From a virus: 28,366 bases of DNA. Under the pieces are notes generated by a model. The model was not told where the DNA came from, searched no databases, and saw nothing but the letters and a program-made list of their open reading frames with translations. Within the stretch, counting starts at the first letter, position 1. Each line of letters starts with the position of its first letter. The position numbers and the translations under genes are program-made. Where the stretch lies: positions 1 to 28,366 of IMG/VR virus record IMGVR_UViG_3300040960_000478. One strand, 5' to 3'. Of the stretch, positions 1 to 28,366 are shown piece after piece.

Positions 1-139
1 CATCAGCAGCCTGACCATCAGTTGCGTTAACAACAGTACGATCAGATGTGTTACCGATAACAAAAGTCCATTGCTTTGCCGAGAGGTCAGCACCTGCAAT
101 CATAGTTTCACGAATTTGGTTTCCACCAACAGTACTCAT
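1..139 (-). CDS. Probable capsid decoration / DUF2190-like protein, N-terminal part only
   Basis: The reading frame starts at 139 and runs off the left edge of the window, so only about 46 residues are seen. It begins MSTVGGNQIRETM and contains 'AGADLSAKQWTFVIGNTSDRT' followed by 'DGQAADG'-like residues. The pattern of a short leader, then GADLSxKQ, then a DRTV..A.DGxAA turn resembles small phage decoration or head-stabilising proteins of the DUF2190 kind. A strong Shine-Dalgarno sequence, AGAAGGA, sits 8 bases before the ATG. It follows protease and scaffold in the leftward head operon, where decoration and major capsid genes usually lie. The family call is from short-range similarity only; it could also be the start of another head protein. 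Confidence 0.5.
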   Translation of the reverse strand, partial: MSTVGGNQIRETMIAGADLSAKQWTFVIGNTSDRTVVNATDGQAAD

Positions 140-194
140 ATATGTATTCCTTCTAATGAGTATTTCTTAAGGATTAGACACGAGAAAGTATCTA

Positions 195-866
195 TTAATC
201 CTTCTGATATGCTTTTTTCACAAGTGCTTTGCCTTCGTCAGTCTTGACAATAGCAGCATAAGCCTTTGCGAAAGTTGTGTTGTGCTCTGCTTCATATGCT
301 TTAGCAAGAGCGTTAAGTTTCTCGTTGGGGTCTTCCATATCGCCCTGAGCGGCAGACTTACCAACTTCTTCAGTCATCTCATCAAAGAGGTTGTCCAGTG
401 CTTGCATGAACTCAGCAAACTTCTTGGCTTCCTCTTCTACCAGATCATCATGAGCCTTCAGGAGGACACGAGCGTGATCTTCGGAGATATTCGGGAGGGT
501 CTCTTTACAACGCTTCTGGATTGCGTTCTCAGCCTTTTCAATCTCTGCTTCCTCAAGTTTCTTAAGGATGGGTGCAGGAATGTCAGCTTTGTTAATCTGT
601 TCACCTTCTACTTCGATGAACTCTTCTGGGGCTTTCTTTTCGATACCCTCAGCAGTAATCTTGTAGCCTTCTTCGAGGACTGACTTGCGGAGGGCTTCAT
701 TATCAGCCTTCAGCTTTTCTACATCAGCCTTAAGTGTTTCCACTTCAGCTTCAAACTCATCGAACTTCATCAAAGCGCTCATAGCAGTCTTGCGGTCACA
801 GCCCTTATCGGCCATATACGCTTTAATCTTTTCGTCCATCTCTGGAGTCATTTTATCATCTTCCAT
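195..866 (-). CDS. Probable capsid scaffold protein
   Basis: A 223-residue, highly charged, mostly helical protein with a coiled-coil stretch near residues 35-65 (repeated LKADVEKLKADNEALRKS-type heptads) and many Glu/Lys, as in phage scaffolds that fill the prohead and are then removed. I chose the ATG at 866 because AAAGGAGAAAAC lies directly before it. The frame stays open upstream to 1064. That upstream part (866-968) encodes 'LTELSLVDRPANPLA', the conserved tail of XkdF-like prohead proteases, whose body is in another frame just upstream. So the scaffold could be made both alone from 866 and as the C-terminal part of a frameshifted protease-scaffold fusion, similar in logic to lambda C/Nu3. 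The scaffold role is inferred from position and composition. Confidence 0.7.
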   Translation of the reverse strand: MEDDKMTPEMDEKIKAYMADKGCDRKTAMSALMKFDEFEAEVETLKADVEKLKADNEALRKSVLEEGYKITAEGIEKKAPEEFIEVEGEQINKADIPAPILKKLEEAEIEKAENAIQKRCKETLPNISEDHARVLLKAHDDLVEEEAKKFAEFMQALDNLFDEMTEEVGKSAAQGDMEDPNEKLNALAKAYEAEHNTTFAKAYAAIVKTDEGKALVKKAYQKD

Positions 867-969
867 GTTTTCTCCTTTGGAAGTATCAGCTTTGAAGATT
901 GGGGCCATTGCCAACGGATTAGCTGGCCGATCAACAAGGCTCAATTCAGTTAGGGTGAGTTTCTTGAGT

Positions 970-1635
970 TCAGTTGGCAATGTACTCTTCCTTCTGCGCG
1001 GCACCTCCAATAGAGAAAGCGCCATATTTTCCAATCTTGACATCTTCCCAAAGAGCGTCATCATAGACTTTGTAGCCTGTGATCCACCCTTCCATGTCAG
1101 ATTGAATACCTAATGCTGCACAAATATCTTTAGTGATTGGGAACGAGTGGATAATCTGTCCTACTTGCTCACCTTCGTGCATCAATTTCCCTACTCGTAC
1201 ATTCTCCATAAACTCATTAATTGCTTTATGAAGTGTTTCTGTACGAATGATGTCTCCTTGACGATCAACTACCAAATCACCTTTGTAGGTAGTTACTGAA
1301 GCCCATCCGTAGATGATACGCTGTTCCTCATCTACCTTAATAATCTTGAAGTCGTCTTGAGTTTTATCTGATTTGTTCATAATCTCTGCTACTACTGCTC
1401 GTAGGGCTTCTACCATGCGATCTTCAGTGATCTCTTCTTCGTCATCGTCATCCTCGTACTCCATGTGCTCAAGGTATTCCTTGTGGGTAGCACCGGGGAC
1501 GTAGTAGGCTTGACCATCAAGATCGTATACATGGATTTTACCTTCTAGCCCGATAGCACGAGAGCGTACCTTAGCAGACAGGGGATCACTGAATACATCG
1601 AAGTCAGTTTGGAATTTCTCAATTAATTTATTCAT
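970..1635 (-). CDS. Prohead protease, XkdF-like (Peptidase S78-type), tail out of frame
   Basis: A 221-residue head-maturation protease that would cut scaffold and capsid proteins during prohead assembly. It has 'IIYGWASVTTYKGDLVVDRQGD' near residue 107 and 'FMENVRVGKLMHEGEQVG' near residue 142, the catalytic-region signature of XkdF-like serine proteases, and ends with 'GAFSIGGAAQKEEYIAN'. Family members normally continue with a strand ending in (L/V)TE(I/V)SLVDRPANP. Here that segment is present but in the +1 frame, after the UGA at 970-972, and leads without a stop into the scaffold. An acidic run (YEDDDDEEE) near residue 60 is a likely linker. The start overlaps the stop of the upstream gene (ATGA). 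A programmed +1 shift, a natural break or an assembly indel would all fit. Confidence 0.8.
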   Translation of the reverse strand: MNKLIEKFQTDFDVFSDPLSAKVRSRAIGLEGKIHVYDLDGQAYYVPGATHKEYLEHMEYEDDDDEEEITEDRMVEALRAVVAEIMNKSDKTQDDFKIIKVDEEQRIIYGWASVTTYKGDLVVDRQGDIIRTETLHKAINEFMENVRVGKLMHEGEQVGQIIHSFPITKDICAALGIQSDMEGWITGYKVYDDALWEDVKIGKYGAFSIGGAAQKEEYIAN

Positions 1636-2444
1636 GATACTACCTTTGCTAGGTAACCTTTGAAACTGGCGTAGACTTCAGCACCTTGAGTGTCTGTTTG
1701 GCAGGTAACACGTACATCAGCATTCTTAGGCACAATCACACATGGGTCTAAGTCGATCTGCCAAGCACCACCTGCTGAGTGAGCTGATACAGCAGCACCT
1801 TCTGTGAATATCTTACCTGCTTGTCTGACCTCTAGGTAGAAATTTACAGTAGCGCTTTGTTTGTAGCTAACTGAACCAAACCCACCAGTGAGAATGTAGT
1901 AGTCCTGATTGCTGAAGGTTGTAGCTGCCTTAAAGGACTGTTGGAAGCCTTGGGGTATCTGTGCGTGTATCTTAGTCACATCAGATGGTACGCCACCTAC
2001 AACAGCCGTATCCTCATAAACGTAGACTGCACCAGTAAGCTCATGCCCATTATTATTTACAACACGAGAGACACGAGCTACAGGGGTGGGTAAAGAGACT
2101 TTATTCTGACCTATAATTTGACCAATTTGCGTTATAAATGTAAACTGTTGGTCTTCACCAGTGCCAGATACAGTATGACACTCAAGGTAAATCTCTTGGT
2201 CATCAGTGGCAGAACTAGAGGAGATTGTGTCAATAAGATTGTCTTGAACGTAAGTCTCCATTCCACCTACAGTCCAGACAGTTTCACGAGTGGTTCCTAG
2301 TTCAGCAGACTTACCAAACTTAATGAGGCTTTTGGCTTTAGCATCAATAGAGACCTTATCTCCGAAAGTCTGGTAAATCTCTCGTTGGGCTTGAACTAAC
2401 CTACCGTCAGGAACTTCATATTGTAACCTGTTCCATTGGGACAT
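1632..2444 (-). CDS. Phage structural protein of unknown fold, between portal and protease
   Basis: A 270-residue protein, rich in Thr, Ser, Val and Gly with few lysines, predicted mainly beta-stranded, with no signal peptide or membrane segment. It starts MSQWNRLQYEVPDGRLVQ. I do not recognise a named family. It is locked into the head operon: its start overlaps the portal stop (TGATG) and its stop overlaps the protease start (ATGA), so the three are probably translated in a coupled way. This position fits a head-associated or head-tail joining component, but that is inference from synteny only. Confidence 0.75.
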   Translation of the reverse strand: MSQWNRLQYEVPDGRLVQAQREIYQTFGDKVSIDAKAKSLIKFGKSAELGTTRETVWTVGGMETYVQDNLIDTISSSSATDDQEIYLECHTVSGTGEDQQFTFITQIGQIIGQNKVSLPTPVARVSRVVNNNGHELTGAVYVYEDTAVVGGVPSDVTKIHAQIPQGFQQSFKAATTFSNQDYYILTGGFGSVSYKQSATVNFYLEVRQAGKIFTEGAAVSAHSAGGAWQIDLDPCVIVPKNADVRVTCQTDTQGAEVYASFKGYLAKVVS

Positions 2445-3886
2445 CAGTTGCCAACCTTCTTGTCGTCTTCTTCCTCATCAGGGCTTAGGGTAGTACCCTT
2501 GATGTTGTCATCGTCATAATACTGGTTACGTGCCATTTGTGTTTCGTATTCACGCTCACGAGAGGCTCTGTAAATTTCCTCATCAATGTTTGGCAACTCA
2601 GCTTGGTCTAGGAGTGCGTTTACAATGTTAAGGTCGTCTGCATAAGTAATACCAGCAGAATTGAGATTACGCAAGAACCCACCAAGAAGTTGTAGATCGT
2701 GCGGTGCCACATCACCAGCTTTAATCTTAGGCATCAGATCGAAGTCAAGGCCATTAAGACGCCAGAGGGGTTCAATGAGTTGCTTGTTGAGGATGTCTAC
2801 AATAGTATGGATGTAGCTCTCAAGGGCACGTAGGAATAGGTCAGACTTGCTCTTGGAGAGGGCATAAGAACCATTACTACCACCACCCAACATAATAAAC
2901 TCAGCAAGGACACTACGAGCAATGTCGTGTTGGTAACGCTTAACTACAGGGTCAATGTCGATATTACGGGTACCCTCAGAAGAAATCAGCTTTACAGATA
3001 CTAGCTTCTGATTGGTGGGTTCTCCATCTTTACCGGGATAGGTATCTGATGGGGTAATCAGGAAACCTTGCTCATTGAACTTGAGGTCTCGTAGGATTTC
3101 CTTCATCTGGTTCAGGACTGCCTGTTGAGCCTCTGTAGCATCTGCTGAGAGATACTCTGCTGGAACCTCTGCATGGGGGATACCTGCAAGCTCTCGCTCA
3201 ATACCGATAGCCTCATACTGTTGGATAGCATTAAGACGCTCATAAGCAGCATAGGCATTACGGAGGATACTACGACCAGAAGGATCACCATTGATTGTAG
3301 TAGTGCGGTAGAGGATAGCCTTACGCATTGGGATGTAGTTAGTACCAAAACCAGAGGATACATCCTGATGGAAGCCGTAGAGGTCTCCTGACTGTTGGTC
3401 TACATCAAAGCGGTTAATGGTCCACTGAGCACGAGGGGCAATCTTACGGATACCAATGCGACCATCATTAAATTTAGAACGCTTCTTAGGGCTACGTTCG
3501 TAAGGACCAATCCTACGCTTGTAAACTACCTCAAATGCAGAGAAGCCAAAGGTAAGGAAAGATAGTGCTTCTGAGATGTGGTCGTCAAGGCTATGGTCCA
3601 TATCCTCAAGGACTGATTCTACAAACTCAGCTTCAGCCTTAGCCTGTTCAGAATCATCAGCAGGAGTGATCTTAATGGGTACATCTCGTAGCATCTGTTC
3701 TACAGCATAAAGGGCAGCACCGATAGTAGCATCATTGTCCCGCATCTCACGATACTTACGGATAGCCCGCTTACCACGAAGCTCAGGCTGAAGGTCGTCA
3801 GCTTTTAACGTGCCATTACGAGTTGATGTTCCTGCAACACCCAGAATTTTCTGACTTTCGGTTACTGAGAGTTGCTTCTGTGACAT
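2444..3886 (-). CDS. Portal protein, DUF935 / Mu gp29-like
   Basis: A 480-residue portal, which would form the ring at one capsid vertex through which DNA is packed and ejected. The N-terminal part has 'IRKYREMRDNDATIGAAL' (about residue 40) followed by 'LSFLTFGFSAFEVVYKRR' (about residue 108). These are the typical 'M-D-x-x-I-x-x-x-L ... L-x-x-GFSxxE' signatures of the DUF935 portal family. Further on are an active-site-like lid region with 'LGGGSNGSYALSKSKSDLF' and a helical C-terminus ending in an acidic tail (DEEEDDKK). The length is normal for the family. The start at 3886 is preceded by AAGGAAACTTAAAG. Its neighbours (terminase upstream, protease downstream) support the call. Confidence 0.88.
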   Translation of the reverse strand: MSQKQLSVTESQKILGVAGTSTRNGTLKADDLQPELRGKRAIRKYREMRDNDATIGAALYAVEQMLRDVPIKITPADDSEQAKAEAEFVESVLEDMDHSLDDHISEALSFLTFGFSAFEVVYKRRIGPYERSPKKRSKFNDGRIGIRKIAPRAQWTINRFDVDQQSGDLYGFHQDVSSGFGTNYIPMRKAILYRTTTINGDPSGRSILRNAYAAYERLNAIQQYEAIGIERELAGIPHAEVPAEYLSADATEAQQAVLNQMKEILRDLKFNEQGFLITPSDTYPGKDGEPTNQKLVSVKLISSEGTRNIDIDPVVKRYQHDIARSVLAEFIMLGGGSNGSYALSKSKSDLFLRALESYIHTIVDILNKQLIEPLWRLNGLDFDLMPKIKAGDVAPHDLQLLGGFLRNLNSAGITYADDLNIVNALLDQAELPNIDEEIYRASREREYETQMARNQYYDDDNIKGTTLSPDEEEDDKKVGN

Positions 3887-3910
3887 CTTTAAGTTTCCTT
3901 AGATATTTCA

Positions 3911-4231
3911 TTAGGAGAGTTCTTTGGTGACAACCACCGACAGATTGCCTTTGTTTGGGAAAGTCTCAATAGAGCCGTCTAAGTAAGTTACTTCAAACTC
4001 TACATAGTAAGAGCCGGGGGTGTCAGTATCCCCAGATTGCCAGTCGTATTGAACAACACCATTATCTGCATCTGTAATGGTCATTTGTTGGTCAACCTTT
4101 AGGGTACCATCAATAGACTTCATGTGGAATTGTACAGTAGCACCACTGATCGAGATGGAAGTCCCTTCAAAGTCTTTCAAGGTTGCTTGCAGAGAGGGGG
4201 ATGTGTCGTTCTGTCTGATAGTAAAAGCCAT
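3911..4231 (-). CDS. Ig-like structural protein, BppU N-terminal-like
   Basis: A 106-residue, all-beta protein: 'FTIRQNDTSPSLQATLKD' at the N-terminus, 'GATVQFHMKS' near residue 30, 'GVVQYDWQSGDTDTPGSYYVEFEVTY' near residue 60, then 'ETFPNKGNLSVVV'. This resembles the small immunoglobulin-like module found in phage baseplate/fibre (BppU-like) and neck proteins. It ends 24 bases before the portal start and overlaps the repeat protein upstream by one base at 4231. Role as a tail or head accessory protein is inferred; which structure it joins cannot be read from the sequence. Confidence 0.65.
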   Translation of the reverse strand: MAFTIRQNDTSPSLQATLKDFEGTSISISGATVQFHMKSIDGTLKVDQQMTITDADNGVVQYDWQSGDTDTPGSYYVEFEVTYLDGSIETFPNKGNLSVVVTKELS

Positions 4232-5178
4232 TATGCAACCCTATTAAATTTTTCAGTAAAAGAGGCACTATTACGAGACTCTTCAAAGTCTGCCGTATTG
4301 TATTGCTCTGCCAATTCTACAGTCGTTGTGCTGTTGCCTGTTATAGACACAACCCGTTTACCAGAAACACCCAGAGAAACTTCCCCAACTTGAGGGCTAC
4401 CAGTAACTAAGTTAAGGCCAGACAGGTCGTGTGTTTGAGTAACACTAGGGGAAGATACAACCGGAGTTCCAGTAGTAGTTCCAGTGCAAACTATAATATG
4501 TTGCTGAGTTAGGCCAGTGTTACCAACAGAAGGTGTACCAGAGGTTAAGGTGTTAGGTCCAAGTGCGTAAGATTGCTCAAGTACGGGAGAGCCTAATACA
4601 GGTATACCAGATACAATGTTATCTGTTCCTAGTGTACCTGCTTGACCTACAGTAGGAGACCCTAGAGAAGGGGTGCCAGCCGTTATGTTATCAGCAGTAA
4701 GATCGTGTTCTTGTGTAACTGACGTTGGGTTAACAACAGGATTACCACTTAGTATGTCTACAGTAATAAGCACATCTACTTGGCTTACAGCAGGAGACCC
4801 TAGTGTGGGACTGTCAGTTAGGATGGAGTTCCCAGAGAGGTTATGCTCTTGAGAGACTGTTGTATTACCTACAGATGGAGTGCTTGTGACAATACTTACA
4901 GGAGAAGCTACATGAGTTTGCCCAAGAGAGGTTCCCTCTACAACAGGCGATCCAGACAGGATGCTATCGGCAGAGAGTGTGTCTACTTGGCTTACAGCAG
5001 GAGACCCTAGTGTGGGACTACCAGTGGAGATGGCTACACCACTTAAGGAATGCTCTTGAGAGACTGTTGTATCATTTACAAGAGGTGACCCAGTAATGAT
5101 GCTAGAGGCTGTAAGTACCTCAAGATTAACCCCATCATCCGCTAGGGGTGCAGCAGCTAATGGTGAAAATCCGAGCAT
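4231..5178 (-). CDS. Phage structural protein built of about ten 23-residue repeats
   Basis: A 315-residue protein starting MLGFSPLAAAPLADDG, an N-terminus I associate with marine phage virion proteins. From about residue 24 to 260 it consists of tandem repeats of about 23 residues with the pattern I-x-[ST]-G-x-P-x-[LV]-G-x-x-x-[VL]-x-Q-x-[HD]-x-L-x. The repeats are alternately of two kinds (GSPAVSQVDTL and NTTVSQEHNL types), suggesting duplication of a two-repeat unit. There are almost no charged residues in the repeat part; the last 40 residues are different ('NTADFEESRNSASFTEKFNRVA'). The regular turn-strand pattern suggests an elongated beta structure such as a fibre shaft or tail appendage. 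No database family is claimed. Confidence 0.75.
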   Translation of the reverse strand: MLGFSPLAAAPLADDGVNLEVLTASSIITGSPLVNDTTVSQEHSLSGVAISTGSPTLGSPAVSQVDTLSADSILSGSPVVEGTSLGQTHVASPVSIVTSTPSVGNTTVSQEHNLSGNSILTDSPTLGSPAVSQVDVLITVDILSGNPVVNPTSVTQEHDLTADNITAGTPSLGSPTVGQAGTLGTDNIVSGIPVLGSPVLEQSYALGPNTLTSGTPSVGNTGLTQQHIIVCTGTTTGTPVVSSPSVTQTHDLSGLNLVTGSPQVGEVSLGVSGKRVVSITGNSTTTVELAEQYNTADFEESRNSASFTEKFNRVA

Positions 5179-5190
5179 TGGTCAGTCCTC

Positions 5191-5604
5191 TTACGGCCAG
5201 TCAGGTAGATCGTATAAATTCGCTGGGATCGGGTCCATTGCCTCAATTACATCAGATGCTGCGCGGATAGCTGCAATTTGATTCCAGATCACTTCACCCG
5301 CTGCCCATGCAGCCGCTTCCTCCGGCGTCCAGTTGGCCTCACCCTTCTTGGCAAGTTGTGCCGCTTGGGCTGTCAGGTTGCGTTGCTTCCACTCAGGGCA
5401 GATGGCAATGATGCGGCGATAGGCTTCGGCTTTTACTTCTTGAACTGTGATTACTCGTTCTTCGACTGTGATTGTTTCACCTGCCTCAATGGCTTCTTGG
5501 ATCATCTGATAATGGCGATTACCTTGCGCTTCTGGCACAGTTATTTCAACGCCGTCTATTGTAGCCTTATAATGTCCGTTGAGCAGTTTTGTTATTTGTT
5601 TCAT
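5191..5604 (-). CDS. Possible tail-fibre assembly or fibre-associated protein
   Basis: A 137-residue protein with an N-terminal strand region ('YKATIDGVEITVPEAQGNRHYQMIQEAI'), a helical middle and a C-terminus 'AIRAASDVIEAMDPIPANLYDLPDWP'. The last part resembles C-termini of small proteins encoded next to phage tail fibres, some of which act as assembly chaperones. It sits directly downstream of the fibre gene (11 bases apart). The DNA from here to about 8725 looks more GC-rich than the head genes, suggesting a swapped fibre region. The chaperone role is only a suggestion from position. Confidence 0.6.
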   Translation of the reverse strand: MKQITKLLNGHYKATIDGVEITVPEAQGNRHYQMIQEAIEAGETITVEERVITVQEVKAEAYRRIIAICPEWKQRNLTAQAAQLAKKGEANWTPEEAAAWAAGEVIWNQIAAIRAASDVIEAMDPIPANLYDLPDWP

Positions 5605-5614
5605 TTGTCGCTCC

Positions 5615-6796
5615 TTATAACTCTGCGTCTGCTGTATAGGAAATGCCTACAGTTCCGTTTGCTCCAGAGAATTGCGCGTTCATTCCAATACTGCTATCTG
5701 TAACGGCTATAAAATATGGACCTGAAGAAACATTGACTGAACTAAGAACAGTTAGCGCTGTTGTTGGAAGAGATCGCATAACTACTGGCAGTGCAGTAGA
5801 TGTTCCCATAAATACGTTTAAGGCGGTTTGACCTTGCATAAAAAGACGGCCTGTTTGATAATACCTCTGACACTTTGCTAACTCGTCTTCTATTCTGCGA
5901 GGGACAAAATCAGTAGCAGTGTCGCCGGGTTCTAGTTTGATTTGGGCAATGTCGATAGTAAATGTGGTGTTAAGCGGCAGCTGAAAAGAAAGATTTAGAT
6001 TGTCGTTGTTATTTGTTCCGAGCGTTTTTCCACTAATTGAAGGTAGCGTTGTTGTAAATGTGTATTTCGCCCAAGACGTTGTTAGAGATGCTGTTCCAAA
6101 ACCTGTAGCTGTGCTAGAACTAGGCGACCCCCCAGTTCCAAACTTTTGAGCTACACCTGCGGTCATATTGTATAAACTAGAGCATTTTGCCCAAAAACTT
6201 AGAGTTGCAGTTTGCCCCGCAAGTGTTCTTACGCCTTCGATATGATGCTCAATATTGCAAAACGTTGCGCCGCTTCCTGCAACACTTTGATCATATCTAA
6301 AAAAATACTCTGGCTCATTAGGTACGTCTGTTTGTCCGAGTGTAAATGCTTGGCGACTAACTGTACGACTTGCACCAGTGCCATTTTGGAACGCAACCCA
6401 ACGATCAGCTGTGTACGCTCCAGAACCAAAATTACTAAAACTCGTCCCACGCTGCCAAATATCAAAGTTGCCGTTGATAATGAGGTTTTCTCTCGGCTGA
6501 ACAATATCGTCGAATGTCGCTGTTACATACACAACAGCAGACCCAGACAGGTTAATCGCTGCGTCTGAGTTGCTGCTTTCAGTGACAGTGCGGCTCAGAG
6601 TGGTTCCAGACGCCGTATAGGTGCCTGTGCCGATCTCCCAAGCCGCACCGTCTTCAATGACGTAACGCACGGTCTCTCCGTCAGCCACGCCAGCATCAGC
6701 GAATGACTGATAGCCGCTTTCAGCAGAGCCAAGCGTGATAGTTCCCGTGCCAGTAGTGGCAGTGCCCATCTTGGCGCGGTTGACGAGTTTAACCAT
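5615..6796 (-). CDS. Tail fibre / receptor-binding protein with jelly-roll domain
   Basis: A 393-residue fibre. Residues 1-95 form a repeat-rich attachment domain ('[18 protein letters not shown]', '[11 protein letters not shown]', '[17 protein letters not shown]') common to many phage fibres. From about residue 100 '[17 protein letters not shown]' and 'YTADRW' begin a carbohydrate-binding-like jelly roll that ends near residue 285 with '[18 protein letters not shown]'. The '[12 protein letters not shown]' segment then links to a final C-terminal domain of about 80 residues that would be the tip. Fibres of this design bind host surface sugars. It is followed by a putative fibre-associated gene. 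Confidence is high for virion fibre, low for the receptor. Confidence 0.85.
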
Positions 6797-6810
6797 GAGA
6801 AAACCTCAAA

Positions 6811-7182
6811 TTAGGCAGGGTCAGGGATACCAATAGTGAAGGAGGCAAGTGCAAAGGAGTTACCAGAAGTCACTGCTTGGGAGGATGAGAGGGAGCCAGT
6901 AGCGAGGAGACGACTATTAACAGTATCTACAATAGCGTAATGGCTTGCTGTGCCTGTGCCCGTAACACTACCATCCGTAATAGCAGCTACAGTAACCTCA
7001 CGACCACCACCAGAGCGGTCAGCAGGTGCGCCAATGCTCAGAGATGTGGAGTTACCCAATGTGCTAGTGGAAGTAGCGTCTGTGTAGTCTGTAGCCTCTT
7101 GCGAGGTGATGTGGATTGCGTTTGCTTCGGTGTCTAGGACCGTAAGGCCATTATCAAACACCCGATCATTCAATGTAGCCAT
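6811..7182 (-). CDS. Small phage structural protein, unknown
   Basis: A 123-residue beta-rich protein with low charge: 'NDRVFDNGLTVLDTEANAIHI' at the N-terminus, then 'GNSTSLSIGAPADRSGGGREVTV' and 'ITDGSVTGTGTASHYAIVDT'. Such short proteins often sit between fibre genes in marine phages and are taken as virion components. Its ATG at 7182 is directly preceded by a 48-base copy of the terminase gene's end (7180-7227), including the TAATG junction. This gene therefore probably once lay immediately downstream of the large terminase, and the cassette between them arrived later. Function not recognised. Confidence 0.65.
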   Translation of the reverse strand: MATLNDRVFDNGLTVLDTEANAIHITSQEATDYTDATSTSTLGNSTSLSIGAPADRSGGGREVTVAAITDGSVTGTGTASHYAIVDTVNSRLLATGSLSSSQAVTSGNSFALASFTIGIPDPA

Positions 7183-7227
7183 TATCTTAGCCCTTTAGAA
7201 TTGGAGTATACTAGTTTCAGTTGTGGT
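7180..7227 (-). repeat. 48-bp direct repeat, left copy (orphan terminase tail)
   Basis: Identical over 48 bases to 8723-8770. Read leftward it encodes the last residues of the large terminase (LVYSNSKGLR, stop TAA) and the start of the following gene, but here no terminase gene lies upstream. It marks one edge of a three-gene cassette. Confidence 0.95.
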
Positions 7228-7283
7228 AGCCTATCGCATCCGCGATGTGGTTTTCCTGCCAGAAAAGATGATCTTGCTTATGT

Positions 7284-7451
7284 TCACTCAAGGTCTCCGT
7301 CAGGGCGGTCTTCAATCAAGGCAACAGCGTCTTCTGCGGTGTTTGCGTTGACGTTGCAGAAAACAAGGTGCTTTTTACCAGTTTCGTTGTCAGTCAGCAT
7401 CCAGCCGTTGTCCGTGCCTTCAACCCGTTGTGCGGTGTATTTCGGTTCCAT
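7284..7451 (-). CDS. Small hypothetical protein, 55 residues
   Basis: A short gene with an excellent ribosome-binding site (AAGGAGG, 8 bases before the ATG at 7451). The product begins MEPKYTAQRVEGTDNGWML and ends 'ALIEDRPDGDLE'. It has mixed charge, no membrane segment and one Cys. It resembles short single-domain beta proteins encoded near phage fibres, but I do not recognise a family. It is the last gene of the cassette bracketed by the 48-bp repeats. The 56 bases between its stop and the left repeat hold a small inverted repeat (ATCGC-GGAT-GCGAT on the minus strand) without a T tract. Confidence 0.7.
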   Translation of the reverse strand: MEPKYTAQRVEGTDNGWMLTDNETGKKHLVFCNVNANTAEDAVALIEDRPDGDLE

Positions 7452-7463
7452 CTGTTTGCCTCC

Positions 7464-8276
7464 TTACAGCAGGGTAATTTGAAAATCAAGGTCTCCGTTT
7501 GAGCGATTTTCGATATAAAGTGTTCCACTGGTTCCGGCAGTGCCAACAGTAACCGAGCCGTCCGTACCTGTAGTGCCTGTAAGCGCACCAGAATTGTTCA
7601 TTTCAAAAGAATTACCTGCGTAAATTGGAGTTTGATGACCGGGGCTATCTCCAAAATCTACAGTTACAAAACCGCTGAAGTTATTAATCTGAGGAAAACT
7701 CCCTTGCGCTTCACAAGTAACCCAAAGAAGTCCGCCTTGCCGAGAAGGAAATGTTAGTTCAGCTACAGCATCATCTGCGATGGTTACTTGAAGTGCGTTA
7801 ATCTCATTGCCGTTAAGAACCACAGTGCCTTCATTGATTATTACAATACCTTCCGAGTCGATGCGGAGGCGTTCGGAACCATCCACCGAAAACTGCATAC
7901 TGTCGTCGGCGTGTCTATATATAATGCTCCCGACAAAACTACTGTCGGCGTCACCGAAAGCCAGATAACTTCTTGCTGTGGTGTTACCCGCGCACTGCAC
8001 TCGGAGGAATGCGTCATCTGTAGAAGCGGACCCCGTTGAGCGGACCCTAATAGATGGGTCTGTCTCGGACGCTACGTCAAGCGCGTATGAGGGGTTACTC
8101 GTCCCAATGCCCACGTCCCCGCTAACATAAAGGTCGCCAGTAACCGTGTCGGTTTGCAAAGCTCCTGTTGGCCCTGTTGCGCCTTGCTGCCCCACCTGCG
8201 AAAGCGCGACCGAAAGGCTGACCGAAGTCATATCGACAGTAAATGTAGTTCCAGATACAGAAACAGAGTACGTCAT
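7464..8276 (-). CDS. Tail-fibre / appendage protein with collagen-like turn and GIGT motif
   Basis: A 270-residue virion protein. After a beta N-terminus comes a very short collagen-like segment 'GQQGATGPTG' (about residues 28-37), then 'GDLYVSGDVGIGTSNPSYALDV', a motif widespread in phage fibres and spikes. Next are beta-strand repeats ('SMQFSVDGSERLRIDSEG') and a Gly/Thr-rich C-terminal domain ('GTTGTDGSVTVGTAGTSGTLYI'). It starts at 8276 overlapping the stop of the upstream gene by one base. Together with its neighbours it forms a fibre cassette that seems to have been inserted as a unit. Receptor role inferred. Confidence 0.75.
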   Translation of the reverse strand: MTYSVSVSGTTFTVDMTSVSLSVALSQVGQQGATGPTGALQTDTVTGDLYVSGDVGIGTSNPSYALDVASETDPSIRVRSTGSASTDDAFLRVQCAGNTTARSYLAFGDADSSFVGSIIYRHADDSMQFSVDGSERLRIDSEGIVIINEGTVVLNGNEINALQVTIADDAVAELTFPSRQGGLLWVTCEAQGSFPQINNFSGFVTVDFGDSPGHQTPIYAGNSFEMNNSGALTGTTGTDGSVTVGTAGTSGTLYIENRSNGDLDFQITLL

Positions 8277-8725
8277 TAGCTACTTTCCACCGGGTTATAG
8301 CGGACCTCAACCAAGCCCCGCACAGGAACGAAAATCTGCTGGGCATCCCCAACACCCGTGTCTGCTACACTCAAAGCGAAGAACCCATAGACCGGATCGT
8401 CAGGGGTTGGCTGAACAGCCCAAGTGTCACAAAGGTCATCAGGAATAACAACCTTGAACGTATTGTCAGACACAGTGTCGTCGATGATTGTCAGCGTTGT
8501 GACCGTTGGCGTGTTTGGGTCTTCTTCGGTTGGGGGTACTTCAAGATCACCCGCCTCGTTAGCAGCCTCCGCAACCTTAGCTGTGATTGTGTAACCTGTA
8601 AGATTGGACAGCCACTGTAGTGTAAATGTCAAGTGGATTTGCTCACCCTTGGCGACGGACACGATAACAGAGCCGTCATCGGTTATTACATCTGTAGTCT
8701 TTGCGCGGATTGGAGTGCGAGGCAT
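8276..8725 (-). CDS. Phage fibre/baseplate-associated protein, beta-rich
   Basis: A 149-residue protein with 'GEQIHLTFTLQWLSNLTGYTIT' near residue 27, a proline-rich acidic spacer (PPTEEDPNTP) and a C-terminus 'QQIFVPVRGLVEVRYNPVE'. The layout recalls BppU-like Ig modules that precede fibre genes in marine phages. Its ATG overlaps the terminase stop (TAATG at 8723-8727), so translation is probably coupled to the terminase. The start codon lies inside the right copy of the 48-bp repeat. First gene of the inserted cassette. Function not demonstrated by the sequence. Confidence 0.65.
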   Translation of the reverse strand: MPRTPIRAKTTDVITDDGSVIVSVAKGEQIHLTFTLQWLSNLTGYTITAKVAEAANEAGDLEVPPTEEDPNTPTVTTLTIIDDTVSDNTFKVVIPDDLCDTWAVQPTPDDPVYGFFALSVADTGVGDAQQIFVPVRGLVEVRYNPVESS

Positions 8726-8770
8726 TATCTTAGCCCTTTAGAATTGGAGTATACTAGTTTCAGTTGTGGT
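8723..8770 (-). repeat. 48-bp direct repeat, right copy (end of terminase gene)
   Basis: Identical to 7180-7227. This copy is in its natural place: it encodes the terminase C-terminus and the TAATG overlap with the following gene. The two copies start 1543 bases apart. Confidence 0.95.
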
Positions 8771-10116
8771 TTTGCGTAGCCCTTAAGCATGAGGTCCGTT
8801 AAAGCCCAAACCATAGCATCGTATCTGTCAGGAGACTTGTGTTTGCCTAGTGGCTCATATGTGGTCATCTGTGTCTCAAGCTCTGTCAGAGGAGCCTCAC
8901 AGTCTCTCACATGGAAGACCTTACCCTGCTCATAGAGGGCACTTACAGGTTCCGCTCTGGCGATCTTAGCGGTACTAGCATGTACACCCTTGAGGGGTAG
9001 GTTCTCATCAATAGTCTTGAAGAGGCTTGGTATGAGGTCTTTACCTTGGTTGCTCTCGTATACGATACGACTACACTCAAATTCGTGGTAAAGAGAAACT
9101 ACCTTATTGGCCCATGTTTCTGGTGAACCCTTGAAGGTGTAATCACCAAGGATATAAGCCTTACCCTGTTCACATATGCCAGCTACAACAATACCAGTGT
9201 TATCTGATTCTACGTTGGAGGATACGGCAGGGTCTACAGCTACAACCTTCCTAATAAGGGGTGGTAGTTCTGAGGAGGTAATCTGACAGTTGTCGATCAT
9301 GTCAGCAGTCCAGAGAGCGCCTTCATTCTCTGTTAGGACTTCAGCATAAAGTTCCTGCCTACCAAGGCGAGTGCCCTCATACTGGGTTTTAACCGCCTCA
9401 AGGTAAGTATCTGCAAGGTTGGCTGCATTATCAAAGGTGGACCCCCTAGCGATAATAGTCTTAGGGTCTGCCATAATCTTGCGTAGTAGCACAGTCGATT
9501 TAGGAGTTGTTGCGATAAAGACTTGTGGATGCTTACCAAGGCGAAGGCAGAATTGGGCCATATCCCAAGTTTCTTGGTCCTTGTTCCAAGCGCAAAGCTC
9601 ATCAGCAGATAAAAACTCGAATTGTGGCCCTCGTAGACGCTCTGGTTCCTCTGCGGAGAACGCTTCTACCTTAGCTACAACATCTGCGTCTTTTCCAGTC
9701 TCTACTCCATTTTTCCACCAGAAAAGGGTTCTTTTAGTTGGGGACCAAGTTGGCATCCCAATGTGTTTTCCCCTTTTTGTTTTGTCGTGGGGAGAGCAAC
9801 AAGCAAGAATACCTGACTCCCCCTTTACAAAAACTTTTTCGATGTCACTGTTTGTAGCGCAGACAATAGCACCACGCTTCTTACCAGATTTGACTTGTGC
9901 TCTTACCCACTCTGCATTTGCGCGGGTCTTTCCCCAACCACGTCCAGCTAGAGCTAGAAATGTGTTCCAATTACCTTCAGGTGGAATTTGCTCAGGTCGC
10001 GCCCAGAATGACCAATCTTTTTGTAACTCTTCTAGCTGTGTCTTAGTCAGACTAGAGAGTGCAGCTTTAACCTCTTCGTCAGGTAACTCTCTAAGTTTAG
10101 CCGCTGTCAGGGTCAT
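8725..10116 (-). CDS. terL: Terminase large subunit (Terminase_6 / GTA-like)
   Basis: A 463-residue DNA-packaging motor. The ATPase domain has Walker A 'AGRGWGKT' (57-64), Walker B 'FEFLSADE' with D172/E173, and the coupling motif 'IATTP' (201-205). The nuclease domain has the acidic 'VVAVDPAVS' (D295), 'YESNQGKD' in the middle and 'RYDAMVWALTDL' near the C-terminus, giving the expected acidic metal-binding set. The 'LAGRGxGKTR.AEWVR' context resembles rhodobacterial gene-transfer-agent and related terminases. The length is typical. Its start overlaps the small-subunit stop by 4 bases, and its last codons are duplicated at 7180-7227. Fully intact. Confidence 0.95.
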   Translation of the reverse strand: MTLTAAKLRELPDEEVKAALSSLTKTQLEELQKDWSFWARPEQIPPEGNWNTFLALAGRGWGKTRANAEWVRAQVKSGKKRGAIVCATNSDIEKVFVKGESGILACCSPHDKTKRGKHIGMPTWSPTKRTLFWWKNGVETGKDADVVAKVEAFSAEEPERLRGPQFEFLSADELCAWNKDQETWDMAQFCLRLGKHPQVFIATTPKSTVLLRKIMADPKTIIARGSTFDNAANLADTYLEAVKTQYEGTRLGRQELYAEVLTENEGALWTADMIDNCQITSSELPPLIRKVVAVDPAVSSNVESDNTGIVVAGICEQGKAYILGDYTFKGSPETWANKVVSLYHEFECSRIVYESNQGKDLIPSLFKTIDENLPLKGVHASTAKIARAEPVSALYEQGKVFHVRDCEAPLTELETQMTTYEPLGKHKSPDRYDAMVWALTDLMLKGYAKPQLKLVYSNSKGLR

Positions 10117-10517
10117 TCTTCCTCAGTGTCCTTACCTAATAGTTTCATCAAGGAATTAACAGCACTCTCAGCTTCTTCCTCTTCAGTACCCACTTCTTGA
10201 GTTTGCTCTGTAGATTTGGGACTCCAGCCACCATGACTACGAAGATAGAGTTCTTGGGATTTCCATGTAACCGGATTGTCTACATCACCATTAAGAGCCT
10301 GATCTACAACTCGACTACCAATCTTTTCAGTAATGTCTGCACGAGTGGAGTAGATGTCTTTACCGTATTTTTTGTAAAAAGTCGTCATTGACGCCGGACT
10401 CCAAGCCATATGCTGTATAGATTGGAACACGTCTTTAATAGGCACACCAGCAGCAATCTGTTGACGCACTTTCTTCCCGATTTCAGGGTTGTATTCTAAA
10501 CCGTGCTTAGGTGGCAT
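10113..10517 (-). CDS. terS: Probable terminase small subunit
   Basis: A 134-residue protein that would recognise phage DNA and load it on the large subunit. The N-terminal half has two short helices compatible with a helix-turn-helix ('EIGKKVRQQIAAGVPIKDVFQSI' then 'SPASMTTFYKKYGKDI'). The middle is helical and the C-terminus is acidic (EEEEAES... DTEEE), as in many small terminases that contact the large subunit. It directly precedes and overlaps the large terminase (ATGA-type, 4 bases) and overlaps the HNH gene's end by 22 bases. The call depends mostly on position and domain layout. Confidence 0.75.
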   Translation of the reverse strand: MPPKHGLEYNPEIGKKVRQQIAAGVPIKDVFQSIQHMAWSPASMTTFYKKYGKDIYSTRADITEKIGSRVVDQALNGDVDNPVTWKSQELYLRSHGGWSPKSTEQTQEVGTEEEEAESAVNSLMKLLGKDTEEE

Positions 10518-10954
10518 GTTTTGTTACTCTTCGATTGATTGACCTCTGCTGGGAGGACTTGTAAGTTCCAAGGTACGTGCAGCCCACACACGTCTTTGCC
10601 CTGAAGCGGTACGATGTGATCTACGTGGTATTGGTCACCAGTAACTACCTCACAATCCCTAGCATGAGCGTAGATGTCTTTAATCTGGTCTAGGTGCTCT
10701 TGGGTAAGCCATTCAGGGGTAGCTTGCAGTTTCTTGGCTCTGCGCTTGGCTACCCTAGCTACATTATCAGACTTCTTGTTCCTGTACCTGTTCTTCTCAT
10801 AGTCCAAGTAATACTGTCTGTTCCTAGAGTAGTAGTCCTTGTTGGTCTTAACCCTACAAGATTTGCACCTTGGCTGTAAACCATCTTTCCTAGATTTACA
10901 TTTACCAAACTCAGAAACTGACTTCTTACTTTTGCAGTAACTACAATACTTCAT
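10496..10954 (-). CDS. HNH endonuclease with N-terminal zinc ribbon
   Basis: A 152-residue nuclease. C4, C7, C30 and C33 form a CxxC...CxxC zinc ribbon; a basic helical linker follows; the C-terminal HNH core is 'YHVDHIVPLQGKDVCGLHVPWNLQVLP' ending 'NQSKSNK', with the DH pair, the N of WNL and the terminal N-x-x-K typical of HNH enzymes. HNH genes next to terminase often help cut DNA during packaging; it could also be a free-standing homing enzyme. I start it at 10954 because AGAGAAGAGAG lies just before that ATG; a longer frame to 11032 would read through a structured hairpin. First gene of the leftward operon. Confidence 0.88.
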   Translation of the reverse strand: MKYCSYCKSKKSVSEFGKCKSRKDGLQPRCKSCRVKTNKDYYSRNRQYYLDYEKNRYRNKKSDNVARVAKRRAKKLQATPEWLTQEHLDQIKDIYAHARDCEVVTGDQYHVDHIVPLQGKDVCGLHVPWNLQVLPAEVNQSKSNKTCHLSTV

Positions 10955-10995
10955 ATCTCTCTTCTCTCTGTTTCTCTCTGTGTGTTTGTTAGAAT

Positions 10996-11027
10996 GGGCC
11001 GACCGAGTTTCGAACCTCAGCCAGCCC
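10996..11027 (-). other. 12-bp hairpin resembling a tRNA acceptor/T-arm minihelix
   Basis: On the minus strand GGGCTGGCTGAG pairs fully with CTCGGTCGGCCC (12 pairs, three of them G-U) around the loop GTTCGAAA. On the plus strand the three G-U pairs would be A-C mismatches, so the structure belongs to leftward RNA. The stem length (7+5), the T-loop-like TTCGAAA and an A right after the 3' side resemble a tRNA minihelix, except that the loop has one extra G. It lies in the leader of the HNH/terminase transcript. No T tract follows, so it is not a usual terminator. Confidence 0.7.
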
Positions 11028-11159
11028 CACAAGATGCCCAGAGAGAGTAAGCATCCTGATGATAGTTACCCCATAGCTTCAAACTACAGGGTCTGTGCTT
11101 CTTCAGCGACAGAACTCTAATAAACAATAACTACACCAATAATTGACAATGATCAGATC

Positions 11160-11264
11160 AGACTCTTACGATTGAATCTTAAGTTTTACTCTTAAGTATG
11201 ATTAATTCTTAATGAGTATTATTAACTGGTAGGTTGAAGTCTTAAGATTCAATCGTAAGAGTCT
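11160..11264. repeat. 24-bp perfect inverted repeat around an AT-rich spacer
   Basis: The left arm 11160-11183 (AGACTCTTACGATT...CTTAAG) is the exact reverse complement of 11241-11264, with a 57-base AT-rich spacer containing further CTTAAG and TTAAT motifs. A diverged copy of the same 24-mer (20 of 24 identical) is at 16398-16421. It could be a binding site for a dimeric phage protein, an origin element or a transcript stem. Confidence 0.9.
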
Positions 11265-11276
11265 TAAGGGGTTCTA

Positions 11277-11300
11277 TATATATATAAGTTCATTTTTTCA
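11277..11300 (-). promoter_or_regulatory. Leftward phage promoter motif (AAAATGAACTTATATA)
   Basis: The minus strand reads AAAAAATGAACTTATATATA here. The 16-base core (plus-strand 11281-11296) is identical to cores at 16362-16378 and 21191-21207, both upstream of operons. No sigma-70 -35 box is visible at the right distance, suggesting a phage-specific factor. It points to the HNH/terminase/structural operon. Confidence 0.7.
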
Positions 11301-11604
11301 AGTTTTACTCATGAAATTCTGAACTTTTTTACATGTAGTTGAAATATAACGATTCTTTTTTCTTGTAGTTTTGCTTGTGATAGTGTAGCGATCAACCTAT
11401 AGCTGTAGTTAGAATCATTAGCACACTCTTGAGTTAGGTCTTATGGGTTCTTATGAGTTGTGCCAAAGTGTCGCACCTTACCCATTTGAGATTTTTTCTT
11501 TTGGATTCTGAGGCGTCTACCCTGTGACCCAAAAGCCACACCCCAGAATCTATAGGGTCCCACAGTGCAATTAACCCTTGACAAGCCCTCCTGACCACTA
11601 GGTA

Positions 11605-11690
11605 GTTCAACATTAAACGATTCGCATGAGTGTGATCACAAAAGTAGTTTAACATTAAACTAAATCTTAAGAAATGGTTTAACATTAAAC
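11605..11690. promoter_or_regulatory. Three operator-like palindromes GTTTAACATTAAAC
   Basis: Near-identical 14-mers at 11605-11618 (one mismatch: GTTCAACATTAAAC), 11647-11660 and 11677-11690. Each is a GTTTAA/TTAAAC palindrome. Start-to-start spacing is 42 and 30 bases, near 4 and 3 helical turns, so a repressor could bind them on one face. A TTGACA box at 11578-11583 lies just before the first site. Confidence 0.7.
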
Positions 11691-11850
11691 TAATATCGCA
11701 AGGTGTTGTAATCATGCGACATTCATGCGATTAATTCATGGGATTGAAAGAAAAAACTTGACAGAGGCGATTCGGTTCGCAGCACCCCTAGTTGAGAATC
11801 ACTCGCAAGTAGCAACAGCAAAACGCCATGCTAGTTGAGAACGATTCGCA
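11622..11850. repeat. Cluster of TCGCA/TGCGA motifs, iteron-like
   Basis: TCGCA occurs at 11622, 11696, 11777, 11803 and 11846, and its complement TGCGA at 11715 and 11726; one more TCGCA is at 11471. Several are in larger repeats: CATGCGA twice (11713, 11724), CGATTCGCA twice (11618, 11842). Seven copies in 229 bases is far above chance. Could be initiator or regulator sites. Confidence 0.6.
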
Positions 11851-11854
11851 AGTA
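11788..11854. repeat. 24-base direct repeat pair with a variable 4-base centre
   Basis: CTAGTTGAGAA-4N-TCGCAAGTA occurs at 11788-11811 (centre TCAC) and 11831-11854 (centre CGAT), 43 bases apart, close to four helical turns. Confidence 0.85.
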
Positions 11855-11961
11855 AGTATTTGATAGGTAAACAAAAGAGACCACCGCCATAGAGCCACGT
11901 AGAGCGCCATAGAGGGGCCATGTATCGCGTCAGGTAGGGCAACCCCGTAGAACGCAAGAAA

Positions 11962-11987
11962 GCCGCCCCAGCGTTAACCAGAGCGGC
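11962..11987 (-). terminator. Weak terminator-like hairpin after the small leftward gene
   Basis: On the minus strand GCCGC pairs with GCGGC across a 16-base loop and is followed by TTTCTT. It lies 26 bases past the stop of the leftward gene at 12013. Only five pairs, so weak. Confidence 0.3.
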
Positions 11988-12012
11988 CCTATAGGTGTAG
12001 AGGACTCTAGCC

Positions 12013-12195
12013 CTAACTTAGATACTGTGCTGCTACATTAAAGACGACTACATCATAACCCTTAACTCTTGCGGTGTCCTTGGCTCTCGTAGCTTGCTGA
12101 AGACTCATAAGAGGGATACCTTCAATTGGCTCAAAAGGTTCTCCATAGTCACCTGCACTACGCTTTGCCAGTGTGTATGTGTTGTTTTCTGTCAT
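12013..12195 (-). CDS. Small leftward hypothetical protein, 60 residues
   Basis: It is the only gene in the control region, facing away from the lytic arm. The start at 12195 has AGAAAGG 6-8 bases upstream, and a good sigma-70-like promoter lies at 12228-12255. The product (MTENNTYTLAKRSAGDYGEPF ... 'SLQQATRAKDTARVKGYDVVVFNV') has a basic helix followed by a hydrophobic strand; no helix-turn-helix can be assigned. Its own promoter and its place at the arm junction suggest an early or regulatory product, but the family is not recognised. Confidence 0.6.
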   Translation of the reverse strand: MTENNTYTLAKRSAGDYGEPFEPIEGIPLMSLQQATRAKDTARVKGYDVVVFNVAAQYLS

Positions 12196-12227
12196 CTAAA
12201 GCCTTTCTATGTCTAATGACAACCGCT

Positions 12228-12255
12228 ATCTTACTTTTGTTAGGTCTCGTGTCAA
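12228..12255 (-). promoter_or_regulatory. Sigma-70-like promoter for the small leftward gene
   Basis: On the minus strand a perfect TTGACA (12250-12255) and TAAGAT (12228-12233, 4 of 6 matches to TATAAT) are separated by 16 bases. The predicted start is about 25 bases before the ATG at 12195. A host polymerase could use this right after infection. Confidence 0.5.
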
Positions 12256-12353
12256 TGGACTCAATAACATTATTACAGTAATTGTAACATTTTGTGATTA
12301 TACAATTGAAAGCAGGTCAGTATGTATAGAGAACAAAGATACAGGAGATAAAG

Positions 12354-12746
12354 ATGACAGAACTAATGTGCTTGGCTGTAGCTATCTTCTTCGAGGCACG
12401 AGGAGAGCCACACACAGGGCAGGAGCTTGTAGCTGAGGTAGTGATGAACAGGATGGAGCATGAGAGGTTCCCTGATACTATCTGTGAGGTAGTCTATGAT
12501 GATAAGCAGTTTAGCTTCACTCATGATGGCCTGTCTGATGACCTTAAGGATTACCCACTACCAGAGGATCGTAGAATGGCTGGTAAAGTATTGATTCTAG
12601 CCCAGAATTACCTTGATGGTTATAGGCTGGGGAGCACCTCTACCCACTATCATGCAGACTATGTAGAGCCTTTTTGGGTAGATCATTTTGAGGTGGATGG
12701 TGTTTTTGGTAGTCATATTTTTTATACGTGTGGGGGTTTTTGCTAG
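12354..12746 (+). CDS. Cell-wall hydrolase, SleB/CwlJ (Hydrolase_2) type; probable endolysin
   Basis: A 130-residue enzyme expected to cleave peptidoglycan. 'IFFEARGEPHTGQELVAEVVMNR' (from about residue 11, with catalytic Glu in FEARGE), 'FPDTICEVVYDDKQFSF' and 'STHYHADYVEPFW...GSHIFY' are the family signatures in order. No signal peptide or membrane segment is present, so it would need a holin to reach the wall. The ATG is preceded by AGGAGATAAAG. It is the first gene of the rightward arm, well apart from the virion genes, which is unusual for a lysis gene. The sequence after the stop is T- and G-rich but has no clear terminator. Confidence 0.88.
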   Translation: MTELMCLAVAIFFEARGEPHTGQELVAEVVMNRMEHERFPDTICEVVYDDKQFSFTHDGLSDDLKDYPLPEDRRMAGKVLILAQNYLDGYRLGSTSTHYHADYVEPFWVDHFEVDGVFGSHIFYTCGGFC

Positions 12747-12801
12747 TTGACCTTTTCTACGAATCGTTTATATAGATACTCAGACAACGAAAGGAAATGA
12801 C

Positions 12802-13041
12802 ATGCGGTATAGAGCTTATGGATGGGTACACACTGAAGATGTATCCGCTAAGTTTAGTGCAGTGTTGGTAGAGAGTGACTATGGTGTTCCTCGTAGTCCT
12901 ACCTTCTGGGATCCTGAAGACATTACGTTAGAATATGTAGAAGTTTTTGGTTGTGAGTTGCCACTAGATCGCTTGACAGATAAGCTAGAGAGTGCTATAT
13001 ACGATCTTGTAGACGAAATCGAAGATTGGGATGGAGAATAA
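12802..13041 (+). CDS. Conserved-looking small phage protein, unknown
   Basis: 79 residues, acidic. 'FWDPEDITLEYVEVFGCELP' near residue 34 is a strand-rich core, followed by two helices ending DEIEDWDGE. RBS AAAGGAAATGAC. A TTTATATAGATACTC element at about 12767-12781 upstream looks like a degenerate copy of the phage promoter motif. No family recognised; probably an early protein. Confidence 0.65.
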   Translation: MRYRAYGWVHTEDVSAKFSAVLVESDYGVPRSPTFWDPEDITLEYVEVFGCELPLDRLTDKLESAIYDLVDEIEDWDGE

Positions 13042-13044
13042 CAG

Positions 13045-13230
13045 ATGCTTTACGTAGTAGTACAGAAGAATGATGGTCTATCGTTTGACACGATGGTAGG
13101 TGTTTTTACTGTGGAGTTTGATGCTGAAGACTTCTTGAAAATATTGCCTAGCAATGGTAAGTATGAAACTAGGAAAGTGAAGGGTCACTGGGGTGATCTT
13201 ATGGACATCAGAAAGGCAGCAGGATGTTAG
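13045..13230 (+). CDS. Small hypothetical protein, 61 residues
   Basis: Begins MLYVVVQKNDGLSFDTMVGVF, with a beta-alpha pattern ('FTVEFDAEDFLKILPSNGKYETRKVKGHW'). It lies 3 bases after the previous stop and overlaps the next start by 7 bases, so it belongs to the same coupled operon. No family recognised. Confidence 0.6.
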   Translation: MLYVVVQKNDGLSFDTMVGVFTVEFDAEDFLKILPSNGKYETRKVKGHWGDLMDIRKAAGC

Positions 13231-13616
13231 TAGAAAAGCTACGTAACTGGGAGAAGGTATACCCAGAGGATGAAGATAAACCAGATGGTAGTCTGTACTA
13301 TGAGGCTGCTGATCGTATCGAGGAACTAGAGGAGAAACTTATGAACAATAAAGAAGCAGAGATACTGAATGACCTCATCATGGGTGAGGGGTTTGATGAA
13401 CTGGTAGCCTACCGACTGGAGAAATCCCTACGGTGGACTATGGAAGACCTAACTAATGCAGACTTCGATGGGCATGACTTAAATGAACTTGTAGATTGGC
13501 TACAGTATTGTCGTGCTATTGTGACTGTGTTAGAGTGGTTTACAACCAATGATTATTCTGATACTACTAAAGAACTGAACCGAATCGAAGACAACCTCAA
13601 GGGAGTATACCTATGA
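13224..13616 (+). CDS. Acidic helical hypothetical protein, 130 residues
   Basis: Starts MLVEKLRNWEKVYPEDEDKPDGSLYYEAADRIEELEEKL. This 'EAADRIEELE' coiled-coil opening is shared with many small phage and host proteins of the 'LVKRLR...AADRIEELE' kind (compare the gene at 14461). The remaining 90 residues ('FDELVAYRLEKSLRWTMEDL', 'LNELVDWLQYCRAIVTVLEWF') are different and helical, so this may be a fusion. Overlaps both neighbours (7 and 4 bases). Function unknown. Confidence 0.65.
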   Translation: MLVEKLRNWEKVYPEDEDKPDGSLYYEAADRIEELEEKLMNNKEAEILNDLIMGEGFDELVAYRLEKSLRWTMEDLTNADFDGHDLNELVDWLQYCRAIVTVLEWFTTNDYSDTTKELNRIEDNLKGVYL

Positions 13617-13849
13617 ACACGCTTGATAAAGAAACCGTAAAGTTTAAGCTCAACCAGATCGGCTATGGTAAGGAGTTTGTAGTCATTTTTTACAAGGTAA
13701 ACGGAGAACAACGTAAGATGCGCTGCATGATGGAGCCTCCTACTGGTGAGCCTAAGAACCCTAACGTAGTACCTGTAATGGACTTGGATAAGGGTGCTTG
13801 GCGTAGCTTTAAGGTGGATAGTGTATCTTTTTTGGGAGAAGCACAATGA
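13613..13849 (+). CDS. Small beta-barrel-like phage protein (DUF2693-like)
   Basis: 78 residues. 'FVVIFYKVNGEQRKMRCMMEPPT' then 'VVPVMDLDKGAWRSFKVDSVSFLG' matches the pattern 'F.K.NG..R.M.C...V.D...WR.F..D.V' seen in small SH3-like phage proteins near DUF2693. The role of that family is unclear. ATGA overlaps on both sides. Family resemblance is from memory and moderate. Confidence 0.65.
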   Translation: MNTLDKETVKFKLNQIGYGKEFVVIFYKVNGEQRKMRCMMEPPTGEPKNPNVVPVMDLDKGAWRSFKVDSVSFLGEAQ

Positions 13850-14094
13850 ACTATAGCTTTGACTTTGAGTGGCTTGATGATGTCTACTATGTAGATGCTG
13901 AGGTCATAAAGCATGGTGAGGCTGATACTGAAACAGATGGTAGTTTCACACCTATGGAACAGCCCATCTTTGGTATCACTATCACTGACTGCTGTGGGGA
14001 AGAACTGGAGTATGCTGATGATGTTCTGGTTGACATTGCCACACAGATACTTAATAACCTGTATTGGTTTGAGATACAGATGGGGGAAACATGA
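13846..14094 (+). CDS. Acidic hypothetical protein, 82 residues
   Basis: Starts MNYSFDFEWLDDVYYVDAEV; 'FGITITDCCGEELEYADDVLVDIATQIL' near residue 44 has a CC pair. It is strand-rich, then one helix. ATGA overlaps on both sides indicate coupled translation. Not recognised. Confidence 0.6.
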   Translation: MNYSFDFEWLDDVYYVDAEVIKHGEADTETDGSFTPMEQPIFGITITDCCGEELEYADDVLVDIATQILNNLYWFEIQMGET

Positions 14095-14468
14095 CAAAAG
14101 CACCAGAACGGATTTGGATGGACCCTGACATCAAGTTCCCAGAGTGCGAAAAGCAGTATGAGTGCGACGTCAGGGCCGATATGCTGAAAGGACAGACGAT
14201 GAGTGACAATACCGATGATATGAATGACTTTGTTTTGTTAGCTATGGCCCGAGATGAGGCGGTCTCTAGGGTAAAGGAACTGGAAGCCAAGCTGGCGAAG
14301 GCGGTGGATGCTTTGGAATTTTATGCCGAGGTAGACAACTATGAAGATCAACTCCGGCCAGAGGACTGCGGCTGTTGCTACTACATGCACGACGCAGAGA
14401 TCAAAGAGGACGAAGGCGCAAGAGCCCGCACCACCCTCACAGAACTGACAGGAGGCAAGGATGAGTGA
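14091..14468 (+). CDS. 'APERIW' small protein with coiled coil, likely acquired
   Basis: 125 residues. The N-terminus 'APERIWMDPD' with 'CDVRADM' about 20 residues later is a recurrent short domain in rhodobacterial phages and prophages (APERIW...Y.RADL). A helical segment ('RVKELEAKLAKAVDALEFYAEV') and 'CGCCYYMHDAEIKEDEGARARTTLTEL' follow. The second half of the gene and the next gene are clearly more GC-rich than the flanking operon, pointing to recent transfer from a higher-GC source. Function unknown. Confidence 0.65.
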   Translation: MTKAPERIWMDPDIKFPECEKQYECDVRADMLKGQTMSDNTDDMNDFVLLAMARDEAVSRVKELEAKLAKAVDALEFYAEVDNYEDQLRPEDCGCCYYMHDAEIKEDEGARARTTLTELTGGKDE

Positions 14469-14703
14469 TGATCTGGTGAAGCGGTTGCGTGAAGGCGATC
14501 ATTTTGAGCGAGTTATGTCAGCCGAAGAAGCCGCCGACTGCATCGAAGCCCTAGAGGCCCGTGTCTCAGCTGCGGAAAAGGCACTTTCGCAAGCCTGCGC
14601 GAGCTTAGACGGGATCGACGCAACCGGCCCTCAAGAGTTTTATCTAGCCCTCTCAGCTTACCAAGCCACAAAGGAAAATACTAATGGAAACACGAAGTGT
14701 TGA
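14461..14703 (+). CDS. 'LVKRLR' coiled-coil small protein, likely acquired
   Basis: 80 residues, starting MSDDLVKRLREGDHFERVMSAEEAADCIEALEARVSAAEKAL. Proteins with this LVKRLR...AADxIExLE opening are common accessory genes in rhodobacterial phages; no role is established that I know of. GC-rich codons (gccgccgactgc, gaggcccgtgtc) contrast with the AT-richer genes on both sides. Overlaps the previous gene by 8 and the next by 20 bases. Confidence 0.65.
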   Translation: MSDDLVKRLREGDHFERVMSAEEAADCIEALEARVSAAEKALSQACASLDGIDATGPQEFYLALSAYQATKENTNGNTKC

Positions 14704-14902
14704 AGCGAACGAAGTGAAGCTAGATGAACGACTAACCTGCATCAGTACACGCTTGAAGGAAGTCAACAAAGAGATTGAAGAGGTAGAGTGGAACTGTGAT
14801 ACCCTAGAACTGGGACCAGATAAACTACAGGCTCTCTACCTTGAGCGTGAGCATCTACAATATCTACTACAGAAAGGAGACTATTATGTCCCAAACTTTT
14901 GA
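14684..14902 (+). CDS. Small coiled-coil hypothetical protein, 72 residues
   Basis: Nearly all helical: 'LTCISTRLKEVNKEIEEVEWNCDTLELGPDKLQALYLEREHLQYLLQK'. Base composition returns to the AT-richer style. It overlaps the previous gene by 20 and the next by 17 bases. Function not recognised. Confidence 0.55.
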   Translation: METRSVEANEVKLDERLTCISTRLKEVNKEIEEVEWNCDTLELGPDKLQALYLEREHLQYLLQKGDYYVPNF

Positions 14903-15107
14903 CCCCCCTGATTGGGAAGGCTTCTGTAGAGATCTTCTTGAGCACTGGCCTGTAGGTGATGTAGACGGGGCGGAACTCTTTGAGGCAGCTTTACGTAATA
15001 ACCTGTTAAGAGAAATACCCGGTGGGTACGACCCAGAAAACCACATTGATGCTGAAGGTATCTGCCCAGAGAGAGGTGACCCTTGGTATGAGTACAACTT
15101 CAAGTAA
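14886..15107 (+). CDS. Acidic hypothetical protein, 73 residues
   Basis: Start at 14886 chosen for AAAGGAGACTATT before the ATG; an in-frame ATG at 14841 lacks such a site. Product: MSQTFDPPDWEGFCRDLLEHW, then 'DGAELFEAALRNNLLREIPGG', ending 'CPERGDPWYEYNFK'. Trp- and Asp-rich. Unknown family. Followed by 61 bases holding a double TTAACCTCTAT repeat (15111-15131). Confidence 0.6.
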   Translation: MSQTFDPPDWEGFCRDLLEHWPVGDVDGAELFEAALRNNLLREIPGGYDPENHIDAEGICPERGDPWYEYNFK

Positions 15108-15168
15108 CTTTAACCTCTATTAACCTCTATGAACACTGTCAGTAAGCCACTTTAAGTAAGGGAGAACT

Positions 15169-15354
15169 ATGATGATTGAAGACAACTTTGAGAAGTGGTA
15201 CTTTGATAGGTACCCAGAGATTAACCCTGAGCTAGACGACATCTACGGAGAACTATTTGAGTGCTACAAAGCTGGTTGGAAGAGGTCTCGTGAGGTAGAT
15301 GAAGTACTAACAGAACTTGTACAGATAGCACAGGAGAATGGTGAGTATGACTGA
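15169..15354 (+). CDS. Small phage protein with WxxxxP...W(K)xGW pattern, 61 residues
   Basis: MMIEDNFEKWYFDRYPEI, then 'LFECYKAGWKRSREVDEVLTEL'. The 'FEKWY...YxAGWxR' layout is frequent in short phage proteins found with replication genes. RBS GGAGAACT; the second ATG at 15172 is also possible. Overlaps the next gene by 8 bases. Function unknown. Confidence 0.6.
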   Translation: MMIEDNFEKWYFDRYPEINPELDDIYGELFECYKAGWKRSREVDEVLTELVQIAQENGEYD

Positions 15355-15577
15355 AGAACAGCACAAAAGGGTTAATGAGTTGGCGCTTGAGGTGTACCAA
15401 CTTTTCCTAGAGAAGTACCCTGAAGATATGGTACACGAAGGAGAAGAAGTTGGGCTTGTAGGTACCGCTTACGGGTACATGCTTATCCTAGCTACTCTGG
15501 GGTATAAACCTGATGAGATGGGCCAAGACGCTGTAGAGGGTGTGAAGAAAATTATGGAGTTGGTGGAAAATGACTGA
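15347..15577 (+). CDS. Duplicated gene A, first copy (hypothetical helical protein)
   Basis: 76 residues: MTEEQHKRVNELALEVYQLFLEKY, then 'EEVGLVGTAYGYMLILATLGYKPDEMGQDAVEGVKKI'. It is paralogous to the gene at 16495 (shared EEQxKxVN, LEK, EEVxLxGxxYGYML-L-LGY, G-DA-GGV-K). I use ATG 15347, with AGGAGA 9 bases upstream; ATG 15338 overlaps that site. Together with the next gene it forms a pair repeated 1.15 kb later. Family unknown. Confidence 0.7.
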   Translation: MTEEQHKRVNELALEVYQLFLEKYPEDMVHEGEEVGLVGTAYGYMLILATLGYKPDEMGQDAVEGVKKIMELVEND

Positions 15578-15779
15578 AGAAACTGTAGGTATCATTGGTG
15601 TAGAGGAAGTAGAAGAGCATGAGGATGGTTCAGCTACCTATAATTTCCACTTTGATGAAGATACTAAAAGCCAATTAGTAAAGCTAGGTATTGAGTTTGC
15701 CGTCTATTGTGCTGCTTATGGTTGGGATATTCAAGATGCACTGGATAGCTTGAAACGAGAGGGTAATACGGGTGACTGA
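15570..15779 (+). CDS. Duplicated gene B, first copy (hypothetical)
   Basis: 69 residues: MTEETVGIIGVEEVEEHEDGS, 'ATYNFHFDEDTKSQLVKLGIEF', 'YCAAYGWDIQDALDSLK'. It is about 70% identical by eye to the gene at 16775. The beta N-terminus and helical C-terminus look like a small folded domain of an unnamed phage family. Its end overlaps the GTG start of the sigma-like gene (GTGACTGA), exactly as the second copy overlaps the primase gene. Confidence 0.7.
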   Translation: MTEETVGIIGVEEVEEHEDGSATYNFHFDEDTKSQLVKLGIEFAVYCAAYGWDIQDALDSLKREGNTGD

Positions 15780-16347
15780 CCAAGAAATGTTGAAGATGTG
15801 CCAGACACTCGCACGGAAGTACAAGAAGCCTCAAGAGTATAATGACCTAGTATCTGAAGGTCTTGTAGCTTGCTATGAGTGTAAAGCTGAAGGTAAAGGC
15901 CACAAGAAGGACTACGTAGGTGCTGCACGAAGGGCTATGAATGACTACATGAACATTGGGTCAAAGGCTGTTAGTATCCCTAACACATGGGCAGCACGGA
16001 CAGTCTCACACGCACTAGCTACAGGAGAAGACTTGGACAAACTAGAGGGTGTGAAGGATGGTACACTGCGTAGCCTGTATGACGCTATGAGCAATGACTA
16101 CGAGGACATCACTGAGATTGAGGTTGCTGTACCAGATCATGCTCAGGAGTATGAGGATAAGGACTATGCTGCATACGTTATGAGTGTTGCGGTAACGACA
16201 CTATCGGAGAAAGAGATGGCTATCCTGAAGGCTCGGTTTTTTGAGGATAAGTCTCAAGAAGACCTAGCTGATGAGTATGAAGTGTCTCAACAGACTATAT
16301 CTAGGTGGGAGGACGAGATGATGAAGAAACTACGTAACAATTTGTGA
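15772..16347 (+). CDS. Phage RNA polymerase sigma-like factor
   Basis: 191 residues, GTG start. Residues 20-60 ('EYNDLVSEGLVACYECKAEG...YVGAARRAMNDYM') match sigma-70 region 2 core-binding helices, 'SIPNTW' at 68-73 resembles the start of region 3, and residues 144-188 ('LSEKEMAILKARFF', 'SQEDLADEYEVSQQTISRWE') are a clear region 4 helix-turn-helix. The -10-melting part of region 2 is much reduced, so promoter recognition should differ from host sigma-70. It is a natural candidate for reading the AAAATGAACTTATATA promoters, the nearest of which lies 15 bases after its stop. It sits between the two copies of the duplicated gene pair. Confidence 0.85.
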   Translation: MTDQEMLKMCQTLARKYKKPQEYNDLVSEGLVACYECKAEGKGHKKDYVGAARRAMNDYMNIGSKAVSIPNTWAARTVSHALATGEDLDKLEGVKDGTLRSLYDAMSNDYEDITEIEVAVPDHAQEYEDKDYAAYVMSVAVTTLSEKEMAILKARFFEDKSQEDLADEYEVSQQTISRWEDEMMKKLRNNL

Positions 16348-16361
16348 AGTGTGAAGCCTCG

Positions 16362-16384
16362 GAAAATGAACTTATATAACTATA
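16362..16384 (+). promoter_or_regulatory. Phage promoter motif upstream of second gene pair and primase
   Basis: GAAAATGAACTTATATA at 16362-16378 followed by ACTATA. It shares 17 bases exactly with 21191-21207 and 16 with the leftward copy near 11281. CCCCCTCTAAGAAAGACTC downstream is also aligned with the leftward copy's leader. Confidence 0.7.
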
Positions 16385-16397
16385 CCCCCTCTAAGAA

Positions 16398-16480
16398 AGA
16401 CTCGTAAGAATTAATCTTAAGAATTATCTCTTAGTATTAATAATCATACTAAGATTAGAATCTTAAGTATTAATCTTAAG
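16398..16480. repeat. TCTTAAG repeat region in the leader, related to the 11160 inverted repeat
   Basis: 16398-16421 matches the 24-mer of 11160-11183 at 20 of 24 positions. TTAATCTTAAG recurs at 16411-16421 and 16470-16480, GAATCTTAAG at 16458-16467, and TCTTAGTAT/ATACTAAGA form a 9-bp inverted repeat around 16428-16454. Very AT-rich. It could be an operator, an origin element or a structured leader. Confidence 0.75.
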
Positions 16481-16494
16481 AAGGAGACTGAAGA

Positions 16495-16782
16495 ATGGAT
16501 GAAGAACAGACTAAGACAGTGAATGTGGTAGCTACAGAGGTCTTTAGGGAGTTGCTTGAGAAGCATAAGGATGAACTACCTACAAAGCATGAAGAAGTGT
16601 CTCTTATGGGTAGTTGTTATGGTTACATGCTGTTCTTAGAGCTTCTTGGCTATAACATGTCCGCTGTAGGTAAGGATGCTAGTGGTGGTGTAGCTAAACT
16701 TAGGGAGATGATTTCTGTAGAAGACGAACTACCAGATGACATCTATGAATCAGACTCACTAGGATTTACACCACATGACTGA
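16495..16782 (+). CDS. Duplicated gene A, second copy, with extra tail
   Basis: 95 residues: MDEEQTKTVNVVATEVFRELLEK, 'EEVSLMGSCYGYMLFLELLGY', 'VGKDASGGVAKLREM', then a 20-residue acidic extension 'VEDELPDDIYESDSLGFTPHD' that the first copy (15347) lacks. Strong RBS AAGGAGACTGAAGA. Overlaps its partner by 8 bases. Probably under the promoter at 16362. Function unknown. Confidence 0.7.
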   Translation: MDEEQTKTVNVVATEVFRELLEKHKDELPTKHEEVSLMGSCYGYMLFLELLGYNMSAVGKDASGGVAKLREMISVEDELPDDIYESDSLGFTPHD

Positions 16783-16984
16783 AGATACAGTAGGAATTAT
16801 CGGAGTTGAGGAGGTAGTTGAGCATGAGGATGGCTCTGCTACGTATACCTTCCACTTTGAAGATGAGACAAGGGATAAGATTGCAGAGATAGGGCTTGAG
16901 TTTATCTTGTACTGTGCTATCTACAAGTGGGACATACAGGATGCCCTAGAATCACTTAAGAAGGATACTGACATTAGTGACTGA
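16775..16984 (+). CDS. Duplicated gene B, second copy
   Basis: 69 residues: MTEDTVGIIGVEEVVEHEDGS, 'ATYTFHFEDETRDKIAEIGLEF', 'YCAIYKWDIQDALESLK'. Same length and layout as the copy at 15570, with most changes conservative, which suggests both copies are under selection. Overlaps the primase-helicase GTG start. Confidence 0.7.
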   Translation: MTEDTVGIIGVEEVVEHEDGSATYTFHFEDETRDKIAEIGLEFILYCAIYKWDIQDALESLKKDTDISD

Positions 16985-18614
16985 GGTAATACATAAGCCT
17001 TGCCCATTCGTCTCGTGTGGCTCTTCCGATGCCTTCGCTTACAATGTCGAGAAGATGACTGGTAAGTGTCACTCATGCCATCGTGGCTACCCAAACCGTG
17101 ACGAGAAGTATGACTGGGCTGAGGAAGAGTACCCTACGAGGGGCTTCACACCAAAAGCAATAGAAGAGGAACTGCCAGTGTTTGATGATGTAGTTGATAA
17201 GAAGGAGAGTGGTAAGTTTGTAGCTTCTCGTGGTATCACCAGTAACGTGATGGAGTTCTATGGCGTTAAGACCTACGGAGAGGGTCGTCAGGAGTATCCC
17301 TATCCTAGTGGTGGCATTAAGGTACGTAAGTTCCCTAAAGAGTTCTACGCTAAGAATGGGTTTCGTGGTAATGAACTGTTTGGTATGAACCTATTTCCTG
17401 CTGGTAGTAGTAAGATGGTTACTGTGGTGGAGGGTGAGGTTGATGCTATGTCTGCCTTCCAGATGCTGTCTCAGGGTAGTTCCTACAAGAACCCTGTGGT
17501 GTCCCTACCATCAGCTACACCAAGCGGTAAACTCTGGGAGAAGACTAGGGGCTGGTTGGAGAGCTTTGATAAGATCATCCTGAGTGTGGATAATGATGAG
17601 CCGGGGCGTAGGGTGGCGGAGATCATGTTCGATCTGTTCCCCGGTAAAGTCCACATGATGAACCATGGTCAGTATAAGGATGCTAATGACTTCCTGATGG
17701 CTGGTAAGGAGCGTGAGTATAAGTCTGCATGGTGGGCAGCTAAGAAATACTCTCCTGCGGGCTTCACAAGCGGCGCTGAGGACTGGCTTAAGGCTGTTAG
17801 GGATGAGACCCCCTATGAGTACACACCCACGCCTGTAGAGGCTCTGAATAAGGTTATGAGGGGTTGGATAAAGGGTGGTATCACAGTGGTTAAGGCACCA
17901 CCGGGAGTTGGTAAGACTAGCCTCTTCCGTTATGTCCAGCACGATCTTGTACGTAATCAGGGTAAGGTTGTAGCTAACCTAGCTATGGAGGAGATGAAGA
18001 GTACTACAGCACGGGGTATGGCTACGTATGAGTTAGGCTACAATGTAAACACTGAGGAAGATCAGAAGTTCAATGGTGTTACTGATGATGAGTTTGAGAA
18101 AGCTTTGCTGGATGTAGTTGGTGAAGAGAAGTTTGTGTCTTTTGACATTGACCCACATGACCCGCTAGAGAGTACACTGAAACAATGTAAACACGCTATT
18201 ACTATTTATGGTGCTGACTACATCTTCATTGACCACCTACAGCGTCTGGCTTATCTGAGTGGTGTGGATGGTGCTACAAGTGCTCTTACTGAGTTGGGGG
18301 TTAAGTTGGTGGAACTATCTAAGCGTAGGAATGTCGGGATCATCTGTATCTCTCATGTTAATAATGACGGCCATACAAAATATGCTAAGTCTGTTGAAGA
18401 AGAAGCTATCGTATTGCTGGAACTACAGCGTGATAAGCTGGCTGAGGATGCAGAAGAGAAGAACACAACACACCTGACCGTGACCAAGAACCGACCCTTT
18501 GCTACCACTGGACCTGCTGGAATGTTGCGATACAATATTGACACAACAATGGTTCAAGAGTACACTGGACCTGCTGAACCTGAGACACCTAATGATGAAG
18601 GAGTACCTTTCTAA
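16977..18614 (+). CDS. DNA primase-helicase, T7 gp4-like
   Basis: 545 residues (T7 gp4 has 566). Cys9, Cys14, Cys31 and Cys34 form the primase zinc ribbon. The Toprim core has E152/D156 ('VVEGEVDAM') and 'SVDNDEPG' (D205, D207). The helicase domain has Walker A 'APPGVGKTS' (307-315), Walker B 'YIFIDH' (D419) and the 'ISHVNND' motif near 459. It makes primers and unwinds DNA ahead of the polymerase. The C-terminus ends 'EPETPNDEGVPF', acidic with a terminal Phe as in T7 gp4, where that tail contacts the polymerase. GTG start, overlapping the previous gene by 8 bases; the ATG of the next gene overlaps its stop by one base. Confidence 0.95.
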   Translation: MTEVIHKPCPFVSCGSSDAFAYNVEKMTGKCHSCHRGYPNRDEKYDWAEEEYPTRGFTPKAIEEELPVFDDVVDKKESGKFVASRGITSNVMEFYGVKTYGEGRQEYPYPSGGIKVRKFPKEFYAKNGFRGNELFGMNLFPAGSSKMVTVVEGEVDAMSAFQMLSQGSSYKNPVVSLPSATPSGKLWEKTRGWLESFDKIILSVDNDEPGRRVAEIMFDLFPGKVHMMNHGQYKDANDFLMAGKEREYKSAWWAAKKYSPAGFTSGAEDWLKAVRDETPYEYTPTPVEALNKVMRGWIKGGITVVKAPPGVGKTSLFRYVQHDLVRNQGKVVANLAMEEMKSTTARGMATYELGYNVNTEEDQKFNGVTDDEFEKALLDVVGEEKFVSFDIDPHDPLESTLKQCKHAITIYGADYIFIDHLQRLAYLSGVDGATSALTELGVKLVELSKRRNVGIICISHVNNDGHTKYAKSVEEEAIVLLELQRDKLAEDAEEKNTTHLTVTKNRPFATTGPAGMLRYNIDTTMVQEYTGPAEPETPNDEGVPF

Positions 18615-18967
18615 TGACTTCCAAGATGAAATTCTACGAGTTTAGCCAAAATAGCAGCGGAGGTTCTTTTGATGTAGATGAGAAAATCTGCCATCGACTT
18701 TTTATTGAAGCAGAAAGTGAAGGGGAAGCTATTAAAAAAGCAGAGATCATCGGGGTCTACTTTGATGGTGTAGATAATGGGAGGGATTGCGAGTGCTGTG
18801 GTGATCGTTGGGACGGTTGCTATGAGGTAGAGTTTCCTCATTATTCAGGTGCAGATAGTGTAGAGGAAGTTGCTCAGTTCTTAGCTGATAAGTATGGGTG
18901 GACGACTCCAGACGCTCGTATCTTTTACGTGGATGACTCTATCAAAGAGGTGTTTATTAAGAGATGA
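18614..18967 (+). CDS. Conserved phage protein with CxCCGDRW motif
   Basis: 117 residues: 'FYEFSQNSSGGSFDVDEKICHRLFIEAES', 'GVYFDGVDNGRDCECCGDRWDGC', 'ADKYGWTTPDARIFYVDD'. This combination is widespread in otherwise different phages (I recall T4-like and T7-like examples), usually annotated as unknown. The five clustered cysteines suggest metal binding. It lies between primase and polymerase genes and overlaps the exonuclease start (ATGA), so a role near replication is possible. Confidence 0.75.
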   Translation: MTSKMKFYEFSQNSSGGSFDVDEKICHRLFIEAESEGEAIKKAEIIGVYFDGVDNGRDCECCGDRWDGCYEVEFPHYSGADSVEEVAQFLADKYGWTTPDARIFYVDDSIKEVFIKR

Positions 18968-19410
18968 GAACGATAGTAATTGACTCAGAGAGTGATGGTC
19001 TAGCCTATGACTGCACTAAGCTACACGTCCTGAGTTACACTAGAGATGGGGAGACCTACCATAGCACGGGTGACTATGATGACATGAAAGCAGTTCTCAA
19101 TAGTGCTGATCTTATCGTGGCTCATAATGCTATCAGACATGACATGGTGGTATTCAATCGTATCTTGGGTATTCCTATGGACTTCCGTAAGTGGATAGAT
19201 ACTCTAGCTTTGTCTTGGTATTTGTATCCAGATCGACAGAAGCATGGCCTAGCAGAGTGGGGACTTGATCTTGGTGTAGCTAAACCGAAGGTGGATGACT
19301 GGCAGAACCTTAGTTATGAGGAATATGCTCATCGGTGTGAAGCTGACTGCGCAATAAACTGGAAGCTATGGGTTAAGATGAAGAACAGACTTGAGGAGAT
19401 ATACAACTAA
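18964..19410 (+). CDS. DNA polymerase A 3'-5' exonuclease subunit (split gene)
   Basis: 148 residues corresponding to the proofreading domain of T7-like polymerase. Exo I 'VIDSESDGL' (D7, E9), Exo II 'LIVAHNAIRHD' (N55, D60) with D79 in 'WIDTLALSW', and Exo III 'HRCEAD' (H123, D128). T7 has a tyrosine in Exo III (YNVQD); here that place is Arg, but His stands five before the Asp, as in DEDDh exonucleases. Its end touches a small Cys-rich gene, and the polymerase domain starts 197 bases later as a separate gene. The two parts presumably work as a complex. Confidence 0.88.
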   Translation: MRTIVIDSESDGLAYDCTKLHVLSYTRDGETYHSTGDYDDMKAVLNSADLIVAHNAIRHDMVVFNRILGIPMDFRKWIDTLALSWYLYPDRQKHGLAEWGLDLGVAKPKVDDWQNLSYEEYAHRCEADCAINWKLWVKMKNRLEEIYN

Positions 19411-19604
19411 TGGCACTATGCTACAAAGATAAGACCTTTTGTTCCTCTGACTGTACTCGTAGTGATTGCTACAGATACTTCAGTGAGGAAGATCGTGAGG
19501 GTGCTAAAGAGTGGGCTAAGGTTTTGGGTGTAAAAGAAGCATCTATTGCTTGGAGTGATTACTCTAGTACTTGTTTTTGGTATAAACCACCTGTTAAGGA
19601 GTAA
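19410..19604 (+). CDS. Small Cys-rich protein between the polymerase halves
   Basis: 64 residues with seven cysteines: 'CYKDKTFCSSDCTRSDCYRYF' then one Cys at 'STCFWYK'. The C-x6-C-x3-C-x4-C spacing suggests a small zinc-binding fold. I have seen similar MALCYKDxTFC proteins in other marine phages but know no function. It shares one base with the exonuclease stop (TAATG) and is 2 bases before the polymerase ATG, so the three are likely made together and it might bridge the two subunits. That last point is speculation. Confidence 0.7.
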   Translation: MALCYKDKTFCSSDCTRSDCYRYFSEEDREGAKEWAKVLGVKEASIAWSDYSSTCFWYKPPVKE

Positions 19605-19606
19605 CA

Positions 19607-21040
19607 ATGAACAGTGATATTCTAAGGTTTATAAGGTATCTCAGCTTCAAGATGGATTGTCTCCGAGAGCAAGAGGCTAACCCACTTACTTTGGATGTAG
19701 CTAAGTGCGAACAACACCTAAGTGAACTAGAAGCTATGAAGGAGGAAAAGACAGAAGCACTTAAAGAGGCAATGCCTAAGAATCCTATCACTAAGAAAAA
19801 GGAGAAGCCAAAGGTAATCTACAAAGCTGACGGTAGCCTTAGTAAGCACGGTGAGACTTGGTTTAACCTCCTTAGGGAACTCAAGTTACCAGACGACACT
19901 GCTGGGCCTGTGACTTATGTTGATGGCTATGAGGACGGTAACCCTAACTCTACAGACCAAGTGAAGTCTTGGTTATCTTCTTTAGGTTGGAAGCCTCGGA
20001 CTTGGAAGTACATACGTAACAAGACTACGGGGGAAGAGCGTAAGATTGAACAAGTGCGTAAGAATGGTCTTTTGTGTGAGAGTGTCCGAGAGTTGGTATC
20101 CAAAGACCCTGCCATTGAAATGCTTGATGGTCTAACGGTTATTAGTCACCGCATAGGAGTTCTCAAGGGCTTCCTAAACAATGAAAAGAATGGTAAGGTA
20201 GTGGCAGGTGCAGGAGGTTTCACTAACACTCTCAGGCTTCAGCACAGAGCACCTGTGGTCAACCTACCGGGTGTTGAGGCTGCATATGGTGAATGGTGTC
20301 GTGGTGTACTTATTCCCGAAAGTGGTAAGGTAATGATTGGTGCCGATGTGGTATCACTAGAGGATACACTAAAGCAGCACTTTATTTACCCACACGACCC
20401 TGAGTATGTAGAGGAGATGAACACAGAGGGGTTTGATCCACACCTATCACTTGGTATTGAAGCTGGTAAGGTAACAGAGGATGACTACCAGTTCTATGTT
20501 AACTGTGAGGATGAAAATAATGAAAGGTTCAAGAGTATCAAGTCTATTCGTAAGCCCATGAAGACCACTAACTACGCTTGTCAGTACAATGTTGGCGCTA
20601 AGACTTTGGCAAGAAACTCTGGCATGACTGAACGAGAAGCTGGACAACTTATTGACGCCTACTGGAAGAAGAACTGGGCCATCAAGAAGGTTGCAAAAGA
20701 GCAGTATGTAAAGACCCTTAGAGATGGGACCATGTGGCTTAAGAATCCTATCAATGGCTTCTACTACAGCCTGAGATATGAGAAAGACATCTTTAGCACT
20801 TTAGTTCAAGGTTCTGGGGACTATGTTTTCAACCTTTGGAGTGCGTTTTGCAGAAAGGAAGGTATTAAACTACACCTTAATTATCATGATGAGTGGTTAA
20901 CCAGTGTTGAAGTTGGAAAAGAGGGTAAGGTAATCGAGAAAGCACAGATGGCTATGGATAAAACAAATGAAATACTGAAGTTGAACAAAGAGATTAAGAT
21001 GGATGCACAAGGGGGATATTCTTATGCGGAGTGCCACTGA
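19607..21040 (+). CDS. DNA polymerase A, T7 gp5-like polymerase domain (split gene)
   Basis: 477 residues, palm-fingers-thumb. Motif A 'GADVVSLEDTL' (D247, E252); motif B R315, K319, Y323, Y327 ('RKPMKTTNYACQYNVG'); motif C 'YHDEW' (H427-E429). The C-terminus ends '...AECH', as T7 gp5 ends in 'AICH'. Tyr323 is at the place of T7 Y526 / E. coli F762, the residue governing dideoxynucleotide acceptance. The N-terminal 200 residues carry a lysine-rich stretch (ITKKKEKPK) and no exonuclease motifs; these are in the gene at 18964. Clearly a functional pair rather than a decayed gene, because all motifs survive. Confidence 0.93.
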   Translation: MNSDILRFIRYLSFKMDCLREQEANPLTLDVAKCEQHLSELEAMKEEKTEALKEAMPKNPITKKKEKPKVIYKADGSLSKHGETWFNLLRELKLPDDTAGPVTYVDGYEDGNPNSTDQVKSWLSSLGWKPRTWKYIRNKTTGEERKIEQVRKNGLLCESVRELVSKDPAIEMLDGLTVISHRIGVLKGFLNNEKNGKVVAGAGGFTNTLRLQHRAPVVNLPGVEAAYGEWCRGVLIPESGKVMIGADVVSLEDTLKQHFIYPHDPEYVEEMNTEGFDPHLSLGIEAGKVTEDDYQFYVNCEDENNERFKSIKSIRKPMKTTNYACQYNVGAKTLARNSGMTEREAGQLIDAYWKKNWAIKKVAKEQYVKTLRDGTMWLKNPINGFYYSLRYEKDIFSTLVQGSGDYVFNLWSAFCRKEGIKLHLNYHDEWLTSVEVGKEGKVIEKAQMAMDKTNEILKLNKEIKMDAQGGYSYAECH

Positions 21041-21137
21041 GGTTTTTGAAAACAAACTTGAGGCCGCTCTCGCATACAACCACAAAGCAGAAGAGTTGTT
21101 TGGTGACTATGCAAGATTTAATCAAGTGTTTGATTGA
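21024..21137 (+). CDS. Possible small protein, 37 residues
   Basis: A short frame starting inside the polymerase 3' end, with GGGGGA 8 bases before the ATG. Product: MRSATEVFENKLEAALAYNH, 'KAEELFGDYARFNQVFD', a single amphipathic helix. The Shine-Dalgarno match and overlap with the polymerase stop fit the gene style of this arm, but its length makes it uncertain. Confidence 0.45.
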   Translation: MRSATEVFENKLEAALAYNHKAEELFGDYARFNQVFD

Positions 21138-21190
21138 GTCTTTGGTGCAACACTGATTCGGAAGTTACACTTTTTGTGAGTAAAGTCCGA

Positions 21191-21213
21191 GAAAATGAAC
21201 TTATATACTTATA
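21191..21213 (+). promoter_or_regulatory. Phage promoter motif upstream of the SSB operon
   Basis: GAAAATGAACTTATATA at 21191-21207, then CTTATAC. Identical for 17 bases to 16362-16378; both have TTTGTGA about 17-20 bases before the core. It lies 25 bases before the SSB ATG region and gives abundant SSB its own promoter. Confidence 0.7.
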
Positions 21214-21237
21214 CAGAGGGCAACAGGAGAAACACAC

Positions 21238-21792
21238 ATGCCTAAATACACAATGGAAATGGTACTGGAATACGCTAAGATTTTCCCTGAGAACGCAGAC
21301 ATGGGCAACCCAGATGGTCCTCGTGCAGCACAGGCGGTACATCAGAAGGGTGGTCAGTACACTGTCAACTGTTACTTCACTTCTGAGGGTCAGATTCAAG
21401 AGCTTGTAGACGGTGGACTTGACCTACACCCAATGAATAGTGATCGTATCAAGGAAGGTAATGAGGCGTTTGGTATCGGTAAGTACATCACACTAAAGCG
21501 ACCATTCCCTGACAACATCAAGACCTTTGAGAATAAGAATGGTACAGTGGAGGTCAACTATGGTGGAGCACCGGGGGTCGTTAATCTTACAGAAGGTCCA
21601 GAGAATAAGCGTTGGTGGTCTTATGAGGAAGATGGTCTGATTGGTAATGGTTCACGGGCTATGGTTCAGTTTGAGACCTACAGTCAGGGTGCTGGTGTAC
21701 GACTGAAGAATGTAGGTATTCTAGAGTTGGTAGAGTACGAAATTACCACAAGCGATGAAGATGACATCTTTAACATGGATGAGGTAGCCTAA
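21238..21792 (+). CDS. Single-stranded DNA-binding protein, T7 gp2.5-like
   Basis: 184 residues with a predicted OB-like core: 'GQYTVNCYFTSEGQIQELVDGG', 'GIGKYITLKRPF', 'VNYGGAPGVVNL', 'GSRAMVQFETYSQGAGVRLKNVGILELVEYE'. The acidic end 'SDEDDIFNMDEVA' is typical of SSBs that use the tail to contact polymerase and helicase. Position after the polymerase in a T7-like set supports the call. RBS AACAGGAGAAACACAC. Confidence 0.82.
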   Translation: MPKYTMEMVLEYAKIFPENADMGNPDGPRAAQAVHQKGGQYTVNCYFTSEGQIQELVDGGLDLHPMNSDRIKEGNEAFGIGKYITLKRPFPDNIKTFENKNGTVEVNYGGAPGVVNLTEGPENKRWWSYEEDGLIGNGSRAMVQFETYSQGAGVRLKNVGILELVEYEITTSDEDDIFNMDEVA

Positions 21793-21992
21793 TGGATGGT
21801 TGGAAAGATACTTACACATTCACGCAGACTGATACTGATGGGCGAGTCACTATGAAGACTATCGGCGGTAACTGGGTTACACTTGATGACTTGGCTACAG
21901 CCTTCTCTGAGTTCCTTCAGGGTTCAGGGTACACCTATGTTGAGGATGTAGACATCATTACTAAGAGTGGCGATAAGTTTGGGAGTGATTAA
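21792..21992 (+). CDS. Small hypothetical protein, 66 residues
   Basis: MDGWKDTYTFTQTDTDGRVTMK, 'WVTLDDLATAFSEFLQGSGYTYVEDVDII'. The pattern of a beta hairpin then 'FL-GxGY-YV' recurs in small phage proteins, and the following gene has a similar alpha-beta layout. One-base overlap with the SSB stop. Unknown function. Confidence 0.65.
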   Translation: MDGWKDTYTFTQTDTDGRVTMKTIGGNWVTLDDLATAFSEFLQGSGYTYVEDVDIITKSGDKFGSD

Positions 21993-21997
21993 AGGTT

Positions 21998-22201
21998 ATG
22001 CCTAAAGTAACTTTCACAGTGTCCTACGAAGAAGAAGAGTTTGGCAGGGGGGAAACCTCTTGCTACTCTCGTGAAGTAGACGACTTGGACCCTTATGATT
22101 TCCTTTGGTTTCTGATTAAGTGCTCAGAGACTATGGGGTATGACTTTAAGGATTTACAAGCGTTTACTACAGATGGAAAAGTCTACAGAACGGAGCCTTA
22201 A
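21998..22201 (+). CDS. Small hypothetical protein, 67 residues
   Basis: MPKVTFTVSYEEEEFGRGET, then 'VDDLDPYDFLWFLIKCSETMGYDFKDLQAFTTDG'. Beta hairpin followed by a helix and strand, like its neighbour at 21792 but without clear identity. Ends directly before the next ATG. Unknown. Confidence 0.65.
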   Translation: MPKVTFTVSYEEEEFGRGETSCYSREVDDLDPYDFLWFLIKCSETMGYDFKDLQAFTTDGKVYRTEP

Positions 22202-22411
22202 ATGGGACTAGAGCTTGATTGGGATATTGTAGATAAGATTACTCTTCAGTCTCTTGAGAACCACCATAAGATCAATAAAGAAATTCTTGATAACTATTAC
22301 CACAATGGTAAGTGGCTGCATAGGGATGACCTTGAGGATACCTCTCTGATGATCTATCACCTTAAGGCAGTTATTGAATACTATGGAGGTTCTGTTGACA
22401 GTGGAAGCTAA
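22202..22411 (+). CDS. Small hypothetical protein, 69 residues
   Basis: MGLELDWDIVDKITLQSLEN, 'HHKINKEILDNYYHNGKWLHRDDLEDTSLMIYHLKAVIEYYGG'. All-helical, histidine-rich. The end overlaps the ThyX gene by 17 bases. Similar helical proteins of about 70 residues are seen in phage replication regions; no function known. Confidence 0.65.
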   Translation: MGLELDWDIVDKITLQSLENHHKINKEILDNYYHNGKWLHRDDLEDTSLMIYHLKAVIEYYGGSVDSGS

Positions 22412-23060
22412 ACTTATTGCGGTTACTCAACCAGTAGTGGGGGTACCTGCAAGTAATGCTGAAGACCTTGTAGCCTTCTGTGCTCGTGTCTCTAGTGGTC
22501 GTGAGTATGAGGATCGTGGGAAAGACTATAAGGGCCTTCTCAAGTACTGTATCAAGAATAAGCATTGGTCCATCTTTGAGATGTCTAACGCTGTGGTAGA
22601 GGTTAAAGCACCAAGGGACATCTCTCGTCAGCTTCTTCGTCACCGTAGTTTTAGCTTTCAGGAGTTCTCTCAGCGATACTCTGATGAGATTGAGTTTTGT
22701 GAGCGTGAGTACCGACTTCAAGATGATACCAACAGGCAAAACTCTATAGATAACCTTACCCAAAAAGAAGCTCATTTGTGTCAGGACATGCAAGCTGGTG
22801 TGGTTGATGGTGTCAAGGTTGCCTATGAGGTTATGCGTGAAATGAATGTAGCTAAAGAGTGTTCTCGTGTTATCCTCCCTGAAGGTCTGACTATGAGTAC
22901 TCTCTATGTGCAGGGTAGCCTTCGTTCTTGGCTGCACTACCTTGAAGTACGAGATGACATTGGGGTAACTCAGAAGGAGCACGTTATGTTGGCGCGGGAG
23001 ATTCGTAAGGCTCTTGAACCTGCATTTCCTACAGTGTTAGGTATGACTAATGAAGCCTGA
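22395..23060 (+). CDS. thyX: Flavin-dependent thymidylate synthase
   Basis: About 221 residues from TTG 22395; makes dTMP from dUMP using FAD and methylene-tetrahydrofolate. The ThyX signature RHRxxSxxxxSxRY is complete ('LLRHRSFSFQEFSQRYS'), preceded by 'KHWSIFEMSNAVVEVKAPRDISRQ' and followed by 'SRVILPEGLTMSTLYVQGSLRSWLHYLEVR' with the usual catalytic region. I prefer TTG 22395 because GGAGG lies 5 bases before it and family members start close to '(K)LIAxTQ'; ATG 22383 is in frame but has no such site. It supplies thymidylate for T7-like replication. Overlaps the exonuclease gene by 11 bases. Confidence 0.94.
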   Translation: MTVEAKLIAVTQPVVGVPASNAEDLVAFCARVSSGREYEDRGKDYKGLLKYCIKNKHWSIFEMSNAVVEVKAPRDISRQLLRHRSFSFQEFSQRYSDEIEFCEREYRLQDDTNRQNSIDNLTQKEAHLCQDMQAGVVDGVKVAYEVMREMNVAKECSRVILPEGLTMSTLYVQGSLRSWLHYLEVRDDIGVTQKEHVMLAREIRKALEPAFPTVLGMTNEA

Positions 23061-23772
23061 AACAATAGACAAATGTTTGGTTGATGGGGACATTGTAGCT
23101 TATCGGTCTGCTGCTGCTACTGAAGATAAACTTGTGGAGAACACATATGACTACATAGATGATGCAATGAACTACATCGCTCAAGAGACAGTCATCTTTC
23201 CTATGGGTAGTGCTTTCAAGGTTTATCTAACTGGTAAGAGCAACTTCAGGTTTACTATTGCTAAGAGCCACCCATATAAAGGTAATCGCTCTGGTAAACC
23301 TAAGCCCATCCATCTTACAGCAGCAAGGGACTACATCGTGAGAGAGTATAGTGCGGTTATTTCCCAAGGCTGTGAGGCTGATGACCTTATCGCTATGGAG
23401 GCAGTCAAGGGTGACCCTGAGGCTACAGTTATCGCTTCTATCGACAAGGACTTCAAGACTGTCCCTTGTTGGATGTTTAACTGGGTTAAGGGGACTTTTG
23501 AGTACTCTACTGAGTGGGACTCTAAGTTGTACTTCTATGAGCAGATACTTACAGGTGATAGTGCTGACAACATCAAAGGTCTTCACCGGGTAGGTCCAGT
23601 CAAGGCTAAGAAGATTCTTGAGGGTGCTACTACTGAGGAAGAGTTGTTTCAGAAGTGCCTAGATGCCTACGAGGGTGACTTGGGGCGAGTAGTAGAGAAT
23701 GGTCAATTACTACACTTACAGAGGTATAAAGGTGAACTATGGGAGCCACCGACTAAAGGTGGTTTAGTCTAA
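23050..23772 (+). CDS. 5'-3' exonuclease, T7 gp6 / flap-nuclease-like
   Basis: 240 residues. The acidic active-site motifs are in family order: 'LVDGDIVAY' (near residue 10), 'GCEADDLIAMEA' (near 107), 'ASIDKDFKT' (near 129) and 'TGDSADNIKGLHRVGPVKAKKIL' (near 169), the last being the helix-hairpin-helix/H3TH. It would remove RNA primers and degrade host DNA, feeding nucleotide recycling. Overlaps ThyX (11 bases) and endonuclease I (1 base). Confidence 0.92.
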   Translation: MKPETIDKCLVDGDIVAYRSAAATEDKLVENTYDYIDDAMNYIAQETVIFPMGSAFKVYLTGKSNFRFTIAKSHPYKGNRSGKPKPIHLTAARDYIVREYSAVISQGCEADDLIAMEAVKGDPEATVIASIDKDFKTVPCWMFNWVKGTFEYSTEWDSKLYFYEQILTGDSADNIKGLHRVGPVKAKKILEGATTEEELFQKCLDAYEGDLGRVVENGQLLHLQRYKGELWEPPTKGGLV

Positions 23773-24152
23773 TGGGAACCCCCAAAAGGAGTGACTTCAA
23801 GTCAGGGCTAGAGTACAACATAGCTAAACAACTTGACAACTTAGGTATCGCTGTAGAGTATGAGACCCTAAAAGTGCCTTACCAGCGTAAGGTATCCACC
23901 TACAAACCTGACTTCCTGCTTCCTAACGGGATCATTATTGAAGGTAAGGGTAGGTTCAAGCCTGAAGATAGGGCAAAGCATCTACTGGTTAAAGAGCAAC
24001 ACCCTGAGTTAGATATTAGGTTTGTTTTCAGTAACTCGAACAGTAAGCTAAACAAGAACTCTAAGACAACTTATGCCTCTTGGTGTGAGAAACATGGGTT
24101 CCTATATTCTGATAAGGTGATACCAGAAAGTTGGATCAATGAGAAAGATTAA
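23772..24152 (+). CDS. Endonuclease I (Holliday-junction resolvase), T7 gp3-like
   Basis: 126 residues (T7 gp3 has 149). Catalytic E14 ('SGLEY'), D47 ('YKPDFLLPNG'), E57 and K59 ('IIEGKG') match T7 E20, D55, E65 and K67 with nearly equal spacing; 'KHLLVKEQHPELDIRFVFS' and 'CEKHGFLYSDKVIPESWI' are strongly T7-like. It resolves branched DNA before packaging and helps host DNA breakdown. Its end overlaps a 49-residue gene by 14 bases. Confidence 0.95.
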   Translation: MGTPKRSDFKSGLEYNIAKQLDNLGIAVEYETLKVPYQRKVSTYKPDFLLPNGIIIEGKGRFKPEDRAKHLLVKEQHPELDIRFVFSNSNSKLNKNSKTTYASWCEKHGFLYSDKVIPESWINEKD

Positions 24153-24288
24153 CGCAATAGAAAAGGACTACTGGTGGGAGATTAAGACTTACCTTGAGAA
24201 CCCCTCTAAGGAAGCCCTTGTGGACCTACTTGAGCAAGTCTATGAGGATGGTTACTGGGCGGGTTACTCCGAGGGCTGTGATGACTGA
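24139..24288 (+). CDS. Small acidic hypothetical protein, 49 residues
   Basis: MRKINAIEKDYWWEIKTYLE, 'NPSKEALVDLLEQVYEDGYWAGYSEGCDD'. Helical, Trp/Tyr-rich, with an 'A-GY-EG' ending found in many small phage proteins. It overlaps the endonuclease (14 bases) and the next gene (8 bases, ATGACTGA). Unknown. Confidence 0.6.
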   Translation: MRKINAIEKDYWWEIKTYLENPSKEALVDLLEQVYEDGYWAGYSEGCDD

Positions 24289-24523
24289 CACTAACTCAAA
24301 CAAACTATTAGTATGGCGAGTAGAGCAACTCTTTGGGCCTGATGACTTATCAGATGAAGCACTAGATGATGGTATTGAAGCTGTAGTTGTAGTTATGGTA
24401 TCTGACCCTGAAGACCCTGAGAGTTATGGAGATATGGATATGTTCTTTGATAGTTTTAATGATGCTTACGATTTTAGTATTGCAGTGATGAACTCTATGG
24501 AACCGTTGGAGATTGAAGTATGA
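24281..24523 (+). CDS. Very acidic hypothetical protein, 80 residues
   Basis: MTDTNSNKLLVWRVEQLFGPDDLSDEALDDG, 'VVVVMVSDPEDPESYGDMDMFFDSFNDAYDFSIAVMNSMEPLEIEV'. A long run of Asp/Glu around a hydrophobic beta core; acidity suggests a DNA mimic or adapter, which is only a guess. I use ATG 24281 because of the ATGACTGA overlap; an in-frame upstream start would run far into the preceding gene. Confidence 0.6.
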   Translation: MTDTNSNKLLVWRVEQLFGPDDLSDEALDDGIEAVVVVMVSDPEDPESYGDMDMFFDSFNDAYDFSIAVMNSMEPLEIEV

Positions 24524-24603
24524 CACAGATAACTTTTTGGGTAGTGATTGGTTTGGTCTGCCTAGTGGCTTGGGGTATTGGAGCTTGGTTGAGTGATGAC
24601 TAA
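24520..24603 (+). CDS. Tiny single-membrane-span peptide, 27 residues
   Basis: MTQITFWVVIGLVCLVAWGI, then GAWLSDD. About 20 hydrophobic residues bounded by a short polar N-terminus and an acidic C-terminus, so one transmembrane helix with a GxxxxxxxxG-type face. It overlaps the previous stop (ATGA) and the next start, as real genes do here. Possible roles include membrane tether or holin-like helper; neither is proven. Confidence 0.55.
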   Translation: MTQITFWVVIGLVCLVAWGIGAWLSDD

Positions 24604-24781
24604 AGAAGAAAGTTTTGACAAGCTCTACGATGACTGGGTATCTTCTGGGTTTGATAAAAAGCTATCCCCATCAATAGACAGAGTTGACACATCAAAAGGA
24701 TACACACTAGATAATATGAGGTGGCTTACCCACTCAGAAAACTCTAGTATAGGCGCAAAGAGTAGGATTAAAAATGGCTAA
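24596..24781 (+). CDS. Short HNH-like C-terminal fragment, 61 residues
   Basis: MTKEESFDKLYDDWVSSGFD, then 'SPSIDRVDTSKGYTLDNMRWLTHSENSS'. The 'SIDRxDxSKGYTxDNxRWLTHxEN' segment is the second half of a small HNH-type nuclease domain; no DH-containing upstream half or Cys pairs are present. This may be a truncated homing nuclease or a reduced DNA-binding domain. GTG at 24593 is an alternative start. Overlaps both neighbours by 8 bases. Confidence 0.6.
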   Translation: MTKEESFDKLYDDWVSSGFDKKLSPSIDRVDTSKGYTLDNMRWLTHSENSSIGAKSRIKNG

Positions 24782-25547
24782 AGATATATTGTGCGTCCCG
24801 GATTGCCATGCTCATCCTGACTTCAACAATGATAGGGCAGACTGGTTGGGTAAATTCATCCTTGACCGTAAGCCTGATGTTGTGGTTAATATGGGTGACA
24901 CCTTTGACATGCCCTCTTTGAGTAGCTACGACAAGGGTAAGGCTTCTTTTCATGGTGCATCTTATGAGCGGGATATTGAAGCTGGACTTGACTTCCTAGA
25001 CCGTATGTGGCACCCAATTAAGAAGGCTAAAAAGAAACGTCCTTACAGTGTGTTCCTAGAGGGTAATCACTGTCACAGGCTTAAGAAGGTTCTTGAGTTT
25101 GATCCCCATCTAGCAGGAGACCGCTTTGGGGTTAGCTACAAAAACTACCAACTGGCGGATTACCATAATGAAGTTGTTTACTACGAAGGGCAAACACCGG
25201 GTATCTTCACCATTGAAGGCATTAGCTTTGCTCACTATCTTATCAGTGGTGTCATGGGTCGGCCTATTGGTGGTGAGCATCATGCAGCTTCTCTTATTGC
25301 CAAAACTCACTCCTCTTGTGTTGTTGCTCATACCCATACTGTTGATTGGGCTGTTCGCTGTACTGTTACTGATAAAACTGTTATGGGGCTTGTGGCGGGT
25401 GTATATCAAGACTATGACGCCAAGTGGGCAGGTAGTTGTAACGACTTGTGGTGGAGTGGTATTGTCTACCTACGAGGTGCAGAAGACGGAAGATATGATC
25501 CAGAGTTTATTAGCCTTGCGGCACTTCGAGGAGAATATGGACCATGA
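24774..25547 (+). CDS. Calcineurin-like metallophosphoesterase
   Basis: 257 residues with the two-metal motifs in order: 'VPDCHAH' (D10, H12), 'MGDTFD' (D42), 'EGNHCHR' (N98, H99) and 'VVAHTHT' near residue 185. The same enzymes in other phages are described as phosphoesterases of unknown substrate; nucleotide or RNA end trimming are possibilities. Located between nuclease and methyltransferase genes, overlapping the latter by 4 bases (ATGA). Confidence 0.88.
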   Translation: MAKDILCVPDCHAHPDFNNDRADWLGKFILDRKPDVVVNMGDTFDMPSLSSYDKGKASFHGASYERDIEAGLDFLDRMWHPIKKAKKKRPYSVFLEGNHCHRLKKVLEFDPHLAGDRFGVSYKNYQLADYHNEVVYYEGQTPGIFTIEGISFAHYLISGVMGRPIGGEHHAASLIAKTHSSCVVAHTHTVDWAVRCTVTDKTVMGLVAGVYQDYDAKWAGSCNDLWWSGIVYLRGAEDGRYDPEFISLAALRGEYGP

Positions 25548-26080
25548 GTAAGAGGAGCAACTTCGAGAAAGTACCTCGTGATTGGTACCCCACAACTGAT
25601 CCTAAAGCTATACCACCTAAGTTAGTGGAGTTTATTAGAGGTAAAAACTATGCAGAACCTTGTTACGGTAATGGTGACCTTGAAGACCTCTTGATGGATG
25701 TAGCTACATGCAAGTGGAGGAGCGACATTAGGGAAACTGTAGGCTCCTCTAAAGTAATGGATGCTCTGTGCCTATCAAAAGAAGATATTGCTAGGTGTCA
25801 GCTAATCGTTACTAATCCACCATTTTCTAGAGATGTACTCTTGCCTTTGTTGGATCACTTCATTAGCATTAAGCCTACTTGGTTGTTGCTACCAGCAGAC
25901 TACATGCACAACCAGTACTTCAGTGACTACATGAAAAGGTGCTCTAGGGTGGTGTCTGTAGGTAGGGTCTGTTGGTTCCCTAAGGAGGGCAAGAGGGTGG
26001 CTTCTACAGATAATTTTATGTGGGCTTATTGGGAGAAAGATGCAAGTGAAACCAAAACGATTTTCTACGGAAGAGGCTGA
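25544..26080 (+). CDS. N6-adenine DNA methyltransferase-like protein, HNH inserted at its 3' end
   Basis: 178 residues. The SAM-binding motif is 'AEPCYGNGDLE' (37-47), and catalytic motif IV is 'IVTNPPFSRD' (88-97, NPPF), as in phage adenine methyltransferases; 'NFMWAYWEKD...TIFYGRG' is the conserved C-terminus. It likely protects phage DNA or modifies it against restriction. The HNH gene starts inside its last 40 bases. A second, independent-looking version of the same C-terminus follows the HNH gene (26503-26586), so the tail used here was probably brought in or rebuilt at insertion. Confidence 0.82.
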   Translation: MSKRSNFEKVPRDWYPTTDPKAIPPKLVEFIRGKNYAEPCYGNGDLEDLLMDVATCKWRSDIRETVGSSKVMDALCLSKEDIARCQLIVTNPPFSRDVLLPLLDHFISIKPTWLLLPADYMHNQYFSDYMKRCSRVVSVGRVCWFPKEGKRVASTDNFMWAYWEKDASETKTIFYGRG

Positions 26081-26519
26081 AGAATTTAAAGCTAGGTTCT
26101 ATTACGATGGTCATAACCTAAGGTTCAAAAAGAAGGTTAGAGGTAAAGAGGTTGGTGATCTAGTGGGTTCTCCTTGCTCAAGGGGTTATCGACAAGTTGC
26201 AGTTCTCGGAAGAAAACACCTCGTTCATCGGATTATTTACTTTATGCTTACGGCAGAGGAGCCACCTTGCGTTGACCATATAGATGGAAACCCTAGTAAT
26301 AACTCTGAGAACAACCTTAGGGCAGCTACGAAGTCAGAAAACTGCTTCAACAAAAAGCACCACAAAGGTAAAGGTTACCGCAGGTATAGGAATGGTAAGT
26401 TTGAGGTGTATGCTTCTGAAGGTAATAAGTATAAATCACTAGGTTACTTCAATACAGAAGAGGAAGCAAAAGAGGCTAGGAAGAGGTATGAGCATGATAA
26501 ATATGGAGATTTTTGCTGA
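26040..26519 (+). CDS. HNH homing endonuclease with AP2-like C-terminal domain
   Basis: 159 residues. The HNH core is 'HLVHRIIYFMLTAEEPPCVDHIDGNPSNNSENNLRAAT' (near residues 60-97), and the C-terminal 'YRRYRNGKFEVYASEG...SLGYFNTEEEAKEARKRYE' is an AP2/NUMOD-like DNA-binding module. Such free-standing or intron-borne enzymes spread by cutting uninserted alleles. It overlaps the end of the methyltransferase by 41 bases and is directly followed by a leftover methyltransferase tail, which identifies its insertion site. Confidence 0.92.
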   Translation: MQVKPKRFSTEEAEEFKARFYYDGHNLRFKKKVRGKEVGDLVGSPCSRGYRQVAVLGRKHLVHRIIYFMLTAEEPPCVDHIDGNPSNNSENNLRAATKSENCFNKKHHKGKGYRRYRNGKFEVYASEGNKYKSLGYFNTEEEAKEARKRYEHDKYGDFC

Positions 26520-26586
26520 TTCTGCATGGTACTTCTGGGTTAAAGGTGCTACAACAGATACAAGGACGGAGTTTTATGGAAGATAG
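26503..26586 (+). pseudogene. Leftover methyltransferase C-terminus downstream of HNH gene
   Basis: In this frame: MEIFADSAWYFWVKGATTDTRTEFYGR, stop. It aligns with the methyltransferase end (NFMWAYWEKDASETKTIFYGR): shared W, Y, W, K, A, T, T, FYGR. It is out of frame with the intact gene and has no upstream domain. The next gene's ATG (26576) overlaps its stop, a normal junction in this arm, so this was probably the original end of the methyltransferase. Confidence 0.75.
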
Positions 26587-26926
26587 CTACACACCGGACA
26601 ACTGGGTGGTCCTAAAGATTAACCTTCCAGATGACCCACACTATAGGGTGCTTGCAGGTTGGTCTGGGGGTTACCTTGATGGTGATAGTTGGAGACTTAA
26701 CTCAGGTATCACCTCCCATGAGTTTGATGGGGACGATTGGTACTTCTATGGCTCTAGTGGTAGTTGTTATGAGTGCTATGTGGATAGTTACCGTATGAGT
26801 GGCAGCATGTCTCATGTCTATCAAAACCTAATCAATAAGTATGGTGAAGATGTAATTCAACTTGTAGAGGATCAAGAGTGGAACAAGAAGGGATGGGATT
26901 GGATCATAAAGCACGATACTACATAG
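26576..26926 (+). CDS. Phage hypothetical protein, 116 residues
   Basis: MEDSYTPDNWVVLKINLPDD, 'YRVLAGWSGGYLDGDSWRLNSGI', 'DGDDWYFYGSSGSCYECYVDSYRMS', then helices. I recall this type (TPDNWVVLK...VLAGWSGGYLxGDSWRxNSGI) in many phages with no known function. Start chosen at 26576 (GGAG 4 bases upstream); an in-frame start at 26513 would read from the HNH end. Intact. Confidence 0.7.
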   Translation: MEDSYTPDNWVVLKINLPDDPHYRVLAGWSGGYLDGDSWRLNSGITSHEFDGDDWYFYGSSGSCYECYVDSYRMSGSMSHVYQNLINKYGEDVIQLVEDQEWNKKGWDWIIKHDTT

Positions 26927-27081
26927 ATGTATGGGATGTGGATAACACTTGGGATGTATGGCAGGACAATGGTAAGTTGACTTTCCCTAGTCATATTGCT
27001 AACTGTGATTCACTTGAACAAGCTAAACTAGTACGGGATGCACTTGAGTCATTCCCTAAGGAACTGGAGGATTATTTATAA
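26878..27081 (+). CDS. Small hypothetical protein, 67 residues
   Basis: MEQEGMGLDHKARYYIDVWD, 'DNTWDVWQDNGKLTFPSHIANCDSLEQAKLVRDALESF'. Beta hairpin plus helix. GTG start at 26878 with GAGG upstream; an ATG at 26893 is also possible. Overlaps the previous gene by 49 bases, which makes the exact start uncertain. Confidence 0.6.
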   Translation: MEQEGMGLDHKARYYIDVWDVDNTWDVWQDNGKLTFPSHIANCDSLEQAKLVRDALESFPKELEDYL

Positions 27082-27531
27082 ATGATCACTAACGAAGATA
27101 TCGAAGCGTTTTCTGACAGCTACGCTTACTGGACTGAACCTGAAGCACATTATGCTACACCAATGCAGATGGTAAAATACTTTAAGGAGTTCACTGGTCA
27201 AGAGGGTACTCCTGAACTGTATGAAGGGCTTATTGACGAAGAGTACGATGAGTGGAACTTTGAACTTAACCTCCAAAGTAGTGAGTTTTCCAAGCACTAT
27301 GCTCAAAAGTATAACCCAGAGGCAGAACTTAAAGAACTCGCTGACTTGGTGTATGTGATTTTTGGTTATGCTTTGAGTAAGGGGTGGAACCTTGATGAAG
27401 CTCTCTACCGGGTACACGTCAATAACATCCTACGAGTAAAGCAACCTGATGGTACTGTTAAGCGGCGTGAAGATGGGAAGATTCTTAAAGTGGATAACCC
27501 ACCTAAAGTACGACTAGAAGACCTTGTGTAG
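27082..27531 (+). CDS. MazG-like nucleotide pyrophosphohydrolase
   Basis: 149 residues, four-helix all-alpha NTP pyrophosphatase type. The metal-binding 'EEYDEW' (near residue 53) and 'ELKELADLVYVIFGYAL' (near residue 84) are the EExxE and ExxD signatures; 'EALYRVHVNNILRV' completes the fold. The family hydrolyses NTPs or (p)ppGpp-like nucleotides; in phages it is thought to tune the host nucleotide pool. ATG directly follows the previous stop. Neighbour of DUF1127 and reductase genes. Confidence 0.85.
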   Translation: MITNEDIEAFSDSYAYWTEPEAHYATPMQMVKYFKEFTGQEGTPELYEGLIDEEYDEWNFELNLQSSEFSKHYAQKYNPEAELKELADLVYVIFGYALSKGWNLDEALYRVHVNNILRVKQPDGTVKRREDGKILKVDNPPKVRLEDLV

Positions 27532-27659
27532 TTAAAAATGGTAATGACCTTTTCCAAAAGCTACTGAGACACAAGTATCTAACAGAATTGGCAACGATCT
27601 TTTACATGAGATAAGCCTTTGGAATTGACTAAAATACAACAGAAAAAAGAAAGAACAAT
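27532..27659. other. Intergenic gap before DUF1127/reductase operon
   Basis: 128 bases, the longest gap in the right end. A loosely repeated 15-mer, TGGTAATGACCTTTT (27539) and TGGCAACGATCTTTT (27589), lies 50 bases apart. TTGACT at 27626 has no good -10 partner. The AAAATGAACTTATATA motif is absent. Probable site of a separate promoter, not proven. Confidence 0.45.
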
Positions 27660-27839
27660 ATGAACTGGCTTAAGCGATATTGGTACTACCTAAAAACATG
27701 GCGTTATCATCGTCAAGTAATCAAAGAACTAAACCAACTAACTGATAAAGAACTAAACGATATTGGTATCAACCGAGGGGACATTGACCGTCTTGTTTGG
27801 TTGGAAGCTGACAAAACTGCACGTGGAGGTGCTGAATGA
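27660..27839 (+). CDS. DUF1127 (YjiS-like) small protein
   Basis: 59 residues: MNWLKRYWYYLKTWRYHRQV, 'IKELNQLTDKELNDIGINRGDIDRLVW'. The 'R-x-L-x-x-L-(S/T)-D-x-E-L-x-D-I-G-(I/L)-x-R-x-D-I' core is the DUF1127 signature, abundant in Alphaproteobacteria, where short members affect RNA turnover and phosphate or stress physiology. The basic N-terminal helix would contact nucleic acid or membrane. It overlaps the reductase gene (ATGA), so both are probably made together. Likely of host origin. Confidence 0.85.
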   Translation: MNWLKRYWYYLKTWRYHRQVIKELNQLTDKELNDIGINRGDIDRLVWLEADKTARGGAE

Positions 27840-28366
27840 AATACAAATCTAACCTGAACCCTATGTTCCGAAGCAAGTTCTCGGAAGACATCTTTAACCA
27901 CAAGTATAAGCATGAAGGTGCAGAGACATGGGGTGCCCTTGCTAAGACCCTTGTGGATGATGTCTGTAGTGTTGCTGGTGACCAAGGGATGTCTAAGGAA
28001 GACAAAGACCAGCTTATTACCTACATCCGAGATATGAAGTTTATCCCCGGTGGTCGTTACCTTTACTATGCAGGTCGTTCTAATAAGTTCTTCAACAACT
28101 GCTACCTACTTAAAGCAGAGGAAGACACTCGTGAGGATTGGGCTAACCTAAGTTGGAAAGCTGAAAGCTGCTTGATGACAGGGGGTGGCATTGGTGTAGA
28201 CTACTCAGTGTACCGAGCAGAGGGTGAACCTATCCAACGTACAGGTGGGCAAGCCTCTGGACCCATCCCCAAGATGAATATGATTAACGAGATTGGTCGT
28301 AGGGTCATGCAAGGGGGTTCACGCCGAAGTGCTATCTACGCAAGCCTTAACTGGAAGCATGGAGAT
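27836..28366 (+). CDS. Ribonucleotide reductase large subunit, N-terminal part
   Basis: 177 residues seen; it continues past the right edge. 'MKFIPGGRYLYYAGR', 'FFNNCYLLKAEEDTREDW', 'CLMTGGGIGVDYSVYR' and 'GRRVMQGGSRRSAIYASLNWKHGD' are the conserved N-terminal landmarks of reductases: the GGR turn, the first redox Cys in NNCYLL and the GGGIG loop. It converts ribo- to deoxyribonucleotides, with ThyX and MazG upstream in the same arm. Short N-terminus with no ATP-cone suggests the monomeric adenosylcobalamin (class II) type common in marine phages, but the class cannot be settled from this fragment. Confidence 0.88.
   Translation, partial: MKYKSNLNPMFRSKFSEDIFNHKYKHEGAETWGALAKTLVDDVCSVAGDQGMSKEDKDQLITYIRDMKFIPGGRYLYYAGRSNKFFNNCYLLKAEEDTREDWANLSWKAESCLMTGGGIGVDYSVYRAEGEPIQRTGGQASGPIPKMNMINEIGRRVMQGGSRRSAIYASLNWKHGD

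Follow-up and report, generated by a model that had tools for sequence, protein, structure and literature searches.

The window, a stretch of 28,366 nucleotides that makes up IMG/VR virus record IMGVR_UViG_3300040960_000478, derives from a marine phage. It raises the question of how a prohead protease is expressed when its gene stops just past the catalytic-serine motif, while the segment that follows this motif in single-chain homologues lies one base on, in the frame of the adjoining scaffold gene. The earlier note had answered this with a programmed +1 frameshift at AAC-UGA-A, which would yield a protease-scaffold fusion beside free scaffold. It is understood only in part what keeps the maturation proteases of tailed phages and herpesviruses inactive before the shell has been built.

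Prohead protease gene and the downstream frame

The minus-strand protease ORF (1635-970) reads GGAAQKEEYIAN immediately before its UGA, and the earlier note had placed this end correctly at 970-972. The encoded protein consists of an N-terminal extension followed by a catalytic core with an MHxGE histidine and an FSIGG serine motif. Residues 96-217 match PF14550 (E 1.3e-15), covering positions 3-126 of the 126 in the profile with 58 bits against a gathering cut-off of 24, and the His and Ser columns are invariant across the protease alignments. Based on the profile and these conserved residues, we assign the protein to the XkdF-like family (PF14550) as a predicted protease. PF14550 was its only Pfam match, with none to PF04586, and the curated PF14550 profile stops at the Ser motif. 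The N-terminus of these proteases is modular: in loci L010, L024, L027, L037, and L074, one or two added domains precede the constant core, including a ChaB-like start (MPY..SNVP), a block with KKFGVYVKDGGKTKKVTFGDP..RRDD..ARANFR..H.C, and others. Such proteins are often annotated as “DNA methyltransferase” or “hypothetical”, and they look truncated because of the two-gene layout described below.

Shifted by one base, a second minus-strand frame stays open from above 1064 down to 195; it reads ...LPTELKKLTLTELSLVDRPANPLAMAPIFKAD... and continues past LTELSLVDRPANP to encode a scaffold-like protein that ends at 195. The earlier note had recognised LTELSLVDRPANP as an XkdF-type segment displaced by one base, and such a segment does follow the Ser motif in single-chain homologues. 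The scaffold gene sits between the protease and capsid genes, as in Roseobacter phage CRP-6 (MK613348), and its long form has counterparts in CRP-6 gp54 and about 80 IMG/VR relatives. Its position, composition, and distant PHROG matches suggest that it encodes the scaffold.

Table 1 Predicted features of the protease-scaffold junction in the window
Feature	Position	Strand	Size or basis
Prohead protease gene, XkdF type (PF14550)	970..1635	(-)	221 aa; stop UGA 972-970
Ribosome-binding site AAGGA of the long scaffold start	989..993	(-)	Sequence; equivalent site in relatives
TTG start codon of the long scaffold	978..980	(-)	ATG, GTG or TTG at the equivalent place in relatives
Long scaffold gene	195..980	(-)	261 aa; 11 nt overlap with the protease gene; ORF
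PAN module, 38 codons, PTELKKLTLTELSLVDRPANPLAMAPIFKADTSKGEN	867..980	(-)	Homologous to the strand after the catalytic-Ser motif in single-chain proteases
Ribosome-binding site AAGGAG of the internal start	872..877	(-)	Shine-Dalgarno and Gly-codon statistics in relatives
Short scaffold frame, ATG 866, without the PAN module	195..866	(-)	223 aa

Evidence for separate initiation of the two genes

At the junction, the window reads GAGTACA-TTG-CCAACTGAACTC, while the corresponding sequences are GAGTTCA-ATG-CCAACGGAACTT in L006, GAGTTCA-ATG-CCAACTGAACTT in L007, CTTTGAG-GTG-CCTACG in L008, and GAGTTATA-ATG-GCTAAC in CRP-6. In each, the start codon abuts an LxLxELSLVDxPAN (LxLxELSLVDRPAN) segment and lies 5-9 nt past AAGGA(G) or AGGAG. 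The TTG start is common to the window and L024, L035, L071, L125, and L134. Since the second frame has a start codon of its own, no ribosomal frameshift is needed to reach it.

A +1 slip would suit frames offset by a single base, and its product would be colinear with the single-chain homologues. However, the relation between the frames varies among relatives: across 66 distinct junctions, the second frame is +1 in 43, +2 in 19, and 0 in 4. The start-picking script chose an upstream TTG in L002, L032, L033, L114, L118, and L120, and in a few other loci (e.g. L106, L111, L127, and L133) a codon further downstream, which affects these counts little, and the proper start is visible in the printed sequence. 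Hence the two-frame layout for which the earlier note wanted relatives aligned recurs in many of them, but with no fixed frame relation. Nor is the UGA conserved, being missing in the close relative L006 (AAC-GGA); an endonuclease cassette can separate the two genes; and the second frame is already explained by a start codon with a Shine-Dalgarno sequence. The prfB site is CUU-UGA-C with a Shine-Dalgarno sequence three bases upstream. As in prfB, the junction in the window has a UGA preceded by purine-rich sequence, but the codon is AAC, the purine run lies about 15 nt away, and neither slip codon nor spacing nor frame is conserved. The stretch AGAAGGAAG (987-995), suggested earlier as a possible stimulator, instead holds the ribosome-binding site of TTG 980. 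With neither a shift site nor a frame relation conserved among the relatives, we rejected a programmed +1 frameshift gene and regard this reading as highly improbable. What survives of it is the protease-type strand in the scaffold frame and the second start at 866, both of which are conserved.

A programmed shift would not survive such changes of frame, UGA, and cassette, whereas a start codon does, so we consider it very probable that these are two separately initiated, slightly overlapping genes, the scaffold having its own start, and not one frameshifted gene. Against this stands the weakness of the codon TTG, at which the long scaffold is predicted to start in the window. Ribosomes would complete the protease at UGA 972-970, and translation of the scaffold would begin at TTG 980, guided by the Shine-Dalgarno sequence AAGGA (993-989), either by translational coupling, which we infer at the junction, or by direct initiation. 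Other ribosomes would initiate at ATG 866.

An assembly or sequencing indel that split one continuous protease-scaffold gene, also raised in the earlier note, would explain why the joined product resembles natural single-chain proteins. A different contig, IMGVR_UViG_3300042019_000089 (L002), aligns with the window over 2315 nt at 96.2% identity with 89 mismatches and 0 gaps, and its junction is letter-for-letter identical. Relatives including isolate genomes such as CRP-6 also have two genes. We give the indel practically no credence: the two-frame layout is genuine, an assembly error being excluded by the independent contig. As judged from the alignments, the layout is also beyond chance, recurring with the same protein segment in many relatives.

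Endonuclease cassette and recombination at the locus

The flanks in L113 and L003 match the window at 99.74% and 99.86% identity, and exactly at the protease-scaffold junction between them lies a 432-nt cassette that carries an endonuclease VII/HNH-type gene. It is bordered by TGCC on both sides, and the scaffold starts at an ATG at the cassette end. In L003, the TTG that begins the scaffold in the window instead begins the endonuclease gene, whose 3' end provides the new scaffold ATG. Insertions of such genes (phrog_1035) at this junction are repeated (L003/L113/L018); the gene is intact in L003 and L022 (about 2455-2990 in L022), and a remnant is present in L067/L069. The window has a member of the phrog_1035 family elsewhere (10496-11032, minus strand), which overlaps the start of the next structural gene (10113-10517).

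Upstream of about 1450, L010 is 95-98% identical to the window; downstream of about 730 the identity is about 90%, and between these points it drops to 53-64%. L019, L009, and L022 switch identity at the same lower point, about 730. A sharp recombination block at about 1450-730 of the window, with flanks about 90-98% identical, is seen against L010/L021. The exchanged block comprises the protease core, the PAN module, and the first part of the scaffold, with its edges off the gene boundary. The exchange is suggestive of co-inheritance of core, PAN, and scaffold start, and it may be a single event.

PAN strand in single-chain and two-gene relatives

In psiM100 ORF12 and Streptomyces phage Annadreamy gp26 (PF14550, Peptidase_S78_2), as across the two window genes, a core with His and Ser motifs is followed by the PAN strand after the catalytic-Ser motif. 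Unlike the window, both carry core, PAN, and a scaffold-like tail on one chain; the window was rejected as a single-chain protein of this type, since its ORFs are separated by a stop and a new start. In Annadreamy gp26, the PAN strand lies inside a match to the HK97-type domain PF04586 (Peptidase_S78; residues 104-166), a likeness to HK97-type prohead proteases that stops short of the window protease, which has no such match. When the PAN columns of the downstream gene were added to the split-core profile, the hhalign score against Annadreamy rose from 85.3 to 118.4 and that against psiM100 from 100.3 to 113.2; with the PAN columns shuffled thirty times, the scores reached no more than 94.1 and 102.9, respectively. 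In addition, phrog_21715 contains both the protease core and PAN parts in one chain. By profile comparison, PAN is homologous to the strand after the catalytic-Ser motif of the single-chain homologues.

Our survey took in about 150 loci, among them some from phages that infect Vibrio, Rhizobium, Enterobacter, Klebsiella, Pseudomonas, and Roseobacter. In nearly all, the protease ORF ends 10-19 residues past the Ser motif, and a PAN-like strand begins the gene that follows; versions that are more divergent, judged by eye, occur in PaP1, phiPsa315, Sansa, PG28, and Azospirillum. Only the psiM100 and Annadreamy types are clearly single-chain. Because many loci are closely related, the independent cases are fewer, namely 33 at under 75% identity. 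As far as these alignments go, the layout is unusual and widespread, a strand of the single-chain protease forming the front of a separate scaffold gene in most relatives examined. In the open literature, which misses most subscription papers, we found no account of an XkdF protease split in this way.

The closest known system is CRP-6 gp55/gp54, annotated as hypothetical. It shares with the window the gene order, an XkdF core that ends just past the Ser motif, and a PAN module that opens gp54 with an internal ATG past it, and it differs in a TAATG junction, with the second gene in +2 and ATG in place of TTG. The layout can serve as a guide to naming the scaffold gene that adjoins XkdF-type proteases.

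Internal start of the scaffold gene

ATG 866 lies directly past the PAN module, behind AAAGGAG, and the earlier note's description of a scaffold with its own strong ribosome-binding site and start here is borne out by conservation in relatives. Of the 65 distinct sequences with the internal ATG, 59 have a Shine-Dalgarno match of at least 4 bases in front of it; for in-frame ATGs further on, the count is 114 of 550. Within this Shine-Dalgarno sequence, glycine is encoded by GGA in 26/28, versus 149/859 glycines elsewhere (Fisher p about 3e-17, a value inflated by relatedness). The internal ATG is missing in more distant phages. A conserved internal start with a ribosome-binding site, the hallmark of a nested-start scaffold, points to a predicted short scaffold without PAN being made in the window's clade.

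In lambda C/Nu3 and herpesvirus UL26/UL26.5, nested starts give long and short scaffold forms, the long form covalently carrying the whole protease. The window scaffold is likewise predicted in long and short forms from nested starts, but its long form would carry one strand only, with the core on a separate protein.

Possible completion of the protease in trans

PAN homology and colinearity place an element missing from the protease on another gene; its status as a core element depends on the fold. We tentatively propose, at rather less than an even chance, that the protease core is incomplete alone and receives the PAN strand in trans from the long scaffold. PAN would then pair with the Ser strand, the protease would be recruited to, or completed on, PAN-bearing scaffold inside the procapsid, and the short form would serve as bulk scaffold. 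As the enzyme would be complete only where PAN-bearing scaffold is present, activation would be coupled to procapsid assembly, and in the window's clade the PAN-free second start would set the dose. It is conceivable, though we would not yet favour it, that a widespread class of tailed phages has such a split prohead protease, with the core on one protein and the last core strand as the scaffold N-terminus. If the scaffold does supply the missing strand, activation by assembly would be directly testable with two small proteins.

The AlphaFold model of the window core without PAN had a pLDDT of 72, with residues 114-130, including the Ser, below 50; that of a natural single chain was weak (pLDDT 51) and placed the PAN strand after the Ser strand. 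Both weak models fit pairing in trans, and neither proves it. The window core model matches predicted XkdF proteins in BFVD. A PDB search with the single-chain and window-core models gave no convincing match, and no solved structure of a relative was found. A scan of genome contigs with three sequences gave no match.

The core might equally be complete and active alone, with PAN left over from an ancestral gene in which protease and scaffold were fused, or serving only as a docking or targeting tag, and we hold this alternative to be evenly balanced. The curated PF14550 profile ends at the Ser motif, so the core might do without PAN; moreover, the window's clade has conserved a scaffold start that leaves PAN out, and no solved structure or confident model shows that the strand is needed. 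A mere remnant should decay, however, and is disfavoured by the conservation of PAN, which is kept across distant phages and mostly exceeds the scaffold body in conservation (0.81 versus 0.55 in L114 and 0.71 versus 0.43 in L117), the scaffold body being the more conserved only in the recombinants L010 and L008. A docking role stays plausible.

Other observations in the window

A family A DNA polymerase is encoded in two ORFs (18964-21040, plus strand), an exonuclease part (18964-19410) and a polymerase part (19607-21040), which correspond to adjacent stretches of phrog_17. Between them lies a small Cys-rich ORF of about 62 residues that starts at TAATG. At 4231-5178 (minus strand), the window encodes a 315-residue protein of repeated SQEHxLSGxxIxTGSPxLGSP-like units with no Pfam match.

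Follow-up and report, generated by a model that had tools for sequence, protein, structure and literature searches.

The window is a stretch of viral DNA of 28,366 nucleotides (IMG/VR record IMGVR_UViG_3300040960_000478), and the genes around its terminase are all encoded by the minus strand. They run as follows: HNH gene, probable terS, terL, 149-aa gene, 270-aa fibre-like gene, 55-aa gene, hd123, and tail fibre. The HNH/endonuclease VII-like gene is located at 10496–11032 (PHROG 1035, E = 3.6e-24); the probable small terminase gene, terS, at 10113–10517 was assigned only by its position upstream of terL, and terL itself, which encodes the terminase large subunit, at 8725–10116 by Pfam Terminase_6N/6C. 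Three genes come next, referred to here as the cassette: a 149-aa gene (8276–8725) that starts exactly at the terL TAATG, a gene for a 270-aa tail-fibre-like protein (7464–8276; PHROG 9942 tail fiber, E = 3e-9), and a 55-aa gene (7284–7451). They are followed by hd123 (6811–7182), whose 123-aa product has a weak PHROG 240 head protein match, and by a tail fibre gene (5615–6796; PHROG 4492, E = 1.2e-72). After the 55-aa gene, a 24-codon frame with a TTG start (7217–7291) can be read from the sequence; no homologue of it was found, and it might just possibly be the truncated 5′ end of a donor gene. The GC content of the cassette, 49 to 52% versus 43 to 51% in the listed neighbouring genes, shows no clear separation, and the AlphaFold model of the 149-aa protein (mean pLDDT of 48.8) was too poor for use.

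The cassette is bracketed by a 48-bp direct repeat. Its copies, at 7180–7227 and 8723–8770, are identical at 48 of 48 positions, whereas the bases flanking each copy differ; the chance expectation for such a 48-nt pair is ∼9e-21. The right copy, of which terL is the source, comprises the final 46 nt of terL including the stop codon and the remainder of the next ATG, since the terL TAATG overlaps the start of the gene at 8276–8725. The left copy, which the 24-codon frame enters, is an orphan terL tail on the same minus strand; it also ends in TAATG, exactly at the hd123 ATG, with no terL preceding it, and holds an SD-like AAAGGG for hd123. A sequence-only reading of this DNA had described a perfect 48-bp direct repeat, with the right copy made of the terL end plus the next start codon and the left copy of the same end without terL, placed exactly before the gene at 7182, and this description is accurate in each respect. 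Another IMG/VR contig (L024), the window's twin and 99.87% identical to it across 10,294 bases, also has both copies, at an unchanged spacing of 1543 nt. A single-assembly artefact is therefore unlikely.

We compared 51 terL loci, leaving out window twins and counting each locus once; these formed 35 clusters at 95% junction identity. In 15 of the 51 loci, representing 8 of the 35 junction clusters, terL led directly into hd123 via a TAATG overlap (L002, L019–L022, L040–L043, L060, L067, L070, L076, L082, and L099), and each of these 15 had one terL tail. The empty-site loci closest to the window were L022 and L002; in the part compared, from the terL end through hd123 to the fibre start, these two do not differ from each other, and they may represent a single virus. 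Between L022 and the window, terL residues 263–463 were 99% identical and hd123 98%; in 50-nt bins, identity was 82 to 98% over the last 375 nt of the window terL and mostly 96 to 100% in hd123. The empty site in relatives means that hd123 originally came right after terL, in the ancestral order terL-hd123, and that genes 7284–8725 were added. These data show that the fibre module, three genes long, entered a phage of the terL-hd123 order at the overlap of those two genes, and that this insertion left behind the 48-bp repeat, a displaced terL tail. The proposal, made from the sequence alone, that the gene at 7182 once followed terL and that genes 7284–8725 entered between them is thus supported by the empty-site relatives, which were recovered by searching for terL directly followed by a homologue of 6811–7182. 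Nor is a second copy general: among the 51 loci it was confined to the window and three other junction types, and none of the other second-tail loci holds the window's cassette.

The same junctions indicate why a second tail would persist. An SD-like AAAGG(G/A) lies inside the terL coding end in 15/15 direct terL|hd123 junctions, and in all 15 the hd123 start codon overlaps the terL stop. The comparison shows that the predicted ribosome-binding site of hd123 is inside the terL tail, a property of the repeat that is absent from the earlier account. An insertion at the overlap would part hd123 from this site, so a duplicate tail would be needed, and the orphan tail would be kept by selection because only two-tail products keep both neighbours translatable. 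We also considered that the repeat might be an old functional element, with two copies maintained for a regulatory or recombination role. It does carry an SD-like sequence used by the downstream gene, but the single tails of the 15 direct relatives, a promoter scan that gave no promoter-like site in 6900–9000, and the lack of an unusual RNA fold over 7180–7290 (z = 0.78) make such an element very improbable.

As to the inserted genes, their description as a three-gene fibre cassette holds for 7464–8276; the 149-aa and 55-aa genes gave no functional match in Pfam or PHROG and were assigned to the module because both travel with fibre genes. Homologues of 8276–8725 (L030 and L031) adjoin a fibre gene, not terL. 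The gene after the 149-aa homologue in L031 is a fibre gene that begins like 7464–8276, and a similar start occurs in L030. Relatives of the fibre C-terminus and of the 55-aa gene, the latter just after the former, are adjacent in six loci (L110–L115). Parts of the module therefore co-occur elsewhere, in none of those loci directly after terL. Searches with the 149-aa gene, as a single protein and as a three-row alignment, returned only L030, L031, and the twin L024, and in genome contigs 0 of 201 pattern matches were confirmed. The 55-aa gene gave no phage match and its alignment no new locus, a 22-aa peptide read after the 55-aa gene had no match in phages, and the searches with the 149-aa gene did not find a donor phage in which terL is followed by the cassette without an orphan tail. 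The module probably gives the phage another receptor-binding fibre beside the pre-existing one encoded downstream of hd123. It follows from the sequence that, if the two 48-bp copies recombined, the exact empty site would be regenerated.

Pfam and PHROG searches identified no nuclease, transposase, or integrase among the three cassette genes, and no terminal inverted repeats were found at the cassette ends. These results bear on a transposon- or integrase-type insertion, in which the repeat would be a target-site duplication or a pair of att sites. Integrative elements in gene ends are known to leave foreign DNA flanked by a direct repeat of the gene 3′ end, and the foreign genes of the window are flanked in just this way. 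Nonetheless, with no transposase or integrase and no inverted ends, a repeat of 48 nt that is long for a target duplication, and flanking tails that are divergent in a related junction (L018, below), we give this explanation very little credence.

We then examined all 51 terL loci for a second tail by local alignment of the terL tail against downstream DNA, with shuffles. The window scored 92, L018 80, L015 61, and L004 and L005 37 each, whereas the remaining 46 loci scored ≤27 and no shuffle scored >29. Two of these, L013 and L007 (score of 27), were slightly above their own 40 shuffles but inside the overall null range (up to 29). Three junction types other than that of the window thus have a second terL tail: L018/L069 (L069 being an additional, incomplete contig with the L018 arrangement), L004/L005, and L015. 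In L018/L069 and L004/L005, the displaced tail comes after an inserted HNH/endonuclease VII-like gene (PHROG 1035), whereas L015 has a tandem second tail with no inserted gene between the copies. Counted back from the end of the terL stop, the displaced tail begins at 46 nt in the window and at 48 nt in L004, an agreement that comprises two events only and is blurred by a few bases of microhomology; the length of the displaced tail is ∼135 nt in L018 and ∼60 nt in L015. In the window, L018/L069, and L004/L005, it is the native tail that is displaced downstream of the insert.

The L018 junction could be compared with the empty site of L070. Their terS regions were mostly 97 to 100% identical (one 90-nt bin, 78%), and the stretch from the displaced tail into hd123 mostly 94 to 100%, with 98% in the displaced tail itself, whereas terL between those flanks was mostly 44 to 84% identical. 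As terS and the displaced tail of L018 are L070-like and its terL is not, an incoming terL with its HNH gene replaced the native terL, while the native tail stayed. The terL tails flanking the L018 insert are divergent, the functional one being of the foreign type, in contrast to the identical tails of the window. Whereas terL of L018 was replaced between L070-like flanks, the window shows only a mosaic identity of terL: its C-terminal (nuclease) half is 83 to 97% identical in L002 and 90 to 100% identical in L004 up to ∼170 nt before the end, but its N-terminal half is mostly 42 to 75% identical to both. The sequence-only reading did not include the finding that such scars recur at this junction together with HNH genes, and a scar that recurs beside endonuclease genes suggests a shared cut-and-repair route.

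The PHROG 1035 family of the window gene 10496–11032 is found after terL in L004/L005, L014, and L018 as well; Pfam gave no match above the cut-off for these HNH/endonuclease VII-like proteins. The endonuclease gene lies inside the inserted segment in L018 and L004 but not in the window cassette, and L014 has an HNH gene after terL with no second tail. The twin contig L024 carries an extra HNH gene (713–1144) at the overlap of two head-region genes, which the window (970–1064) lacks; this presence/absence polymorphism in near-identical phages left no duplicated tail. Since so close a twin has an HNH gene that the window does not, the family is mobile in the window's lineage. When HNH loci of this group were tested for flanking duplicates, L004 and L018 exceeded all shuffles, but L014, L060, and L007 did not. 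In a wider test, beyond this group, of 18 HNH relatives taken from 206 matched phage records, 17 of them testable, flanking duplicates above all 100 shuffles were seen in 2 (L160 and L170), both inspected as alignments only. In L170 (Streptomyces phage Riptide), an imperfect 43-nt duplicate (813–855 and 1470–1512) lies on both sides of the HNH gene; it looks like a gene start and is possibly a mirror image, with a duplicated 5′ end. Among terL loci in genome contigs, L132, L142, L151, and L155 exceeded their 20 shuffles. The signals of L142 and L155 were marginal, and that of L151 is a short degenerate tandem repeat. A distant terL in L132, an alphaproteobacterial MAG, ends in 23 nt (5208–5230) that recur, with 21 of 23 positions matching, at 6140–6162, ∼0.9 kb downstream of terL and after a pair of frames, which we take to resemble a nucleotidyltransferase/HEPN pair.

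For the window, we marginally favor insertion of the fibre module at terL|hd123 by a break, one-sided repair, and illegitimate closure, with the tail kept for its ribosome-binding site. The break would have occurred in or near the terL tail of the recipient, and its plausible agent is an HNH endonuclease from the family that is present around terL in this phage group. Repair would then have copied terL and the following genes from a co-infecting phage, with homology used on the terL side only. The far end of the copied segment would have been joined to the broken terL tail of the recipient, illegitimately because the donor is proposed to have had no matching DNA on that side, and the native tail would stay downstream and serve hd123 translation. 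The insertion is solid, whereas the HNH-driven break is something that we infer, because the cassette has no nuclease, its two tails match at every base, and the searches turned up no donor. Identical tails with no divergent donor tail, unlike L018 and perhaps L004, speak against the HNH route and fit a recent or within-lineage duplication as well.

A sizable share of the probability, though clearly the lesser one, falls to an endonuclease-free event, either plain illegitimate insertion or a template switch in the course of replication, in which the module would have entered at the start codon and the 48 bp of target would have been duplicated by chance and kept for the hd123 ribosome-binding site. 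The two window copies are identical to each other and depart from L022 at two shared positions, which fits such an event, as does the nuclease-free cassette, and the need for a ribosome-binding site would alone explain why only tail-duplicating insertions survived; the retention argument needs no special enzyme and so serves this explanation equally. However, it leaves the HNH gene in two of the three other scar types unexplained, as well as the terL replacement in L018. Returning to break and one-sided repair, a broader version would make the terL end a dedicated docking site, where an HNH enzyme cuts the tail, the cassette brings a functional terL tail of its own and so rebuilds terL, the old tail becomes the ribosome-binding site of the next gene, and donor-linked cargo enters; we regard this generalization as rather unlikely. 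If it is true, terL-linked cargo, including whole fibre modules, would ride in, and endonuclease homing would drive the exchange of host-range genes.

Several known systems resemble parts of this locus. In the PeSL mobile cassettes of T4-like phages, repeats at gene junctions accompany the shuffling of non-core modules; the window differs in having no promoter-like site and a repeat that is terL coding DNA. Fungal mobile ORFs leave a displaced native C-terminus, according to the accessible text of one report (PMC3630166). In the mitochondrial mORFs treated there (Allomyces atp6; Glomus atp6, atp9, cox2, and nad3), an insert with an endonuclease gene provides the target gene with a new end and pushes the original 3′ end downstream, where it persists as a duplicate, a layout shared by L018 and L004. 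Unlike in those mORFs, the target here is phage terL instead of mitochondrial genes, the enzymes are HNH and not LAGLIDADG/GIY-YIG, and the window carries fibre genes with no endonuclease and with identical tails. Phage HEGs are described as clustering near terminase genes (PMC10448857), and T4 intron homing with one-sided homology as leading to illegitimate repair at microhomology (PMC2988022). The free-standing homing endonucleases of T4-type phages and ICP1 are likewise HNH genes that cluster at terminase and other essential genes, and their one-sided events lead to illegitimate repair at microhomology; gene-tail duplication is not described in the available sections of these papers (PMC2988022, PMC10448857), and the cargo here can be fibre genes. 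The accessible text on SegB of phage T6 (PMC13096335) reports that this free-standing homing endonuclease remodels nearby genes by break repair, with microhomology near the junction; there, resident genes are amplified in tandem, whereas here a foreign module was imported.

A duplicated terminase tail flanking an insert was not described in the accessible parts of the open literature, subscription papers aside. Phage genomes are mosaics whose single joining events are usually too old to be read, but in this case the unoccupied site, the inserted module, its scar, and further independent scars at that junction are all visible. If the HNH link is true, phages' trade in receptor-binding genes would be tied to selfish endonucleases, and events of this kind could be recognized in any phage genome by a simple signature, a gene tail orphaned downstream of an insert. 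Judged by terL, the closest isolate is Roseobacter phage CRP-6 (56% identity), so a marine Roseobacter-type host appears likely for the window phage. CRP-6 has the order terL-portal-hd123-fibre, and its genome is described as highly mosaic in the available text of its report (PMC6918029).

Elsewhere in the window, a 24-nt perfect inverted repeat is formed by 11160–11183 and 11241–11264, and GAATCTTAAG-type repeats related to it occur in 11160–11264 and 16398–16482. A AAAATGAACTTATATA-type element is present three times (11275–11316, 16351–16385, and 21172–21214), with one copy on the minus strand, and its appearance suggests a shared promoter. In 11600–11693, a GTTTAACATTAAAC-like near-palindrome occurs three times. 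Finally, two 69-aa frames (15570–15779 and 16775–16984) are 81% identical over their first 95 nt and are likely the result of a gene duplication.
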